Source: Treponema sp. CETP13 | GTDB taxonomy: Bacteria; Spirochaetota; Spirochaetia; Treponematales; Treponemataceae | DNA length: 64,000 bases | NCBI GenBank assembly: GCA_001885315.1 | Contig: MLPZ01000003.1 | Location: 124,001-188,000 of the forward strand | Reading direction: 5' to 3' | Shown: piece after piece, positions 1 to 64,000 of the stretch | How the letters are laid out: the number at the start of each line of letters is the position of its first letter | How positions within the stretch are numbered: position 1 is the stretch's first letter | Made by a program: the position numbers and the translations under genes | Notes under the pieces: generated by a model | The model's database searches: none | What the model saw: the letters and a program-made list of their open reading frames with translations, nothing else | Told to the model about the DNA's origin: nothing

Positions 1-185
1 AAAGTTCCATAATCTTGGAGTTCAATATTTGTAATATATGAATTACCCACAGAATTTAACGAAATATTTACCATTCTGGTAATATATATCATTATTGTGC
101 TCATAAGAATAATTCCCATGAATATCGTAAGAAGAAGTCGACTGCGAATACTGGTATTATTTAATCTTTTAGAAAGAACACTCAT
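1..185 (-). CDS. N-terminus of a membrane sensor protein, probably a sensor histidine kinase (partial)
   Basis: An open frame runs off the left edge of the window. It starts at an ATG that overlaps the stop codon of the upstream binding-protein gene by four bases (ATGA), so the two are translationally coupled. The visible 61 residues begin with a basic stretch and then one hydrophobic segment at about residues 16-36. After it comes what looks like the start of an extracytoplasmic region. A sugar-binding-like protein coupled to a membrane sensor is the usual arrangement for YesM/LytS-type kinases in spirochetes and clostridia. The kinase identity is inferred from context only, because no catalytic domain is in view. 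A chemoreceptor is the alternative. Confidence 0.55.
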   Translation of the reverse strand, partial: MSVLSKRLNNTSIRSRLLLTIFMGIILMSTIMIYITRMVNISLNSVGNSYITNIELQDYGT

Positions 186-1168
186 TCTTTTTTCCCATTC
201 AAAATGCTAATATCTGACATGATATAGCTATTTGCCGACCCTTGTGTTTTATATTCAAACAATTCATCCATGGCAGTCCGCCCAATATTATACGGATTAA
301 AAGAAAGTGCAATAGCAACAATTCCCTTATCAAGATAATCTTGAAGTTGTCCATCTTCTTGAACCCCAATTATTCCAATTTTTCCGGCTTTATTAATATC
401 TGTAACAGCCTCTGCAGTACGAATCGTAATTTCTTGTGACAAACAGACAATCACATCTATATCTTTAAGAGAAACCATTTTTTGGCGCAAAGTAGTATCT
501 ATCGACACATTTTCAGCAAGGTCAATCTCAAAAACCGAAAGCGAAATAGTATTAAGCTCAGAAATTTTATTTTGCAAACTATTCATTAAACTACTATACG
601 TGGGATCATTTTTTTCATAAGGATTAATAACTAAACAAGAGCCTTCCCCATTTAAATAATCTTCTATTTCTCGCGCAAAAATACGCCCCATCTCGTAATA
701 TCCTGTTCCTATATATGACAACTGAGGTAAATTTGCATCATAATAACCAACAGAAATAAGAGGTATCTTTTCTCCATACGGACTAACTGGTGGAATAATA
801 TTTGTATCATAACTATTTACATATGCAATAATGCCATCTACAGATTCATACCCACCAAAATTTAACAAGGTTTGCAAAGGAACATCTTCTGCCTTAGAAG
901 CTGGGACAAGCAAATCGACAACAGCATTGTACAAAGAACCTTTAGAAAAAGCTCCTTTATACACTTCTTTTAAAAAAGAAGCATTTTTATACGACCCTAC
1001 GACAAGAACATGATAATCGCGTGAACTAGTAGTGTTGGAGTCTTTAGATTTTGTTTCTGTTATAAGCGAAAAAGTGTTTACCAAAACAAAAATACAAACA
1101 GCAACAAGTATTAGGCAAAAAAATTGCATAAATCGTTTTAAAATCACTGATTTTTTATTTTTTTTCAT
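182..1168 (-). CDS. Periplasmic sugar-binding-like protein, membrane anchored
   Basis: The product has 328 residues. A basic N-terminus and one long hydrophobic segment (about residues 12-34) have no clear cleavage site, so it is probably a signal anchor. The rest (about 50-320) reads as a two-lobed type I periplasmic binding fold of the LacI/RbsB kind. It shows a VLVVGS opening strand, an IGTGYYEMGR helix start and an IGIIGVQEDGQL strand near the end. The start lies three bases after the stop of the metallo-hydrolase gene, and the stop overlaps the next membrane protein by four bases. No transport permease is nearby. This suggests a sensing partner for the coupled membrane protein rather than an ABC importer, which is an inference. 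Confidence 0.7.
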   Translation of the reverse strand: MKKNKKSVILKRFMQFFCLILVAVCIFVLVNTFSLITETKSKDSNTTSSRDYHVLVVGSYKNASFLKEVYKGAFSKGSLYNAVVDLLVPASKAEDVPLQTLLNFGGYESVDGIIAYVNSYDTNIIPPVSPYGEKIPLISVGYYDANLPQLSYIGTGYYEMGRIFAREIEDYLNGEGSCLVINPYEKNDPTYSSLMNSLQNKISELNTISLSVFEIDLAENVSIDTTLRQKMVSLKDIDVIVCLSQEITIRTAEAVTDINKAGKIGIIGVQEDGQLQDYLDKGIVAIALSFNPYNIGRTAMDELFEYKTQGSANSYIMSDISILNGKKE

Positions 1169-1171
1169 AAG

Positions 1172-2071
1172 CTATATTTTTTTAGAAAACCCAGTACTAA
1201 GTCTTGTAAAATAGTTTCCGAGTTTTCCTTTAAGATATGCTATGGCAGCATCACCTGTACAGTGAGCAGAATACAACTGAATTCCTGCAAATTCCGATGA
1301 ATCATCAGTAATAGCATTTGCAAGTTCATTCATATTAGTGATATCTTCTGCAGCTATTGTTTCGCCTAAAGCCCACGGAAAATGAAACCCACCAATATAT
1401 GCTACAATTTTTCCTCTACCAACCTCAGGAACTGTTTTTTTTACTATTGAAATTGTATTTAAGACACCATTGTGACTGCATGAATTAAAAATAACAAATT
1501 TTCCATCACCATTCTTACACACAAGAGCACATTCATGATTAAAAAAATCTCGATGCATCCCGTCTTCATTAGAACAACGTTCAAAAAGAGTTTTATTTTT
1601 ATACGGACACCCAAATTGCATTTCCCCTGATAAAACAGAAGATCCAACAGGAACAAGCCACACACCCTCACACAAAGAATATACACCCGTTCCGTATAAT
1701 AATCGCAATCTATCTTTATATTGATTATCTAGATAAAAACCTATTTTTCGCTCTTTCTCGCTAGGAGCACAATGAGTAGTACTTAAATAATCACTCTTAC
1801 CATTCCAATATGTATACAAAGGGGATTGAGAATTTATCGTGCAAAACGTATTTAGCCCACCAACATGATCGTAATGAGCATGAGAACAAACAACAGAATC
1901 TATAGAAGTAAGATCAATCCCAAGCACTTTTGCATTTTCTGCAAACAGTTTATTTTGTCCTGCATCAAGCAAAATGCGATGATCATTATATTCAATAAAA
2001 ATAGAAAGCCCATGTTGTGCTTTTAGATCCTCTCTAGAGGTTGAGTTTTCGACAAGTACCGTAAATTTCAC
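1172..2071 (-). CDS. MBL-fold metallo-hydrolase
   Basis: The product is a metallo-beta-lactamase-fold hydrolase of about 299 residues. It carries the metal-binding HxHxDH motif as SHAHYDHVGG near residue 70, after an LLDAGQ strand. A further conserved His lies in a CSHNG stretch, with GGFHFP and AHCTG later. Layout and length resemble the group annotated as 7,8-dihydropterin-6-methyl-4-(beta-D-ribofuranosyl)-aminobenzene-5'-phosphate synthase-like hydrolases, whose cellular substrates are mostly unknown. I chose a GTG start because AAGGA sits seven bases upstream and the protein then opens with MKFTVLVEN. A longer frame from a TTG 30 bases upstream has no such site. The gene precedes the binding-protein gene in the same direction with a three-base gap. 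Confidence 0.8.
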   Translation of the reverse strand: MKFTVLVENSTSREDLKAQHGLSIFIEYNDHRILLDAGQNKLFAENAKVLGIDLTSIDSVVCSHAHYDHVGGLNTFCTINSQSPLYTYWNGKSDYLSTTHCAPSEKERKIGFYLDNQYKDRLRLLYGTGVYSLCEGVWLVPVGSSVLSGEMQFGCPYKNKTLFERCSNEDGMHRDFFNHECALVCKNGDGKFVIFNSCSHNGVLNTISIVKKTVPEVGRGKIVAYIGGFHFPWALGETIAAEDITNMNELANAITDDSSEFAGIQLYSAHCTGDAAIAYLKGKLGNYFTRLSTGFSKKI

Positions 2072-2108
2072 TGTTATATCCTTAACAAGAGTATATAACA
2101 AAGACGTA

Positions 2109-3581
2109 TTATTGTAAAATTGTAATTTCTACACGCCTATTTTGCGCTCTTCCTTCTACAGTATCATTTGTTGCAACAGGATAATCTCTTCCAAGTCCTT
2201 TACAAATAAAATGATCGATACTAATTCCACGTTTTTCTAATTCTTTTGCTGTATATTCAGCCCTTGCTAGCGACAATTCCTTTTCCCCTTCTTCACTACC
2301 AATTGCAGCCGTATGCCCTTCTATAAGGAATTTTGCATCTGGAATTTGCACAAGAGTTTCGGCAATGACATCTAACCGCCACGCCTCTCCATCTTCCATC
2401 TCTGCGCTATTAGCTTTAAAGTGAGCATCTCGCACACTCAAACGCAAACCAGCTGGAGTTTTTTCGACAACCATATTATTTTTTAATGGAATATTTTCAT
2501 CATCGAGTTCACCCTCTTCTACATTTTCTATTACACCTTCTGTTCCCGAAAACATAGAAGTTGGCGTAACATCAAGTGTATTTTTATCTACAGGAATTGA
2601 ATCTGACTCTTGTTTCTGAGGCTTTTTTGGCTCTTCTTCGTTACTCTTGTTACTAGAAGTCCCTTTTGCAATTGTAGCAATCTTAGAAAATGAGGGTAAT
2701 AAAGAATCTGTATCAACAGAAGGCGGAAATTCTGTAAACAATGTAAGCGTGCCCTTTAATCGAACTGTTTGATTATTAGAATATACAAAAGTCTCATCTA
2801 CATAATCTGAAATAACATAGGCAGCTCCTGTTTCTTGCAATACAAGGATATCTGCTTCATGTTTGCCTTGTGCACTTTGTAAATCGGGATCTCCATTATA
2901 ATCCATCCACATCATACCGTATCGCGTGGCCCACTGTGCATGGATTTTATACACATCTTTACCCTTATAGGTTTCGGCCCCTTTAAACGTATATTCAACA
3001 GTCATAGGTAAACGCGTCCAAATTCCTTTATTTAATGGATCAACAGCACGCTCAGCACTTGCCACCCATTTATCCCCAACGCTTACTTTATCTGCAGAAT
3101 AGGCAGGAAAACTTCTAAAAGTTGGAAATCCATTATCGACTTTTGTCTTTAATGTTCCATCTGCTGCAATATGAAAACAAGCTGGAATTGAACCTTCTAG
3201 CCCAATTGCAGCGATCGAAGAATTATGTTTAGTTTTTTCTGAAACCATAAAACTCCCATCAAACCAACTATCATTTTTATACAAAGCACAACTATTTGAT
3301 GGTGCAGAAATGGGATATACAAAAGAGCGAACTTCGCGACTTGTGTGTCCAGTATATTGTCCATTATCATATCTAGAAAAATTACTTCGCTCGACCATCC
3401 AGTATGTTCCAGACCCGTTATATGCAATTTGCGTATTAGATACCTCTACCGCCACATCGTTTACAGATTGGGCAAAAAAAACTACAGGCTTACCAAACAA
3501 AAATAAAACGCTAGACATAACAAATATAGCAAAGAATGGAAATATTTTTTTATCAGAAAAGAAATTATTCATAGTATACAT
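2109..3581 (-). CDS. OmpA-family outer-membrane/peptidoglycan-linked protein
   Basis: The product has 490 residues. A signal peptide with hydrophobic core IFPFFAIFVMSSVLFLFG ends near an AQS site. A large N-terminal domain (about 40-300) has no family I recognise. A Lys/Glu-rich linker (about 305-345) follows, then a C-terminal OmpA-like domain (about 375-490) with IEGHTAAIGS, LSLARAEYTAKEL and a terminal GRAQNRRVEI motif. In this family that domain binds diaminopimelate in peptidoglycan, tethering the protein to the cell wall. Neither candidate ATG (3581 or 3572) has a ribosome-binding site. A TATAAT box lies seven bases before the first, suggesting a leaderless message. It is divergent from the GGDEF gene. 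Confidence 0.85.
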   Translation of the reverse strand: MYTMNNFFSDKKIFPFFAIFVMSSVLFLFGKPVVFFAQSVNDVAVEVSNTQIAYNGSGTYWMVERSNFSRYDNGQYTGHTSREVRSFVYPISAPSNSCALYKNDSWFDGSFMVSEKTKHNSSIAAIGLEGSIPACFHIAADGTLKTKVDNGFPTFRSFPAYSADKVSVGDKWVASAERAVDPLNKGIWTRLPMTVEYTFKGAETYKGKDVYKIHAQWATRYGMMWMDYNGDPDLQSAQGKHEADILVLQETGAAYVISDYVDETFVYSNNQTVRLKGTLTLFTEFPPSVDTDSLLPSFSKIATIAKGTSSNKSNEEEPKKPQKQESDSIPVDKNTLDVTPTSMFSGTEGVIENVEEGELDDENIPLKNNMVVEKTPAGLRLSVRDAHFKANSAEMEDGEAWRLDVIAETLVQIPDAKFLIEGHTAAIGSEEGEKELSLARAEYTAKELEKRGISIDHFICKGLGRDYPVATNDTVEGRAQNRRVEITILQ

Positions 3582-3677
3582 ATCGGTAATTATACATAGT
3601 TTATAAATTTATACTGTAAAAAATCAATTTTTTGCCTTATAATTATAACTAATTAAATTTACACAAGAGATGAGAAA

Positions 3678-4454
3678 ATGAATGAAACAAATCAAAGGAT
3701 TAAGACAAATGATGTATCGTATGCAAAGTTACTAAAAAACTTTGTGCACTATACATTTACAGAAGAGGAAGCCCAAAAGCATTGGAAAAATATTATAGAA
3801 CGATCCAATGAATTTACAAGAAGAATGAATCGCACTGTAAGTATTTCTGCGGTAATTGCAGATTATTTTACATCAGCTCTACCTGTGTTTACAGACCCCT
3901 TTATTATCGAAGAAAACGTTTTTAGAAACACAGAAAAAATGGCACTTGTAGATTCGCTAACAGGTCTTTTTAACCGAAGATACATGGAACTAGCTCTTAG
4001 CAAAGAACTTATGCGATGTAGACGCTATAGCTTTTCCTTTTCTATATGCATGATTGACATAGACAATTTTAAAAAAATTAATGATACTCGTGGACATCAA
4101 TTTGGAGATATCGTGTTACAAAATATTGCCACACAGTTAAAAAATAATGTTCGAGAAGAAGACGTTATATGCCGCTATGGTGGAGAAGAATTCCTTATTA
4201 TTTTACCACAAACAGAAAAAAATGGAGCTAAAGATTTTGCAGAACGTCTTAGAAAAAAAATAGCACAAACAGAGTTCTTTAAATCAGAAAAAATAACATA
4301 TTCTACTGGAATTGGATGCTTTCACCTTTGCCAAGGCGATACGTATGAACTAATTATTAATAGAGCCGATAAAGCCTTATATCAAGCTAAATACAATGGG
4401 AAAAACAAAGTTTGTGTAGAAATGGAAGAGGATGAGCCAATAAATAACCTATAA
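3678..4454 (+). CDS. Diguanylate cyclase (GGDEF domain)
   Basis: The product has 258 residues: an unrecognised, mostly helical N-terminal region of about 90 residues, then one GGDEF domain (about 95-250). The domain starts at DSLTGLFNRRYME, carries the metal-binding IDIDNFKKIND strand and the active-site signature RYGGEEF, and therefore looks active in making cyclic di-GMP from two GTP. An RxxD inhibitory site (REED) lies exactly five residues before GGEEF, so product feedback is expected. No transmembrane segment is seen, so it should be cytosolic. The likely role is control of motility or surface behaviour. A purine-rich GAGATGAG precedes the start. The gene stands alone. Confidence 0.9.
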   Translation: MNETNQRIKTNDVSYAKLLKNFVHYTFTEEEAQKHWKNIIERSNEFTRRMNRTVSISAVIADYFTSALPVFTDPFIIEENVFRNTEKMALVDSLTGLFNRRYMELALSKELMRCRRYSFSFSICMIDIDNFKKINDTRGHQFGDIVLQNIATQLKNNVREEDVICRYGGEEFLIILPQTEKNGAKDFAERLRKKIAQTEFFKSEKITYSTGIGCFHLCQGDTYELIINRADKALYQAKYNGKNKVCVEMEEDEPINNL

Positions 4455-4479
4455 TCTCGCTTTAAAAGTTTAAAAAGGC

Positions 4480-4515
4480 AAAAAAAAACCTACGACTAAT
4501 TATTTAGTGCAGGTT
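4480..4515 (-). terminator. rpmB rho-independent terminator
   Basis: On the minus strand, downstream of rpmB, a hairpin with outer arms AACCT/AGGTT and inner arms ACTAA/TTAGT around a four-base loop is followed directly by a run of eight T. A separate nine-base-pair hairpin (GTAAATTGT/ACAATTTAC, 4524-4544) lies between it and the rpmB stop codon. Confidence 0.8.
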
Positions 4516-4545
4516 CTCAATGTGTAAATTGTCATACAATTTACT

Positions 4546-4761
4546 TTAGTTTGCTTGCGCATGTGGAACATGAACTTTTTTATCAATAAAACCACTTCTT
4601 AGGCAACGAGTACAAACTCGTAAAGTTACTGTTGTTCCACCAACCATTGTCTTAATTTTTACCAAATTAGGCTTCCATGTACGTTTTGTATGTATATTTG
4701 ACTTACTTACATTGTTACCAGTAATTGTTCCTTTACCGCAAATATCGCATGTTCTGGACAT
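4546..4761 (-). CDS. rpmB: 50S ribosomal protein L28
   Basis: The product has 71 residues and is a complete L28, a small basic protein of the large ribosomal subunit. It opens MSRTCDICGKG and holds the family core KRTWKPNLVKIKT. Two CxxC pairs (CDIC near residue 6 and CTRC near residue 49) mark the zinc-binding form of L28. The C-terminus ends in a His/Ala tail. The gene is monocistronic, with a strong promoter upstream and a hairpin terminator downstream. Confidence 0.97.
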   Translation of the reverse strand: MSRTCDICGKGTITGNNVSKSNIHTKRTWKPNLVKIKTMVGGTTVTLRVCTRCLRSGFIDKKVHVPHAQAN

Positions 4762-4808
4762 AATAAACCACCTGTTCCTTCTAAAATATTTTCAAACTGT
4801 GAGTTATG

Positions 4809-4837
4809 ATATTAACAGATATAAAAATTATTGTCAA
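4809..4837 (-). promoter_or_regulatory. rpmB promoter
   Basis: A minus-strand TTGACA, exactly 17 bases, then TAATAT lie about 48 bases upstream of the rpmB start. This is a near-consensus housekeeping promoter, as expected for a ribosomal protein. Confidence 0.75.
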
Positions 4838-4996
4838 AGGGTTATAAGCTTTATACGGTAATTATTTGCACCTTTTATTAATTCATAATATAGCTAGTTT
4901 AAAATTATTTTTATCGGTTGCAAATCACAAAACAAAATGATACATTTACATCATTCTTAATCACAATTACCAGCTTATTTTTTAAAGAGGTTTTGC

Positions 4997-6235
4997 ATGC
5001 CATACACCAATCCAACCAATTTAGCCGTAGTCGCCTGTCCAGGAGGAGAATCATTTGCAGACGAAGTAATCGTACATTTACGCCAAATGTACAAACATCG
5101 CTATAATTTAAAACGCGATGTTATTTCAAAACATTATGAGATGGAACGCGCAGAATATATAAAATCTGTAAATTTTCATAATGACATTATTTCTTCAGAT
5201 ATCTGTGGAAAAGGCGCGATAGATAAATATAGGGCACCGCACTTTAAAGTAGATACAGAATTTACCTATTTTATGAATGGCGAATTTAAAACCGAAATAA
5301 AAGATTGTATACGCGGAAAAGATGTATATATTTTTCAAGATGTAGAAAACCATCAAGAACTTTCCCTAAATGGTGGTAAAAACAAAATTGCACTTTCAGT
5401 AAATGACCATGTAATGTCTATGTTAGTTACTATAGATGCAGTAAGACAGGCAGGAGCCGGTTCTATAACCTTAGTTCTTCCTGTATATCCATATAGCCGA
5501 CAACATAAAAAGAAAGGCCGAGAAGGACTTACCGCTAGCCTCCTTGGACACGTTTACGAACAACTATCAGTTAACAGAATTATCACACTTGATATTCACT
5601 CTCGCGAAATAGAGAATGCTTTTTCCAAAGCACATATAGAAAATTTACATGCTAGTTATCAAATTATTCGAGAGCTAGCAAAACTTGTAGACCTTACCGG
5701 AAAAACAGAAGACATTGTAATTGTTTCACCTGACACAGGAGCCGTAGATCGCAATAAATTTTATTCTTCGGGACTAAATAAACCTCTCGCAATGCTTTAC
5801 AAAGAACGCGATTATTCTGTTGTTACACAAAACGCAAAGTCTACAAATATAAAATCTGTAAAATTATTAGGCGATGTAAAAGGCAAGGTAGCATTTTTAG
5901 CAGATGATATGCTCGGAACCGGTGGAACAATGCTTAAAGCTATGGAATTCTTAAAAGAGCAAGGAGCTACAAAAGTTATTTGTGCAATCAGCTTACCATT
6001 TTTTACAGGAAATGCAATTGAACAGTTTGACGAAGCCTATAAAAAGGGATTATTTTATCGTGTAATTGGAACAAATTCTGTATTTCACAAAAAATTACTC
6101 GATTGCGAATGGTATATAAATACAGATGTCTCTGGCCTTTTTGCAAATGTAATAACTCGTGTTCATCACAGACAATCGCTTTCCGATCTTTTAGACAATC
6201 GCACAATTATAGATAAACTTGTAAAAAGAGACTAA
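4997..6235 (+). CDS. prs: Ribose-phosphate pyrophosphokinase
   Basis: This enzyme makes PRPP from ribose 5-phosphate and ATP for purine, pyrimidine, histidine and tryptophan synthesis. The product has 412 residues, roughly 100 more than the usual 310-320. The extra length matches the elongated Prs form seen in spirochetes. The PRPP-binding loop is visible as VAFLADDMLGTGGTML near residue 302. The catalytic YPYSRQ stretch (about 163) and the VSPDTGAVDR segment (about 248) are also present. AAGAGG lies six bases before the ATG. It is followed six bases later by the sugar kinase gene and then a HAD phosphatase, so the three look like one operon centred on sugar phosphates. Confidence 0.93.
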   Translation: MPYTNPTNLAVVACPGGESFADEVIVHLRQMYKHRYNLKRDVISKHYEMERAEYIKSVNFHNDIISSDICGKGAIDKYRAPHFKVDTEFTYFMNGEFKTEIKDCIRGKDVYIFQDVENHQELSLNGGKNKIALSVNDHVMSMLVTIDAVRQAGAGSITLVLPVYPYSRQHKKKGREGLTASLLGHVYEQLSVNRIITLDIHSREIENAFSKAHIENLHASYQIIRELAKLVDLTGKTEDIVIVSPDTGAVDRNKFYSSGLNKPLAMLYKERDYSVVTQNAKSTNIKSVKLLGDVKGKVAFLADDMLGTGGTMLKAMEFLKEQGATKVICAISLPFFTGNAIEQFDEAYKKGLFYRVIGTNSVFHKKLLDCEWYINTDVSGLFANVITRVHHRQSLSDLLDNRTIIDKLVKRD

Positions 6236-6241
6236 AAAACA

Positions 6242-7552
6242 ATGAAACAAAGTACCTGTTCAATGCAAAAAAAAGAACCTCTCGTTCTTTGTGCAGATTT
6301 AGGTACATCTTCTATAAAAACTGCTCTTATAACAAACACAGGAGCAGTTTTGTCCTTTTATCGTGTTCCATTTAATAAAGCTAATAGATCTAACAGATGG
6401 TATTTTGCCCTTCTAGAAGCCAGTAAACAACTTGTAGGAGAAATACCATCCACTTCTAAATATTTTATAGCTGCAATTAGTATTTCTGGTAACGGGCCAA
6501 GTATAGTAAACGACAATTTTTCGTACATTTGGAATGAACCCCTTTCTCCTGTTGTCACTAAAAAACTAGAAAATGCTGCAAAACAAGGTAACCCTTGTAA
6601 ATCTATTTTTATTCCACGATTTATGCATATACAAGAAACTATGCCTAAAATCTGGAATACTGCATGCAATCCCAACCCAGACATACCTACTGCCAATCGC
6701 CTCTTTTCGCTCCCCGAATACCTTGTATACCAACTTACTGGAAACGCACACACAAGTTTACCCGAAGAGCGTTATGTAGATGCATATTGGACACCAAAAA
6801 GCCTTATAGAATTTGGTTTACAAACAAAAAACACGCAACCTAAACTTCCTTCTTTTAAAACTATAACCAAAGACTTTGGACACCTTACAGAAAAAGCTAC
6901 AAAAGAACTCTCTATACCTTATAGTCAACCAAAAATTCCAGTATTTTGCACTGGACCAGATTTTATTGCTGCTCTTTTAGGAACTGCAAATGTACAACCA
7001 GGAAAAATCTGCGACAGAGCTGGAACAAGCGAAGGAATAAATTTATGCACGACTATACCTTTTAGCGATAAAACAATACGAACTCTTCCTTCCCCTATTT
7101 CTAACTTATGGAATGCAAGTTGCATAATACCTGATAGCGGATTACGATTTAGTCACCAAAAACATCATGATACAAAAGATCCCGATTATACAAAATACGT
7201 ACATTCTCTTTTAAGTAAGCCCAAAAGCACGGGATACCTATTAATGAAAGAGATAGCTCATGAAATAAAAGAAAACATAGATTATCTTGAAAAAATTACA
7301 ATACAAAACAACTTACCTTTTGGGAAAATACAATGTACAGGCGGACAATCTAAAAACCCAGAATGGATGCAGTTTAAAGCAACTATTCTAAACAGACCCC
7401 TTCATGTTCCTTTATGCAAAGATTCTGAACTTATAGGATGTGCTGTTGTTGCTTTTACAGCGCTTGGCTATTATAATTCTATAACAGAAGCAGCAACAAG
7501 TTTAGTAAAAGAAGGCACTGTATATTATCCCCAAAAGGAGAAAGATTTATGA
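6242..7552 (+). CDS. FGGY-family carbohydrate kinase
   Basis: The product has 436 residues of the FGGY sugar kinase family (xylulokinase, gluconokinase and glycerol kinase relatives), which transfer phosphate from ATP to a sugar. Visible marks are the N-terminal phosphate loop CADLGTSSIKTALI (about 17-30), the mid-protein CDRAGTSEGINL and the C-terminal CTGGQSKNPEWMQ with a later ELIGCAVVAF. It is some 50-60 residues shorter than typical xylulokinases, with the loss spread over the middle. The sugar cannot be named. It starts six bases after prs with no clear ribosome-binding site, so it probably depends on coupling. Its stop overlaps the HAD gene by four bases. Confidence 0.8.
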   Translation: MKQSTCSMQKKEPLVLCADLGTSSIKTALITNTGAVLSFYRVPFNKANRSNRWYFALLEASKQLVGEIPSTSKYFIAAISISGNGPSIVNDNFSYIWNEPLSPVVTKKLENAAKQGNPCKSIFIPRFMHIQETMPKIWNTACNPNPDIPTANRLFSLPEYLVYQLTGNAHTSLPEERYVDAYWTPKSLIEFGLQTKNTQPKLPSFKTITKDFGHLTEKATKELSIPYSQPKIPVFCTGPDFIAALLGTANVQPGKICDRAGTSEGINLCTTIPFSDKTIRTLPSPISNLWNASCIIPDSGLRFSHQKHHDTKDPDYTKYVHSLLSKPKSTGYLLMKEIAHEIKENIDYLEKITIQNNLPFGKIQCTGGQSKNPEWMQFKATILNRPLHVPLCKDSELIGCAVVAFTALGYYNSITEAATSLVKEGTVYYPQKEKDL

Positions 7553-8214
7553 CAATTTACCGCATACCACCTGAAGTAACTGCAATTATTTTTGATATTG
7601 ATTCTACACTTTATACTAATAAAGACTATGCCTTCGAACAAAACGATGTACAAATTCGCAGATTTGCTAAACAAAATAACATGAGCGATGACAAAGCTCG
7701 CAATCTTATTAACTCTTACCGAAAAGAATGGAGTAGCCTTCATAATAATGCAACCATAAGTCTTGCAAATACTTTGGTAGATTTAGGCATCCCAATAGAA
7801 GAATCTATAAAATGGAGAAAAGAACTTTTACAACCAGAAAAATACTTACAAGAAGATTTACAATTACAAGAAACACTTAAGGCTCTTTCTAACAAATACC
7901 AATTATATTGTCTTACAAACAATCCTGTATCTATCGGTCGGCGCACGCTAGTAACACTTGGAATAGATGGCTTTATTAGTGAAATTGTTGGACTAGATAC
8001 AACACATTTATCTAAGCCAGCATTAAAACCATTTGAAACTATTTTACAAAGAGCAAAATGCCCTGTAGAAAACTGTTTAGCTGTAGGAGACCGATACTCA
8101 ATAGATATAGAAATACCATTAGAAATGGGTATGGGAGGCATTCTCGTAGATTCCGTAAAAGATGTATATACATTACCACAATTTACGATTTTTTTGAATA
8201 ATCGTGAATCTTAA
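7549..8214 (+). CDS. HAD-superfamily phosphatase
   Basis: The product is a 221-residue haloacid-dehalogenase-type hydrolase. Motif I is IIFDIDSTLYTN (about 14-25), giving the nucleophile and acid aspartates. A helical cap follows, then motif II as CLTNN (about 121), a conserved Lys at SKPALKPFE and motif III/IV as AVGDRYSIDIE (about 180). The layout suits phosphoglycolate-phosphatase or pyrimidine 5'-nucleotidase-like enzymes acting on small phosphate esters. The ATG overlaps the kinase stop (ATGA). Gene order suggests it removes phosphate from a product related to the kinase reaction, which is an inference. AAGGAG precedes the start. Confidence 0.82.
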   Translation: MTIYRIPPEVTAIIFDIDSTLYTNKDYAFEQNDVQIRRFAKQNNMSDDKARNLINSYRKEWSSLHNNATISLANTLVDLGIPIEESIKWRKELLQPEKYLQEDLQLQETLKALSNKYQLYCLTNNPVSIGRRTLVTLGIDGFISEIVGLDTTHLSKPALKPFETILQRAKCPVENCLAVGDRYSIDIEIPLEMGMGGILVDSVKDVYTLPQFTIFLNNRES

Positions 8215-8253
8215 TTAATATCATGTTAAAATAAAGTAATGAGGAATTACTAA

Positions 8254-9093
8254 ATGAAAATACTACCACTACAGGATTCTATACATTTTGAAAACGACGG
8301 GTCTCTCGAATTTTTTACCGTTGGTGTTGGTAGCGCATTTACAAAAAAACACTACCAAAACAATATGCTAATCGTAAAAGGCAAAGACCATGTTCTTATA
8401 GATTGTGGCACTCTCTGTCCACTTGCATTTTATAATTATCACACTTCTATTACAAAAGTAAAAAATTTTTTAATTACCCATTCACACGCTGACCATATTG
8501 GAGGGCTCGAAGAAGTTGCCCTAAAAGGGCGCTATATGACTAAGTCAAAACCCAATATGATTATTACAAATGAATATAAAAAATTATTATGGAATCAATC
8601 TCTGCGTGGAGGCAACTCTTATGGGGAATACTCAAATGGAGAATACCTTCAATTTGATGACTATTTTAACCAAATAAAACCAAAAAAATTACATTTATTA
8701 AATCGTCCCATGTGGGAAGTTTCCATAGGCTCAATCAACTTAAAAATCTATAGAACTAAACACATTCCAGACAGTGCAGGAAGTTGGAAACACTCTTTTT
8801 ATTCTATAGGAATACTGGTAGATGATATATTACTCTTTCCTAGTGATACACAGTTCGACAAAGACTTATTAGATTCTATGTTCGAACATTTTCCAAACAT
8901 AGAGGCAGTATTTCATGATTGTCAGTTTTTTACAGGTGGTGTCCATGCAAGCTATGATGAATTAAAGACACTCCCTGCAGAAATGAAAAAAAAGATGATA
9001 CTATGCCATTATTCAGATAAGATTGACACACACCACCCTGAACAAGATGGATTTTACGGATTTGCTCAAGAAGGTGTATATTACAAATTTTAA
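8254..9093 (+). CDS. MBL-fold metallo-hydrolase
   Basis: The product has 279 residues and the metallo-beta-lactamase fold. The metal-binding signature THSHADHIGGL lies near residue 75, after an LIDCGT strand. Later metal ligands are probable in KHIPDSAGS, FPSDTQFD, FHDCQF and ILCHYSDK. No signal peptide is seen. Overall it resembles beta-lactamase-like or ribonuclease Z-like cytosolic hydrolases, and the substrate is unknown. It follows the HAD gene by 39 bases with GAGGAA before the ATG, so it may share the prs operon. It converges with the acidic-protein gene, with three bases between the stops. Confidence 0.78.
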   Translation: MKILPLQDSIHFENDGSLEFFTVGVGSAFTKKHYQNNMLIVKGKDHVLIDCGTLCPLAFYNYHTSITKVKNFLITHSHADHIGGLEEVALKGRYMTKSKPNMIITNEYKKLLWNQSLRGGNSYGEYSNGEYLQFDDYFNQIKPKKLHLLNRPMWEVSIGSINLKIYRTKHIPDSAGSWKHSFYSIGILVDDILLFPSDTQFDKDLLDSMFEHFPNIEAVFHDCQFFTGGVHASYDELKTLPAEMKKKMILCHYSDKIDTHHPEQDGFYGFAQEGVYYKF

Positions 9094-9096
9094 ATC

Positions 9097-9390
9097 CTAA
9101 TTCCATTCATCTTCTTCGTCTTCATACTCAGAAAAGTCACTATTGTATTTTTTGACTGCCTCATGATAGGCATCCTTAAAAATTTCTTTAAACTGCGGAT
9201 TTGCATCAGCTGGATATGGGAAATTTTCTAATGTCGCCTCAGATTCCATTCCTTCTGCTGCATCTTGTTGACCTAATTGAAAGCCATACTTATACGCAGA
9301 TTCTTCGTAATAAAAAGCCTCTTCTGGAATTCCAGCATAATAATCAGGTTCAGCATCTTCTTCGGAATAATCATCATCATAATCAAACAT
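9097..9390 (-). CDS. Small acidic hypothetical protein
   Basis: The product is about 97 residues and strikingly acidic, with Asp/Glu/Tyr-rich ends (opening MFDYDDDYSEED, closing EYEDEEDEWN). The middle holds a short conserved-looking segment, YKYGFQLGQQDA. No signal peptide or membrane segment is visible and I do not recognise a family. The start is set by GGAGGG seven bases before the second ATG. The upstream ATG at 9405 lies inside that Shine-Dalgarno sequence and is unlikely. The charge pattern suggests a protein that binds a basic partner or cations, which is only a guess. Confidence 0.65.
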   Translation of the reverse strand: MFDYDDDYSEEDAEPDYYAGIPEEAFYYEESAYKYGFQLGQQDAAEGMESEATLENFPYPADANPQFKEIFKDAYHEAVKKYNSDFSEYEDEEDEWN

Positions 9391-9443
9391 AAAAACACCC
9401 TCCATTTAACGAAGTAGCACTTCATACTATATATAATTAGTTC

Positions 9444-9517
9444 CGACCCATACACGAATCGAACGTGCGACCTGCTGCTTAGGAGGCAGCTGCTCTATCC
9501 TGCTGAGCTAATGGATC
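9444..9517 (-). tRNA. tRNA-Arg (anticodon CCT)
   Basis: A full cloverleaf folds on the minus strand. The seven-pair acceptor is GATCCAT/ATGGGTC with one G-T pair, the D stem is GCTC/GAGC and the anticodon stem is GCTGC/GCAGC around loop CTCCTAA. The T arm is GCACG-TTCGATT-CGTGT. Anticodon CCT reads AGG. The discriminator base is G and the CCA end is not encoded. Confidence 0.95.
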
Positions 9518-9527
9518 AAGTATGCAA

Positions 9528-9556
9528 ATGTTAGCACAAAACAGGAATCGGGGCAA
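9528..9556 (-). promoter_or_regulatory. tRNA-Arg promoter
   Basis: A minus-strand TTGCCC, 17 bases, then TAACAT end ten bases before the tRNA 5' end, so the tRNA has its own promoter rather than being processed from the upstream gene. Confidence 0.5.
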
Positions 9557-9572
9557 GCAAAATCAATGTTTG

Positions 9573-10013
9573 TTAGTTGGTACTTGTTACCATTATCATA
9601 GTTGAAAGAACAAGAACATCCTTTGCCAGGCTATAAAGGCGATTCCAAGCATAACCATTACTCCAATTTGCATTTACAACATCGATCATTACAATACCAA
9701 CAATAAATACAATTGCAACTATTAATAAAAAGATATCTGCTACTTGATACACACTTCGAGCAAATATTTTAACAATAAGTAAAACCCCTGCAACAATTTC
9801 GATAGCTGCAAAAATATACAATACGATTTGTTGTACATCGCCTTCAAAAAAGTTCTGAATTGTCCTAGCTCCCAAATCATTAAAACTACCAGAAAGGCTG
9901 CTTAATATACTTTGCTGATTTCCGTTAAATATACTAACACCACCAATAAAAAGCAACGCAGCTAAGGCTATTTGCATAAGGATTCTTCCTATAGCATTTT
10001 CATTTTTAATCAT
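9573..10013 (-). CDS. Small integral membrane protein, unknown function
   Basis: The product has 146 residues with about four hydrophobic segments (around 11-28, 62-82, 88-112 and 128-142). The loop between the first two is polar (NGNQQSILSSLSGS). It could resemble small DoxX-like or other four-helix membrane proteins, but no signature lets me assign a family. It sits alone between tRNA-Arg and the glucan locus. AGGAGAAAAT precedes the start. Confidence 0.6.
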   Translation of the reverse strand: MIKNENAIGRILMQIALAALLFIGGVSIFNGNQQSILSSLSGSFNDLGARTIQNFFEGDVQQIVLYIFAAIEIVAGVLLIVKIFARSVYQVADIFLLIVAIVFIVGIVMIDVVNANWSNGYAWNRLYSLAKDVLVLSTMIMVTSTN

Positions 10014-10130
10014 ATTTTCTCCTCTTACTATTGTGATTCTTCTAAACTTATATATAGCATTATAAGTCGTAAATTTAAAAAAAACAATTACAAACCATAG
10101 TAAAATTTCATTTTTAAAATCTAGCTAAAT

Positions 10131-10163
10131 AAAAAAAAACTGGCTACCTAAAAGATAGCCAGT
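10131..10163 (-). terminator. Terminator of the CBM48-barrel/lipoprotein operon
   Basis: An eight-pair hairpin (ACTGGCTA/TAGCCAGT, nine-base loop) is followed on the minus strand by nine T. It lies 63 bases after the lipoprotein stop codon and closes that operon. Confidence 0.85.
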
Positions 10164-10225
10164 AAACTAGTGTTCTTTTTATTTTTTGTATTAACAAATC
10201 ATAAAAAAAGCATTAGGTGTTTTGC

Positions 10226-10792
10226 TTATAATTCATTTGGATCAATAGTTAAATCGATAACATAATAAGCTGATCCATCAGATGCTGCAGAACCTGTTAT
10301 GAAAGCATTACCAGAACCAATTGGAGTAAGTTTTACAAAGTCAGCATCGTATTCACAAATCGCAAATTCAGAAGAGTTATTAGAACCCCAACTAGGACAT
10401 GTACCATAGAATGTTATGTCCAAAGTACCTGTATCATCTACAGTAAAAATTAGACCATCATCTGTAATAGCATCGGCAAGTGTGTTCCAGTTACCACCAA
10501 TATTACTTGGTTCACTTCCAATAGATTCACCAGCTACAACATATTGATCACCAATATTAGCTACAAGTCCTACAATAGTTATATTATATGTAGAATACGC
10601 ATTAGTTGCATCCGGGGTTGCAGTCATTGTAACTGCATCTGTATCTGCCATTCCAATACTTAAATCCCCAGCATCAAAAGGGCTAGTATAACTTGGGTAG
10701 TCCAAATCAGAGTTCTGTGTAGGACAACCAGTAAACACTAGAACAGTAGTAGCGACTACGGCTACTATCATAAGTTTTATTAACTTCTTCAT
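10226..10792 (-). CDS. Putative surface lipoprotein, unknown function
   Basis: The product is about 188 residues. It begins MKKLIKLMIVAVVATTVL and reaches a Cys at FTGCPTQN, a relaxed spirochetal lipobox, so a lipid-anchored periplasmic or surface protein is likely. The mature part is rich in Thr, Asp, Gly and Ser and low in Lys. That composition is typical of beta-sandwich surface proteins, and no known domain is evident. The start is fixed by GGAGGT ten bases before the second in-frame ATG. The gene follows the CBM48-barrel gene by about 17 bases and ends at a shared terminator, so the two are co-transcribed. It may assist glucan binding at the cell surface, by context only. Confidence 0.72.
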   Translation of the reverse strand: MKKLIKLMIVAVVATTVLVFTGCPTQNSDLDYPSYTSPFDAGDLSIGMADTDAVTMTATPDATNAYSTYNITIVGLVANIGDQYVVAGESIGSEPSNIGGNWNTLADAITDDGLIFTVDDTGTLDITFYGTCPSWGSNNSSEFAICEYDADFVKLTPIGSGNAFITGSAASDGSAYYVIDLTIDPNEL

Positions 10793-10809
10793 ATTATCAT
10801 TTACCTCCA

Positions 10810-12936
10810 TTAAAGATCCCATGCTAGACCCATTCTGATAGCAGCAGCACCACTATAATCATCTACACCATCACTTACTGTGTAACCATCAAGATTGTAT
10901 TCAGAAGGACCATCACCAAAACCGTTATAAGGATCCATACCATACATAAACTGAAGATATGCAGTAGGTTTGGCAAGCTTTGCAAGTTTTTTGTTAGCAC
11001 CTACATAAAATCCAAAAGGACTATGAGGATCATCTACACCTTTATTTGCACTACGTATACCAAAACCTAATTGTCCTGTAATATCATAGATTAAATCTGC
11101 AGAAGCGATAACAGTATTGAATAAATAATCTTCGTCACCATTATCAAAACCATACATTACTTCAAAGCCACTAAATGCATCCAAATCTAAATCCATTGAA
11201 TATTTAAGACCTGCTTCGCTAATAATAAACTGAGATTTTGAATCACCACGTGTATATTGATCATCTTCTTCTGTTATGTAAGAGCTATTACCATAACCTT
11301 CAACTGTACCTTTAATACCTACAAGATTTTCTAGCTCAACAGTGAAATAAGGATTAATATCAATACATTTTGTATCTGCATTGTTATAGGCATCTTGGTC
11401 TGTGTTATGATATACGTTTCGATCAGTGTCAAGACCCATAGTTACACTAGGTGCAATTCCCAAAGTTACAGCATCTGCAATTTTCGTATTAACATCTAAC
11501 CAAGCTTTTTGTGTATTTCGATATCCAAGTTGATCACTAATATCATAATGATCGTCAGCACCATTTTCGACATACATCATATTTGCCTGCATACCACGCA
11601 TCATATATCCAACAGTACAATTAATCATATCAGAACTAAATGTTATGTTAGCATTAGCTGCAGCACTATCCAATTTATTTTCAGGATCTTCATCTACAGA
11701 TGAAACATCTGAAGAAGAAGGAGAATATGCAGTCTTAATAGAATCAGTTACTTTATATGAACCATAGAGGTTATATAATGCATTTGTTTTTACTACGATA
11801 GGACCAAAAACACCTTTGTAACCCAAGATAAAATCACTTTCCATAACTTCATCAAGAATAGTGTCATAGGTTTTACCATAAGCACCATTATACTGGAAAT
11901 CTACATAATGATTTCCAATTTTTGCATTTGCATAAGAATACATACCATATTGGTTACCAGCTCTATCTGCACTGCGGTTTGGTGCAACAACTGCATTAAC
12001 TACAACATCTGTATTAGAAAGAAGTGTTGAAAGAATAGGTGAAAAGTCAAATTGGCTAAATCCACCAACTTCGTTATAACCTGCTTCCCATTCTTGGTCA
12101 ACAGTATTCCAGTTAACATTTGTATGAGGTGGAAGTTTTGCATACTTATAACCTGTAACATAATTTACATAAGGAGAATTAAATCCCAATTTTAAATGTC
12201 CAAGATAAGTTTTAGCAGAACTCTGTCCACCATAATAATACATAGGATCAAAAACAGTATCTACTAACATGTTTTTCATACCATCATCTAAATCAGTAGT
12301 ATCTCTTGAATAAATATTATCAAAAGAATCTTGTTCAGCAAGTGCTACTTCAATATAGATAGGAACATTAGGGAGAGCATCACCACTAACTTTTAAGTAA
12401 GACTTTAAATTAATACCAGTACTTTGTGTTTCAAATTGAGATGCATTATCATCTGATTCATCTACAGTATCCCACTTTGTTTGATAACCAAGCATACTCC
12501 ATGTCTGAAAATGTAATTTTGCAGCTTTTACAGGTGCTGCAGCAGCAACCCCAGTTGCTCCTGGTACACTTGCAGCAGATGCAGCTAGGACAGCATCAAC
12601 ATCTATAAGACCATTCATACCACCAAATCCGTCATCGATTGAATCTGGAGCTTTAAAATCTCGTACCCAGTTTCCATCATATAGAAATTTATATTTCATA
12701 ACTGTGCCTGCTGGAACAACCGTAGTATATACCCAGCCTTCATCTGTTTTTGTCATTGGAACAGCACCATCAGCCCAGTTTGTAAAATCACCAGCTACAG
12801 TTACATTGTCAACACTCGTATCTGCGAATAGGAATGTAACCTCAACTCCGTCTGCGACCTGTTTTACTGAAACATCTGCAAAAGCTAACATGCAGACAGC
12901 AAATAAAACAAACATTGTAATCAATCTTTTCTTCAT
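10810..12936 (-). CDS. Outer-membrane barrel-like protein with N-terminal CBM48/AMPK-type glycogen-binding domain
   Basis: The product is about 708 residues. A signal peptide (MKKRLITMFVLFAVCMLAFA) is followed by an early-Set glycogen-binding domain at about 20-110. There VTVAGDFTNWADGAVPM, a WVYTTVVPAGTVMKYKFLYDG hairpin split around a conserved Lys-Tyr, and WVRD are typical of CBM48/AMPK-beta modules. An Ala-rich linker (about 115-138) leads to a long region (about 140-708). That region has alternating strands, many Tyr/Asn/Asp residues and a terminal beta strand IRMGLAWDL, read here as an outer-membrane barrel. A strong ribosome-binding site (GGAGGAAT) sets this start; an upstream TTG frame is rejected. 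A promoter with a LacI-like operator lies upstream. Likely role: capture or passage of alpha-glucan, inferred from the domain and the pullulanase next door. Confidence 0.75.
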   Translation of the reverse strand: MKKRLITMFVLFAVCMLAFADVSVKQVADGVEVTFLFADTSVDNVTVAGDFTNWADGAVPMTKTDEGWVYTTVVPAGTVMKYKFLYDGNWVRDFKAPDSIDDGFGGMNGLIDVDAVLAASAASVPGATGVAAAAPVKAAKLHFQTWSMLGYQTKWDTVDESDDNASQFETQSTGINLKSYLKVSGDALPNVPIYIEVALAEQDSFDNIYSRDTTDLDDGMKNMLVDTVFDPMYYYGGQSSAKTYLGHLKLGFNSPYVNYVTGYKYAKLPPHTNVNWNTVDQEWEAGYNEVGGFSQFDFSPILSTLLSNTDVVVNAVVAPNRSADRAGNQYGMYSYANAKIGNHYVDFQYNGAYGKTYDTILDEVMESDFILGYKGVFGPIVVKTNALYNLYGSYKVTDSIKTAYSPSSSDVSSVDEDPENKLDSAAANANITFSSDMINCTVGYMMRGMQANMMYVENGADDHYDISDQLGYRNTQKAWLDVNTKIADAVTLGIAPSVTMGLDTDRNVYHNTDQDAYNNADTKCIDINPYFTVELENLVGIKGTVEGYGNSSYITEEDDQYTRGDSKSQFIISEAGLKYSMDLDLDAFSGFEVMYGFDNGDEDYLFNTVIASADLIYDITGQLGFGIRSANKGVDDPHSPFGFYVGANKKLAKLAKPTAYLQFMYGMDPYNGFGDGPSEYNLDGYTVSDGVDDYSGAAAIRMGLAWDL

Positions 12937-13108
12937 GTATTCCTCCAAAAAAAAGAACATCGTGATAATAAAGTGCACACAAAACCTTTTATATTTGTAT
13001 TGCACAACACTTTATCGTGAATTTGATATCAGTATATTTAACACTGTCAAATTCTTATTTTTGTAATTTAATCTTTAGTAAAAAAATTTTGCTTATTGGT
13101 TATAAAGC

Positions 13109-13127
13109 AAAACCGTTTTACTAAACC
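13109..13127. promoter_or_regulatory. LacI-type operator of the CBM48-barrel operon
   Basis: AAAACCGTTTT is an odd-centred inverted repeat (AAAAC-C-GTTTT). The 18-base stretch AAACCGTTTTACTAAACC is repeated with two changes before pulA. It lies about 15-40 bases downstream of the predicted transcription start, a position suited to repression. The regulator is inferred, not shown. Confidence 0.6.
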
Positions 13128-13148
13128 ACTTAACTAAGAAGTATTTAT

Positions 13149-13177
13149 ATTATCACGCCAAACTCCCCAGTTGTCAA
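13149..13177 (-). promoter_or_regulatory. Promoter of the CBM48-barrel operon
   Basis: A minus-strand TTGACA, 17 bases, then GATAAT. Immediately upstream of the -35 lie three runs of seven A spaced exactly 11 bases apart (13179-13207), a phased A-tract likely to bend DNA or bind the RNA polymerase alpha subunits. The 371-base interval between 12936 and 13308 holds only this promoter, the operator, the A-tracts and a long palindrome. Confidence 0.8.
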
Positions 13178-13257
13178 CTTTTTTTAATCTTTTTTTAATC
13201 TTTTTTTAACTTCTCTATTTTTACTGTTTTTTTTATTATTTTATTATTTTTAATTTC

Positions 13258-13295
13258 TTAAACAGATTTGAGGCATATGCCTCAAATCTGTTTAA
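13258..13295. repeat. 38-bp perfect palindrome downstream of pulA
   Basis: Two 19-base arms (TTAAACAGATTTGAGGCAT and its exact complement) meet with no spacer, 13 bases after the pulA stop codon. It should form a very stable 3' hairpin in the pulA message. On the minus strand the next bases are A-rich rather than T-rich, so it is not a textbook intrinsic terminator. Confidence 0.8.
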
Positions 13296-13307
13296 TTACT
13301 TTTTGTT

Positions 13308-16100
13308 CTATTGTTTAATTTTAAATATAGTAGCTGTATAAGAATCTAGCTCTACAGTAGAGCCGGTAATCTTTATTCCCTTTGCATTATTTATAGCAGA
13401 GACCCCTGCATTCTGAGCATCTACCAAGATTTCTGCACCAGTTAGATCTTCTCCTAGATCAATTGTTTTAGCTTCGCCATTTACGTTTACCAAAACATAC
13501 CAGTTATATCCATCTACATTAGAAACCTTAAATGCGAGTTCATAAATAGTATCTGCAAGTGCATCTTCATAGAACGATACTTTTTTTGCAATTGTTTCTG
13601 AATCACCAAGTCGAAAAGCTTTTGTGCTAGAACGCAAAGCAATAAGACCTGCAGTATATTTTTGTAAATTTGCATAATCATCAGAAAGGGTCCAAACAAA
13701 TTGGTTAATATTATCACTTGAATCATAACTATTGCGTACAAAGTTTCCTACCGTTTCACCAGAAGCATGTAACTTAGGTTTTGTGCGTCCAAGTTCTTGT
13801 CCACCTTGTAAGAATGCAACCCCCTGAGAAGTCAATACAAGTAAATTGCCTATTTTTGCTCGTGCAATAAGTTCGGCACGTTGTGCAGAATCACTGTCTT
13901 TAAGCTTAGCATTATTGCTTATGCTGTCATGTAAGGTAAGCCCATCATGACAAACTATATATACAATACTGTCTCCTGGATCATCAGCTCGATAATTTAA
14001 CTCTGGAGTACCACACATATTTGTAAATATATGTTTTGCAGATACTGGTTTATTTGTAATAAAACCGTTACCAGCTTCGTTAAATCCACCAGCTTTTATT
14101 GCATCTCTTATTTCATCATTAAAGACCGAAATACTATCTGTTTTATTCATATAGTTTTGATCCAATCCAGAAGTTCCTGTAGGACCATTGTACATTTTCC
14201 AGCCTTCGCCTTCAAATAATACATCTGGGTTAACTTCTGCACATGCATCGTAGGCATTTAATACAGAATTAGATTCCATTAATCCCATAAGATCAAATCT
14301 AAATCCGTCAACATGATACTCTTCGACCCAATGCTTTGTAGAATCTTTAATTAAGCGAGCCATCATAGATCTCTCACTTGCTGTGTCGTTTCCACACCCA
14401 GAAGCACTTAATAATTTTCCATCTTTCATGCGAAAATAATAGCCGGGTACAATATTGTCAAACAATGCTGTATTTGCAACATGATTGTATACAACATCTA
14501 ACAAAACACCAATTCCTTGTTCGTGTGCTGCGTTTACAAGCTCACGAAGTTCTTTTACTCTGCTATATGGGTCTTCTGGATTAGAAGAATACCATCCTTC
14601 TGGAGTAAAATAGTTATGAGGATCATAACCCCAGTTGTAATTGTTATTACTTGAAGTTCCCGCATCCTCGTATGATTGATCAGTTTCATCGGTGTAATAA
14701 AAATTTAGAACAGGTTGTAATTGAATATGTGTAATTCCAAGAGATTTTAGATACGGAAGTTTTTCGATAAATGCTTTATAGGTTCCTGGAGTTGCTTTTA
14801 CCCCTGAATCTGGTGAGATTGTAAAATCTCGAACAGATACTTCATAAATAATAGCATCTTCACGTTGAGCAAGATTTACATAATTATTTGTCCATCCGTT
14901 TGGAATAGCACTTTTACTATTCATATCTACAACAGCAGCACGTCCACTGCCTCCTTCGTTGCGATATGCTGCCATAGATGATGCATAAGGGTCGAGTACT
15001 TCGTTAGAGCCATTTGCATTATCTAATAAATAAGTGTAGAACCAACCATCTATATTTGAACCTTTTACCGTTGCAGTCCAAACGCCTGTTTCTTCATTTT
15101 TGTTCATATCTACCGATTTTGTAGCATCTTTATCTGTGTCATTTTTGTACAACTTAAGTACTGCACTAGAACTAGAAGGCGCCCAAACATTAAATACAGC
15201 ACTATCTGCCACAGAATCATACGTACAACCAAGCTGCAGTTGTTCTGAAGGAATTGTTTTTTCAGCTTCTTGCCATGCAAATTGTGAAACATCTACAGTT
15301 ACAGGAGCTTCAAATACAGGATTTGAAACCATAATTGTCCCGGTAAGACTTACTGGTTCTGCCATGCGTAAAATTACTTTACGTGCATAGTTGTTTGTTC
15401 GAATGCTACTAGCATTTGCAGAATCTGCAATAGTTAGTTTATCACCATTACGTATATATACTTCAAATCCGGAATCTTCACCTTCTATATTTGATAAACC
15501 ATAAGGAGCACTTAAGGTAAGTTCTATAGCTGCTTCTGATTTTAATACAGCTTTTGTAATTCTTGGTTTATATGGACCACAGTTATACGTTGTTTGATCG
15601 CCACTAAATATAATACATTTATTGTTAGTACTAATATTCCAAACACGATCATCTGCCCCATCTTTTGTCCAACCTTCGTCTTGCCGAACAATAAGCCCAA
15701 TATTACCATCACTATCTACAAATTTTGTGCCATTTGTATCTGAACCATCTAATTTAAAGCGCATATAGCCTATGCCATCTTTAACTTGCCAGTCTTGGGT
15801 CTTTGGCCAAGATTTGCTACCATCTCCACCGTTTACTGCCCAAATCCATAAAGCCCATGGATCATAATTTTTATCGGCGCGTACATAGAATACACAGAAT
15901 TCATCATCTTGAATGTCAAGCTTTTCTTCTAACTTTAATACATCAGGTATTAATGGATTTCCATTATCTTCCCAATAGCCTGGTTCTACAACCAAACCTG
16001 GGCTAACTTTATCTGCTGTACTACTTTCACAACTTATAGAAAATAGCATTACTAAAGCACTAACACAAAGGCATAATGCTCCAAGTATTCTTTTTTTCAC
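13308..16100 (-). CDS. pulA: Type I pullulanase, lipoprotein
   Basis: The product is about 930 residues. It cuts alpha-1,6 branch links in pullulan, starch and glycogen. The N-terminus is a lipoprotein signal ending at LFSISCESS. Next come a starch-binding region (about 40-160, carbohydrate-binding module 41-like), a Set-type segment (about 165-275), a CBM48-like domain (about 290-390, FNVWAPSSSSAVLKLY) and a GH13 catalytic barrel. The barrel shows YNWGYDPHNYF, DVVYNHVANT, nucleophile region GFRFDLMGLM, acid EGEGWKMY and later VCHDGLTLHDS. A C-terminal sandwich domain ends the protein. The GTG start has GAGGTG upstream. It should act at the cell surface or periplasm on branched alpha-glucans. 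Promoter and operator lie just upstream. Confidence 0.92.
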   Translation of the reverse strand: MKKRILGALCLCVSALVMLFSISCESSTADKVSPGLVVEPGYWEDNGNPLIPDVLKLEEKLDIQDDEFCVFYVRADKNYDPWALWIWAVNGGDGSKSWPKTQDWQVKDGIGYMRFKLDGSDTNGTKFVDSDGNIGLIVRQDEGWTKDGADDRVWNISTNNKCIIFSGDQTTYNCGPYKPRITKAVLKSEAAIELTLSAPYGLSNIEGEDSGFEVYIRNGDKLTIADSANASSIRTNNYARKVILRMAEPVSLTGTIMVSNPVFEAPVTVDVSQFAWQEAEKTIPSEQLQLGCTYDSVADSAVFNVWAPSSSSAVLKLYKNDTDKDATKSVDMNKNEETGVWTATVKGSNIDGWFYTYLLDNANGSNEVLDPYASSMAAYRNEGGSGRAAVVDMNSKSAIPNGWTNNYVNLAQREDAIIYEVSVRDFTISPDSGVKATPGTYKAFIEKLPYLKSLGITHIQLQPVLNFYYTDETDQSYEDAGTSSNNNYNWGYDPHNYFTPEGWYSSNPEDPYSRVKELRELVNAAHEQGIGVLLDVVYNHVANTALFDNIVPGYYFRMKDGKLLSASGCGNDTASERSMMARLIKDSTKHWVEEYHVDGFRFDLMGLMESNSVLNAYDACAEVNPDVLFEGEGWKMYNGPTGTSGLDQNYMNKTDSISVFNDEIRDAIKAGGFNEAGNGFITNKPVSAKHIFTNMCGTPELNYRADDPGDSIVYIVCHDGLTLHDSISNNAKLKDSDSAQRAELIARAKIGNLLVLTSQGVAFLQGGQELGRTKPKLHASGETVGNFVRNSYDSSDNINQFVWTLSDDYANLQKYTAGLIALRSSTKAFRLGDSETIAKKVSFYEDALADTIYELAFKVSNVDGYNWYVLVNVNGEAKTIDLGEDLTGAEILVDAQNAGVSAINNAKGIKITGSTVELDSYTATIFKIKQ

Positions 16101-16123
16101 AAGACTCACCTCACGATTACAAT

Positions 16124-16148
16124 TAAACCGTTTTACTTTACCGGTTTA
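16124..16148. promoter_or_regulatory. LacI-type operator of pulA
   Basis: Seven-base arms TAAACCG and CGGTTTA enclose 11 bases. The left part is AAACCGTTTTACTTTACC, matching the operator near 13110 at 16 of 18 positions. It sits at about the predicted transcription start. Confidence 0.65.
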
Positions 16149-16154
16149 GCTATA

Positions 16155-16183
16155 ATCATAAGCCCGTATTTGCAAACTGTCAA
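16155..16183 (-). promoter_or_regulatory. pulA promoter
   Basis: A minus-strand TTGACA, 17 bases, then TATGAT. The predicted start of transcription falls inside the adjacent operator, about 50 bases before the GTG start codon. Confidence 0.8.
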
Positions 16184-16210
16184 GAATTTTTTTTCTTTTA
16201 AAACAAAAAA

Positions 16211-16242
16211 AAAGAACCGTTTTTTTTACAAAACGGTTCTTT
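16211..16242 (-). terminator. Terminator of the porin-like gene
   Basis: A 13-pair hairpin (AAAGAACCGTTTT and complement, six-base loop) is followed by T-rich sequence on the minus strand. It separates the porin-like gene from the pulA promoter, so the two genes are independent units. Confidence 0.85.
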
Positions 16243-16269
16243 ATAAAATTTAACTATAAGTGTTTATAA

Positions 16270-17329
16270 TTAAAGTGAAATAGTAATCATTAATGGAATT
16301 CCAACTTCGTAACCACTAGTTTCGAAATTATAGTTCCCTTGAACTGCAACACCTGCTTCACAAGAACCAAAGGCTTTTTTAACACCAATAGTTCCAGCAA
16401 TTGCATCTTCATCACCAGAATCAGCTGTATCAGCATCTGTTATGTAAGTACGAATATCGTTTACTGATGTTAAAGTATCTGTTAGAGCATAATCAAAACC
16501 AAGACCTGCTGCAAAAACGTTTGTATCTGCAACTGTTTCTAATGCATAGTAATGAATTGTAGCTGCATTCATAGCATAGCTTCCAGCTAAGTTGATTTTT
16601 GCTGTATAATCTGCATCATCAGGAGATACAGGGATAGCTCCTGACAATTTTAGTCCCAAATTATCTACTGCTGCTAAACTAAATTGAGCTTGTGCATATC
16701 TATCAGCTGCTGCTGAATTACCAAAAAAGGCTGCTTTAATTGTACCAATGTTTTCAATTGAATAACCAATAAAGTAATCACCCCAAGCAAACAAATCTAC
16801 AGTATCAATAGCATCAGCATCATCTACACCAACTTGTGCTGCTGTCATAAATCCACCCATGGTATATTCTACCCATGAGTTAACACTATTAGAAACTTCG
16901 TCAAAAGTATAAGCAGCTGTATCACAATTGCCTAATAAGTTACGAGCAAAATCTCGACCACCAAAACCTTCACTTTCTGACCAGTCAATATCTGAACCAT
17001 AACCTATACCTGCTGTAAGGCCATCTAAAGGACTTACCCATACAGAAGCTTCTTCTACATCAAAATTACCTAAATCTGCAAATGCTGTTTTATTAGCAAA
17101 AGTTAAGTTAAACCCTGCTGTTTCTTCTTCTGTAGCTCCAGAAAAACCAAATTCTACATATGCGGTGTCCCCACCCCAGCTTGTATCATAATCGGCTGTA
17201 ACAGAACCATCTTCATCGATACTTGCAGGTACAAAAAACACCTCTATCCCAACTCCAGAAAGAAATTTCTGCAAATGCAGAAGTTGCCAGTAAAGCTCCA
17301 ATAGTCAAAACACCTATTGCTCTTTTCAT
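16270..17329 (-). pseudogene. Outer-membrane porin-like gene with a +1 frameshift after the signal peptide
   Basis: Starting at the ATG with GGAGAACTTAC upstream, the frame encodes a good signal peptide (MKRAIGVLTIGALLATSAFA) and then EIS. It then runs out of register and reads FWSWDRG. One base over, the frame continues SGVGIEVFFVPAS for about 330 residues to the end. Removing one T from the TTTCTTTC stretch (plus-strand 17256-17263) joins the two as AEISSGVGIEVFF. The long frame has barrel-like alternating strands rich in Gly, Ala, Asp and Tyr and ends IPLMITISL. It would be an outer-membrane porin-like protein of about 350 residues. As written, no signal peptide reaches the mature part. 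This may be a true mutation or a one-base sequence error. Promoter and operator upstream are intact. Confidence 0.75.
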
Positions 17330-17374
17330 GTAAGTTCTCCTTGTTTGCTCACTTTACGTGAGCGTTTTTCTATT

Positions 17375-17402
17375 TTTACTGGTTGCTAATGCACCCAGTA
17401 AA
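17375..17402. promoter_or_regulatory. Inverted repeat in the 5' leader of the porin-like gene
   Basis: Eight-base arms TTTACTGG and CCAGTAAA enclose 12 bases. A second small hairpin (GCTCAC/GTGAGC, 17347-17363) lies closer to the start codon. These could be a further operator half-site pair or leader RNA structure. Confidence 0.4.
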
Positions 17403-17433
17403 TTTCCTTTATAGAATACCGTACTTTCATATA

Positions 17434-17447
17434 GGCAACCGGTTGCC
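17434..17447. promoter_or_regulatory. LacI-type operator of the porin-like gene
   Basis: GGCAACCGGTTGCC is a perfect 14-base palindrome with the central CG and AACCGGTT core typical of LacI-family operators. It is placed just downstream of the predicted transcription start. Confidence 0.75.
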
Positions 17448-17458
17448 ATACATAATGT

Positions 17459-17487
17459 ATGATATAATATAAATACCTATCTGTCAA
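17459..17487 (-). promoter_or_regulatory. Promoter of the porin-like gene
   Basis: A minus-strand TTGACA, 17 bases, then TATCAT, followed within about 12 bases by the 14-base palindromic operator. This is the same layout as at pulA. Confidence 0.8.
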
Positions 17488-17552
17488 ATATTTTAAGGCT
17501 CTTTTAACGATAAATTAACATAATCTAAACTCTATAATTAATAATTTTCTTG

Positions 17553-18284
17553 CTATAAAATATTCTCTAAAAATCGTTTTGCACGTTCCTCTTTTGGATG
17601 AGTAAAAAATTCTTCTGGTGGTGCAGATTCTACTATTTGACCTTCATCCATAAAAATAACCCGATTTGCTGCAGCTCGCGCAAATCCCATTTCATGAGAT
17701 ACAACAAGCATAGTCATTCCTTCTTTTGCCAAATCTGTCATAACATCGAGCACTTCTTTTATCATTTCAGGATCAAGAGCACTTGTAGGTTCATCAAATA
17801 GCATAACTTTTGGATGCATTGCCAAGGCTCGAGCAATAGCAATACGCTGTCGCTGACCTCCCGAAAGTTCATTTGGATAGGCATGAGCCTTTTCAGCAAG
17901 CCCTACTTTTTTAAGCAAACGCTTTGCTTCTGTTATAGCCTCTTGTTTTGGAACTTTTTTTACTGTCATAGGTGAAAGAATAATATTTTGAAGACAATCT
18001 AGATGGGGAAACAAATTGAAATTTTGAAAAACCATCCCCGCTTCTTCTCTAATGTGACGAATATCTACTTTTGGATCTGTAACACTTTGACCTTCAACAA
18101 AAATTTGTCCACTATTAATAACTTCAAGTCGATTAATACTCCGTAACAATGTACTTTTGCCAGACCCTGAAGGTCCTATAATCAATACAACTTCGTTTTT
18201 TTGAATATCAAGATCTATGCCCCGTAAGGCTTCGAGATTACCATAGTTTTTACGAACATTACGAATTCTAATTATTGGTTCCAC
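17553..18284 (-). CDS. Polar amino-acid ABC transporter, ATP-binding subunit
   Basis: The product is a 243-residue GlnQ/HisP-type ATPase. Walker A is [12 protein letters not shown] (about 37), the Q-loop is [12 protein letters not shown] (about 87), the ABC signature is [15 protein letters not shown] (about 140) and Walker B is [12 protein letters not shown] (about 160). A conserved His lies in VVSHEMGF. It powers uptake together with the permease and binding protein encoded just upstream. A GTG start with GAGG nine bases upstream lies inside the end of the permease gene (17-base overlap). Confidence 0.95.
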
Positions 18285-19107
18285 TGGTGTGCCTCAATTT
18301 TTTTTCCATCATCGTGACTAAGCGCGAAAAAAACAGCGTCATAACAAGATAAATTAACGCGACGACGGTATAACTTTCAAAATACATAAATGATGTCGAT
18401 GCAAATTCTCGACCTCGACGAAGTAAGTCAGAAACAGCAAGGATCGAAACAAGAGATGAATCTTTGAGCAATGCAATAAATTCATTACCAATTGGTGGCA
18501 GTATTATTTTTACAGTCTGCGGTATAATAACCTTTACCATTGCTTGAGCTCTACTCATACCAAGTGCAAAAGCTGCCTCCATTTGTCCTTTCGGGATTGC
18601 TTGAATGCCAGAGCGAAAAATTTCTGCCATGTATGCCCCATAACACACGGCCATAGCAATTACCGCAGAAGAAGGCCCATCAAGATGGATAACTGAATCC
18701 CAATGTAATTTTCTAAATAAGGCAGGGAGCGCAAAATAGATGTAAAAAAGCTGAACTAATAAAGGAATACCACGTATAACCTCTACATAAATTGTCGCTA
18801 TTAGTCGAAAAATTCTTTTTTGCGAAATTCGTCCAAGCCCCGCTATTAAACCTAAAATTAATGCAAAAAAGATTGCTGATAAAGTAACAGTAAAAGTAGC
18901 TATAATACCATCTGGAATAAATTTTAAAATACGTAGATACGGATCAGGCCGAAATAAAGGTAACGAAATTAAGATGACAATGGCACCAAAGAACGAAATG
19001 TTCCAGGCCGACAACACAGACTTTTCTCCAAGATGGGGTAAAAGAGTGCTGTCGGTTACATTGATCACCGGCCGTTCATCTGAGTTAGGCTTAGGTGATT
19101 CTTTCAT
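18268..19107 (-). CDS. Polar amino-acid ABC transporter, permease subunit
   Basis: The product has 279 residues. A hydrophilic N-terminal tail (about 40 residues) precedes a first membrane segment (about 35-53), and at least four more follow. The family's EAA-type coupling loop is visible as [21 protein letters not shown] (about 181-201, first residues EAA). [15 protein letters not shown] is the usual HisM/GlnP sequence. It begins directly after the stop of the binding-protein gene (TAA then ATG), so translation is coupled. Confidence 0.94.
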
Positions 19108-19884
19108 TTATTTTATCCACTTTGCAATAATTTCGTCTAACTCGCCAGATGCCTTAATTTTTTCTAGCCCTTCATTAATAATAGCAAGCGTTTCGGTATC
19201 ACCTTTTTTTACAGCGATTCCGAGCCACTCATCTGTAAATGGTGTACCAACAATTTTTAAGCTTCCCTTAAATTTTGGGTTTTGTAAAGCAAAATCGGCA
19301 GCAATAGGGCTATCAGAAACAACACCAGAAATTCGACCTATAGCTAAATCTTCAAAAGCAAGTCCAATTTCATCATAGGATGCAAGCGTTACCGAAGAAT
19401 CCTTGGCTATTTCGATTGCTCCTGTTGTTCCAATTTGTGCTCCTATTTTTTTTCCTTTTAAGTCGGAAATCTTAGAGACATCGGTTGTTGATTGAGGTAC
19501 AACCAAAACTTGACCAGCATTAACATAAGGTATAGAAAAATCCATTTGAGCCTTGCGTTCATCAGTAATTGTCACCGAAGAACAAATAGCATCATATGCA
19601 CCGGCTGATAATCCTGCAAAAATTCCATCCCAAGCTGTATTTTTTACTTCGATTTCTACACCAGTGGCTTTAGAAATAGCTTGAAGCATATCTGGCCCTA
19701 GACCAACAATTTCTTTCGATTCATTAACAAATTCCATTGGAGGCCAAGTTGCATCCGATGCAATAACCAATTTTGTTTTTGGTCCAGCCGTTTTTTCGGC
19801 TTCTTTAGATCCACCAGCCCAGAGTGCGGTAGTAACTAGACAGAGTGCGACAATAACCGTAGATAATCGGAATTGTTTTTTCAT
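19108..19884 (-). CDS. Amino-acid ABC transporter substrate-binding protein
   Basis: The product is a 258-residue type II periplasmic binding protein. The signal peptide is MKKQFRLSTVIVALCLVTTA, and the mature region begins near AGGSKEAEK. Family marks are ATWPPMEFVNESKEIVGLGPDM (opening about 47), ICSSVTITDERKAQMDFS and the inter-lobe GKKIGAQIGTTG. Ligands in this family are polar amino acids such as Gln, His, Arg or cystine, and the exact one cannot be told. AGGAGG precedes the start. It is the first gene of a three-gene operon with a leader of about 165 bases. Confidence 0.93.
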   Translation of the reverse strand: MKKQFRLSTVIVALCLVTTALWAGGSKEAEKTAGPKTKLVIASDATWPPMEFVNESKEIVGLGPDMLQAISKATGVEIEVKNTAWDGIFAGLSAGAYDAICSSVTITDERKAQMDFSIPYVNAGQVLVVPQSTTDVSKISDLKGKKIGAQIGTTGAIEIAKDSSVTLASYDEIGLAFEDLAIGRISGVVSDSPIAADFALQNPKFKGSLKIVGTPFTDEWLGIAVKKGDTETLAIINEGLEKIKASGELDEIIAKWIK

Positions 19885-19986
19885 AGAGTCCTCCTAAATA
19901 AATAGAACTAAAATTTTCATGAAATATAGCAACCGAACTCAGTGGTCAAAACAAAAGAAGAATAGAAGAAGAGCAAAAAACAATAC

Positions 19987-20027
19987 CCTTCCAGATACTC
20001 TAATCTGCAACGACATTGTTGAGAAGG
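19987..20027 (-). promoter_or_regulatory. Possible structured RNA in the amino-acid transporter leader
   Basis: In the predicted leader, an outer stem (CCTTC/GAAGG) encloses two hairpins, CAAC/GTTG and CAGAT/ATCTG, each with a six-base loop. There is at most one unpaired base at the junction, making a compact three-way junction of 41 bases. It matches no riboswitch class I can name. It could be chance. Confidence 0.3.
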
Positions 20028-20056
20028 CTTGCAAATATATGTTCACCTTGTATAAA

Positions 20057-20085
20057 AATATAAAGCCATAACAAAAAAAGGTCAA
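20057..20085 (-). promoter_or_regulatory. Promoter of the amino-acid ABC transporter operon
   Basis: A minus-strand TTGACC, 17 bases, then TATATT, about 165 bases before the first start codon. Confidence 0.7.
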
Positions 20086-20136
20086 TGTATCTTTATACAA
20101 AAAAAATGAATAAATTTTGCATATATTTGCATATTT

Positions 20137-20667
20137 TTATAAATCTTCAGCCTTTTTATAAATCTTTTTTTGTTCATCTGCAGAAAGAAGATGCGATAAA
20201 AGAAAAGCAATAATCAAAATTCCAGGAATATCAATTAATAATCGTGTTAGAGTAAAATGCACCCCTAATGCCGAAACTTCAAATAAAAGCATTGGAATTT
20301 TTGTAGTTGACCAAGCACCTATAAAAACCAAAACATTACTCAATTTTACTCCCTTTTTCATAAAAACAGCAGCAACAGGAAAAGCTCCATACAAAGGCCC
20401 TGCTGCCGCAGAACCAAGAATAAAAGCAAGAACAACACCCAAAACACCTGATTGTTCTCCCATAAATTTTACCATTGTTTCTCGTGGAACCCAGACATCT
20501 AACAAACCTAAAAGAACAAAAATAGGAGGAATAACTAATCCCATTTCTTTAAACTGAAAACCAGTAAGTTTTATAGCTTTAATTCCAATTTGCTTATTAA
20601 CAAAAAACAAAACAATAAGAATTACAATCGTAAATAAAAAAAATTTATATCTTTTAAAAAAATTCAT
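20137..20667 (-). CDS. COG0701-family permease, second half-subunit
   Basis: The product is about 176 residues and very hydrophobic, with five or so membrane segments. It carries a family-like motif FILGSAAAGPLYGAFPVAAVFMKKGV and a later FIGAWSTTKIPMLLFE. It corresponds to one half of the COG0701 (DUF318/ArsP-like) permease family. The start (MNFFKRYKFF) overlaps the stop of the first-half gene by one base (TAATG), so the two are coupled and probably form one transporter. A longer frame extending upstream merely reads the first gene out of frame. The substrate is not known; arsenic compounds are transported by some relatives. Confidence 0.82.
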   Translation of the reverse strand: MNFFKRYKFFLFTIVILIVLFFVNKQIGIKAIKLTGFQFKEMGLVIPPIFVLLGLLDVWVPRETMVKFMGEQSGVLGVVLAFILGSAAAGPLYGAFPVAAVFMKKGVKLSNVLVFIGAWSTTKIPMLLFEVSALGVHFTLTRLLIDIPGILIIAFLLSHLLSADEQKKIYKKAEDL

Positions 20668-21146
20668 TATACAACCACCAAATATATAATATATGCTACA
20701 ACAAAAGAAAACAAAAATGCTAAAATGTTTCGAGTAAAAGTTACTCTTTTCCCAAAATAACTTATTTCTAAAGGCATCGTCACAACTCCTACCATCATTA
20801 AACTGGATATAAATGCTGCTATTTGCATGTATCCAGCCCCACTTTCTAAAAGCATTGCTGCAGTTGGAAATGCCACAAACCCTGGAATAAGAGTTATTGC
20901 ACCTATAACAGAAGAAACGATTGTTCCTGTCCATCCAGATTCACTTCCTATAACTTTAGAAATAAAATCTGCATTAAACACAGAAAGTAAAACACCTACA
21001 AGAACCATTACTCCCAAAAATTGCGGAAGTATATTTTCAAATGACTTTAATGCTTTTTTTAGAGCTTTTTTTGTTTTATTTTTATTTTTAACAAAAGAAA
21101 CAACTAAAAGAATCATAGTTGTACTGTATAGAATTATAGTGCTCAT
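20667..21146 (-). CDS. COG0701-family permease, first half-subunit
   Basis: The product is about 159 residues. It begins MSTIILYSTTMILLVVSF, then a basic segment (KNKNKTKKALKKALKSFENILPQ), then membrane helices. The family sequence IGAITLIPGFVAFPTAAMLLESGAGY (about 86-111) and MMVGVVTMPLEISYFGKR follow. GGAG six bases before the second ATG decides this start. Together with the coupled downstream gene it makes up a split COG0701 permease. A consensus promoter with a perfect CsoR-type dyad at the transcription start lies upstream. Confidence 0.82.
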   Translation of the reverse strand: MSTIILYSTTMILLVVSFVKNKNKTKKALKKALKSFENILPQFLGVMVLVGVLLSVFNADFISKVIGSESGWTGTIVSSVIGAITLIPGFVAFPTAAMLLESGAGYMQIAAFISSLMMVGVVTMPLEISYFGKRVTFTRNILAFLFSFVVAYIIYLVVV

Positions 21147-21195
21147 TACTGACTCCATATATCACTAGTAATAATCAAACCAAAAGGTTCGCTCT

Positions 21196-21217
21196 CATAT
21201 ACCCCAACGGGTATATG
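21196..21217. promoter_or_regulatory. CsoR/CstR-type operator
   Basis: A perfect dyad with nine-base arms CATATACCC/GGGTATATG around a CAAC spacer. The TACCCC..GGGTA core matches operators of the CsoR/RcnR/CstR family (copper, nickel, persulfide or formaldehyde sensors). It overlaps the predicted transcription start of the permease genes. No regulator gene of that family is in the window. Confidence 0.75.
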
Positions 21218-21220
21218 ATG

Positions 21221-21249
21221 AATATATTCATTTTTAGTATGTCTGTCAA
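21221..21249 (-). promoter_or_regulatory. Promoter of the split permease genes
   Basis: A minus-strand TTGACA, 17 bases, then TATATT, with the 22-base dyad immediately downstream at +1. Bound repressor would block initiation. Confidence 0.85.
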
Positions 21250-21309
21250 CTAAAAAAATGTTTTATAAAGTTGCCTTTTATTTATTTTATAAACAAAAGC
21301 ATAAAATAA

Positions 21310-21338
21310 TTGACTAATCCGTATCCTGCTACTACTCT
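21310..21338 (+). promoter_or_regulatory. Promoter of the amino-acid permease gene
   Basis: TTGACT, 17 bases, then TACTCT, followed by a short inverted repeat (CTACT/AGTAG) and AAGGAG before the ATG. Confidence 0.6.
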
Positions 21339-21365
21339 AAATAGTAGAATTAAAAGGAGAAGCGT

Positions 21366-23204
21366 ATGGCAAAATTAAGAAAGGATATAAATGCCTTCGG
21401 GGTATTTAGTATAGCAAGTGGGGCTATGATTAGTTCTGGAATTTTTATTCTTCCAGGGCTTGCTTTTTCTAAAGTAGGCTCATGGCTTTTTCTTTCATAT
21501 TTTATTGCAGGTTTTTTAGGCTTATTTGGTATTTTAAGTATGATTGAACTTACGACAGCAATGCCAAGGTCGGGCGGAGATTACTATATTATTAACAAAA
21601 CCTTTGGGCCATTATTAGGTACGGTATCAGGGTTTTTAGGGTGGTTTGCGCTTTCTTTAAAAAGTTCATTTGCTATTTTTGGTATATCAGAAATTGTAAA
21701 AATATACACAGGTATAAATCCTCTTATATCAAGTCTAATTTTATGTCTTTTGTTTGTTGTTATAAATATAATAGGAACAAAAGAAGCTGTTTCGTTTCAG
21801 ATTGGTATGGTTTTAACTTTGATAGTTCTTATGGGTGTCTATATTTTTTTTGGGATTCCTCACTTTCATTTCGAATACTTTTCCTTAAAAAAAGGAGTTG
21901 ATATTAATAATGTATTTATGACAGCAGGTTTTATTTTTATTTCGTTTGGGGGACTACTCAAAGTCGCTAATATGGCCGAAGAAGTCAAAAATCCACGTAA
22001 AAATCTGCCGTTGGGACTTGTTTGTTCAGTTACTGTCGTTACTATTTTATATGTAGCAATGGTTCTTATAATGACTGGAACACTTTCTAGCGAAGTATTT
22101 GCAAAAAGTCTGACCCCAGTTGCAGATTCTGCACAGTTAACAATGGGAAATATAGGATACCTTATCATTCTTATTGCTTCGGTACTAGCTTTTTTTACAA
22201 CTGCAAATGCCGGAATTATGGCAGCATCACGCTATCCTATGGCACTTAGTCTAGATAAACTCATACCAAGTATTTTTGGAAGAATTAATAAAAAAACAGA
22301 AACTCCAATTTTAGCAACACTGTTTACGGGTATTTTAATTTACCTTTCTCTTTTGCTTCCGCTAGAAACACTTGTTAAAGCCGCTTCTACCGTAATTTTA
22401 AGTTCGTATATCCTTACAAATCTTTCTGTTATTGTTTTTCGCGAAAGCAAAATAAAAAATTATAAACCAAGTTATAAAGCGCCATTTTATCCATGGCTTC
22501 AAATTCTTTCTATTGCAATTTTTATTTTTTTTATCATAGATTTAGGATCTTCTGCTATCGAAATAAGTTTAGTTATTCTTTTAGCCGCAGTTGTTGTCTA
22601 TATAATTTATGGACGACACCGTGCACAAAGAGTATCGGCTCTAGTACATGTTATGAGAAGAGTTGCCGATGAACTTCTTGTCGATGAATCTTTAGAGGAT
22701 GATCTTAGGGAAATAATTATTGACCGAGATCGTATAGAACAAGACGATTTTGACATACTTTTAAAACAAGCCAAAATAATCGATATTACAAGCTCTCATG
22801 ATTACAGTTCTATAATTAAAGTTGCTGCACCAGATATTGCCAGCGAATTACATTTATCAGAAGATGAAATTATAGAAAAATTTCAAGAATGGTATAATAG
22901 CTGTGAATCTGCTGTCAATGATTTTCTTGCAATTCCACACATAGTAATCGATGGGACTGATACAATGTTTATGTATATTATACGTTCAAAAGAAGGTATT
23001 AAATTTTCAGAAACCTATTCTTCTATAAAAGCTGTTTTTCTTCTTTGTGGAACCCGCGATGACAGAGTGCGACATCTTAAAACTATTGCAGCTGTAGCAT
23101 CTCTTTCTGAACAACATGAATTTAAAAAGAAGTGGCTTGCAGCAGAAAATACCGTTTGTCTAAAAAACTTTTTGGTTCTTAATGATCGCAAACGGTATTT
23201 CTAA
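21366..23204 (+). CDS. APC-family amino-acid permease fused to a PTS EIIA-like domain
   Basis: The product has 612 residues. Residues 1 to about 415 are a 12-helix APC-superfamily transporter opening with the substrate-binding SGAMISSGIFILPG loop and carrying a MAEEVKNPRKNLP motif. A short linker leads to a soluble C-terminal domain (about 455-612) that reads as a PTS EIIA type 2 domain. There ITSSHDYSS, an FLAIPHIVI stretch whose His matches the phosphorylated His, VFLLCGTRDD and a final LVLNDRK are seen. Phosphorylation or allosteric binding at that domain may gate transport according to carbon or nitrogen state. The amino-acid substrate is not predictable. AAGGAG lies seven bases before the ATG. 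Confidence 0.85.
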   Translation: MAKLRKDINAFGVFSIASGAMISSGIFILPGLAFSKVGSWLFLSYFIAGFLGLFGILSMIELTTAMPRSGGDYYIINKTFGPLLGTVSGFLGWFALSLKSSFAIFGISEIVKIYTGINPLISSLILCLLFVVINIIGTKEAVSFQIGMVLTLIVLMGVYIFFGIPHFHFEYFSLKKGVDINNVFMTAGFIFISFGGLLKVANMAEEVKNPRKNLPLGLVCSVTVVTILYVAMVLIMTGTLSSEVFAKSLTPVADSAQLTMGNIGYLIILIASVLAFFTTANAGIMAASRYPMALSLDKLIPSIFGRINKKTETPILATLFTGILIYLSLLLPLETLVKAASTVILSSYILTNLSVIVFRESKIKNYKPSYKAPFYPWLQILSIAIFIFFIIDLGSSAIEISLVILLAAVVVYIIYGRHRAQRVSALVHVMRRVADELLVDESLEDDLREIIIDRDRIEQDDFDILLKQAKIIDITSSHDYSSIIKVAAPDIASELHLSEDEIIEKFQEWYNSCESAVNDFLAIPHIVIDGTDTMFMYIIRSKEGIKFSETYSSIKAVFLLCGTRDDRVRHLKTIAAVASLSEQHEFKKKWLAAENTVCLKNFLVLNDRKRYF

Positions 23205-23218
23205 TTTTAACTTTTCGT

Positions 23219-23254
23219 TTTGTTCTGTATATAAAAATATGTATACAGAACAAA
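23219..23254 (+). terminator. Hairpin downstream of the amino-acid permease
   Basis: A 13-pair hairpin (TTTGTTCTGTATA and complement, ten-base loop) lies 14 bases after the permease stop. No T-run follows, so it may be a processing or stabilising hairpin rather than a full terminator. Confidence 0.5.
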
Positions 23255-23322
23255 CTATACTTAACTTTTAAATAACGCTATACTGTGCCAATCCTTTCTA
23301 AATAATAAATCAGGGACAATTA

Positions 23323-25164
23323 ATGATTCACACAGACACATCTAACCCGTCTATTCGCAACATTGCTATAATTGCACATGTTGACCATGGTAAAACCACT
23401 CTTGTAGACGCTATGTTTAAACAAGCAGGAACTTTTCGCGAAGGACAAGAAATACGCGAACGACTTATGGATAGTATGGAACTCGAACAAGAACGAGGAA
23501 TAACTATAGAAGCAAAAAATTGCTCTGTTGTATGGAAGGACGTTAAAATTAACATTCTTGATACTCCCGGTCACGCAGACTTTGGTGGCGAAGTAGAACG
23601 GGCTCTCTCCATGGTCGATGGAGTTGTTCTTCTTGTAGATGCTTCCGAAGGGCCTTTACCGCAAACACGTTTTGTATTAAGTAAAGCGCTCGGCCAAGGA
23701 CTCCCAGTAATTGTATTAATTAATAAAATTGATCGCTCAGATGCCAGAGCAGATAAAGTTTTGGATGACGTTTATGATCTGTTTATAGACCTTGGCGCCA
23801 ACGACGAACAATTAGACTTTCCTATTTTGTATGCAATTGGGAAAAATGGAATTGCACGTGAGACACTTGAAGGTGACAACGAAAAAGGGGATTTAACTCC
23901 ACTTTTTAATATGATTATTGAAAAACTACCAGCCCCACAATACACTAGTAGCGAACCATTTCAAATGTTGGTTTCAGATTTGTCATACTCATCTTTTTTT
24001 GGTAGACAAGCTATTGGAAAAGTTATAAATGGACGCGCTCATTGCAATGATAAGCTCGTTTGCATTGGCGAAAAAGAAACTCAAAGACTCAGTGTTTCTA
24101 AACTTCAAACATATACCGGAATAAAGCTTGCAGAAACAGAATATGCAGAACCAGGAGACATTATTGTACTTTCAGGTATTGAGAATGTAAAAATAGGAGA
24201 TACCATTTGTACAAATGACAATAGTAAAGCTTTACCCCGTATTAAAGTTGATGAGCCAACAGTTTCTATGCATTTTTCTGTAAATACATCGCCTCTTGCA
24301 GGAACAGAAGGTAAAAATCCAACCTCAACGGTATTATTAGAACGTCTAAAAAAAGAAACATTAAAAAACGTTTCTTTACAAGTTGATAGCGAAAATATTG
24401 GAGGCGGTTTTCTTGTACGCGGACGTGGTGAATTTCAACTCATTATACTTATAGAAATGCTCAGACGTGAAGGATTTGAGATTGGAGTTACACGACCTGA
24501 AGTTATTTTTAAAATTGAAGATGGTAAAAAACTTGAGCCGATTGAACACGTTTATATTGACTGTGAAGAACAATACGCTGGTAATGTTACCGTTAAACTT
24601 TCTGGGCACAAGGGCAGAATGTTAAGCTATACGAGTCAAGAAGGGGGGCGTGTTCATCTCGAATTTTCAGTCCCTTCTCGTGCTTTAATTGGCTACAGAG
24701 ATCAGTTTTTGACGGATACAAAAGGTACAGGGATTATGAACACCAATATTTCTGGATACGAAGAATACCGCGGTGACTTTGAAGAATTTACAAATGGCTT
24801 TTTAGTCTCAGGGCAAGCTGGTGTTGGTGTAACCTATGGTCTTTTTCACCTAGAACCACATGGACGACTTTTTATAACTCCTGGAGAACCTATTTACGAG
24901 GGAATGGTTATTGGACAACATAATCTTGACTACGATATGGTTGTTAATCCAGCAAAAGAAAAAAAACTATCTAATATGAGATCTACTCTAAAAGATGAAT
25001 CATTAGCACTTACTCCTGTACAACCTATGACACTTGAGCGGGCTATGCTTTTAGTGCATGATGAAGAAATGGTAGAAGTTACCCCAAAATCTATTCGCAT
25101 TAGAAAGGTTGAATTAAATGAACTTGCCCGTAAAAAAATTGCAAGAGCACAACAAGTAAACTAG
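23323..25164 (+). CDS. typA: Ribosome-associated translational GTPase TypA/BipA
   Basis: The product is a 613-residue, full-length TypA. The G domain shows [14 protein letters not shown] (about 17), the switch [21 protein letters not shown] (about 76) and NKIDRSDA. Elongation-factor domains II, III and V follow, with the C-terminal TypA-specific region ending in [11 protein letters not shown]. The protein binds 70S ribosomes and helps large-subunit assembly and stress adaptation. AGGGA precedes the ATG. It is a single gene closed by a bidirectional terminator shared with purB. Confidence 0.97.
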
Positions 25165-25184
25165 ATAAACCTTTTTAAGATTAT

Positions 25185-25222
25185 AAAAAAGCTCAACACT
25201 TATATAGTGCTGAGCTTTTTTT
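25185..25222. terminator. Bidirectional terminator between typA and purB
   Basis: A-run, stem GCTCAACACT/AGTGCTGAGC with one mismatch, five-base loop and a T-run on each strand. It serves both convergent genes. Confidence 0.9.
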
Positions 25223-25255
25223 ATTACAAACAAAACTATTCTTTTTGAATAATTT

Positions 25256-26671
25256 TTACAAATTTATATATTTTTTTGCAAGTCGCTTTGCTTTAACTGC
25301 AGATAATCCACGATATCTCTCTGGATGAGCAAAGAATCCTTCGGGGTCTTTTTCTCCAAGATTTTTGAGTTGGTTAATTATTGCATCAAAGGTTTTTGGA
25401 TGTTTTTTCATTGCCTCAAAAAAGGTTATTTGGTTTTCTTCGGCATCTAATGTAATTTTTCGAATTACTTCATGAGCATCGCTTACACCTGTTTCTGCAA
25501 GTAAAATATATGCAGGTTCCGCTAAAACACCACCTTTTACTTTTCCACCTGCATTTGCAAGATTTCGAGCCATATTTTCATGGTCACATTGCAAGCCTGA
25601 AACGACTTTTTTCATACGTGAAACAGCCATGCTAAAACCACAAATATAATCACACATAAAACGCTGGCTTGCCGAATTAGAAAGGTCTCTTTGATGTTCA
25701 GAAATCTGATCCATGTAAAAAGTCATTACTCGTGGACAAAATGCTTTCCATAAGGATTTAACATGTTCAGAATTCCATGGATTTCGTTTTTGTGGCATTG
25801 TAGAAGAGCCTACTTGAGTGGATGCAAAGTATTCAAAAACTTCTCCAATCTCTGAGCGCTGTAAATTTCTTAGATCATCTGCAAGATTTGCAATGATTCC
25901 AAAAGCAACATTACATTCGAGCAAAACTCTGAGTAAATATTCAGGTTCTACCAATTGTGTTGAATGTTCACTTGGTTGTAAGCCCATGTAGGTTAAATAA
26001 CGTTTTTCTAAATCTTCTGGATCTTTTACAATCATACTAGGTCCATTATAAGCCCCAACAGGACCAGCTAATTTACCTCTAAGATTTTTTGAAAGTCTTT
26101 CAATTTCTATTATAGATTTGCCTAAGCGACTAACATATTCAGCCATTGCGTATCCAAAAGTTATTGGAACAGCATGCTGTCCGTGAGTTCGCCCAACTTG
26201 AGGAGTTTCTGCTTCTCGATCTGCAATTTCACAAAGTTTTGTTTCTAGCGCTTTTAATTCAGGAAGAACAACTTTTTGTACTGCATCACGCATACGAGCA
26301 GACATCGAAGTATCTAAAATATCAACAGAAGTAGCTCCCAAATGTACAAGAGGAGAAACTTCTTCTGGTACCATGGTTTTAAGCACATTTACAAGAGCAC
26401 GAATATTGTGTTTTGTTTTTTCTTCTTCTGCATAAACGGCTACAGGATCGACACTTTCTGCAATTTTATCTAATTTTTTTGACATCTCATCGGTCAATTG
26501 ATTGCGAACAGAAAGATGTGCCTTTATTAATGCAATTTCGGCTTTTGCATTGTAAAATACACCGGCTTCTTCTGATATATATAACGTAAGTGCGTCAAAA
26601 ACTGACGACTCAGACAACGAATACCGATGATCAATCGGTGAAATATTTGTAAATATACTACGAGTTTCCAT
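25256..26671 (-). CDS. purB: Adenylosuccinate lyase
   Basis: The product has 471 residues of the fumarase/aspartase superfamily. The signature loop is GSSTMPQKRNPWNSE (about 290), the catalytic His region is GRTHGQHAVP (about 160) and a conserved HLGATSVDI lies near 104. It releases fumarate from SAICAR and adenylosuccinate in purine synthesis. No Shine-Dalgarno sequence precedes the ATG. A TATACT box lies seven bases upstream (26679-26684), suggesting a leaderless message. The gene is convergent with typA. Confidence 0.95.
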   Translation of the reverse strand: METRSIFTNISPIDHRYSLSESSVFDALTLYISEEAGVFYNAKAEIALIKAHLSVRNQLTDEMSKKLDKIAESVDPVAVYAEEEKTKHNIRALVNVLKTMVPEEVSPLVHLGATSVDILDTSMSARMRDAVQKVVLPELKALETKLCEIADREAETPQVGRTHGQHAVPITFGYAMAEYVSRLGKSIIEIERLSKNLRGKLAGPVGAYNGPSMIVKDPEDLEKRYLTYMGLQPSEHSTQLVEPEYLLRVLLECNVAFGIIANLADDLRNLQRSEIGEVFEYFASTQVGSSTMPQKRNPWNSEHVKSLWKAFCPRVMTFYMDQISEHQRDLSNSASQRFMCDYICGFSMAVSRMKKVVSGLQCDHENMARNLANAGGKVKGGVLAEPAYILLAETGVSDAHEVIRKITLDAEENQITFFEAMKKHPKTFDAIINQLKNLGEKDPEGFFAHPERYRGLSAVKAKRLAKKYINL

Positions 26672-26763
26672 GCAAAGGAGTATAGCAAAAACAGAGAGGC
26701 TTTGGAAGAGGATTTATGTTACTAGTTTACCCTCTAAGCCTTTTTAGAGTATTATTTGCATAT

Positions 26764-27918
26764 ATGACGAAAACAACAGCACTGTATAAAATTGATGAAT
26801 ACGATTCTAAAAAAGTTTTAGAAGCTATTATTCATATGATGGAACTCGTTCCTCCTCCTGATGTTACTGGGAAAACAGTTCTTATAAAACCCAATATTCT
26901 CGCACCAAAAGCTACTAATAAAGCTGTTTGCACCCACCCAATAGTTGTTGGTGCGGCGGTAAAAGCTTTTTTACGTAGAGGAGCTGCAAAAGTTATAGTC
27001 GGTGAATCACCGGCTACAGCAAACTCAACAAGTTCTGCAAAGTCGACAGGTATATACGATGAAGTTGTTAAAGCGGGTGGTGAATGGGTAGATTTTCACG
27101 ATTCTGTAAATGTCGAATGCCCTAACGGAAAACTTGTAAGAAACTTTGAATTTGCAACTCAATTCACTCAAGCAGATGTCGTAGTTTCGATTGCCAAATT
27201 AAAAACACACCAACTTATGAGCTACACAGGAACAATGAAAAACTTATTTGGGCTTATGGTTGGCTTAAAAAAAGCACAAACACATTATCGTTTTCCAAAC
27301 AAACCAGAATTTAGCGCATTTCTTACCGATCTAAACATTGCAGCAAATCCTCAATACGCAATAATGGATGCCATTGTTGGAATGGAAGGCAAAGGTGGCC
27401 CTGGAAATGGAACGCCTGTTCAATTGGGATTTATGGCTGCCTCTGACAACACTCTTGCATGTGACTGGACGTGTGCTTCTATTGTCGGCTATGATCCGTA
27501 TAAAATTCCAAACTTAAAAGATGCTATAGAGAGAGATATTTGGGGAAAAAATCCTGCTGAATTTACTACAAAAGGAGTCAGCATAAAAGAAATAAAGCCA
27601 GAGCATTTTGAAATTGTAAAAGATTCTGCTACGTGGGTTGGAATACAAGAAATACTTCCCAATTTTATAAATACATTAATAAAACTTGCAGTGGTAAAAA
27701 CGCCACATTTTAATAATAGTAAATGCATTAGATGCGGAAAATGTATTGAAATTTGTCCTGCTCAAATTTTATATTTTAAAGAAAATAAAAAACCTGTAAT
27801 AGGGCCAAATAATAAGAATTTTTTTAAACATGTCGAAATACAGCGTACAAAGTGTCTTCATTGCTTTTGTTGTCATGAAATATGTCCAGCTTCTGCAATT
27901 ACCCTTAAAAAGTTTTAA
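26764..27918 (+). CDS. DUF362 protein with two 4Fe-4S clusters
   Basis: The product is about 384 residues. The N-terminal DUF362 domain (about 1-300) includes VLIKPNILAP, VGESPATANS, SIAKLKTHQLMSYTG and AIVGMEGKGGPGNG. A ferredoxin domain follows, with two cluster motifs, CIRCGKCIEICP and CLHCFCCHEICP. The family is thought to be redox or iron-sulfur linked, without a settled reaction. I prefer the ATG at 26764, where the protein opens MTKTTALYKIDEY like relatives. The ATG at 26716 has AGAGGA nearby but lies in the loop of a hairpin and adds an unlikely 16-residue extension. The next gene follows 29 bases on. Confidence 0.85.
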   Translation: MTKTTALYKIDEYDSKKVLEAIIHMMELVPPPDVTGKTVLIKPNILAPKATNKAVCTHPIVVGAAVKAFLRRGAAKVIVGESPATANSTSSAKSTGIYDEVVKAGGEWVDFHDSVNVECPNGKLVRNFEFATQFTQADVVVSIAKLKTHQLMSYTGTMKNLFGLMVGLKKAQTHYRFPNKPEFSAFLTDLNIAANPQYAIMDAIVGMEGKGGPGNGTPVQLGFMAASDNTLACDWTCASIVGYDPYKIPNLKDAIERDIWGKNPAEFTTKGVSIKEIKPEHFEIVKDSATWVGIQEILPNFINTLIKLAVVKTPHFNNSKCIRCGKCIEICPAQILYFKENKKPVIGPNNKNFFKHVEIQRTKCLHCFCCHEICPASAITLKKF

Positions 27919-27947
27919 AATAAACTATAAACACCACGGAGAATTTT

Positions 27948-28895
27948 TTGAAAATTAACTATAAAAAAGCGACGTCAGACAACCTTATACCTCTCGTAAA
28001 CTACGGTATTTTGCGTCCATATTTAACAATTCCTTTTCGCATAAAAAGCATTAAAAGTTTATATGAATATTTAAAATGTGTTGTAAAAGATTTTTTTTGG
28101 CTTCAATTTTCCGTAAAATTAAGACTGCGCAAAATCCGTATTGTTTCTGTAGATCACGATCTCGATGAAGCCGTTCCATTCACTCCCCAAAAAGTACATA
28201 TTTATTTAGACTTTGTTAATTTTTGGATAAGACCCTTAACTTTTTTAATGTGTCGTATTGGTGAAAAAAAAGCTCTTCCCTATTGTGTTAAATATTTAGA
28301 CTACATAAAAAAAGCCTATCATGAAGCATCAAATGTATATAGATTTTGTATGTCTACTACAAAGCGACCAGACTTTACAGAGATGAAACAGTTTAAGACA
28401 ATCCATAGAACAGACCCTCATTTTTTATGCGTCCCAAGCTTACATGTAGCAATATGCATACTTACCTATTCTTTTTACAAAAAAGTATTTAACGAAATAG
28501 GACTTACAAAAGAAGAACAAGATTTTTACAACAGAGAACTTTATTTAAGTGCTATAACTATTACAGAAACAGTCCTCTTTGTAAAACAACACAGTGTAAA
28601 CTGCATTCCTGCTGCATTGTATATGATGAGTCACTTAATTCCTAATTACTTTAAACTAGTAGATGGAGTAGATTTTATTGATACTTTATTTACCCAGATG
28701 TCAAATGAACAAGATTGCCCATATTATTCTGAAAATTTAAAAACTACAGTTTTAATTTCTGAAGAAAACAGAAACAAAATACGCAATCATATTCATTTTA
28801 TGTATGAAAAGCTTATTTTAGAAGGAGTTGCCGAATCTGATTGGACAACTCCCATCTTAAAATGGTTGTACAAAATGCCAGAATTTATTTTTTAA
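27948..28895 (+). CDS. PAP2-like phosphatase/transferase homologue, degenerate
   Basis: The product has 315 residues from a TTG start with a weak GGAGAA upstream. The frame contains pieces that match the three PAP2 acid-phosphatase motifs in order: TTKRPDF (about 143), VPSLHVAI (about 164) and ETVLFVKQHSVN (about 206). The last two resemble the PSxH and KQHxxxD motifs of the inositol-phosphorylceramide-synthase-like PAP2 group. The final acidic residue is replaced (QHSVNCI), so activity is uncertain. Hydrophobic stretches are few for a PAP2 enzyme. Its 3' end overlaps the convergent helicase gene by 11 bases. A function in lipid or polyprenyl phosphate turnover is only a suggestion. Confidence 0.5.
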   Translation: MKINYKKATSDNLIPLVNYGILRPYLTIPFRIKSIKSLYEYLKCVVKDFFWLQFSVKLRLRKIRIVSVDHDLDEAVPFTPQKVHIYLDFVNFWIRPLTFLMCRIGEKKALPYCVKYLDYIKKAYHEASNVYRFCMSTTKRPDFTEMKQFKTIHRTDPHFLCVPSLHVAICILTYSFYKKVFNEIGLTKEEQDFYNRELYLSAITITETVLFVKQHSVNCIPAALYMMSHLIPNYFKLVDGVDFIDTLFTQMSNEQDCPYYSENLKTTVLISEENRNKIRNHIHFMYEKLILEGVAESDWTTPILKWLYKMPEFIF

Positions 28896-30825
28896 TAAAC
28901 TTAGTAGCGTTTGAATTATTATCATGACGTCGACTAGCACTTGAATCACGAGAACCAAATTGCTCTCTTCGTCTAGCGGCGCGATTACGATTTTCTCCAT
29001 CACGACCACCAGCATAGCTACGATTTTCACCTCGAGAATCTGAACGGTTACGAGAGTTTCCACTGCGACTTCGAGAGTTTCCCCCTCGTCGAGAATTTCC
29101 ACCACGGCCTCGAGAACTTCCACCACCACCACGTCGACCCGATCCAGCATTAGAATCAATATGCATATGTGGCACTTTAGAATCTTTTTCTGATAATTCA
29201 AGAGCTTTTTTTGCGGCAGACTCTGGCAAACTAACTAACGAGAAATTTGTTGCACAGTCAATCTGATCTACCATTCTCTGCGGTATGTGTAACAGATTTG
29301 TAAAAAACTCTGCTATTTCTCGAGGATAGTACCCATCTCGGCGACCAAGTTGAACATATATCCGAATTTGTCCATCACTAACCCGAGAACTTCGATCATT
29401 TAGGTCTGTAATAGTACCATATCGGGATGTATCAAGTGCTTTTCCTAGATAGTGTTGCAGAACAACGCCAAGCACTTTTTTTGCATCATAATTTTTACAA
29501 ATTTCATCTACCAAAGAGGCAAAAGTAGCATCTATTTTTAGATTGTCAAAAAAATCTGTTGTAGCAGGAGTGTTTTCTGTTGCTACAACAGAAGTATCTT
29601 TTAATTCGTTAGAATTTTCTGTTTTTATTCCTAAAGTTGCCTTTAATTCTGTAAAAAGCCGATTCTGTTTTACTTTTAGAACCTCTTTTACAGAAGGTAT
29701 CTTAGCTTCTTTTAGTTCAGCTTTAGTTGCTTTTAAGGCAAATCGTTTAAGATTTTCTAATCGCCGACGCTCTGAAGGACACACCAGTGTAAACGCTAAT
29801 CCAGTTGAACCTGCTCGACCTGTACGTCCGATACGATGAACATAGGTTGGGCCGTCAAAAGGTAATGCATAGTTTACAACGTGTGTTAAACCTTCAACAT
29901 CTATACCTCGTGCTGCAACATCTGTTGCAACTAATATTTGAGTTTTTTTCTCACGAAACCTAGCTAGAATTTTTTCACGCTGTGCTTGAGGAATATCTCC
30001 ATGCATGGCAGCCGCTTCATAATCACGCTCATCTAAAGCACGTGTAATTCTATCCGCGTCAGCTTTGGTTTGTGTAAATATAAGTCCGTAAAAATCTGGA
30101 CTTATATCAATCATTCGGACAAGGGCTTCGATTTTTTCCTGCTCACGAACAACCCAATAGCGCTGTTCGGTAAGCAGTGGTTCCTCAGGGCTTGCCTCTT
30201 CCTCAACAATGTCATAATCACCCATAAATTTTGATGCAATATCAAGAATAGGCTTAGGCATTGTTGCCGAAAAAAGCAAAATGCGACTTGCGGAATTTGC
30301 CTGTGAAAAAATCAGTTTTATATCATCTATAAAACCCATATCCAACATTTCGTCAGCTTCATCTAAGATGAAGAAACTAACATGATTTATATTTAAAACA
30401 CCTCGGTGTAAAAGATCTTTTACTCGTCCTGGAGTTCCTACAACAATCTCTACACCTCGTCGTAACGTTTTAATCTGTGTTCCAATAGAAGCTCCCCCAT
30501 ATACCGGAACAATGCGAGGAAAAGATCCATCGGTAAACGATTCAATTTCACGACACACTTGCATTGCTAGCTCTCTAGTAGGAGCTAATATAAGAGCTTG
30601 AACATTGCCAGTTTGCTCACGAATTGTTTGAACTAGTGGAAGTCCAAACGCTGCTGTTTTACCAGTACCCGTTCGTGCTTTTGCGATTAAGTTTGTTTCA
30701 CCTTCAAGTAATCGGGGAATTGCCAAAACCTGAATTGGTGATGGTTCCGTAAAACCTTTTTTAGCTACTGCTGCCAAAGTTGCCTCGTCTAAGCCGAGGT
30801 CTTCAAAAGAGGATTTTTGTTCCAT
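28885..30825 (-). CDS. deaD: DEAD-box ATP-dependent RNA helicase with RGG-like tail
   Basis: The product has 646 residues. The helicase core (about 1-370) carries the Q motif FTEPSPIQ, ARTGTGKTAA, PTRELA, VLDEAD as FILDEADEML, SATMP, and domain 2 motifs ATDVAARGID and HRIGRTGRAG. A DbpA-type RNA-binding domain follows (about 475-555), then about 75 residues rich in Arg, Gly and Ser (GRRGGGGSSRGRGGNS and similar). Such enzymes unwind RNA during ribosome assembly and in the cold. The tail should add sequence-independent RNA binding. A promoter 180 bases upstream predicts a long leader, a feature of cold-shock helicase genes. Confidence 0.93.
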   Translation of the reverse strand: MEQKSSFEDLGLDEATLAAVAKKGFTEPSPIQVLAIPRLLEGETNLIAKARTGTGKTAAFGLPLVQTIREQTGNVQALILAPTRELAMQVCREIESFTDGSFPRIVPVYGGASIGTQIKTLRRGVEIVVGTPGRVKDLLHRGVLNINHVSFFILDEADEMLDMGFIDDIKLIFSQANSASRILLFSATMPKPILDIASKFMGDYDIVEEEASPEEPLLTEQRYWVVREQEKIEALVRMIDISPDFYGLIFTQTKADADRITRALDERDYEAAAMHGDIPQAQREKILARFREKKTQILVATDVAARGIDVEGLTHVVNYALPFDGPTYVHRIGRTGRAGSTGLAFTLVCPSERRRLENLKRFALKATKAELKEAKIPSVKEVLKVKQNRLFTELKATLGIKTENSNELKDTSVVATENTPATTDFFDNLKIDATFASLVDEICKNYDAKKVLGVVLQHYLGKALDTSRYGTITDLNDRSSRVSDGQIRIYVQLGRRDGYYPREIAEFFTNLLHIPQRMVDQIDCATNFSLVSLPESAAKKALELSEKDSKVPHMHIDSNAGSGRRGGGGSSRGRGGNSRRGGNSRSRSGNSRNRSDSRGENRSYAGGRDGENRNRAARRREQFGSRDSSASRRHDNNSNATKFIKK

Positions 30826-30970
30826 ATTTTTCCTTCGATCATCCGCACATTTTAAAAGCCTTAGGGTTCAAAATACCCACTACACACCCTGTGCAGTACA
30901 CCCGAATAGACTAATGTTTATTTACAGAAGATTTCCAGATATGGCTCTTTTAACATGTGATTTAAAAATT

Positions 30971-30993
30971 GAATATAAAATAGATTTATATTC
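30971..30993 (-). promoter_or_regulatory. 5' hairpin in the helicase leader
   Basis: A nine-pair perfect hairpin (GAATATAAA and complement, five-base loop) begins about ten bases after the predicted transcription start, within a leader of about 180 bases that has no open reading frame I can support. Confidence 0.4.
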
Positions 30994-31010
30994 ATTAAGA
31001 TAGTTGCCGT

Positions 31011-31039
31011 ATTGTATTTTATATTTTTAATTATGTCAA
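31011..31039 (-). promoter_or_regulatory. Promoter of the DEAD-box helicase gene
   Basis: A minus-strand TTGACA, 17 bases, then TACAAT, about 180 bases before the helicase start. The leader would run through 31004-30826. Confidence 0.75.
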
Positions 31040-31053
31040 GTATCAGTAAGTTA

Positions 31054-31098
31054 ATTTTAGAAAGATTCTACCAATTTTTGATAAAACCTTTCTAAAAT
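31054..31098 (-). terminator. Hairpin downstream of mrp
   Basis: Eleven-base arms (ATTTTAGAAAG and complement) enclose 23 bases just after the mrp stop codon. The downstream strand has no long T-run, so termination here is only probable. Confidence 0.4.
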
Positions 31099-31103
31099 AT
31101 TTT

Positions 31104-31946
31104 TTATAAAGCTTCAATAGCTGTTTTAATATCTTCTAAACAACCAGTTTCAATATTTTCAATCTTTCCAGCATCACAAGCTGCTGCAATTTCTGGGTTA
31201 ATAGGAATCTGCGCCGTTACTGGAATATTATATTGAGCTGCAATTTCTTTAACATGGCTCTCACCAAATACATTAAAATGTTCACCACATTTAGGACATA
31301 CAGCATAGCTCATGTTTTCTACAAGACCTAAGACTGGGATGCTCATAGTTTCAGCCATTTTTACAGCTTTTTGTACAATCATACCAACAAGTTCTTGAGG
31401 TGTAGAAACAACAATAATACCATCAATAGCTAAAGATTGAAAAACAGTTAAAGGTACATCTCCAGTTCCTGGAGGCATATCAACAAACATAAAGTCGACA
31501 TCAGTCCAAATAACATCGCTCCAAAACTGTTTAACAGCACCTGCTAAAATAGGGCCTCGCCACAGTACTGGATCTGTCTCATTTTCCAAAAGAAAATTGA
31601 TAGACATTATTTGTGTTCCACCATTTGAAACTACAGGATAGATACCATCTTCATCACCGACAGCTTTACTATGAAGGCCAAAAGCTTTCGGAATAGAAGG
31701 ACCTGTAATATCCGAATCGAGGATAGCAGTTTTAAAACCTTTTCGTGCCATTTCACTTGCCATTAAAGACGTGACTAGTGATTTACCAACACCGCCCTTA
31801 CCACTTACAACACCAATAACTTTTTTTACGGTGCTTTTTTTATGAAGCTTCTCTTTTTGAGGTGCTCCTGTTTTTTGTGACTGGGTTCTATCATTGCAGC
31901 TATTTTCGCCACAACTAGAACAGTCATGATTGCATGTATCACTCAT
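31104..31946 (-). CDS. mrp: Mrp/NBP35-family iron-sulfur carrier ATPase
   Basis: The product has 280 residues. A Cys-rich N-terminus (CNHDCSSCGENSCND, about 4-18) precedes the ParA-like ATPase core. The deviant Walker A is VVSGKGGVGKSLV (about 44), then DSDITGPSIP, VDMPPGTGDVPLT (about 145), and a CxxC pair in YAVCPKCGEHF (about 213) that bridges a cluster at the dimer interface in this family. It assembles or passes 4Fe-4S clusters to other proteins. The promoter contains an Fnr-type palindrome. The -10 box ends six bases before the ATG, so the message may be leaderless; no ribosome-binding site is seen. Confidence 0.92.
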   Translation of the reverse strand: MSDTCNHDCSSCGENSCNDRTQSQKTGAPQKEKLHKKSTVKKVIGVVSGKGGVGKSLVTSLMASEMARKGFKTAILDSDITGPSIPKAFGLHSKAVGDEDGIYPVVSNGGTQIMSINFLLENETDPVLWRGPILAGAVKQFWSDVIWTDVDFMFVDMPPGTGDVPLTVFQSLAIDGIIVVSTPQELVGMIVQKAVKMAETMSIPVLGLVENMSYAVCPKCGEHFNVFGESHVKEIAAQYNIPVTAQIPINPEIAAACDAGKIENIETGCLEDIKTAIEAL

Positions 31947-31952
31947 ATTATT

Positions 31953-31981
31953 AATATATAGTTTTTATTGACATATGTCAA
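31953..31981 (-). promoter_or_regulatory. mrp promoter
   Basis: A minus-strand TTGACA, 17 bases, then TATATT. The expected transcription start coincides with the A of the mrp start codon. The -35 lies inside a palindrome that extends to 31986. Confidence 0.7.
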
Positions 31982-31986
31982 TAAAA
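31963..31986. promoter_or_regulatory. Crp/Fnr-type palindrome over the mrp -35
   Basis: A perfect 24-base palindrome centred on TTGACATATGTCAA, i.e. TTGAC-N4-GTCAA, the form of operators bound by Fnr/NnrR-like Crp-family regulators. It abuts the last base of the pheT stop codon. Confidence 0.65.
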
Positions 31987-34425
31987 TTAATCTCTTAACT
32001 CTGCTCCTGTCATCTTAGATAAAATTTTAATAATTGTATCCATTTTTTTGCTAATTTGCTTTGAAGTCAAGGTTCCTTCATCAGAACCAAATCGAACTCG
32101 CAATACTATCGATTTTTTACCTTTTGGAACCTGTTTACCACGATATTCTTCGATAAATTCAAGTTCATTAACTTTTTTACCTATAAGTTTTTTTATAGTT
32201 TGCCAGCTAACGTCTTCGTTTACTAAAAGCGATAAATCTTGTTCTACCAAAGGGAATAATGGCAAATGTTTAAATGTATTATCTCGTGAGGCAAAAGGAA
32301 TTAATTTATCACGATTTAATTCAAACATTGCGACAGCGCAGTGTTTAATATCAGCTTCTTTCATTGTTACAGCAGATAACAGCGCCATAGATCCGATTAC
32401 TTCATTATTTTGCACAATGTTTAGATACACCTTATTATCTGCCCAAGAAGGTTTGGCGGAATTTGGTTCCGTGGAAGTAACTTGTTCTAAGCTAAACTCT
32501 TGCATATGACAATAACGTGACATCGATTCTAGAACACCCTTTAAATCAAAGAAAATCTGTTCAGCATCTTTTCCAACAATACACCCTGCAATAAATTGTC
32601 GCTGAAGTGGAAGTGTCTCTTCCTGACAAGAAGGATGCATCTCGCCTTTTTCGTATACTTGTGCAGTTTCGAATATTTTGAATGAATCAAAATAACGACG
32701 ATTTTTTTGTACTGCTTCTAAGAGTCCTGGAACTAATGAAAATCTTAAATTTGCTAATTCAGGAGACGGCGGAGTTGCTAATCTAACAGCTTTTTTTGCA
32801 TCTAATCCAGAAGCTTTTATAAATTGATCATTAATCCAAGGATAGGTAAATACTTCTGTAAATCCACAACGAAAAGCAAGAAATTCGCGTATTCTGCGCT
32901 CTAACATTACCTTTGGTTGTTTTACTGCCTTTGAAATAACTCCTGTCAATGGCATTTTTTCAAAATTTTCGTATCCATACAGACGGGCAACTTCTTCTAA
33001 AATATCGGCAGGCAAAGAAACATCACCTGTAGATCGCCAAATAGGAGCAATACAATGATAGGAGTCACCTTGTTCTGTAATTGTAAAACCAAGACCTTGC
33101 ATACTATGTAAGATATCTTGATAGGTTAATTTTCGGCCAAGGCGTGTATTTAGATAGTTTTTATCAACATCAATAACAGCTGGAACTGTTGGTTTTGGAC
33201 AATTATCTCCAAAAGCCACAAGTTTACATTCTGGATACAACTGCTCAAAAAGTTTTATTCCTAAAGATAAGCCTTGGTCTACGCGAGCTGTATCTATTGC
33301 TTTTTCGTAACGGTTTGAGGCTTCTGTACGTGTATCATACGCTTTAGAAGTTTTCCTGATAGTTTGAGCATCAAAGGTGGCAACTTCTAGAACAACACTA
33401 GTTGTGGTCTCTAAGATTGAATCTTTTTTACCACCTTTAACACCTGCCAAAGCCAGTGAAGATTCATGATCAGCAATAACCAAATCAGAAGAAGACAACT
33501 CGAGTTCTTTATCATCGAGCAAAAGAAGTTTTTCATTTTCTTTGGCACGTCTGACTATAATTCCATCTTTAACGTGAGTTCTATCAAACGCGTGTGTAGG
33601 TTGTCCCACAGCAAGCATTATATAATTAGTAATATCTACAAGTTTATTAATTGGTCTCTGTCCTGCACGGAACAAGGCAGATTGCATCCAAAGAGGAGCT
33701 GCCTCATTCTTAACATTCTCTATAACAAGGCCAGCATAACGCATACATGCATCAGAGTCTTTTATTTCTATAGGAAATTTTGGTAATTTCGGATCAATCT
33801 TAGATGCAGAAAGAGGTTTTAACTCTGTTTTATAAATTGCAGAAAGCTCTCGAGCTATACCATAATGACCCCAAAGATCTGGTCGGTTTGTCATTGATTT
33901 ATTGTCTATTTCTAAAACATAATCATTAAATCCCATAACTTGAGCTATAGAATCTCCTGCTTTGCAATCAATATTAGATAAATCAACAATAGAATCTTCA
34001 TCCGGCATAGGAAAAAAATCTTTAAGAAAAACTTCTTCTGAAGCACAAATCATTCCATATGATTCTACCCCACGCATCTTTGTTTTTTTGATTTTTACCG
34101 GTTCGCCTTCACCGTGCCAGACAACCTCAGATCCTATTTTAGAAACAATAACTTTCATTCCAACTGCAAGGTTTGAACCACCACATACAATTTGGATATC
34201 TTCATCTTCGCCTATGTTTACCTGACATACACGCAGTTTGTCAGCATCCGGATGATCTTTTACTTCAGTTATTTCTCCAACGCATATATCATGAAACTTT
34301 GCACTAAAATCGATTATTTGTTCTACTTCTACGGTGCGCATAGTTAGATCATACGCAAGTTTTTCCATTGTAAGATCTTTAGGCAATTCTACATATTCTT
34401 TAAGCCAATTTACTGATAAAAACAT
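31987..34425 (-). CDS. pheT: Phenylalanyl-tRNA synthetase beta subunit
   Basis: The product is the 812-residue large subunit that pairs with PheS to charge tRNA-Phe. The N-terminal tRNA-binding OB domain (about 40-150, VGEITEVKDHPDADKLRVCQV) is followed by the B3/B4 editing region (about 210-380) and B5. The catalytic-like core has RPINKLVDITNYIM and VLEVATFDAQTIRKTS. The C-terminal ferredoxin-fold anticodon-binding domain (about 715-812) ends the protein. It starts ten bases after the pheS stop, with GGGAGA before the ATG, so the two are one operon. Length is normal for the bacterial type. Confidence 0.96.
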   Translation of the reverse strand: MFLSVNWLKEYVELPKDLTMEKLAYDLTMRTVEVEQIIDFSAKFHDICVGEITEVKDHPDADKLRVCQVNIGEDEDIQIVCGGSNLAVGMKVIVSKIGSEVVWHGEGEPVKIKKTKMRGVESYGMICASEEVFLKDFFPMPDEDSIVDLSNIDCKAGDSIAQVMGFNDYVLEIDNKSMTNRPDLWGHYGIARELSAIYKTELKPLSASKIDPKLPKFPIEIKDSDACMRYAGLVIENVKNEAAPLWMQSALFRAGQRPINKLVDITNYIMLAVGQPTHAFDRTHVKDGIIVRRAKENEKLLLLDDKELELSSSDLVIADHESSLALAGVKGGKKDSILETTTSVVLEVATFDAQTIRKTSKAYDTRTEASNRYEKAIDTARVDQGLSLGIKLFEQLYPECKLVAFGDNCPKPTVPAVIDVDKNYLNTRLGRKLTYQDILHSMQGLGFTITEQGDSYHCIAPIWRSTGDVSLPADILEEVARLYGYENFEKMPLTGVISKAVKQPKVMLERRIREFLAFRCGFTEVFTYPWINDQFIKASGLDAKKAVRLATPPSPELANLRFSLVPGLLEAVQKNRRYFDSFKIFETAQVYEKGEMHPSCQEETLPLQRQFIAGCIVGKDAEQIFFDLKGVLESMSRYCHMQEFSLEQVTSTEPNSAKPSWADNKVYLNIVQNNEVIGSMALLSAVTMKEADIKHCAVAMFELNRDKLIPFASRDNTFKHLPLFPLVEQDLSLLVNEDVSWQTIKKLIGKKVNELEFIEEYRGKQVPKGKKSIVLRVRFGSDEGTLTSKQISKKMDTIIKILSKMTGAELRD

Positions 34426-34435
34426 TTTTCTCTCC

Positions 34436-35473
34436 CTACTTAAACTGATTTAAGAACCGCAAATCGGCACTATGAAATAAACGTACATCATCAACGCCGT
34501 AACGCATCATAACAAGGCGATCGAGTCCAATGTTTATATAGAAACCTGACCAAACCGAAGAATCAAGGCCTGCTGCTTTTAACACATTTGGATGAGGAAT
34601 ACCCCCTGGCATAACTTCTATCCAGCCTACATTTTTACAAACGCTACAGCCTTTTCCACCACAAATAAGGCATTCCATATCAATTTCAAATCCAGGTTCT
34701 ACAAAAGGAAAAAAACCAGAACGCATTCGAACATTTACATGACGACCAAAAACTTTTTCTAAAATTGTTTCTATTAATACTTTACCTGCAGCAAAAGATA
34801 AATCTTTTTCTACTATAAGAGCCTCGTACTGAAAAAAAGCTCGTTCATGATGAGAGTCAGTTGTTTCGTTTCGATAGACAGGTCCTGGATATACAAAACG
34901 AGCAGGAGCTCCGTGTTTTTGTAAATACCGAACAGAACCACCTGTTAAGTGAGGTCGTAAAGCTAATCGCTCATTTCCTCGTTTATTTTCAGTTCCCTCT
35001 ATCCAATAGGTATCCATCGTTTCACGAGCAGGATGCTCAGGAGGAAAATTTAAGTTATCAAATGCAAATTTTTCAGAAGAAATATCATCTTCACTATACA
35101 CTTCAAAGCCCATTGACATAAAAGCATCGTTTAAGTCATAACACATTTGTGTAATTGGATGTAAACATCCTTGTTGAACAGGGATGCCCGGACGAGTTAA
35201 ATCAACTTCACCCTCAACACCACTTTTGCTAGCAATAATCTCATTTTGTCTGTGCTCTATAAGATCTGCAAAAGCATTTTTTATCTCGTTGGCTTTTTGT
35301 CCTACTGGTCTGCGCATTTCTGGCGCTAAACTACCAAGACCTTTAAGCATAGCGGTAAGCTGGCCTTTTTTCCCAACCAACTGTTGTCGTACTTCTTGCA
35401 ACTTTTCTTCACTTGTTGCTGCTTTTATTTTTTCAAGCCCTTCTTTATGCAAAGCTTCCAATTTATCAAGCAT
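34436..35473 (-). CDS. pheS: Phenylalanyl-tRNA synthetase alpha subunit
   Basis: The product is the 345-residue catalytic subunit. An N-terminal coiled-coil (about 1-90, KIKAATSEEKLQEVRQQL) precedes the class II core. Motif 2 is in VYRNETTDSHHERAFFQYE (about 199) and motif 3 is GLDRLVMMRYG near the C-terminus. An FEIDMECLICGGKGCSVC stretch (Cys cluster, about 271-288) is like that in many bacterial PheS. AGGAG lies eight bases before the ATG. The leader is only about 30 bases, so no T-box can fit. Confidence 0.96.
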   Translation of the reverse strand: MLDKLEALHKEGLEKIKAATSEEKLQEVRQQLVGKKGQLTAMLKGLGSLAPEMRRPVGQKANEIKNAFADLIEHRQNEIIASKSGVEGEVDLTRPGIPVQQGCLHPITQMCYDLNDAFMSMGFEVYSEDDISSEKFAFDNLNFPPEHPARETMDTYWIEGTENKRGNERLALRPHLTGGSVRYLQKHGAPARFVYPGPVYRNETTDSHHERAFFQYEALIVEKDLSFAAGKVLIETILEKVFGRHVNVRMRSGFFPFVEPGFEIDMECLICGGKGCSVCKNVGWIEVMPGGIPHPNVLKAAGLDSSVWSGFYINIGLDRLVMMRYGVDDVRLFHSADLRFLNQFK

Positions 35474-35507
35474 GTATTTCTCCTAAACTTTCGAACACGA
35501 TTTATTT

Positions 35508-35536
35508 ATTATATTAGTATCTGTTATGAATTTCAA
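35508..35536 (-). promoter_or_regulatory. pheST promoter
   Basis: A minus-strand TTGAAA, 17 bases, then a perfect TATAAT, about 34 bases before pheS. Confidence 0.8.
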
Positions 35537-35659
35537 TAATAGACTTTTAATCAACAAAGTCTTTTTTTTAACGCTTTTACTCTGAAAACAATTACCCAAG
35601 AATTTGAAAACGTATTTAACTCCTTGAAAATTTACTTTATGCCATTTATACTCTCGATT

Positions 35660-36292
35660 ATGATTATTTTAGAAAAAACACAAGTTATGAACTTTGAAAA
35701 CGCAATGCGTGGAGCCAGAAACCCAATGAATAGTTGGAACAGAACAGACTCCAAAACAAATATAGATGGAACGTTTACTTTTGGAAAAAATGATTTAGAC
35801 TTAGCAAAAAGACTTTGCAAATCGGGCAGCGATCACCGAAAATTTATTCGTCAAATTTTTATTTCTGTTGATATCACAGCTCCTCTGTATTGGTGGAAGG
35901 AATTTGATACCTATAAAATTGCAACCGTTGCAAACTCAACAAGCACTATGCATAAAATTCACAGTAAACCATTTTCTCTCGATGACTTTAGTACAGATCA
36001 TATGCTTCCTCAAGCTCTAGAATCTATGAAAAGAACTATTGCAGATTTAGAAAAACTTCGACTAGAATATATGAAAGATACTGTAGGAAATCGCAATAAA
36101 GATCTTTGGTATTCTATGATTCAATTATTACCTTCTAGTTATAATCAAAAAAGAACTGTCACTATGAATTACGAAAATGTGCACAATATGTATTTTTCTA
36201 GACGAGCACATAAACTCATGGAATGGCATACATATTGTGACTGGATATTAAAATTGCCTTATTTTAAAGATTTTTTTGAAATAGAATCATAA
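35660..36292 (+). CDS. Uncharacterised phage-like protein, distant ThyX-like resemblance
   Basis: The product is about 210 residues. Recognisable blocks are MRGARNPMNSWNRTDS (about 15-30), FIRQIFISVDITAPLYWWKE (about 66-85) and FDTYKIATVANSTSTMHKIH just after it. From memory, these resemble hypothetical proteins in Firmicutes phages and gut bacteria. The arrangement is reminiscent of flavin-dependent thymidylate synthase, but the ThyX RHRxxSxxExSxR motif is absent, so no enzyme activity is claimed. The start is uncertain: TTG 35624, ATG 35639, ATG 35660 or ATG 35687 are all possible and none has a ribosome-binding site. A small hairpin with a T-run lies upstream (about 35543-35571). Confidence 0.55.
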   Translation: MIILEKTQVMNFENAMRGARNPMNSWNRTDSKTNIDGTFTFGKNDLDLAKRLCKSGSDHRKFIRQIFISVDITAPLYWWKEFDTYKIATVANSTSTMHKIHSKPFSLDDFSTDHMLPQALESMKRTIADLEKLRLEYMKDTVGNRNKDLWYSMIQLLPSSYNQKRTVTMNYENVHNMYFSRRAHKLMEWHTYCDWILKLPYFKDFFEIES

Positions 36293-36293
36293 T

Positions 36294-37013
36294 CTAGAAA
36301 GAATTTTTTTCTGTTCCAGCTATTTTACTTACATACATTTTTCGAGCTAAATAGACAAAAGGGGTGTCACACAAACTTGTAACTATGTAAATCACATAGG
36401 TTGCAAGTGTTATTGACCAAACAGTTTTTACATCATACACCCCGCCAAAGGCTCCCCAAGTAAAAATTAACGTATTAATTAATTGAGAAATGAGTGTGGA
36501 GCCATTGTTTCGTAGCCATAAAAATTTGCTCGAACTTCCTGATTTTTCTTTAGTAAAATTCCACCATTTATGATATGCCCAGACATCGAAAGATTCAGAT
36601 ATTGCGTAAGCTACAAGACCTGCAATCATGACTCGCGGTGTATTAGAAAAAATAGTTTGCATAGATGGCATTGCAAAATCATTTGAACTTGGTACATATT
36701 GTAGCCAATACTGGCTTAGAATAATAAAGACAACAGAAGTTATACAACCGACTTTTACCGCCCGTCCAGCTTCTTTTTTACCATATATTTCACTTAAAAT
36801 ATCGGTAACCAAAAAACTTGAAGCAAAAAGAACATTGCCCAAAGTTTGTTCAACACCAAACGCTACTATTAGTATAAGCACTTCGATATTTGCTGTTATG
36901 GTAGCAATGACTGTCCAAGTAAACAGTCCCAATTTTCCGATAAGACGGAAAAGAACAAGAACGCCACCGTAACATACGAATAGCGACATTATGAGTAGTA
37001 ACTCATTTTTCAT
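36294..37013 (-). CDS. yhhQ: Queuosine precursor transporter (YhhQ/VUT family)
   Basis: The product is a 239-residue polytopic membrane protein with about six to seven helices. The family motif LVTDILSEIYGKKEAGRAVKVG (opening about 67) and the SQLINTLIFTWGAFGG segment mark the VUT/YhhQ family, which imports queuine or preQ bases for tRNA modification. AAGGAAG precedes the ATG. It lies downstream of the purine permease in the same direction but is separated from it by a tandem hairpin repeat. Confidence 0.88.
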   Translation of the reverse strand: MKNELLLIMSLFVCYGGVLVLFRLIGKLGLFTWTVIATITANIEVLILIVAFGVEQTLGNVLFASSFLVTDILSEIYGKKEAGRAVKVGCITSVVFIILSQYWLQYVPSSNDFAMPSMQTIFSNTPRVMIAGLVAYAISESFDVWAYHKWWNFTKEKSGSSSKFLWLRNNGSTLISQLINTLIFTWGAFGGVYDVKTVWSITLATYVIYIVTSLCDTPFVYLARKMYVSKIAGTEKNSF

Positions 37014-37053
37014 CTAACACTTCCTTAGTTTTGTTTAAAGTCAGGCGGATCTC

Positions 37054-37202
37054 GAACTGACTTATTTTTTTTATCTGTGTGACAGTTTGTTTGCAAACTG
37101 TCGTGGAAGTTGCAACGCAACTTCCACAGAACTGACTTATTTTTTTATCTGCGTGACAGTTTGTTTACAAACTGTCGTGGAAGTTGCAACGCAACTTCCA
37201 CA
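37054..37202. repeat. Tandem double-hairpin repeat, two units of about 75 bases
   Basis: Two head-to-tail copies (37054-37128 and 37129-37202) differ by a few bases and one T. Each begins GAACTGACTTATT and holds two perfect hairpins back to back: GACAGTTTG/CAAACTGTC with a four-base loop (37081-37102, 37155-37176) and GTGGAAGTTGC/GCAACTTCCAC with loop AAC (37103-37127, 37177-37201). The element fills most of the gap between the purine permease and the queuosine transporter. Confidence 0.9.
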
Positions 37203-37224
37203 GAACTCTCTCTTTTATATATTT

Positions 37225-38514
37225 TTATGCAAAGATAATGCGTAAAATAAAGATTACAAAGAGAACCCATGTAATAACAGGAATTTGTTTTGCCTTTTTA
37301 GTAAAGACTTTCATCACAACGTACGTAATAATTCCCCATACGATACCTTCTGCAATTGAATATGCAAGTGGCATCATAATAATTGCCATAAAAGCAGGAA
37401 TTCCTTCTGTAGGATCTTTAAAATCTATATCTATAACAGCTTGCATCATAAAGAATCCAACAAGGATTAATGCTGGAGCTGTAGCAGCACCTGGTATAAG
37501 TAAAAAGATAGGGCTTAGAACAAGTGCAAGTAAAAACATAACACCGGTTGTAAGAGATGTAAGACCGGTACGACCACCAGCAGCAACACCTGCAGAACTT
37601 TCGACATATGTTGTTACAGTTGAAGTACCTAAACAAGCACCAGCAACAGTACCAATAGCATCTGAAAGTAGAGCTTGTTTTACCCGTGGGATATCACCGT
37701 TTTTGTCTTCTAAATGTGCTTCGTGAGAAACACCTACTAAAGTACCAACAGTATCAAAAATATCTACAAAAAAGAATGTAAAGAATACGGTAAAAAATTG
37801 TAATGTAAAAATATGACTAAAATCAAAATGAAACCATAAAGGAGCTGAAGGAGCAGCAAAAGGAGCCCAGTTTTCTGGAATTGTTGTTACACCAAAAGGA
37901 ATACCAATAATAGTTGTTACAAGAATACCAATAAGAATAGATCCAGGGACTTTTAATGCATATAAAACAGCAGTAATAGCAAGACCCAAAAGCGCTACTA
38001 AAGCAGTTCCAGAATTAACAGTTCCAAGAGAAACAACAGTTGCATCATTTGCAACAATAATTCCAGCCCCTTGTAAACCAATAAAAGCTATAAATAAACC
38101 AATACCTACGGCAACAGCTTTTTTGAGATTTTCTGGAATAGCCTTTATAATTGCTTCTCTAACATTAAAGAAAGACAAGATAATAAATACAATACCTTCA
38201 ACAAATACAGCTGTTAAAGCCATTTCTATACTGGCACCCATACCAAGCACAACAGTAAACGCAAAAAAAGCATTTAGTCCCATACCTGGAGCCAAAGCAA
38301 AAGGTAAGTTTGCACTAAATGCCATTACTAATGTAGCTATTGCAGCAGAGAGTGCTGTCGCTGTAAATACACTGCTAGCATTCATTCCGGCTGCACTAAG
38401 AAGCCCAGGGTTAACCGCAAGTATATAAGCCATTGTTAAAAAGGTGGTAAGACCGGCAACAATTTCTTTACGAACTGTTGTACCTCGTTCTTCAAGTTTA
38501 AATACTTTATTCAT
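37225..38514 (-). CDS. NCS2-family purine permease (guanine/hypoxanthine or adenine type)
   Basis: The product is about 429 residues of the AzgA-like branch of the nucleobase transporters. The opening TVRKEIVAGLTTFLTMAYILAVNP, the LAPGMGLNAFFAF motif (about 74) and DIFDTVGTLVGVS (about 252) are characteristic. About 12-14 membrane segments are seen. It imports purine bases with protons. GGAGGATATT before the second in-frame ATG decides the start. I looked for a purine riboswitch upstream and saw none. It shares purine supply logic with purB and purH in this window but is not next to them. Confidence 0.92.
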   Translation of the reverse strand: MNKVFKLEERGTTVRKEIVAGLTTFLTMAYILAVNPGLLSAAGMNASSVFTATALSAAIATLVMAFSANLPFALAPGMGLNAFFAFTVVLGMGASIEMALTAVFVEGIVFIILSFFNVREAIIKAIPENLKKAVAVGIGLFIAFIGLQGAGIIVANDATVVSLGTVNSGTALVALLGLAITAVLYALKVPGSILIGILVTTIIGIPFGVTTIPENWAPFAAPSAPLWFHFDFSHIFTLQFFTVFFTFFFVDIFDTVGTLVGVSHEAHLEDKNGDIPRVKQALLSDAIGTVAGACLGTSTVTTYVESSAGVAAGGRTGLTSLTTGVMFLLALVLSPIFLLIPGAATAPALILVGFFMMQAVIDIDFKDPTEGIPAFMAIIMMPLAYSIAEGIVWGIITYVVMKVFTKKAKQIPVITWVLFVIFILRIIFA

Positions 38515-38615
38515 AATATCCTCCGTAAGAATTATTGAAAAAAGCATTGTATCACTCAAAAGTCATAATAGGCAATACTTGCAATAAAAAAAATTAAAAC
38601 TGCAAATATTACTAC

Positions 38616-40472
38616 TTAAATCTTAAACCCACTCACTTTTTCTCCTAATTCATTTACACTTTCCCTATTTTTATTAGAGACTTTTATCGTATTTTTAAGA
38701 GCAAGATCTACATTTTCTGCACCCTGATTAATTTTAAGCATAGCTACATTAATTTTATTGGTAACTTTGTTAAGAGTATCCATTTGATCTACTATTTTTT
38801 TACTACCAGAAAGCATTTCTACAGAACTGTCGTGAACAGAAATAGTAATATCATTAATGGTTTGCATAGCTGTCAGTACCTGGCCACTACCTGCAGATTG
38901 CTCATCCATTGCTGATTTTATGACATCCTCTTGATTTTTTACATTGTTCGAAAGTTCGAATATAGTATCAAATTGATTTTGCACATCTTCTGTACTCTCG
39001 GAGATAGCTTTTATTGAACTTTCTAAGCCTTTTAAACTTTCCGAGATAGCTTTCCCTTGTGTATCAGAATCTTCTGCAAGCTTTCTAATTTCATCGGCTA
39101 CAACAGCAAACCCTTTTCCTGCCTCGCCTGCATGCGCCGCCTCAATTGCAGCATTCATAGCTAATAAATTTGTCTGAGTCGCAATATTTTGTATAACTTC
39201 GGTGGCTTCTATAAGACCTGCAGAATCCTGCATAACTTTAGAAGCTATAGTTACAGACTCTTCTACTTTGTTTTTGCCTATTTCTGAAGCTTTACTTAAA
39301 TTATCAACATTTGCAGTATTTTTACCAAGGATATCTGTCACAGAACGAATATTTGCTACCATTTCTTCTACTGCTGCAGAAGACTGCGAAACACTTGTAG
39401 ATTGCGATTCTATTTGAGTATTTAATTGTTCTATTCTGTTTTGAATATCCATAACCGTAGAATAAGTTTTATCAACGGCTGAAGACTGATTAACAACATC
39501 ACCTTGTATTAATGATATATCATTAATTACTTCTTTAATGATACTTTCAGCATCATTTATTTCTTTTTCTAGCTTTTGGGCAACTTCTTCTGATATATTT
39601 GAAGTCTTTAAAATTTTCTTTAGTAAATCCCTATTAGAATGGATAAAAACATTAAGTTGATTTATCAATAAACCAAATTCATCTCGTGAAACAACTTGAA
39701 CATCATCCATACTAAAATCTCTATGGGCAAAAGAATCTGTTATTTCAACAGTTTCTAAAAGTCTTTCTGAAGAACTTTTTGACTGTAGATAAAAGGCTAC
39801 CATTGCAAAGAAAAGTCCTACAAGCATTGTAGGGAAGGCATGAAACCACATAACTCCAAGATAAGGAGCCCCTCTAGAAGCAGAAAACGTTGCTCCCACT
39901 GTACACAGCGAGATTCCACTCGAACTAAAAAAAGCAACTATTACAGAACGAGCTACCTGATTTAACGCTATATATTCTTTTTCTAACGGAAGCCATTTTA
40001 ACCATGGTTCATATTTTTTTATCCATAAAATATAGAACAACAAAGAAAGCAAAAATAAAGCCCCAAGAGCCATTACCCATATTGTTTGAATAGAAATATC
40101 AAAACCATTAGCAACAGCCGCGCTTTTTAGAGTATTAGGTAAAAAAAGCATAAGCAAAATAGGAAATCCAATGGATGCAGTAGGATATAACATTGCGCTT
40201 TTTGATGCTGTTACAAAAGTATCCTTAGTACCATCATAACTAGTAATTTTTTTTATAAAAATAGTACTAACTACAATACAAATAAGTACTGTTACAAGGA
40301 CATGCAACAAATATTGCCAAGAAAAAAGAAAAGTAACAACTTGTGAAAAACTAAAAACTTTATTATAAGAAACAAGTATCCAAAAATAAAAATGACAAGA
40401 AATATAAATAAGTAAATTTAATACCAATATAAATTTAGGCATCTTTGGAATACTCAATTTTTCGCTACTCAT
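38616..40472 (-). CDS. Methyl-accepting chemotaxis protein with six-helix membrane sensor
   Basis: The product has 618 residues. The N-terminal third (about 1-245) has six hydrophobic segments (around 14-36, 48-70, 90-110, 128-152, 172-195 and 208-230) and no large periplasmic loop. No HAMP domain is obvious. A signalling coiled-coil follows, with the highly conserved tip [20 protein letters not shown] and [18 protein letters not shown] (about 415-455). The protein relays signals to CheA/CheW and so to the periplasmic flagella. No CheR-docking pentapeptide ends it. AGGAG is six bases before the ATG. It is a tandem paralogue of the next gene. Confidence 0.92.
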
Positions 40473-40545
40473 AAGACACTCCTAGAGTTAGAATTAATTT
40501 ATCATATAGTAGCCTTTTCTTTATTTCAAGCCTAAAAGTTAAAAA

Positions 40546-42402
40546 CTAAACCTTAAATTTATGAACTTCAACACCTAATTTTATTACACTTTGTGCATTT
40601 TCTTTTGACACATCTTTTGTATTATTTAAGGCATCATTAATACGCTCAGCCCCTTTATCAATCTGTAAGACAGCCTCATTAACCTTATTAGTTACATCTG
40701 CAAGAACATCCATTTCAGAAACAATTTCTTTACTTCCCGCAAGCATCTCAGTTGAGCTATCTCGAACAGATACCGTAATGTCACTAATATTTTGCATCGC
40801 TTGTAAAACCTGTCCACTCCCTGCAGATTGTTCATCCATTGCAGATTTTATGACATCTTCTTGATTTTTTACAGTATTAGTCAATTCAAAAATAGTATCA
40901 AATTGATTTTGCACTTCTCCTGTTGTAGATACAATTGCAGAAATAGAGGCTTCTAATTCTTTTAAACTACTAGAAATCGTTTGACCTTGATTATTTGAAT
41001 CTTCTGCAAGCTTTCTTATTTCATCAGCAACAACTGCAAACCCTTTTCCTGCCTCGCCTGCATGAGCCGCTTCTATTGCAGCATTCATAGCCAATAAATT
41101 TGTCTGAGTTGCAATATTTTGTATAACTTCGGTTGCTTCGATAAGACCTGCAGAATCCTGCATTACTCGAGAAGCTACTGTTACTGCATCATTGACCTTG
41201 CCTTGTCCAAGCTCAGATGCCTTCCCTAAATCTGTTACTGTAATTGCATTTTTTGACAAAATATCTGATACAGAACGTATATTGGCAACCATTTCTTCTA
41301 CGGCAGCAGAAGACTGCGAAACACTCGCAGATTGAGATTCAATTTGTGAATTAAGCTTTTCTATTCGCTGTTGAATTTGTAAAACAGTTGAATGTGCTTC
41401 CTCTACTCCTGCTGATTGATTTATTACTTCATCTTTTATATCAGCTATAGAAGTTATCATTTTTTTTATCACTGTTTCGGCATTGGTAATTTCATTTTCT
41501 AATTTTTTAGCGACAGCTTCCGAAACATTTTCTGTTTCTAATATATCTTTTAACAGCGTTTTTGTAGAATCTACAAAAATATTCACCTGTTTTGTTAATA
41601 TTCCTACTTCATCTCGAGTTACTATGGCCAATTCATCCATAGAGAAATCTCTTTGTGAAAGAAGTTCTGTATTATCAACAACCGCTTCAAGCGCATCTGC
41701 TGCTGCTTTTGATTGTAATACAAAATCATATACAGCAAAAATAATACCAATAATCGCAGTAGGGATTACATGCCAGAACATAACTTCGGAAAAAGGGACA
41801 GACTGTATTACCAAATACATTGCAGTTATAGTACAAAAAACTGCACCACAAACACTAATAAGCGCAATTAAAGAAGACCTTTTAACAAAACTTAATGCAA
41901 TATTGTTTTTATCAAGAGGAACATACTGTACCCATATTTCATATTCATGTAACCAATGTATATAAAAAACAGGCGACACAAGAGAAAACACACCTATAGC
42001 AGCTGCCCAAAGAGGAAAAGCTAAAAACTTGCTTCCGTTAAGTTTGCCCAAGGCAACTATCAATAGGGCTGTAAAAATCATAGAAAGAATCGAAAAAGCA
42101 AGTCCCATTAATGGGAAATATTTTACCGCTTTATTAACTGTATTAAAAGTTTCTGCACTACCGTCATATTCACTGATTCTCTTACCAAAAGACCAACTAA
42201 ATAAAAAAGCAATACCAATAAAAACAATAACAAAAAGTATATATTGCCAAGATAAAAAATAATCAATTATTTCTGAAGATTGAAGAAGCTTATTGTATGT
42301 TATTAAAACAACAAAAAAGACTTGACAAGCAACAAAAGATACAACATTCAACACAACCAATCTTGTTGGCATTGTTGGCATTTTAATTTTTTTATTTTGC
42401 AT
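40546..42402 (-). CDS. Methyl-accepting chemotaxis protein with six-helix membrane sensor (paralogue)
   Basis: The product has 618 residues and the same layout as its downstream neighbour. A six-helix N-terminal membrane region (about 1-245) opens [16 protein letters not shown], compared with [16 protein letters not shown] in the neighbour. The coiled-coil signalling domain has a near-identical tip. The membrane parts have drifted far more than the tips, so the two probably sense different cues, perhaps within the membrane or at short loops. AGGAG followed by six bases sets the ATG at 42402; an in-frame TTG two codons earlier overlaps the spacer. The 73-base gap to the neighbour suggests possible co-transcription. 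Confidence 0.92.
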
Positions 42403-42570
42403 GGACAACTCCTAAATTTATATAAAAATCATTTTTAAATACCTGAAACCTTAATAAAATCTCAGATTTCTTATAATTATTATAAATCACAACTTAGGTT
42501 AACACAATATTAAAGCTTTGTTTTCAAACTTTTTCTACATGTCTATGGAAGAAAATTTATTAACAAAATA

Positions 42571-44169
42571 TCAAAGCATACTAATAACTCCATTACTTTT
42601 TCTAAAAAAAACAGCTTCTTGTAAATCTTGTATAGTAATTATAAAACTTCCTTTCATATCTGCAATAGTACGTGCTAACTTCATACAACTATGAACTGCT
42701 CGAGCGGAAAAACCTTGCTCCTTTGTTGTATTTTCAAGCCATTCTTTACACGAGTTGTCAAGTTTACAATAAAAAGCAACCTCAGAAGCAGAAAGCCAAG
42801 CATTTGGTTTACCTTGTCGCTCACGTTGAATAGCAACTGCACGTCCAATATCTTTGCGTAACATTTCTGTACTTATAGCGGTTTTTCCTTCTACAGCTTT
42901 TTCTCCCGAATTTGCTTTTACAGCTATTCTAATATCTATTCTGTCAAGCAATGGAGAAGAAAAACGCCTCCAATATTGTTCTACAGATCGAGCACTACAT
43001 ACACATATTTTATCGTCACAACCAAAATTTCCACACGGACAAGGATTCGTTGCAATTAAAAGTTGAAAATGAGCCGGAAATTCAGTACGTCGCCCAGCAC
43101 GACTTAAAACAATACGACCTTCTTCGAGAGGAACTCGTAGCGACTGTAATACAGAAGTTTTAAACTCTGCTGCTTCGTCTAAAAACAACACTCCATTATG
43201 TGCAAGAGATATTTCTCCCGGTCGACAATTTCGACCACCTCCAATCATACCTTCTAAACTTGCACTTTGATGCGGCATTCGAAAAGGAGCTTCCCTTATA
43301 AGATTTGTTTTTGGAGGTAAACAGCCTGCAATACTATAAATGCGAGTAACAGGCTGTGATTCTGCCAAAGTCAATTGAGGTAATAAAGAGGCAAAACGCC
43401 TTAGAGCTAACGTTTTTCCACATCCTGGTGGCCCATATGCAATTATGTTATGTCGCCCGGCTGCTCCAATTTGCAATGCTCTTACAAGTTTTGGTTGACC
43501 AACAATACCACTAAAGTCAGTACCTATTTTTACAGGTGAAAAAATAACATGATTATCTGTTTCGTTATTACTTTTCTTTTTTGGTAAACATGTTATGTTT
43601 GATAATTTAGCACTGTTTTCTACATTATTTATTTTTTTTACCTGTTTTGGTAACTTTGCAAACACTTTCCATGCATTTTGTAAAGAATCAACAACAAAAA
43701 CATTTATTTCCTTAACACCACTTGCTTCTTCAGCATTTTCTTTTGGCACAATACAATACTGAATTCCACATTCAGCTGCAGTAGAAACTGCTGCATGAAC
43801 ACCACGAACACGTCTTACACGACCTGCCAATTCTAATTCTCCCATAACAAGAACTTTAATTTTAGAATCACACTTTTCTATTTTTTTTTCTATTTTTGCT
43901 TTTTCAAACAGCACTGCAAGAGCCATTGCTAAATCAAATCCCGCACCTTCTTTTTTTACATCTGCTGGAGACAGACTTATTAGCACTCGTTCTGAAGGAA
44001 ATTCAAACCCAGAATTCCGAATTGCAGCACGCATTCTTTCTCGTGCTTCTTTAACCGCATTATCTGCAAGGCCAACCAAATCTACAGCCGGAATACCTCG
44101 GCGAAGATCTACTTCTACTGTAACCATTGCTCCTTCATAGCCAAATGGAGAAAAACTTATAATTTGCAT
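42571..44169 (-). CDS. comM: YifB/ComM-family Mg-chelatase-like AAA ATPase
   Basis: The product has 532 residues. The N-terminal Lon-like domain (about 1-165) includes VEVDLRRGIPAVDLVGL and ISLSPADVKKEGAGFDLAMAL. The AAA core follows, with Walker A AYGPPGCGKTLALR (about 245), Walker B GVLFLDEAAEF (about 328) and a Cys-rich insert (PCPCGNFGCDDKICVCS, about 375-392). The C-terminal Mg-chelatase domain ends in LQEAVFFRK. In other bacteria ComM is a hexameric branch-migration helicase that helps integrate transformed DNA. AAGGGG lies before the ATG. It is monocistronic. Confidence 0.93.
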   Translation of the reverse strand: MQIISFSPFGYEGAMVTVEVDLRRGIPAVDLVGLADNAVKEARERMRAAIRNSGFEFPSERVLISLSPADVKKEGAGFDLAMALAVLFEKAKIEKKIEKCDSKIKVLVMGELELAGRVRRVRGVHAAVSTAAECGIQYCIVPKENAEEASGVKEINVFVVDSLQNAWKVFAKLPKQVKKINNVENSAKLSNITCLPKKKSNNETDNHVIFSPVKIGTDFSGIVGQPKLVRALQIGAAGRHNIIAYGPPGCGKTLALRRFASLLPQLTLAESQPVTRIYSIAGCLPPKTNLIREAPFRMPHQSASLEGMIGGGRNCRPGEISLAHNGVLFLDEAAEFKTSVLQSLRVPLEEGRIVLSRAGRRTEFPAHFQLLIATNPCPCGNFGCDDKICVCSARSVEQYWRRFSSPLLDRIDIRIAVKANSGEKAVEGKTAISTEMLRKDIGRAVAIQRERQGKPNAWLSASEVAFYCKLDNSCKEWLENTTKEQGFSARAVHSCMKLARTIADMKGSFIITIQDLQEAVFFRKSNGVISML

Positions 44170-44333
44170 ATATACCCCTTAATTTTACAGATTAAGAATT
44201 TATCAATTTAGTTTTCACAAGTCTTTATATTCTTTTTCTATAAAAAAAATGGAGCATACATACTTTTTCCCCTTTTTTTTTAAATTTTTTATGCTATACT
44301 TTAAGATGAAACAAATAAAACTAGGGAAAATCA

Positions 44334-45371
44334 ATGAAAGTAACTATTAAGGATATTGCAGAAAAAGCTGGCGTTTCGAAAACCGCAGTTTCTTTTGCAT
44401 TTAACAACCCTCAGAGAATTTCTAAAAGTACTTATAAAAAAATAATGGACATTGCTAGAGAAGTTGGTTATGCCCCCGATCCAGTTGCTAGGATTCTTGC
44501 AAAGCGACACACAAGTACAATAGGGTTACTATTACCACAAACACTAACAGAAGTTTTTGAAAACCCATACATGGCTGAATTAGTTAGAGGTATTGGTCAT
44601 GTTTGTGAGCTAGAATCACTTACACTTATGCTTATATCTCCAAAAAAAGGAATTATAACACACTCAATTCAAAGTGCTGCTGTTGATGGAATGATTGCTG
44701 TCGGAGTAAGTTTTCAGAGTGAAGTACATGAAGCTTTTAGACAACGACAAATGCCTTATGTCACGATAGATGCTTCTAACTCTTCTGATTATTTAAACGT
44801 CGGAATTGATAATGAATCGACTGCTAAACGATTAATGGATTTACTGTTAGACTTAGGACACCGGAAAATTTGTTTTTGTGCATTAAATCCTATTGCAAAA
44901 GATCTTGATATTCATGAAAGTTCTTTTACTATGACTGCTCGTCAAAAAGGAATCATGCAATCTGTTAAACAACACAATATTACTAAAGAAACTCAAAATA
45001 AGTTTAGTTTTGTTGAAATAGGCGTTTCTATAAATTCTGCTTATAAACTTGCAAAAGAAGAATTACAAAAAAAGGATAGACCAACCGCAATCTATTGTAT
45101 GGCTGATGGTCAAGCGTTTGGCTTTTATCGAGCAGCACAAGAACTTGGAATTAAAATCCCTGATGAATTAAGCATTGTTTCATTTGATGATTTACCAATA
45201 AACAAAGCCCTTTATCCAGAACTCACATGTATACATCAACCGGGATATGAAAAGGGCATTGCTGCAGCACAATTGCTTGTCGACCAAATAGCTGGAAAAG
45301 ATTGTACATCTATTATTATTCCGGCACACATAAAAAACAGAGAGTCTACAGCTCCTTGCAATTTAGAGTAG
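44334..45371 (+). CDS. LacI-family transcriptional regulator
   Basis: The product has 345 residues. The N-terminal helix-turn-helix is VTIKDIAEKAGVSKTAVSFA followed by FNNPQRIS and a hinge helix at DPVARILAKRHT. The rest is a sugar-binding-like effector domain (about 60-335) with VSFDDLPINKALYPELTCIHQP near the end. LacI-family proteins bind palindromes with a central CG, as found at the glucan locus 27-30 kb away. No other LacI gene is in this window, so it is a candidate regulator for that locus, with no direct evidence. A weak AGGGAA precedes the ATG. Its end overlaps the convergent PHP gene by 26 bases. Confidence 0.93.
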   Translation: MKVTIKDIAEKAGVSKTAVSFAFNNPQRISKSTYKKIMDIAREVGYAPDPVARILAKRHTSTIGLLLPQTLTEVFENPYMAELVRGIGHVCELESLTLMLISPKKGIITHSIQSAAVDGMIAVGVSFQSEVHEAFRQRQMPYVTIDASNSSDYLNVGIDNESTAKRLMDLLLDLGHRKICFCALNPIAKDLDIHESSFTMTARQKGIMQSVKQHNITKETQNKFSFVEIGVSINSAYKLAKEELQKKDRPTAIYCMADGQAFGFYRAAQELGIKIPDELSIVSFDDLPINKALYPELTCIHQPGYEKGIAAAQLLVDQIAGKDCTSIIIPAHIKNRESTAPCNLE

Positions 45372-46221
45372 TCTCTTTTTTTTGCAAAGCGGGCTGCAAT
45401 TCTTCTAACCAAAATCGGTCATCAATAGTTCGATTTCCCGCTGTTTTACCTAAAAACCGATCTGTTCTAACGCTTTGGCCATGAAAATCGCTTCCACCTG
45501 TTACAAAAAAGCCAAGTTTATGTGCCATTTTTTCTAATCTCTCACACTCTACAACACGAGCTCCTGGATGCCAAGCTTCTAGCCCTTCCACCCCTCTGTC
45601 ATGAATATCTTTTAAAATAGGTTCAATTTTTCCCCAAGATACATATAAAGATAAAGGATGAGCAATAACAGGGATTCCACCACTTTCTTTTATAGCAACT
45701 ATTGCTTCATCTAAAGAAGCCCCGACCCTCTCTACATAAAAAGGTCTTCCTTTTGCTAAATATTTATCGAATGCTAATTGGCGTTTTTTTACCACTCCAT
45801 GATCAACCATCCAAGCTGCAATATGAGGTCTACCAATTGTTGAAACATTGTATTTTTTAGACACCTCTTCTAATGTTATATCCATACCAGCTTGATTCAT
45901 ACGATTTATTATTTCAAGATTACGATCTTTTCGCCCTTTTTGTAACAAATTAATGATTTTTACTAAAGTAGGTGATATACTTTTAAGAGAGAGCCCTAAC
46001 AAATGAAATTCACCTGTTGGCCATTGTATTTGTATCTCAATTCCAGGAACAAATGTGATTCCTGTTTTCAAAGCTGTTTTTTGTGCCTCTGCAAGACCAT
46101 CTATTGTATCGTGATCAGTTAGAGCTAATACAGTAATGCCTTCTTTATTGGCATAATTCACTAACTCAGAAGGACTAAAAACTCCATCTGAGGCAGTAGA
46201 GTGTGAATGTAAATCTATCAT
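45346..46221 (-). CDS. PHP-domain phosphoesterase
   Basis: The product has 291 residues. The PHP metal site begins MIDLHSHSTASDG (residues 1-13), with LTDHDTIDGLAEA (about 35), HIAAWMVDHGVV, VIAHPLSLYV (about 195) and GGSDFHGQ (about 257). It resembles the YciV/RNase AM or 3',5'-nucleoside bisphosphate phosphatase group, which removes 5' nucleotides from short RNA and DNA fragments. The exact substrate is not fixed by sequence. No ribosome-binding site is seen. A TATTCT box ends six bases before the ATG, so it is another leaderless candidate. Confidence 0.85.
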   Translation of the reverse strand: MIDLHSHSTASDGVFSPSELVNYANKEGITVLALTDHDTIDGLAEAQKTALKTGITFVPGIEIQIQWPTGEFHLLGLSLKSISPTLVKIINLLQKGRKDRNLEIINRMNQAGMDITLEEVSKKYNVSTIGRPHIAAWMVDHGVVKKRQLAFDKYLAKGRPFYVERVGASLDEAIVAIKESGGIPVIAHPLSLYVSWGKIEPILKDIHDRGVEGLEAWHPGARVVECERLEKMAHKLGFFVTGGSDFHGQSVRTDRFLGKTAGNRTIDDRFWLEELQPALQKKETTLNCKEL

Positions 46222-46320
46222 GAAAAAAGAATAGCATAAAAATAGAATTTATGTTATTCTAACAATCGCGTTATTTTTATATTTCATACACATTTTACAT
46301 TACAGGAAAGGAAGCTAGAA

Positions 46321-47574
46321 ATGCCTAAACCAACAAAATACACTCAAGGTTCTATCATTTACTTTTCCGGCGATATGGATGATCGCATCTTTATTTTACA
46401 AAGTGGGCAAATTAGTCTTACATCTGTTGATATAGAAACAAAACGCCCCATAGAACAACAACTACATGCAGGAGAGTTTTTTGGGGTAAAATCAGCACTA
46501 GGACATTTTCCTCGAGAAGAAACTGCAACCGTTTTAGAAAGTTCAACAACAATTGTTCTAACTATTCCTGAATTTGAAACAATCTTTAGTAATAACAAAC
46601 CTCTTATAATGAAAATGCTACGTGTTTTTTCAACTCAATTACGCGATATACATAAACAAACAGAATCTATATTACATAACACAGCTACCGTTAGTACACA
46701 AGAAGGGATGTTAGAGGTTGCTCGTTCTTTCTTTGATGATGAACAGTATAGATCTTGTTGTGATGTTTGTAATAAACTTATGCAAGAATTTCCTACCTCT
46801 CCAAAGATTGAGGCTGCAGCAAAACTACTTGAAGATTCAAATAGAAGATATCAAAACCAACTCAAAACAGGACAAATACATAAAGTTGCAGAAGTACAAA
46901 ATGCAAACGTATCTAATCCAACCACATTAACTCAATTTTCTTTACCTGCCTTTGGACGATTTGCAAAAACATATGAACCGGGTCAAGTTATTATTAGTGA
47001 ATTTGAACCAGGAACAACTTTTTACCTTATTCAATCAGGACAAGTCCAGTTAGTAAAATGTGTGAATGGAACAAAAAAGAACCTTGATATTCTTATGCCT
47101 GGTGAAATTTTTGGTGAAATGGCTATTCTCGACAACAGTCCTCGATCTGCAACCTGCGTAGCAATTGGCGAAGTTGAAGTTCTTGAATTTAACAAAGAAA
47201 ACTTTAGCATTTTAGTTACTGGGAATCCACAAATGGCGCTCATATTATTAAAACTTTTTTGTAAACGTATTTATGATCAAAAACGTCGTTTTAAGACACT
47301 TTGCATAAAAGATACCTCTGCTCGTATATGTGATGTCTTTCTTATGTTTGATGAATTACATCCTGGGAAAGATTTAGAAGCCAGAAAACGTCGTTTTAAC
47401 CTTACAATACAAGATCTTTCTCACTGGGCTGGATTACCTATTAATATAGTCAATGACGAAGTAAATAAACTTGTAGAAAAGCGTCGCCTTGAAATTTACG
47501 AAAACTATATGATTGTTGCAAATATTGGTGAAATTAAACGTACTGTTGAACAAAAAACCGCTGTTCGTTTATAA
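46321..47574 (+). CDS. Double cyclic-nucleotide-binding regulator with winged helix
   Basis: The product has 417 residues. A first cNMP-binding domain (about 5-120) carries SGDMDDRIFILQSGQI and LHAGEFFGVKSALG. A short helical, TPR-like region (about 128-180) follows, then a second cNMP-binding domain (about 210-325) with YLIQSGQVQLVK and PGEIFGEMAILDNSPRSATC, the latter close to the cAMP-binding loop. A C-terminal Crp-type winged helix (about 330-405) follows. The second domain looks ligand-competent and the first degenerate. Related proteins occur across treponemes. It could act on Fnr-like sites such as that at mrp, which is an inference. AGGAAAGGAAG precedes the ATG. Confidence 0.85.
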   Translation: MPKPTKYTQGSIIYFSGDMDDRIFILQSGQISLTSVDIETKRPIEQQLHAGEFFGVKSALGHFPREETATVLESSTTIVLTIPEFETIFSNNKPLIMKMLRVFSTQLRDIHKQTESILHNTATVSTQEGMLEVARSFFDDEQYRSCCDVCNKLMQEFPTSPKIEAAAKLLEDSNRRYQNQLKTGQIHKVAEVQNANVSNPTTLTQFSLPAFGRFAKTYEPGQVIISEFEPGTTFYLIQSGQVQLVKCVNGTKKNLDILMPGEIFGEMAILDNSPRSATCVAIGEVEVLEFNKENFSILVTGNPQMALILLKLFCKRIYDQKRRFKTLCIKDTSARICDVFLMFDELHPGKDLEARKRRFNLTIQDLSHWAGLPINIVNDEVNKLVEKRRLEIYENYMIVANIGEIKRTVEQKTAVRL

Positions 47575-47595
47575 AAAATAGTTCCAAACAAATTA

Positions 47596-47624
47596 TTGAC
47601 CCATTCTCTTACTTTCAGTATACT
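47596..47624 (+). promoter_or_regulatory. tRNA-Thr promoter
   Basis: TTGACC, 17 bases, then TATACT, ending 12 bases before the tRNA 5' end. Confidence 0.8.
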
Positions 47625-47636
47625 TATAAAACTATT

Positions 47637-47709
47637 GCCAACTTAGCTCACCTGGTAGAGCAGCTCACTCGTAACGAGCAGGTACTCGGTTCAAGTCCGG
47701 GAGTTGGCT
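47637..47709 (+). tRNA. tRNA-Thr (anticodon CGT)
   Basis: A full cloverleaf: acceptor GCCAACT/AGTTGGC, D stem GCTC/GAGC, anticodon loop CTCGTAA with anticodon CGT (reads ACG), and T arm CTCGG-TTCAAGT-CCGGG. The last pair of the anticodon stem is an A-C mismatch. CCA is not encoded. Confidence 0.93.
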
Positions 47710-47727
47710 TAAGAAAAATATTAGCTA

Positions 47728-47783
47728 AAAGCACCCCAATAAGTGAACAAGAAAGTTCAGTTTTAGGAGGTGCCTTTTTTATT
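47728..47783 (+). terminator. Terminator after tRNA-Thr
   Basis: An outer stem GCACC/GGTGC encloses an inner TGAAC/GTTCA hairpin and is followed by six T on the plus strand. It also lies just beyond the end of trpA and may act weakly on the trp operon from the other side. Confidence 0.6.
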
Positions 47784-47798
47784 TTTATATTATTCCGA

Positions 47799-48584
47799 TT
47801 AACGAGCTCCATCAGAAAGTTCTTTTGCTTTGTTATAAATTCGCTCATACAATAGTTTTGAGTTTAAGAATTCATTTGTAGGTTTGTTTTCTTGTTCTTC
47901 TACAAATTTAGAAATAATATTAACAAAAACAGACCCTGCAACAACGGCATAAACGTGAGGAGCAAGGGTCTTGCTTTGCTCACCATTTTGAATACCAAAT
48001 CCACCTAAGATTTTAGAACCGCCTTCACTGCATCTTTCGATATATTGTATCATATCATCTGTAATAGTCGTTGCCTGCCCTGTAATTCCTGCTCGCAAAA
48101 CACTATAAATATATTTAAAACCTGCATGAGCAACTTTTGAAAGTCTCTCATCTGTTACTGATGGGGCAATAACAGGAATTTGATTTACATTGTATTTTTC
48201 ACACAAAGTTTTTAACCCTTCATCACAATCAAAAGGTAAGTCCCCAATAATAAAACCTGTAGCACCAATTTTTATTGCTCGCTCTACAAAGTTTTGCATA
48301 CCAGGTCTAAAAAAAATAGAAGTGTAGGACATTAAAAAAATTTCAATATCAGGATGTTTTTTATGAACCTTTCCAATAAAATCTAATCCATTTTGTGTCG
48401 TGTATCCACGAGCAAGAACTTTTGCATTTGCATTTTGAATTATTTTACCATCAGCGCTCGGATCGCTAAACGGTAATTGAACTTCTAATATTTTTGCTCC
48501 ACCGTCTATTAGAGCATCTGCTACAATAAGAGCTGTTTCATCATCAGGATACCCTGCAACTTGATGTGCCATTAAAATTGCCAT
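47799..48584 (-). CDS. trpA: Tryptophan synthase alpha subunit
   Basis: The product has 261 residues and splits indole-3-glycerol phosphate to indole for the beta subunit. The active-site strand is EVQLPFSDPSADGKIIQNAN (about 33-52), holding the catalytic Glu and Asp. YIYSVLRAGITG (about 169) and LGGFGIQ (about 205) bind the phosphate. The N-terminus is short, beginning almost at the first barrel strand (MAILMAHQVAGYPDD), so the usual leading helix is reduced. It is last in the trp operon, 27 bases after trpB, with AAGGAG upstream. Confidence 0.93.
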   Translation of the reverse strand: MAILMAHQVAGYPDDETALIVADALIDGGAKILEVQLPFSDPSADGKIIQNANAKVLARGYTTQNGLDFIGKVHKKHPDIEIFLMSYTSIFFRPGMQNFVERAIKIGATGFIIGDLPFDCDEGLKTLCEKYNVNQIPVIAPSVTDERLSKVAHAGFKYIYSVLRAGITGQATTITDDMIQYIERCSEGGSKILGGFGIQNGEQSKTLAPHVYAVVAGSVFVNIISKFVEEQENKPTNEFLNSKLLYERIYNKAKELSDGAR

Positions 48585-48611
48585 TTTTATCTCCTTAAGT
48601 GAAAAAGCTTA

Positions 48612-49922
48612 TTAAGCCTCTTCCTCGTGAATTGTTATTTTTGAAGAATGAATTTCTGTATTTGAATTAAGTCTCTCTAATTCACCTTGTAAAAACTCAC
48701 CCCATTCTTTTGGTCTAAAAACAGGGGATGTAATAAAGATATCTTTATCTCCTCGACCGCTCATGTTAATAACAATTACTTTATCTTTACTCATTGTTTT
48801 AGCAAGTTTTAAAGCCTCTGATCCTGCATGAGCACTTTCAAGTGCAAATAAAACACCTTCATTTTGTGCAAAAACTTTAACCGCATTTAATGCCTCGCTA
48901 TCAGTTGCAGAAGTAAATTCTATACGTCCTTTTTCACCTAAATAAGCAAGCTGAGGTCCAATTCCTGCATAATCTAAACCTGCCGAAATCGAACGAGTAT
49001 CATTAACTTGCCCGTCTTCATTTACTAAAAACTTACTTTTATAGCCATGCAGTATATCTAAATGTGCGTCACCTGCCATTCGAACAGCATTGTTTCCCTC
49101 TCCAGGTCCTATTCCACCTGCTTCTACTGCAATAAGCCGAGGTTTTTGTTCGTTTATATACGGCTCGAAAAAACCAATGGCATTTGATCCACCACCAACA
49201 CATGCTATACATGCATCAGGAGAAAGACCTCGTTCTGCCAATTGGGATTTAGTTTCACGACCAACAAAAGACTGAAAAGTTCGAACCATATCAGGAAAAG
49301 GATCGGGGCCTAAGGCAGAACCAATAACATAATGAGTTGTCTCAAAATTAGCTGCCCAGTCTCTCATAGCCTCGTTTATTGCATCTTTTAGAATACGAGA
49401 GCCAGTTAAAACAGGAACAACTTTTGCACCATACAACTCCATTGAAGCTACATTTGGCTGTTGCCGTTTCATATCAATTTCGCCCATATAGACTGTACAT
49501 TTCATACCCAAACGAGCACAGGCTGCTGCTGTTGCCACGCCATGTTGCCCCGCACCAGTTTCGGCAATAATTCGAGTTTTACCACTATATTTTGCCAAAA
49601 GAACTTGCCCAATAGCATTATTAATTTTATGAGCACCTGTATTTGCAAGTCCTTCAAGTTTTACATAAATTTGGGCTCCACCTAACAAATCACTTGTGCG
49701 CTTTGCATGAAGCATAGGTGTTGGACGGCCTATAAAATCACGTTGCAATTCAGAAAGTTCTGCTAGAAACTTATTGTCTTTCATCGCCTTTTCAAAATTG
49801 ACACCAGTTTCATCAATCGTGCGACGTAAAATTTCTGCCACATATTTACCGCCAAATTGACCAAAAAAACCATTGTCACTCATTCGCGGTGTATCACTTA
49901 TTCTTTTCTCTATTGATTCCAT
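48612..49922 (-). CDS. trpB: Tryptophan synthase beta subunit
   Basis: The product has 436 residues. It condenses indole with serine to tryptophan using pyridoxal phosphate. GFFGQFGGKYVAEIL opens the domain. The PLP Lys is in TGAHKINNA (about 97), GAGQHGVATA follows, and CVGGGSNAIGFF (about 239) binds the PLP phosphate. It is longer than the typical 395-400 by a C-terminal extension (about 410-436). It begins one base after the trpCF stop, so translation is coupled. Confidence 0.97.
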   Translation of the reverse strand: MESIEKRISDTPRMSDNGFFGQFGGKYVAEILRRTIDETGVNFEKAMKDNKFLAELSELQRDFIGRPTPMLHAKRTSDLLGGAQIYVKLEGLANTGAHKINNAIGQVLLAKYSGKTRIIAETGAGQHGVATAAACARLGMKCTVYMGEIDMKRQQPNVASMELYGAKVVPVLTGSRILKDAINEAMRDWAANFETTHYVIGSALGPDPFPDMVRTFQSFVGRETKSQLAERGLSPDACIACVGGGSNAIGFFEPYINEQKPRLIAVEAGGIGPGEGNNAVRMAGDAHLDILHGYKSKFLVNEDGQVNDTRSISAGLDYAGIGPQLAYLGEKGRIEFTSATDSEALNAVKVFAQNEGVLFALESAHAGSEALKLAKTMSKDKVIVINMSGRGDKDIFITSPVFRPKEWGEFLQGELERLNSNTEIHSSKITIHEEEA

Positions 49923-49923
49923 T

Positions 49924-51477
49924 TTAATTCCTTATGTTTTCAAACAATTTTTCTAATTTCTTATGATCCTTTATACCAGGAGAACTTTCTACCCCGCTCG
50001 AAACATCTATTAGTTCTGGAGAGAACGTTGCTAGTACACTGCCAACGTTCTCTGGATTTATACCCCCAGCAAGCCACAAAGGTGATTTTTTCTGAGCAAT
50101 ACTTACAAGCTCATTAGAGATTTGAACACCTGTGCCTCCATCTTTTCCTACTACATTTGCATCGATTAAAACCCGCGGCTGTCCAAAATTAAGAACTTTT
50201 TCTAAATTTGCTATATCATCTCTTGAGCCAATTTTTACTGCTTGATAATGCCAAAAATCCTGAGTTGCTATACCACTTGGAGAGCAATTATGAAACTGCA
50301 CTGCATCTAAAATCCCAACAGTTGCTAAACCAATAGCAACTTGGCCTTCTGTAGAATTTTGGTCTGTAATTACTCCAACACACATTACTTGAGAATACTT
50401 TTCTCGCACTTTCTTGCAAATTGCTGTTATTGTTTTTTTATCTACATAGCGAGGACTTTTTTTTACAGATATAAAACCTAAAAAATCTGCTCCTAATTCG
50501 CACGCTTTAAGAGCATCTTTGACATTTGTAATTCCACATATTTTAACAAACGGAAGTGTTTTATTTGGCTTAAGTGAACTTAACCGTATTTTTTCAATCT
50601 TATTATAGCTTCGCACTCCGAGCTCAAGCGCATATTGTTTCCACTTTATAGTATTAAGAAAAACTTCTTTTGTGCCACCTGCTAAAAATGAGTCCACAAG
50701 AGAATGTGCTTTTTGAGGATTTTTTGAAGCAGCCTCTCCCACTAACATACCATAAAAGCCTAGACTTCCTGCAAACCTTGCTCCCATTGGAGTATGGATT
50801 CCTGATTCAAATATCATTTTTTTTGGTAGCGCATCGCCATAAGTTAACGGCTTAAGTAAATCGATCGCAAATGTCGCTAAATCTCGAGTATTTGTCCCTG
50901 CAACTACATTATCAAGACTTTTCCCTTTTTTTAACAATGCCTTTTCTACATCATGATATTTTCCAATATCTTCGTCAGTTCTTAGTTCTATAAGCATTCC
51001 AAGTCCAAGATCTGCACACCGCACTGCCATATCTATTAAACGCTCTGTTTCTAAAATACGTGCGATAAGCAATACCGCATCTGCTCCAACTTTGTATGAA
51101 GCATCAATTTCACTAATATCTGTCAAAAAATCTTTACGCAAGATTGCAGGTTTTTCACCCTTTTGACTATCTAAAACCCTTGCAACTTCGACTATATCTT
51201 GCAAACTACCTTTAAAATAATTATTTTCTGTAAGTATAGAAATCGCAGCTGCTCCGGCTTTTTGATACTCTATAGCAAGGGTACTCGGATCCAAAGAGGG
51301 AGCAATATCTCCCTTTGACGGAGAAGCTCTTTTTATCTCTAGAATAACTCCCTTCTCAGGCAAAAAAGGAGTAATTGAACGCTCCCGTTTTTTAGGAATA
51401 GTAAAACAAAAGTTTTTTTCTTTGTTTATTTTATCTAATTCTCGCTCTTTAATAATAGTTTGTAATATAGAATCCAC
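49924..51477 (-). CDS. trpCF: Bifunctional indole-3-glycerol-phosphate synthase / phosphoribosylanthranilate isomerase
   Basis: The product is a 517-residue two-barrel fusion. The TrpC half (about 1-260) carries VILEIKRASPSKGDIAPS (about 45), ILRKDFLTD and IFESGIHT. The TrpF half (about 305-517) opens PFVKICGITNVKDALK and later carries VLIDANVVGKDGGTG and LAGGINPENV. It converts phosphoribosylanthranilate through to indole-3-glycerol phosphate. The two activities are usually separate genes; the fused form is best known from enteric bacteria. It starts 11 bases after trpGD. Confidence 0.95.
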   Translation of the reverse strand: MDSILQTIIKERELDKINKEKNFCFTIPKKRERSITPFLPEKGVILEIKRASPSKGDIAPSLDPSTLAIEYQKAGAAAISILTENNYFKGSLQDIVEVARVLDSQKGEKPAILRKDFLTDISEIDASYKVGADAVLLIARILETERLIDMAVRCADLGLGMLIELRTDEDIGKYHDVEKALLKKGKSLDNVVAGTNTRDLATFAIDLLKPLTYGDALPKKMIFESGIHTPMGARFAGSLGFYGMLVGEAASKNPQKAHSLVDSFLAGGTKEVFLNTIKWKQYALELGVRSYNKIEKIRLSSLKPNKTLPFVKICGITNVKDALKACELGADFLGFISVKKSPRYVDKKTITAICKKVREKYSQVMCVGVITDQNSTEGQVAIGLATVGILDAVQFHNCSPSGIATQDFWHYQAVKIGSRDDIANLEKVLNFGQPRVLIDANVVGKDGGTGVQISNELVSIAQKKSPLWLAGGINPENVGSVLATFSPELIDVSSGVESSPGIKDHKKLEKLFENIRN

Positions 51478-51488
51478 AATTCCAATCC

Positions 51489-53087
51489 TTAGGCAGCATT
51501 TGAAAGCTCGACAACTTGGTCAAGTTTTTTTTGAACAGCCCCCATTGCAAGAGCTTCTTTTGCGCGATTATAACCTTCTTTTATTGTTGCAACTTTTCCA
51601 GCGACACACATTGCAGCCCCTGCATTTAAACAAACTGCAGCTGTTACTGTTTTATTTGCTTTACCAGCAAGAATTTGACGTGCAATTTTTGCATTATCAT
51701 CACCAGTACCACCAGCTAAATCTTCTATTTTACAACCCGTAATTCCAAATTCAGCAGGATCTATTTTGTACTGTGACTCCTTACCATTTTCATCGATTTC
51801 AAAGACAGAAGTTTTTGCACATGGAGAAATCTCGTCAAAACCATCCTCACTATGTACAACCATTACGTGTTTTGGACCAAGCATTTTTGCAGCATGAGCA
51901 TACAATTCTAAAAGAGACTCATCATATACCCCAAGCATTTGATAGGTAGCATTCGCAGGATTAGAAAGAGGTCCCATAAGGTTCATAATAGTTTTAATAC
52001 CTAAAGCCCCACGAACAGGACCTGCAAAACGCATTGCAGCATGATAGATTGGCGCAAACAAAAATGCAAAACCTGTCTTTTCTACCAATTTGGCAGATTT
52101 TTCTGGACTTACATCTATTTTTATTCCTAACGCTGTATAAAAGTTTGCAGCACCACTTTTTGAAGACACCGCACGATTACCATGTTTTGCCATTGGAACA
52201 CCACAACTAGCTGCTACTAAAGCTGACATTGAGCTAATATTAAAACTTCCTTTACCATCTCCTCCTGTTCCAACAATTTCACATACCTCATTGTTAGAAA
52301 GAGGGAGAGTAACTTTTTTGCTATTAAGAACTTTTGCACAAGCAGCAACTTCTTGTGAAGTATACCCTTTTACTGCAAGCGCACTTAAAATAGCAGCTGA
52401 TTTTCGCTCGTCCAGACAACCTTCGGTTAAATCTTCCATAAACATAGCAGCTTGCTCGGCACTTAAATCTTTTTTTGCACAAATTGTATTAAGAGTTTCT
52501 GATACATCTAACGGTTTTACCCTATAATTTAGAAAAGCTGTAAAAAATTGTTTTTCATATTCTGAAGCAACTGATTCTGGATGAAATTGAACCCCTTCAA
52601 TCGGCATTGTTTTATGTCGAACGCCCATTACATCACCATCTGCACTTCTTGCAGTCACTTCAAAATCTTTTGGAAGTGTTGCCTCATCGACAACTAAACT
52701 ATGATATCGAGTAAAAGTAGCCTCTTTTCCAATAAGTCTAAAAAGCCCTTTTCCATCTAGCGCTATTTTTTGAGCTTGTCCATGACAAATATCCTTTGCT
52801 TGCACAATTTTTGCACCAAACGCCTGGCAAATACATTGATGGCCAAGACAAACACCCATTATTGGTATTTTTCCTGCAAAATATTTAATTGCCTCTAAAG
52901 ATACACCAGCATCTTCTGGGCGTCCCGCTCCTGGAGATACAATAAGCCTACTAGGGTTAAGAGCCTCTAAATCTTTTACAGAAACTTCTTTGCTTCTAAT
53001 AGTTTTAATTTCTTCGCTAGTGTATTTCGATAAGGCTTGAACTACATTAAAAGTAAAAGAATCGTAATTGTCTAATAAAATAATCAT
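51489..53087 (-). CDS. trpGD: Bifunctional anthranilate synthase glutaminase / anthranilate phosphoribosyltransferase
   Basis: The product is a 532-residue fusion. The TrpG glutaminase (about 1-195) has DNYDSFTFNVVQAL, the nucleophile Cys in MGVCLGHQCICQAFG (about 80) and the His/Glu pair in GVQFHPESVA (about 168). The TrpD part (about 200-532) has the PRPP-binding VGTGGDGKGSFNISS (about 268), KHGNRAVSSKSG and a DEISP loop. It supplies ammonia for anthranilate and then adds phosphoribose from PRPP. It starts 18 bases after trpE with AGGAGA upstream. Confidence 0.95.
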   Translation of the reverse strand: MIILLDNYDSFTFNVVQALSKYTSEEIKTIRSKEVSVKDLEALNPSRLIVSPGAGRPEDAGVSLEAIKYFAGKIPIMGVCLGHQCICQAFGAKIVQAKDICHGQAQKIALDGKGLFRLIGKEATFTRYHSLVVDEATLPKDFEVTARSADGDVMGVRHKTMPIEGVQFHPESVASEYEKQFFTAFLNYRVKPLDVSETLNTICAKKDLSAEQAAMFMEDLTEGCLDERKSAAILSALAVKGYTSQEVAACAKVLNSKKVTLPLSNNEVCEIVGTGGDGKGSFNISSMSALVAASCGVPMAKHGNRAVSSKSGAANFYTALGIKIDVSPEKSAKLVEKTGFAFLFAPIYHAAMRFAGPVRGALGIKTIMNLMGPLSNPANATYQMLGVYDESLLELYAHAAKMLGPKHVMVVHSEDGFDEISPCAKTSVFEIDENGKESQYKIDPAEFGITGCKIEDLAGGTGDDNAKIARQILAGKANKTVTAAVCLNAGAAMCVAGKVATIKEGYNRAKEALAMGAVQKKLDQVVELSNAA

Positions 53088-53105
53088 ATATATTTCTCCT
53101 TTTTT

Positions 53106-54557
53106 CTATTTACTTAAAAAAATTGTTTTCATTGCATCTATTTTTTCACACGTCTCGATCCACTCTCTCTCTGGGATACTTGCATGAGTTATGCCACCTC
53201 CAGCTTGTAAGGTCCAAACATTTTTTTGTTTAAGAGCACATCTAATTGCAATGCAAAAATCTAAGTCCCCATCTACAGAAAGGTATCCAACAGAACCTGC
53301 ATAAAAATTCCGCTTTTCTTTTTCTAAACCAGAAAGAATTTCAATTGCACTTATCTTTGGCGCACCACTCACCGTTCCAGCAGGAAAAGACGATCTAAGT
53401 ATTTTAACTGCAACATCTGTGTCAGAGGGAACCGTTTTACCCGTAACTTCAGATACTAGATGAATTACAGTGCTATATTTTTCGCAAACCATAAGCTTAG
53501 TCACTTTTATAGATCCAGAGTCACAAACTCGGCCTAAATCATTTCGCGCTAAGTCTACAAGCATAAGATGTTCTGCTTTTTCTTTTGGATCATTAATAAG
53601 TTCAGTACTTAAAGCTTCATCTTCTGCAAGATTTTTCCCACGGCGCCGAGTTCCTGCAATAGGGTGAATTGTTGCTACACCTTTTCGAACACGTACAAGA
53701 CTTTCTGGGGAAGCTCCTACTAACTGAAAATCATCAAAATCTAAATAAAACATGTATGGGGATGGATTTTTTTGACGTAAGCGCCGATATACTTCAAGAG
53801 CTGAAGTAGAATCTTTTATTTGCAACCGACGAGAAGGAACTGCTTGTATTATGTCCCCGGCTATAATGTGTTTTTGAAGTTTAACTACTTTTTCTACATA
53901 CTCATCATGTGTTTTTTGAATATCTGTAATTACTTCTATTTCTGAATTAGTACTTTTCTTTGGTTCACTTAAATAAGTAAAATCTAAATCAGAAATACGT
54001 TTTTGGATATTTTCTATTGCATTCTCTAAATCAATCTTGCTTTCTTTATAATTAAGGGCGACCAAGTACATCATTTCCGTGAAATGATCAAAAATAATAT
54101 ACATATGTCCAATGATAAAACAACCTTCTGGTATTGCAAGATTATCTTTTTGATCACTCAGCATTATCGTATCGCAACGGGCACAAAACTCGTAACCCAA
54201 ATAACCAAGACCAGCTCCCGGTAACGGTAAATATTTTGATTGCATTTTCCCATTACTCTTTTTATCTGCATTTATAAGTACACTTTTATGTTGTTTTGCT
54301 ATGGCAGCCAAATTATCAAGAATATCACCTTCTAGTTTTGTCTCTACTTGTCGTCCATCTTCTACACTAATTCGAACAGCTCCATAACTTTTTTGAACAA
54401 TTCTAAAAGCTTCATCAATCATCAAAATAGAGTACCGATCTTTACCAGCCGAAAAAGAAGCTGATTCTAAAACGGCTTTGGCTTGTAATTTTTTTGCTAA
54501 CAAAAAAGGAGTAAATCGATCTCCCGAAATTTTTTTAATTATAGACTTTACTGGCAT
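53106..54557 (-). CDS. trpE: Anthranilate synthase component I
   Basis: The product has 483 residues. The chorismate-binding half holds YMFYLDFDDFQLVGASPESL (about 267-286), IHPIAGTRRRGKN, VDLARNDLGRVCDSGS (about 335), SFPAGTVSGAPKI (about 393) and QAGGGITHASIPEREW (about 455). It joins ammonia to chorismate to give anthranilate. The N-terminal domain carries the LLES-like feedback-inhibition element as VLESASF (about 29), so tryptophan inhibition is likely. It is first in the operon, with GAGGAA before the ATG, downstream of a promoter with three dyads. Confidence 0.96.
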   Translation of the reverse strand: MPVKSIIKKISGDRFTPFLLAKKLQAKAVLESASFSAGKDRYSILMIDEAFRIVQKSYGAVRISVEDGRQVETKLEGDILDNLAAIAKQHKSVLINADKKSNGKMQSKYLPLPGAGLGYLGYEFCARCDTIMLSDQKDNLAIPEGCFIIGHMYIIFDHFTEMMYLVALNYKESKIDLENAIENIQKRISDLDFTYLSEPKKSTNSEIEVITDIQKTHDEYVEKVVKLQKHIIAGDIIQAVPSRRLQIKDSTSALEVYRRLRQKNPSPYMFYLDFDDFQLVGASPESLVRVRKGVATIHPIAGTRRRGKNLAEDEALSTELINDPKEKAEHLMLVDLARNDLGRVCDSGSIKVTKLMVCEKYSTVIHLVSEVTGKTVPSDTDVAVKILRSSFPAGTVSGAPKISAIEILSGLEKEKRNFYAGSVGYLSVDGDLDFCIAIRCALKQKNVWTLQAGGGITHASIPEREWIETCEKIDAMKTIFLSK

Positions 54558-54598
54558 TAGTATTCCTCATCTTTAAATCGGTGTTTTCACATATTACC

Positions 54599-54618
54599 TG
54601 TTACTATAAACAGTAACA
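54599..54618. promoter_or_regulatory. trp operator dyad 1
   Basis: TGTTACT-N6-AGTAACA, perfect seven-base arms, downstream of the predicted trpE transcription start. Confidence 0.75.
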
Positions 54619-54629
54619 AATAACCATAC

Positions 54630-54649
54630 TGTTACTTTACACAGTAACA
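54630..54649. promoter_or_regulatory. trp operator dyad 2
   Basis: TGTTACT-N6-AGTAACA again with identical arms, centred exactly 31 bases (three helical turns) from dyad 1 and covering the trpE -10 box. Confidence 0.75.
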
Positions 54650-54662
54650 TTGTTTCTGTCAA
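54634..54662 (-). promoter_or_regulatory. trp operon promoter
   Basis: A minus-strand TTGACA, 17 bases, then TAAAGT. The -35 lies inside dyad 3 and the -10 inside dyad 2. Confidence 0.75.
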
Positions 54663-54669
54663 TAGAAAC
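54652..54669. promoter_or_regulatory. trp operator dyad 3 (variant)
   Basis: GTTTCT-N6-AGAAAC, one base per arm different from dyads 1 and 2, centred 21 bases (two turns) from dyad 2 and covering the -35. Confidence 0.6.
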
Positions 54670-54737
54670 TGCATTTTTTTATGACTTTTTTTTAACTTTG
54701 TGTTAAGCTGAATGAATTACAAATGTAAGGAGTCAGA

Positions 54738-56327
54738 ATGAAAAAAAGAGCATTGATAAGTGTTTTTGTAAAAGATGGAATTCTGGAATTAGCCCAATAT
54801 TTAAAAAGTACAGATTGGGAAATTCTTTCAACAGGTGGAACAGCCAAATATTTATCTGAAAATAACATTGAAGTCACAGATGTAAGCTCTGTAACTGGTT
54901 TTCCAGAGTGTTTAGATGGCCGTGTAAAAACCTTACATCCTAAAATCCACGCAGGTCTACTTGCTCGTCGCGATGATAAAAATCATATGCAACAACTAAA
55001 GGATCTTGATGTAACGCCTATCGATTTAGTTTGTGTTAACTTGTATCCATTCTTTGAAAAAGTTCAAGCTGGACTTTCTTTTCCTGAAACGGTTGAATTC
55101 ATCGACATTGGTGGACCAACAATGCTTCGATCTGCAGCTAAAAACTTTAAAGATGTTATTGTAATCACAGAACCAGAAGACTATTCTACTATTATTACTG
55201 ACATGAAAGCAGGTGAAATATCTTACGATCGCCGACGAGAATTAGCTGGAAAAGTTTTTAACTTAACATCTGCTTATGATGCAGCAGTGTCCCGTTTTAT
55301 GCTGAGCAACAAATCAGAAGAACTTCCTAAATATTATGATATGCCACTTATAAAATCACAAGAACTTCGATATGGAGAAAATTCACACCAAAAAGCTGCA
55401 TTGTATCTTACTCCTGACCACAAAGGTGCTTTTGGAGGAATGAAACAACTTCATGGAAAAGCTTTGTCGTATAATAACATGAGAGATCTTGATATCGCAT
55501 GGAAAGGCGTTTGTGCTTTTAACAAATTTGTTAAAAATGCAAAACCAGTTGGTGGAGTTTCTTTTGGAGATTGTTCAAAAAGTATTTTTACTATTGCATT
55601 AAAACACAATACTCCTTGTGGAGCCGCACTTGGGAAAACTCCTTTTGAAAGCTACAAGCGAGCATTTGATTGCGATCCAGTTTCTATTTTTGGAGGCATT
55701 GTTGGATCTAGTACAATTATTGACGAAGAAGCAGCAATAGAAATGAAAAAATGCTTTTTAGAAGTCATCGTAGCCCCTGGCTTTACAGATGGAGCATTAA
55801 AAGTTCTCGAAACCAAAAAAAATCTACGTCTTGTAACAGCAGAAATCACAACAGATGAAAAATGGGATTGCACTTCAGTTGACGGTGGTCTACTTGTGCA
55901 AAATAGAGATAATCAATTATTTGATAAATGGGAAGTTGTTACAAAAGCACAGCCAACCCAAACTCAAATTGAAGAGATGGCTTTTGGTATGACCCTTGCA
56001 ATGTTTGTAAAGTCTAACGCTTGCCTTGTTATAAAAGATAAAGCTGCAGTTGGAATCGGCTGTGGACAAACCAGTCGGATTTGGGCAGCTGAACAGGCCT
56101 TAGAGCGAGCAAAAAAAATAACAGAAGGTCTAGGCGTTAACAATGCAGAAGTTCTTATTTCAGATGCTTTTTTCCCATTCGACGATAGTGTTAGAAAAGC
56201 AGCTGAATATGGTATAAAAGCTATTATTCAACCAGGTGGATCGATTCGTGATAATGAATCTATAACAGCTTGTGACGAATTAGGTATAGCAATGGTCTTT
56301 ACTGGCATTCGCCATTTTAAACACTAG
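54738..56327 (+). CDS. purH: Bifunctional AICAR transformylase / IMP cyclohydrolase
   Basis: The product has 529 residues and does the last two steps of IMP synthesis. The N-terminal MGS-like cyclohydrolase domain (about 1-145) has LISVFVKDGI, STGGTAKYL and DGRVKTLHPKIHAGLLARR. The C-terminal transformylase (about 200-529) has LRYGENSHQKAALY, KHNTPCGAALG with the catalytic Lys-His, and SDAFFPFDDSV. AAGGAG lies eight bases before the ATG. It is divergent from trpE. Any repressor bound at the trp dyads could also affect it. Confidence 0.96.
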   Translation: MKKRALISVFVKDGILELAQYLKSTDWEILSTGGTAKYLSENNIEVTDVSSVTGFPECLDGRVKTLHPKIHAGLLARRDDKNHMQQLKDLDVTPIDLVCVNLYPFFEKVQAGLSFPETVEFIDIGGPTMLRSAAKNFKDVIVITEPEDYSTIITDMKAGEISYDRRRELAGKVFNLTSAYDAAVSRFMLSNKSEELPKYYDMPLIKSQELRYGENSHQKAALYLTPDHKGAFGGMKQLHGKALSYNNMRDLDIAWKGVCAFNKFVKNAKPVGGVSFGDCSKSIFTIALKHNTPCGAALGKTPFESYKRAFDCDPVSIFGGIVGSSTIIDEEAAIEMKKCFLEVIVAPGFTDGALKVLETKKNLRLVTAEITTDEKWDCTSVDGGLLVQNRDNQLFDKWEVVTKAQPTQTQIEEMAFGMTLAMFVKSNACLVIKDKAAVGIGCGQTSRIWAAEQALERAKKITEGLGVNNAEVLISDAFFPFDDSVRKAAEYGIKAIIQPGGSIRDNESITACDELGIAMVFTGIRHFKH

Positions 56328-56339
56328 GATATAAAAAAA

Positions 56340-57410
56340 ATGATTTATAGATTGGCTGAATATTTACGATCGATTTATGGGCCCGCACGACTTTTACAGT
56401 CATATGGTGTGCTTGTTATTATTGCAATATGTGTAGGATTTTTAATTACAGTTTTATTATTACCAAAGTTTTATAACATACTTCCTCATGACAGAGGTCG
56501 AGAGTTTTCATTGGGAAAAGAAGCTGGGCGAGGAAAACCAACGGGAAGTGGCCTTGTTTTTATTACTATTTTTGTTCTGCTTGCTTTTTTAATTGCACCA
56601 GTAAATATCTGTCAATCTATTATCATTATTCTTACATGGCTAATGATGTTAACAGGATATCTTGATGACAGAAGCAAAAATGGATGGGGAGAATATAGAA
56701 AGGGTTGTTTAGATTTAATACTATCAATTGCAGCTTCTGTAACTTTGTATTATTTACAACCATCTTTCTTAGCAACAGGCAAAGTTTATTTTTGGTTACC
56801 ATTTTTATCAAATCAAATAATAATTGCACCATGGGTTTATATTCTTGTAGGAACAATCTTAATCTGGATCTCTATAAATACGACAAACTGCACGGACGGA
56901 GTTGATGGTCTTTCTAGCACACTTGTTCTAATTGCCTTATTAACTCTTGGTGGAGTTTTTTATTTTGTATTAGGTCATGTCGAAATTTCAGAGTATTTAT
57001 TAATTCCATCATTATCGACAGGCGCATTATGGGGTGTAATTACATTTGCTCTTGCAGGAACTCTTATGGGATATCTCTGGCACAATGCATTTCCAAGTAA
57101 AGTTATGATGGGAGATGCAGGGAGCAGAGCTCTTGGATTTTATATTGGTGTTGCAGTAATGGTTACTGGAAATCCGTTTATCATTTTAGCAACATCATTA
57201 GTAATTTTCTTAAACGGTGGAATGGGACTTTTAAAAATTGCATTATTGCGTTTTTTGCATATAAAGATTTTTTCAGAAGTTAGATTTCCTCTTCATGATC
57301 ATTTTAGAAAAAATCATGATTGGTCACCCACCCAAATATTAATTAAGTTTATGATAATTCAATTATTATCTACTGTTGCTATCTTAGGAATTCTCTTCAA
57401 AGTTAGATAA
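56340..57410 (+). CDS. mraY: Phospho-N-acetylmuramoyl-pentapeptide-transferase
   Basis: The product is a 356-residue polytopic enzyme that forms lipid I for peptidoglycan. Marks are GRGKPTGSGLVFI (about 62), TGYLDDRSKNGWGEYRK (about 101), the catalytic INTTNCTDGVDGLSS (about 179) and MMGDAGSRALGFYIG (about 258), with PLHDHFRK near the end. It follows purH by 12 bases in the same direction, away from the usual mur/fts cluster. No strong ribosome-binding site is seen before the ATG. Confidence 0.95.
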   Translation: MIYRLAEYLRSIYGPARLLQSYGVLVIIAICVGFLITVLLLPKFYNILPHDRGREFSLGKEAGRGKPTGSGLVFITIFVLLAFLIAPVNICQSIIIILTWLMMLTGYLDDRSKNGWGEYRKGCLDLILSIAASVTLYYLQPSFLATGKVYFWLPFLSNQIIIAPWVYILVGTILIWISINTTNCTDGVDGLSSTLVLIALLTLGGVFYFVLGHVEISEYLLIPSLSTGALWGVITFALAGTLMGYLWHNAFPSKVMMGDAGSRALGFYIGVAVMVTGNPFIILATSLVIFLNGGMGLLKIALLRFLHIKIFSEVRFPLHDHFRKNHDWSPTQILIKFMIIQLLSTVAILGILFKVR

Positions 57411-57422
57411 CATTTTACACAT

Positions 57423-57457
57423 AAAAAAAGATGGTGCACAATGAACCATCTTTTTTT
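57423..57457. terminator. Bidirectional terminator between mraY and trxA
   Basis: A-run, stem AGATGGT/ACCATCT, nine-base loop, T-run. It works for both convergent units. Confidence 0.9.
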
Positions 57458-57488
57458 ATGAAAGAGCATTAATAAAGGTTTTTTATTC

Positions 57489-57797
57489 CTATTTTAACAG
57501 TTCTAGGATATCTTCTTTAGGTCGAGCTCCAACTGACTGTTTACTAACTTTCCCGTTTTTGAAAACGATTAATGCTGGAATACTCATAATTCCATATTGT
57601 TGGGCTAATTCACCTTGCTCATCTACATTTACTTTCCCAGCTTTAATTTCGCTATGTTCGTCTGCAATTTCATCGACAAGTGGAGAAACCATTCTACATG
57701 GTCCACACCAAGGTGCCCAAAAGTCGACGAGGACTGGTTTATCTGATTTTAGTACTTCTGCTTCAAAATTGTCTTTGGTTACTGTTATTGCTGCCAT
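57489..57797 (-). CDS. trxA: Thioredoxin
   Basis: The product has 102 residues with the classic active site FWAPWCGPCRMVSP (Cys near 30 and 33), the cis-Pro segment MSIPALIVFKNG and an acidic C-terminal helix. It is a cytosolic dithiol reductant for ribonucleotide reductase, peroxidases and other targets. AGGAGAATATC precedes the ATG. A 14-base palindrome (GTATATTAATATAC, 57883-57896) lies upstream beside a TATACT box and may be a control site. Confidence 0.97.
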   Translation of the reverse strand: MAAITVTKDNFEAEVLKSDKPVLVDFWAPWCGPCRMVSPLVDEIADEHSEIKAGKVNVDEQGELAQQYGIMSIPALIVFKNGKVSKQSVGARPKEDILELLK

Positions 57798-57941
57798 GAT
57801 ATTCTCCTATAAATATAACAAATATTTTCTTATAATTGAAATGAACAGATTTTTTTTATATCTCCTTATTTCAATTCCTTACGTATATTAATATACAGTA
57901 TACCAAGAAAAACTACTGTGAGAAAGTCACGTTAAAAGGGT

Positions 57942-59072
57942 TTACTTTACACTAACCCAACACATAATAGGCAAATGATCACTTAATCCGGTTCCATCGC
58001 AAATATCATATCGAGCAGGAACTTCATCACAAGTAAGCTCTCCATCAGTTAGTGGTTCAAAAGAGCTAAGCAATAGATCTTGACTGGTAAAAAAGTGATC
58101 TATTTTTTCCCAGTTACCATCAAAATAATACGAGCCATCAGAGAAGTCTTTATTCCATGGAGAATAAACAGAAACATTCTCAAAAGTCCCATGTAAAACT
58201 ACCTTTGTATTTTGACCTTCTAAACAATGCCAAGATTCTTCTCGAGTATCAAACTCTTCTAGCTTTTGATTAAAATCACCACAAATTAAATATCTTTGAC
58301 AAAGATTCGTTTTTTGTGCAGCTAATATACTATCTGCAAGTAATCGTTCTTGCAATTGACGCCAAATAGTAGTTTCGCCGTTATCATCACCTGCTTTAGA
58401 TTTCCAATGACAGACAAATAGGTCTAATGGATTTTCTACACACACAGTAACTTCTAATAAAGGACGCATAGAAGGAGGATTTGCAAAAAAATTATCCCAG
58501 AAATCTGTCGTAACATCTACATTTATTAAACTATCCAGCATGTACGCAGAGCGATAATCAATCTGATGTAATTGCATATCTAAAAGTTCATATCTAGAAA
58601 GAACTGCTATTCCAAGTGCAGAACCTTCTGAATTTCCAAAGCATGCATATTTCCATGGATTTTTATAACAGTTTAGAGCAGGCAAATTATTAGATATATC
58701 TTGTAATATATTTGCATTTTCTATTTCTTCAAAAACATAGACATCGGCATCTTCGTCTACAATAAAAGTACATAATTTTTCTAAGCGACTTTTGTAATGC
58801 TCTTCATCCCAATAACTGTGTGTACCAATAAACTCAGAATATTCCGTACCACATGTTTTTGCGTCAAAAAAAGTTTGCAAATTCCAATTGATTACTTTTA
58901 TAAAATTTCCAGTTTTACGCTCTTCTATTCCTGTGTTTGTATCAGAATCAAAAGAACAACTACAACAACTAAAAATTAAAGCTGAAAAACATACAATAAT
59001 CATAATAATTATTATATGAGTTTCAGCTTGTAATACAGAAAAACAAGAAATAGATTGTATGTGTTTTTTCAT
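57942..59072 (-). CDS. Endonuclease/exonuclease/phosphatase-family protein, membrane anchored
   Basis: The product has 376 residues. An N-terminal region with one long hydrophobic segment (IIIIMIIVCFSALIFS, about 20-37) runs into a Cys-rich CCSCSF, which may be lipidated. The rest is an EEP-fold domain: VINWNLQTFF (about 60), DVYVFEEIENA (about 110, metal-binding Glu), FVCHWKSKAGD (about 218), CGDFNQKLEEF (about 270) and the final GLSDHLPIM (about 362, catalytic Asp-His). It hydrolyses phosphodiester or phosphomonoester bonds, probably outside the cytoplasm, perhaps scavenging extracellular DNA or sphingolipids. AGGAGCTTTGC precedes the ATG. Confidence 0.82.
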   Translation of the reverse strand: MKKHIQSISCFSVLQAETHIIIIMIIVCFSALIFSCCSCSFDSDTNTGIEERKTGNFIKVINWNLQTFFDAKTCGTEYSEFIGTHSYWDEEHYKSRLEKLCTFIVDEDADVYVFEEIENANILQDISNNLPALNCYKNPWKYACFGNSEGSALGIAVLSRYELLDMQLHQIDYRSAYMLDSLINVDVTTDFWDNFFANPPSMRPLLEVTVCVENPLDLFVCHWKSKAGDDNGETTIWRQLQERLLADSILAAQKTNLCQRYLICGDFNQKLEEFDTREESWHCLEGQNTKVVLHGTFENVSVYSPWNKDFSDGSYYFDGNWEKIDHFFTSQDLLLSSFEPLTDGELTCDEVPARYDICDGTGLSDHLPIMCWVSVK

Positions 59073-59123
59073 GCAAAGCTCCTACAACATAAATATTGCT
59101 AGAGCAAAACAAAAAAACGTATC

Positions 59124-60230
59124 TTAAACATTAAATTTAAAGAAAATTACATCTCCGTCTTGAACAAGATACTCTTTTCCTTCTTGGCGATATTTTCCTG
59201 CAGCTTTTATAGCAGCTTCGTCTCCATATTTTTCTAGATCAGAAAATTTATACACTTCTGCCTTTATAAATCCTTTTTCAAAATCTGTATGAATAACGCC
59301 TGCAGCTTTTGGAGCAGTGTCTCCTGCATGGATAGTCCAGGCTCGACACTCGTCAGGACCAGCTGTCAAAAAAGTTCTTAATCCCATAAGAGAATAAACA
59401 GCTCGGGCAAGAACTGCTAATCCAGATTCTTTAAGACCTATCTCAGATAGAAATTCTTTTTTATCTTCCTCATTATCCATATCTGCAAGTTCAGCTTCAA
59501 ATTTACCGCAAATAATCACTGTATTTGAATTTTCTTTTTTGGCAATTTCTTGTACTACTTTTGTGTACTCGTTCCCATTCACGCCATCTTCATCTACATT
59601 ACAAACATACATTTGAGGTTTCATAGTAATTAGGTGCAAATCATAGATAGCTTCAAGTTCGTCATCTGTGAGTTCTGCCTGACGAGCGGGTAAACCTTCT
59701 TCTAAAAGAGGCTTAATTTTTTGTATAGCCCCAAGTATTAATGAAGCTTTTTTTTGCTCATCTTTGCTCTGGACTCGTTTTGCTCGTTCAGCTTTATCTG
59801 CGCGTTTTTCGACAGTATCTAAATCTGCAAAAGCTAATTCCATATTAATCGTTTCTATATCACTCGCTGGATTAATTTTATTATTAACATGAACAATATC
59901 TTGATTTTCAAAACAGCGAACAACATGGGCAATTACATTTACTTCTCTAATATGGCCTAAAAATTTATTACCAAGACCTTCTCCCTTACTTGCCCCTTTT
60001 ACAAGACCAGCAATATCAACAAATTCAACTGCTGCAGGAACTTTTTTCTTTGTCTCAAATTTTTTTGCCAAAAAATCTAAGCGATAATCAGGTAAATCGA
60101 CTATTCCTACATTTGGATCTATAGTACAAAAAGGATAATTGGCTGCTTCTGCAGGAGCAGAAGTAAGTGCCGAAAAAATTGTAGATTTACCAACATTAGG
60201 TAATCCAACTATACCGCAATTTAAAGCCAT
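59124..60230 (-). CDS. ychF: Redox-linked ribosome-binding ATPase YchF
   Basis: The product is a 368-residue Obg-related P-loop protein. NCGIVGLPNVGKSTIF opens it, DIAGLVKGASKGEGLGN is switch II, and MYVCNVDEDG replaces the NKxD motif, explaining the known preference for ATP. A coiled-coil (about 130-170) and a C-terminal TGS domain with AWTIHAGDTAPKAAGVIH follow. It associates with ribosomes and the oxidative stress response. GAGGAG precedes the ATG. A terminator upstream separates it from the Na/Pi gene. Confidence 0.96.
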   Translation of the reverse strand: MALNCGIVGLPNVGKSTIFSALTSAPAEAANYPFCTIDPNVGIVDLPDYRLDFLAKKFETKKKVPAAVEFVDIAGLVKGASKGEGLGNKFLGHIREVNVIAHVVRCFENQDIVHVNNKINPASDIETINMELAFADLDTVEKRADKAERAKRVQSKDEQKKASLILGAIQKIKPLLEEGLPARQAELTDDELEAIYDLHLITMKPQMYVCNVDEDGVNGNEYTKVVQEIAKKENSNTVIICGKFEAELADMDNEEDKKEFLSEIGLKESGLAVLARAVYSLMGLRTFLTAGPDECRAWTIHAGDTAPKAAGVIHTDFEKGFIKAEVYKFSDLEKYGDEAAIKAAGKYRQEGKEYLVQDGDVIFFKFNV

Positions 60231-60257
60231 AACGGGCTCCTCTCTTTATATAATAAA

Positions 60258-60288
60258 CTAAAAAACCGTAAGCATAACTCACGGTTAG
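60258..60288 (-). terminator. Terminator of the Na/Pi transporter gene
   Basis: A hairpin AACCGT/ACGGTT with an 11-base loop is followed by six T on the minus strand, between the transporter gene and ychF. Confidence 0.8.
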
Positions 60289-60332
60289 TTAAAACAGTTT
60301 ACAGACTTTTACATGGTTTTGCAATGAAAAAC

Positions 60333-62003
60333 TTATATTCCATTTGGAATTCTTCCGGCAAGATCTTCAGAAATAGAATAGGCACGATCTCCCATTTTTT
60401 CTATTTTGCGTATCATATCTATGTACAATAGCTCTGTTTTAACATCTGCACCTTTTTCAATCTGTTTACGTGCACGTTTTTTAAGCTGTTTTCTAAAATG
60501 GTCAATCGACTCTTCGATTATCTCTGCTTGTTGCATTTCTTCTTCGGTTAAATCTGTATTCATGTGATTAAAAACAAAATCTAAAAACTTTTGGACTTGA
60601 ACTAAACAAGGAATAAGTCTATCCATACTACCTTGTGAAAAAGTCATTTGTTTATTTATACTGCTTTTAATTGAATGTGCTACACTAAAAATATCGTCTG
60701 TTAAACTTTCAAGCTTATCTACAATATGTAGTAATTTAGAAATTTCAATTTGTGTTTCCTCAGAGATTGGTAATTGCCTAAATTCAACAAGATACGCAGA
60801 AATTTGATCTCGCATTTGATCTGCAAACTCTTCACCTTTTTCTATTTCTATAAATTCATTTGTAATAAAGTCGCGTGTTGGATTAACTAAATTTGATTGT
60901 AATGTTTTAAACATTTTAATTGTAAGCGCTGTCATATCAGAAACTTCTTTTTTTACCCTAATAAGACGAGCTTCTGCATTTTCACGGTTACCTTGCGTTT
61001 CAAACTCAAAATGATAAAATTCGGGAGTTTCATTTTCACGAGGACTAACAAGCCTTTCTGTAAGGGCTGCCAATTGATTTACAAAAGGTATAAACAGTAA
61101 CGTACATAATACGTTAAAAACTGTATGCAGCATAGCAAGGCGAGTTGTAATATCACCAGATTGTCCACCTGGAATTAGTACATTTACGAGTTTTACTAGC
61201 GGAATCATAAAGACAATGGCAAGTAAAGACCCAGAAACGTTAAATAAAACATGCACAAGAGCAGCACGACGAGCATTTACTTTTGTACCAATAGAAGCCA
61301 ATACAGCATCTATCGTTGTTCCTATATTAGAACCAAGAACCATAGCTACAGCAAACTCAAATGAGAGAACCCCATTAAATGCCATTGTAATAATAATTGC
61401 TGTTGCAGCTGATGATGAATGAATAAGAACTGTAAGAAGAGCTCCGGCTAAAACACCTATAAGGCGAGCAGTTAAACCATACCCAGAAAATTTGGATAAA
61501 AAACTTATTTGACCAGCCCCTACTTTTGGCATTGCACTAGAAAGAAGAGAAAGACCCAAAAATAAAAGACCAAAACCCATTAAAGCTTCCCCATAATCGC
61601 GAAGTTTTAACTTTTTTGATCTTGAAATAACAAAGCCTATCCCAAAAACAGGAACAGCCACTAATGAAATTTTAAATTTAAAGCCTAATAAAGCAACAAT
61701 CCAGGCAGTAATTGTAGTACCAATATTCGCTCCAAAAATTACGCCAACAGATTGTTTTAGTGTAAGCAACCCTGCATTTACAAAAGAAACAACCATTACA
61801 GTCGTTGCCGAAGATGATTGAATAATCATTGTAACGGCCATACCGGTAAAAACAGCTGTAAATCTATTGCTTGTCATGATTCCCAGCGCTCGATGAAGTG
61901 CAGGTCCTGCACTCTTTTGGATGCCTTCACTCATCATCTGCATACCATACATAAGGAAAGCAAGACTACCGATTATTTGAAAAATTATCTGAACGGTTTT
62001 CAT
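60333..62003 (-). CDS. Na/Pi-cotransporter family protein with PhoU-like domain
   Basis: The product has 556 residues. Two inverted NptA-type repeats lie in the first 310, each with a QSSSATT-like pair: MIIQSSSATTVMVVSFVNAG (about 59) and LIHSSSAATAIIITMA (about 192). Each is followed by GANIGTT or GSNIGTT. The C-terminal helical domain (about 345-545) is PhoU-like. It takes up phosphate with sodium or exports it. The PhoU-like part probably senses phosphate status. No ribosome-binding site is clear. A GATACT box lies eight bases before the ATG. Confidence 0.93.
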   Translation of the reverse strand: MKTVQIIFQIIGSLAFLMYGMQMMSEGIQKSAGPALHRALGIMTSNRFTAVFTGMAVTMIIQSSSATTVMVVSFVNAGLLTLKQSVGVIFGANIGTTITAWIVALLGFKFKISLVAVPVFGIGFVISRSKKLKLRDYGEALMGFGLLFLGLSLLSSAMPKVGAGQISFLSKFSGYGLTARLIGVLAGALLTVLIHSSSAATAIIITMAFNGVLSFEFAVAMVLGSNIGTTIDAVLASIGTKVNARRAALVHVLFNVSGSLLAIVFMIPLVKLVNVLIPGGQSGDITTRLAMLHTVFNVLCTLLFIPFVNQLAALTERLVSPRENETPEFYHFEFETQGNRENAEARLIRVKKEVSDMTALTIKMFKTLQSNLVNPTRDFITNEFIEIEKGEEFADQMRDQISAYLVEFRQLPISEETQIEISKLLHIVDKLESLTDDIFSVAHSIKSSINKQMTFSQGSMDRLIPCLVQVQKFLDFVFNHMNTDLTEEEMQQAEIIEESIDHFRKQLKKRARKQIEKGADVKTELLYIDMIRKIEKMGDRAYSISEDLAGRIPNGI

Positions 62004-62085
62004 AAAATTAGAGTATCAGAAAAACTGTCCTTTCTCAATAGACATAGTTTAATTAAATAGGCGTTAAAATTTTGTTAGATAATTT

Positions 62086-62337
62086 TTAAATTTTGGCAAG
62101 AGTAGATTTTACGGTAACATTTTCAATTTGTCCAAGTTTACCTGTTAAAGATCCTATTACATCAGTCGAAGCATCAACCATAAGCGTAATAATGTTTAAA
62201 TTACGTTCATGATACGGAAGCCCCATACGTCCGATAATAACATCTCCAAATTCTGTCGTAATTTCATTTACTCGAGTTGCTGACTTTCGATCTTTTACAA
62301 TAATAGCTACAACCCCAACACTACGTGCTTCTTTCAT
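62086..62337 (-). CDS. TM1266-type iron-only hydrogenase system putative regulator
   Basis: The product has 83 residues with a ferredoxin-like/ACT-type fold expected from strands SVGVVAIIV and NIITLMVDAS and the segment VIIGRMGLPYHER. It matches the small TM1266 family that often sits beside FeFe-hydrogenase maturation genes (hydE/F/G). None of those is in this window. Its biochemical role is unsettled; regulation is only a proposed function. AGAGGA lies before the ATG. Confidence 0.8.
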   Translation of the reverse strand: MKEARSVGVVAIIVKDRKSATRVNEITTEFGDVIIGRMGLPYHERNLNIITLMVDASTDVIGSLTGKLGQIENVTVKSTLAKI

Positions 62338-62448
62338 ACAATCCTCTTAAAAAACTTACTTTTAGTCAGTATCTTTTAAATAATAAATTTTGTAAAGATT
62401 AATAGTTTTAAAGCTGTTTTTTTTTTCAGCTACTGTTATACTTTAAGT

Positions 62449-63465
62449 ATGAATACAGCAATTTTATGGGACATAGAAAATGTCACACCTCCTCGAGGAA
62501 CAAATTATATACAATCAATAGTAGATACTCTTTCTGAAAACAACAAGATTTCCTATGCAATGGCATTTGGAGATTGGACACAAAATAATATAAAAGGCAT
62601 TGCCGGAGAACTCGCAGCAAACAGTTTTGAACTCATTCACATACCTCACCAAAAAAAAGTAAAAGATTCTGCAGACATGTCACTTGTTGCTCATGGAGTA
62701 GAACTAATTTTTCAGTATCCTCATATAGAGCAATTTGTTTTAATATCTGGTGATGCAGATTTTAGACCTCTTTTGCAGAGTTTACGAAAATACGGCAAAC
62801 AAACTCTTATTGTTTGCGATGTTACCCGTAATGCTTCTGAAGATTTGCTAAAAATGGCAGATGATTTTTGGGATTATCGTGATGTAATTGACTCCGATGA
62901 TGATGATGATGACGACTCAGATTTAACAAAATTTGCGAGCACCCCCAGCACACAGCTGAATGACCGAAGTTCTTTTGTTCAAGAAAAATCTGTACCTCGT
63001 CAATCTTCAGATAATCGCAAGCAATTACGACAACAGGCCTTTGAGCTATTAGAAGACGCTATACGAGCCATGCGCAAAGAAAACAAGATTCCTCAACTGG
63101 GAGCTGTTAAAATACGTATGAAGCTTTTAAACTCTGGATTTGATGAAAAAAAACTTGGATATAGAACATGGAAAGCCTTTGTAAATGATGCTGTTAATAA
63201 TACAGAAATAGAATTTGCAGATGACGACAGCCATGAGTTAACTATAAAAAAAGACGCAATACAACAATTGCCAGAAGTTTTTACACGATTATTAAAAGCA
63301 ATTGAAGGACAAGGACTAGTACCTTTTAACGAAGTTGCAAAACGATTACCGTATAGAGACTATGGATATAACCGTTTTAAAAAATTAGCAATGGATGCAG
63401 AAAAACGTGGCCTCGTTCATGTTGAAAATGACAAAAGAACTTGGTTAATACAAGCTGTTGTGTAA
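62449..63465 (+). CDS. NYN-domain nuclease-like protein with two OST-HTH/LOTUS domains
   Basis: The product has 338 residues. The N-terminal NYN (PIN-like, LabA/DUF88) domain (about 1-150) has AILWDIENV with the first metal-binding Asp, DMSLVAHGVELIF and VLISGDADFRPLLQSLRKYG. A linker with seven Asp in a row near 152 leads to two LOTUS-type winged helices (about 190-265 and 275-335). Such proteins bind and probably cut or mask RNA. TATACT lies six bases before the ATG with no ribosome-binding site, so a leaderless message is likely. A 19-base-pair hairpin with a T-run closes the gene. Confidence 0.88.
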   Translation: MNTAILWDIENVTPPRGTNYIQSIVDTLSENNKISYAMAFGDWTQNNIKGIAGELAANSFELIHIPHQKKVKDSADMSLVAHGVELIFQYPHIEQFVLISGDADFRPLLQSLRKYGKQTLIVCDVTRNASEDLLKMADDFWDYRDVIDSDDDDDDDSDLTKFASTPSTQLNDRSSFVQEKSVPRQSSDNRKQLRQQAFELLEDAIRAMRKENKIPQLGAVKIRMKLLNSGFDEKKLGYRTWKAFVNDAVNNTEIEFADDDSHELTIKKDAIQQLPEVFTRLLKAIEGQGLVPFNEVAKRLPYRDYGYNRFKKLAMDAEKRGLVHVENDKRTWLIQAVV

Positions 63466-63478
63466 ACTTATAAGCCAC

Positions 63479-63526
63479 TACATTCTAATGGAATGCAATA
63501 TGCAATCCATCAGAATGTAATTCTTT
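63479..63526 (+). terminator. Terminator of the NYN-LOTUS gene
   Basis: Arms TACATTCTAATGGAATGCA and its near complement (two non-Watson-Crick positions) around a three-base loop are followed by a T-rich run on the plus strand. It lies between two convergent genes. Confidence 0.75.
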
Positions 63527-63530
63527 TTAT

Positions 63531-64000
63531 TTAGAAAGTATATTTTGCAGCAACTTGGACATAACTATTGTCGTCATAACCATAGAATTCACCATTTTTG
63601 TTTTCAGAATTAATATATAATCCAGAAAGAGCTACATCGAAATCATCTGCAACGTTTACAGTGACTTTAGGCATAATTAAAAATTCTTCGTTTTCGATAC
63701 CCCATACTCCGTTAAGCTCTGTCTTAATTTTTTCATGATTAAAACTATCAGTTAAACTTACAACAATTTTGTTTATACAATAGTTATCATCGCTATTGTA
63801 ATCTACATCGTATGTTTCATAGGTACTATCAGTTATTTCATCATTATTAAGAATGTATGTTCCCGTTTCTTGAATATTAAAGTTTACATTATTAATAGGC
63901 AAATCTACATCAAACCCTGCTAACCATGCAATACTATTATTATGAACTGCATAATCATCACCATCAGTATCATCTGTTAAATTATATGCAAGTTCACTAC
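63531..64000 (-). CDS. C-terminal part of an outer-membrane beta-barrel protein (partial)
   Basis: The frame stays open to the right edge of the window: the residues before the apparent TTG start read AWLAGFDVDLPIN in frame, so 63902 is not the true start. The 156 visible residues are a run of amphipathic strands rich in Asp, Asn, Tyr and Val, such as KIVVSLTDSF, LIMPKVTVNVADDFDVALSG and YVQVAAKYTF. The terminal Phe and aromatic last strand are the typical recognition signal for outer-membrane barrel assembly. Porin or adhesin function cannot be told. Confidence 0.75.
   Translation of the reverse strand, partial: SELAYNLTDDTDGDDYAVHNNSIAWLAGFDVDLPINNVNFNIQETGTYILNNDEITDSTYETYDVDYNSDDNYCINKIVVSLTDSFNHEKIKTELNGVWGIENEEFLIMPKVTVNVADDFDVALSGLYINSENKNGEFYGYDDNSYVQVAAKYTF

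Follow-up and report, generated by a model that had tools for sequence, protein, structure and literature searches.

The tandem array at 37054-37207 of the window (the whole 64,000-nucleotide stretch of Treponema sp. CETP13 DNA that was analysed) is, on balance, best explained as a reduced TD-like (REP-like) treponemal double-hairpin repeat, located between a permease gene and a preQ1-riboswitch leader and duplicated once in place; we hold this reading to be likely, with some reserve. The array probably represents a REP-like repeat copied locally, not a new regulator.

Results

Anatomy of the array and its surroundings

The array comprises 2.1 copies with 96% matches according to TRF, which, together with a stem search, bears out the first-pass annotation of a tandem 75-base element made of two back-to-back hairpins (Table 1). 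The 9-bp and 11-bp hairpins, H2 and H1, are perfect and, as had been stated, directly adjoin, with zero bases between them in each unit. The two copies differ in three places, namely a T in a T-run, a linker base and a base of the H2 loop, while the stems are unchanged. Thus, the earlier observation that the hairpin arms are identical and the differences lie outside the stems stands, but the selection for structure that had been read from it does not follow, since stem positions make up 40 of the 75 in the unit and all three differences would miss the stems by chance with p ~0.10. The pattern is a hint of selection, not evidence for it.

Perfect stems were counted in the window and in 30 Markov shuffles. 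Twelve stems of at least 9 bp were found (versus a mean of 3.0 in the shuffles), as well as four of at least 11 bp (versus 0.2) and two adjacent hairpin pairs (versus an average of 0.0 per shuffle). The array RNA is predicted to be very stable, folding well below its shuffles (z -8.5). The tandem unit on its own is probably ordinary.

The position of the array between two base-transport genes, also proposed earlier, was confirmed by domain searches (PF00860 for the permease, PF02592 and TIGR00697 for the transporter). Along the minus strand, the permease gene is followed by the array, the preQ1-I riboswitch and the transporter gene, in that order. The named records closest to the transporter (58-67% identity) come mostly from MAGs that bear the label Lachnospiraceae or Clostridia, which hints at either cross-phylum transfer or mislabelled bins. 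Beyond the permease gene, 38616-40472 and 40546-42408 are adjacent chemotaxis-receptor-type genes that resemble tandem paralogues (the Pfam scan covered the first gene only).

Table 1. Features of the permease-transporter intergenic region and its flanks (window coordinates).
Feature	Position	Strand	Size, support or remark
Queuosine precursor transporter (yhhQ/COG1738 type)	36294..37013	-	PF02592 5.8e-46; TIGR00697 3.7e-51
Shine-Dalgarno-like AAGGAAG	37020..37026	-	6 bases from ATG; overlaps aptamer 3' tail; putative role
preQ1-I riboswitch aptamer, transporter gene leader	37021..37063	-	RF00522 and relatives' model
Aptamer P1, 3' strand	37038..37044	-	
Aptamer P1, 5' strand, within repeat copy 1	37057..37063	-	
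Repeat copy 1	37054..37128		75 bases
Hairpin H2, copy 1	37081..37102		9 bp, 4-base loop; arms found family-wide
Hairpin H1, copy 1	37103..37127		11 bp, 3-base loop
Repeat copy 2	37129..37202		74 bases
Spare P1 5' strand, within repeat copy 2	37132..37138	-	sequence
Hairpin H2, copy 2	37155..37176		18-base core same as in g15 genomes G090, G014, G064, G092
Hairpin H1, copy 2	37177..37201		11 bp, 3-base loop
GAACT, partial third copy	37203..37207		5 bases; both copies begin with GAACT (junction microhomology)
Nucleobase permease family protein, upstream gene, same strand as transporter	37225..38559	-	PF00860 3.1e-50

A preQ1-I riboswitch adjoins the array

Sequence and covariation together identify a preQ1-I riboswitch directly next to the array, a feature that the first-pass annotation did not mention. 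The segment is the top RF00522 match of the genome, with a score of 24.3 bits, below the Rfam gathering cut-off of 39. A model built from the aptamers of relatives, with the window excluded, scored 45.4 bits (E 2.1e-11), and the next match in 364 kb of own sequence reached 14.2. This model, R2, contains 18 of 20 aptamers and omits L065, which nearly duplicates L060, and L067, in which there is a long insertion. The segment shares with the preQ1-I class the P1 helix, the conserved loop, the A-rich tail and a ribosome-binding site, with a queuosine-precursor transporter gene downstream, and departs from the class in falling under the Rfam cut-off. One P1 pair is U-A in the window versus A-U in most relatives, a compensatory change: among 19 sequences, both sides of this pair are changed with pairing kept in four, and pairing is broken in one. 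The array itself is a neighbour of the riboswitch and has only the P1 5' strand in common with it.

A similar aptamer was found near the transporter gene in 20 of the 26 relatives read. At five of these 20 (L062, L063, L066, L068 and L069) it lies ~800-950 bases upstream, with other sequence intervening. Aptamers of this type also precede queuosine-transporter genes in related genomes and in records named Lachnospiraceae or Clostridia. A literature search on preQ1 in Treponema yielded general riboswitch reviews.

The riboswitch appears to control the importer of a vitamin-like base. Because the ribosome-binding site lies within the 3' tail of the aptamer, close to the ATG, control is suggested to be at the level of translation, by analogy with other preQ1 switches, for which passages of PMC11625349 describe translational control. 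At the relatives' loci L059, L060, L061 and L065, a hairpin-plus-T-run sequence, recognised by eye, follows the aptamer instead.

The H2 hairpin recurs in related treponemes

The window's genome (21 contigs, 2.54 Mb) contains the H1/H2 element at this locus only; a repeat or an operator dispersed in that genome was rejected on this ground. Patterns derived from H2 were searched in 274 genomes of the family. The exact 18-base pattern occurs at 17 places in eight genomes (reversed control, 0), and the 14-base arm pattern at 150 places in 53 genomes (reversed control, five places in five genomes); the counts of 17 and 150 include the window's own two places, and the totals of 150 and five were added by hand. 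The first-pass annotation had held that a lack of other copies, along with no effect on transcription, would be consistent with a neutral local duplication. The lack of copies is indeed seen in the window's own genome but not in related treponemes, where the H2 arms recur. Some six-frame ORF of at least 100 aa encloses 17 of 40 H2 places.

The back-to-back layout recurs as well. A second perfect hairpin lies at most 3 bases away at 10 of the 13 exact H2 places whose flanks were read, but at only 16 of 78 non-own H2 contexts, a number that covers only perfect stems of at least 8 bp, in a set that includes three viral contigs. Partner hairpins vary in sequence from place to place, with A-run/T-run arms in G144 and G288, and for H1 no clear relatives were found beyond its own locus. 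At L172:1501 (G183), a GGAAGTTCGC-type hairpin adjoins an H2 hairpin and looks H1-like by eye, possibly the sole relative of H1.

Tandem arrays that contain H2 have periods of 71, 75, 111, 152 and 159; for example, G108 contains 3.4 copies of a 71-base unit, and G201 has 4.0 copies of a 75-base unit. Seventy-six non-own H2 places in 32 genomes include six clusters with copies within 200 bases of one another.

Two other structures were recorded. One back-to-back hairpin pair of different sequences, L124:8570-8615, lies between convergent genes of the own genome and is the sole such pair in a 300-kb sample. At L128:5328-5878, a 177-base unit is repeated in tandem 3.1 times, the copies being 97% alike; each copy carries an 11-bp A-run/T-run hairpin, and a tRNA lies at the end of the repeat. 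Phage origin of the element was rejected, as the seven viral contigs with the exact H2 pattern were judged, by estimate and not from a computed expectation, to be about what chance would give in a large collection.

Relation to TD-1/TD-2 and to REP repeats

The TD-1 (RF03155) and TD-2 (RF03162) families of Rfam clan CL00124, which are tied to Treponema denticola, are treponemal and dispersed and have several strong hairpins in series, in all of which they resemble the repeat studied here. The term treponeme, as used here for the related genomes, is based on these families, on the first-pass annotation and on L061, a record named Treponema among the relatives of the transporter. Their covariance models have no match in the window, even at E<=10. 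The TD-2 model contains an AGUUU..AAACU hairpin and, 2 bases on, a long hairpin; in the window, an AGUUUG..CAAACU hairpin stands directly beside a second strong hairpin, as in the TD-1/TD-2 layout. The 18-base core of H2 is located inside TD-1 matches of g15 genomes, and adjacent TD-2 places are close together in several genomes, another likeness to the array. When 20 loci were scanned with Rfam, 12 had a TD-1 or TD-2 match at E<=0.01, nine of them over the cut-off. TD-2 matches at E<=1 were present in 66 of the 118 genomes searched, the own genome included, and over the cut-off in 31, versus none in 14 control genomes; the own genome has one, below the cut-off (E 0.41). The differences are that the window lacks the first hairpin of TD-2 and the large terminal hairpin of TD-1, each unit holding H2 and H1 only with no further TD hairpins, and that the element occupies a single locus in its genome, whereas TD-1 and TD-2 occur in multiple copies. 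The array is therefore TD-like in layout and in H2 sequence and is not filed as a TD member.

For R1, a double-hairpin model, 15 contexts that have a partner hairpin nearby were selected from the 78 non-own H2 contexts. In 364 kb of own sequence, the two copies of the array were its best full-length matches (19.3 and 18.3 bits; next locus, 14.7), with an E value against the window of only 0.01. Since partner hairpins differ in sequence, the R1 consensus holds the H2 stem alone, and the search consequently tests H2 and sequence, not both stems.

The g15 genomes also contain, at L180-L197, TD-1 elements of ~120 bases whose stems vary yet remain perfectly paired; these occur a short way upstream of start codons, with ribosome-binding-site-like ends, as if inserted there. 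A literature search on treponemal palindromic, intergenic and interspersed repeats and on TD-1/TD-2 turned up no paper that we recognised as dealing with these repeats. They are not described in passages of PMC1590033 and PMC8040213, and a term search of the main text of PMC2864571, reportedly the source of TD-1/TD-2, found neither name.

REP/BIME elements are intergenic palindromes that occur in pairs and are able to build tandem arrays. The array is likewise made of intergenic paired palindromes in tandem; unlike REP/BIME elements with their RAYT (Y1) transposase, it is not dispersed in its genome, and the search for PF01797 (the REP/RAYT-type Y1 transposase) gave no match in that genome (G000), by which a Y1-transposase REP was ruled out there. 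PF01797 was over its cut-off in three of eight genomes searched. The REP-like character suggested by the first-pass annotation thus holds at the level of the family, where H2 arms recur, commonly beside a second hairpin and at times in tandem, but not for the own genome.

Origin of the duplication

GAACT is present at both edges of the unit as a 5-base microhomology. One GAACT site lies inside the first P1 strand of the riboswitch, where the repeat unit ends, and the other just before the end of the permease gene. Copying between the two sites would produce the observed array, and the same duplication would account for the spare P1 strand in copy 2. A search for an empty orthologous site found none, the transporter leaders of other genomes having no shared neighbourhood.

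The closest competitor of the preferred reading holds that an unrelated palindrome, present by chance and with no kin among treponemal repeats, was duplicated locally and neutrally, for which the microhomology would suffice. The single locus in the genome, the GAACT at the unit edges, the chance-like pattern of differences and the lack of a match to the Rfam TD models all agree with it. We nevertheless consider it unlikely, because the 14 arm bases of H2 are far above the reversed control in the family and both the back-to-back and the tandem layouts are found again in other genomes.

Transcription signals and possible roles of the hairpins

More doubtful is a role of the hairpins as a functional part of transporter regulation (an insulator, an mRNA processing site or a promoter-linked operator) that would work with the riboswitch, two copies being stronger than one. 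Array and aptamer lie directly side by side and have the P1 5' strand in common, and the fold of the array is very stable. However, visual reading of the transporter leaders of 15 + 11 relatives revealed no such hairpin pair, the palindromes stand beside no other gene of the own genome, there are no promoter-like sites in 36950-37300, and in the predicted fold P1 is built from the local strand, the spare strand not being used for it. The A-rich stretch after H2 was likewise rejected as a promoter, its hexamers being too weak.

Very improbable is the view that H2 is a decayed preQ1 aptamer and the array a degenerate tandem riboswitch. H2 has the same GACAG/CUGUC ends with a 12-base interior and agrees by eye with the L066 aptamer stem-loop at 17 of 22 bases, but the aptamer model gives its two copies only 5.3 and 4.9 bits, versus 45.4 for the real aptamer, the conserved tail of the aptamer is unmatched, and the hairpin is found at many loci that have no riboswitch.

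An intrinsic terminator of the permease gene, acting in one or both directions, could be imagined from the strong hairpins, their intergenic position and the A-run/T-run arms of some partner hairpins elsewhere (L096, L100), but it is hardly credible, being contradicted by a sequence that has no terminator-like site on either strand in 36950-37300, no GC-rich stem with an immediate T-run at the array and no T-run after the stems on the coding strand. The transcription barrier put forward by the first-pass annotation accordingly fails as an intrinsic terminator. Its small RNA finds no backing either: no Rfam family reaches its cut-off in the array region, so a known Rfam RNA at the repeat was rejected, and no promoter-like site accompanies it.

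Discussion

The reading that we favour, a TD-like double-hairpin repeat doubled in place, implies the following course of events. One copy would have arrived or arisen in the space between the permease and transporter genes, and slippage or recombination between the two GAACT sites, one of them in the first P1 strand, would then have doubled the unit. The hairpins are presumably transcribed with the permease message, the transporter leader or both, and would have no role beyond that of generic intercistronic stem-loops, which may shield the 3' end of the permease message and uncouple its decay from that of the transporter message. The transporter would be regulated by the riboswitch and not by the hairpins, bound preQ1 causing the ribosome-binding site to be hidden. 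Joint action of the array and the riboswitch in regulation is possible but unsupported.

A bolder picture, which we rate as improbable, is that treponemes harbour a family of modular hairpin pairs, wider than TD-1/TD-2 and with no evident transposase of its own, in which H2 is kept, the partner is swapped and growth occurs in tandem. Here, such growth would have run into a riboswitch leader, each copy thereby bringing a spare P1 first strand, which would be a decoy that possibly tunes the switch.

The favoured reading connects what had seemed a stand-alone curiosity with a class of treponemal hairpin repeats that is large and has received little study. It also suggests that TD-1 and TD-2 belong to a wider modular family that also makes tandem arrays. 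The adjoining aptamer, a copy missed by the Rfam cut-off, points to preQ1-I riboswitches as elements that precede the queuosine-transporter genes of treponemes.

Follow-up and report, generated by a model that had tools for sequence, protein, structure and literature searches.

Three 20-bp palindromes cover the promoter of the tryptophan operon of this Treponema, and they are very probably operators at which the host's own TrpR-family protein represses the operon together with tryptophan. A class-wide version of this proposal is reasonably likely, though we hold it less firmly: a TrpR-family repressor whose operator has been re-written would run the tryptophan regulon of the spirochaetes, and the mRNA of trpR would be leaderless with its start codon inside the operator, so that a single stretch of 20 bp would hold the operator, the start of transcription, and the start codon with the codons that follow it. 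We found no description of TrpR-based tryptophan regulation in spirochaetes in the open-licence literature. In what follows, the window is the whole stretch of DNA analysed, 64,000 nucleotides long.

Predicted operator dyads over the trpE promoter

Reading of the window confirmed two exact TGTTACT-N6-AGTAACA dyads and one variant upstream of trpE (Table 1), with centres 31 and 21 bp apart, as reported in an earlier sequence-only reading. That reading gave the array as 54599-54669; its start stands, but the full 20-bp third dyad reaches 54670, one base further. On the minus strand, dyad 3 reads AGTTTCTATTGACAGAAACA, with the TTGACA of the −35 box (54662-54657) within its spacer, and dyad 2 contains the TAAAGT −10 box. 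Since dyad 1 lies in the initially transcribed region, the earlier description of dyads covering the downstream region, −10, and −35 in turn was right, and the box positions agree with it.

Table 1. Features of the trpE promoter and its surroundings (window positions; dyad scores from the matrix described in the text)
Feature	Position	Strand	Sequence or basis
Operator dyad 1 (predicted)	54599..54618	−	TGTTACTATAAACAGTAACA; exact match, 27.4 bits; initially transcribed region, about +9 to +28
Operator dyad 2 (predicted)	54630..54649	−	TGTTACTTTACACAGTAACA; exact match, 22.7 bits; over −10 box
Operator dyad 3 (predicted)	54651..54670	−	TGTTTCTGTCAATAGAAACT; variant, 25.8 bits; over −35 box
Probable trpE promoter, sigma-70 type	54634..54662	−	TTGACA, 17 bp, TAAAGT (54639-54634); start site predicted from sequence
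trpE, first gene of the operon predicted to be controlled	53106..54557	−	TIGR00564, E=1.2e-144
trpGD fusion	51489..53087	−	NF011201, above cut-off
trpCF fusion	49924..51477	−	NF006945, E=6.8e-64
trpB	48612..49922	−	ORF; 66-71% identity to full-length trpB of g20 genomes
trpA (presumed)	47799..48584	−	ORF order and sequence, family knowledge
purH, divergent neighbour	54738..56327	+	ORF; its start codon lies 67 bp past the end of the dyads

The dyads were scored with a matrix derived from trpE promoters of relatives. They are the top three matches of the window, and the next best score in the 64 kb is 8.8 bits. The region is intergenic and AT-rich, where palindromes might arise by chance, but the best score in 40 simulated windows was 14.0 bits, against 22.7-27.4 bits for the trpE dyads, and the dyad is kept in hundreds of genomes. 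This explanation is already refuted, and we give it practically no weight. A weak single site, TGTTTTTATCAAGAGGAACA, at window 41904-41923 scores 8.8 bits, which is inside the range of the simulated windows.

The dyads are followed by trpE, trpGD, trpCF, trpB, and trpA, all on the minus strand. The earlier reading thought co-control of the divergent purH possible; the present results lend this no support. Control of this operon could in principle be exerted mainly on the RNA, by a T-box, an attenuator, or TRAP, with the dyads secondary. An Rfam search gave no T-box or trp leader RNA in the window, including upstream of trpE, which agrees with the earlier report that neither a T-box nor an attenuator leader peptide is seen there. 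Nothing was found in favour of RNA-level control, and we regard it as highly improbable.

Conservation of the dyad and its gene neighbours

The pattern TGTT[A/T]CT-N6-AG[A/T]AACA, with the reversed pattern as control, was searched in genomes related to the host. It is present in 202 of the 274 genomes of the host's GTDB family, while the reversed control is rare. Just downstream of the family dyads lie trpE, trpB, trpB2, trpCF, trpD, and genes for TrpX-like and TrpP-like transporters, along with a few other genes, e.g., for an aldolase. Among 78 trpE upstream regions of the family, 74 contain a dyad, 68 of them two or more, and in 62 TTGACA lies in the spacer of the upstream dyad. Dyads missing from related trp promoters had been named beforehand as a finding that would refute the idea of a tryptophan repressor array, and these counts run the other way. 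Some circularity is involved, because the sites that trained the matrix come from the trpE regions to which it was then applied, but with a background of about 0.003 per kb this is of little concern. In genus g20, the strict pattern is rarely matched, and most of the trpE upstream regions examined have degenerate dyads in the same arrangement.

At the level of the class, the pattern occurs in 191 of 395 genomes. Its neighbours are again trpE, trpB, trpB2, and TrpX-like genes in most of the 30 loci examined. The trpR gene itself adjoins the dyad in five of these (L404, L405, L406, L410, and L411), with trpB2 next to trpR in L404 and L410. The conservation and gene association support the assignment of the dyads as predicted operators of a tryptophan-pathway repressor.

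In the 2.54-Mb host genome, the only occurrence of the exact dyad outside the trpE promoter is a pair at C21:20681 and 20713. The C21 pair lies upstream of a substrate-binding lipoprotein gene that is TrpX-like (NF041285, E=3.6e-79, below its cut-off). In addition, a degenerate pair at C14:21311 and 21330 (L126, 21311-21349) precedes iorA, for the alpha subunit of indolepyruvate ferredoxin oxidoreductase (TIGR03336, E=1.2e-157 over part of the gene, below cut-off), which suggests that aromatic amino acid catabolism may belong to the regulon. Judged by these sites, predicted genes of tryptophan biosynthesis, uptake, and use share one dyad mark in the host genome. Sites with one mismatch at C3 and C5 are inside coding sequence and were taken as chance.

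The TrpR-family protein

The host genome encodes one PF01371 protein, of 103 aa (G000:C16, locus L001), which matches that model with 59.3 bits (gathering threshold 27, E=4e-16). On the TrpR model TIGR01321, it scores 52.8 bits (E=4.1e-14), below the NCBIfam cut-off of 67.25; a relative from another spirochaete family (L404) scores 57.5 bits. We rejected an identity as HisR/YerC: the score on the YerC model TIGR02531 is 19.5 bits (cut-off 42.2) compared with 52.8 on the TrpR model, the targets are trp genes, and the operator is not of the TTTA type. An AlphaFold model of the protein has a pLDDT of 87.6, and the best PDB matches to the predicted fold are E. coli TrpR, with TM 0.65-0.74 and a best E-value of 1.5e-3.

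The tryptophan-pocket residues of E. coli TrpR are T44, R54, R84, G85, and S88. The first four align with T45, R55, R84, and G85 of the spirochaete protein, which are invariant in 28 relatives, and S88 is replaced, mostly by E. Half of the base-contact residues differ from those of E. coli TrpR (I79L, A80C, and T81K, giving LCK at 79-81). With E in place of S88 and LCK at 79-81, the ligand and DNA specificity of the spirochaete TrpR are what we infer rather than read off. The fold, the invariant T45, R55, R84, and G85, and the regulon together make tryptophan the likely corepressor.

A PF01371 match was found in 245 of the 274 family genomes. Among the near-complete ones, the motif occurs in 90 of 114 with the match, compared with 2 of 14 without it. 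The genomes without TrpR are mostly of genera g13 and g14, whose sampled members also have no trpE and no convincing trpB, so the co-occurrence of TrpR and motif is supportive but confounded. The dyad on trpR genes is the stronger link between this protein and the predicted sites.

The dyad on trpR

In other families, the dyad lies directly upstream of trpR. In the host family, a matrix scan found it straddling the trpR start codon in 21 of 90 genes, whereas 49 control windows gave none and 900 shuffles gave two. The host gene is one of the 21, with the dyad TGTTACTATGAATAGTTCCG (7.9 bits, degenerate on one side). Its start (L001 1795-1820, minus strand, G000:C16) reads TATACT-TGTTACT-ATG-AATAGTTCCG, where ATG begins the 103-aa protein. 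The strict pattern, which misses the many degenerate trpR dyads, had given only one case in 50. In 51 of the 90 family genes, the distance from the end of a TATAAT-like hexamer to an in-frame start is 6-8 nt, compared with 2 to 10 of them at other distances. With a −10 box placed like this, transcription would begin at the start codon or close to it, so the trpR mRNA is probably leaderless, and the gene looks self-repressed.

These data bear on the alternative of a different regulator, in which the dyads would be bound by an unrelated repressor with tryptophan or a pathway intermediate (indolepyruvate or chorismate, for example) as its signal, and the TrpR homologue would control something else. 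The half-site differs from the enteric TrpR consensus, and in G261, a 93% complete assembly, TrpR was looked for and not found despite five dyads. However, the dyad is on trpR genes themselves, both in the host family and in others, and in the TrpR family the 20-bp palindromic operators have half-sites that vary with the lineage (PMC9413887), which fits a deviating sequence. On a search that covered the TrpR family among regulators, we consider the unrelated repressor improbable. The sequence-only reading had thought a novel tryptophan repressor plausible; since a PF01371 protein is encoded in the host genome and the dyad is on trpR genes, a novel kind of protein need not be invoked.

Proposed mechanism and spacing of the dyads

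The sites, their positions, conservation, and gene association, as well as the presence of TrpR and its predicted fold, come from sequence analysis; from there, we infer binding of TrpR to the DNA, tryptophan as corepressor, repression as the direction of control, and a leaderless trpR mRNA. In the proposed mechanism, a TrpR dimer with bound tryptophan would occupy each 20-bp palindrome. Since these palindromes lie across the −35 box, the −10 box, and the initially transcribed region, RNA polymerase could neither load nor leave, and trpE-GD-CF-B-A would be switched off by tryptophan-loaded TrpR. TrpR would also shut off genes of tryptophan uptake and use, and would repress its own gene through the dyad that straddles the start codon just after the −10 box.

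The three dyads had been read as a helically phased cooperative array, at three and two turns of the helix. The phasing holds for the host trpE promoter, and the same 21 and 31 bp recur in G247 (L225). Relatives do not keep it: in the family, later dyads lie 21, 28-29, 33-37, or 43-54 bp from the −35 dyad, 36 bp being the commonest offset, and spacings of 17-19 bp are frequent as well. At a period of 10.5 bp, the 78 offsets at family trpE promoters show a weak phase (vector length 0.22). The dyad sites are conserved and their helical phase is not, and we rejected phasing as a conserved feature. An assembly of three bound dimers into one phased nucleoprotein complex would be compatible with TrpR as the repressor but, given the varied offsets, is unlikely.

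Comparison with known regulators

The published TrpR consensus is TGTAcTnGTnnACnAgTACA, and operators of the family are 20-bp palindromes whose sequence is specific to the lineage (PMC9413887); the TrpR motif changes by taxon within Proteobacteria as well (PMC5343134). The spirochaete consensus TGTT[A/T]CT-N6-AG[A/T]AACA does not fit TGTAcTnGTnnACnAgTACA, although the palindromes are equal in length, at 20 bp. The half-site had been described as unlike that of enteric TrpR for want of a CTAG core. The difference is real, TGTT[A/T]CT with a spacer of 6 bp compared with TGTACT and 8 in E. coli, but a strict CTAG core is not demanded by the consensus (PMC9413887).

With E. coli TrpR and its operators at trpE, aroH, trpR, mtr, and aroL, the spirochaete system has in common the protein family, the predicted fold, a 20-bp palindrome that starts with TGT, an operator over the trp promoter, and targets in trp biosynthesis, uptake, and trpR. 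In addition to the half-site, it differs in having TTGACA of the −35 box inside the spacer, in the number of separate dyads at a trpE promoter (usually two or three), and in LCK instead of IAT at residues 79-81. Also, unlike in E. coli, no trp leader attenuator was found in the Treponema window. The HisR (YerC) histidine repressors share PF01371, lineage-specific 20-bp palindromes, and frequent autoregulation, but have the consensus cacTTTAnnnnnnTAAAgtg (TGTAnTArnnnnyTnTTACA in proteobacteria) and his targets (PMC9413887), whereas the spirochaete targets are trp genes.

The dyads supply a predicted regulator, operator, and regulon for the whole spirochaete class, and predict which spirochaetes have lost TrpR regulation along with tryptophan synthesis. 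They also offer a naturally occurring test of how half-site and spacing can change within a small repressor family. The operator at the trpR start codon, with the apparently leaderless mRNA, would be a compact autoregulatory design. In Firmicutes, TrpX and TrpP uptake is regulated by the T-box. The same transporter families would be under tryptophan control in both groups, but in spirochaetes the controlling element would be a dyad in the DNA instead of an RNA.

Dyads next to other genes

In two spirochaete genomes (L004 5726 and L076 2956), the exact dyad precedes a gene for an HMGL-type aldolase, which resembles 4-hydroxy-2-oxovalerate aldolase with a score below cut-off. The five dyads of G261 (L334 1477-1621) are flanked by genes for a TrpP-like transporter and a phenylacetate-CoA-ligase-like protein. 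Among the matches listed, the exact pattern also occurs in many non-spirochaete contigs. In a single case (L166 1501), an exact dyad precedes a gene whose product appears to have cyclic-nucleotide-binding and GGDEF-like domains, as assigned by eye.
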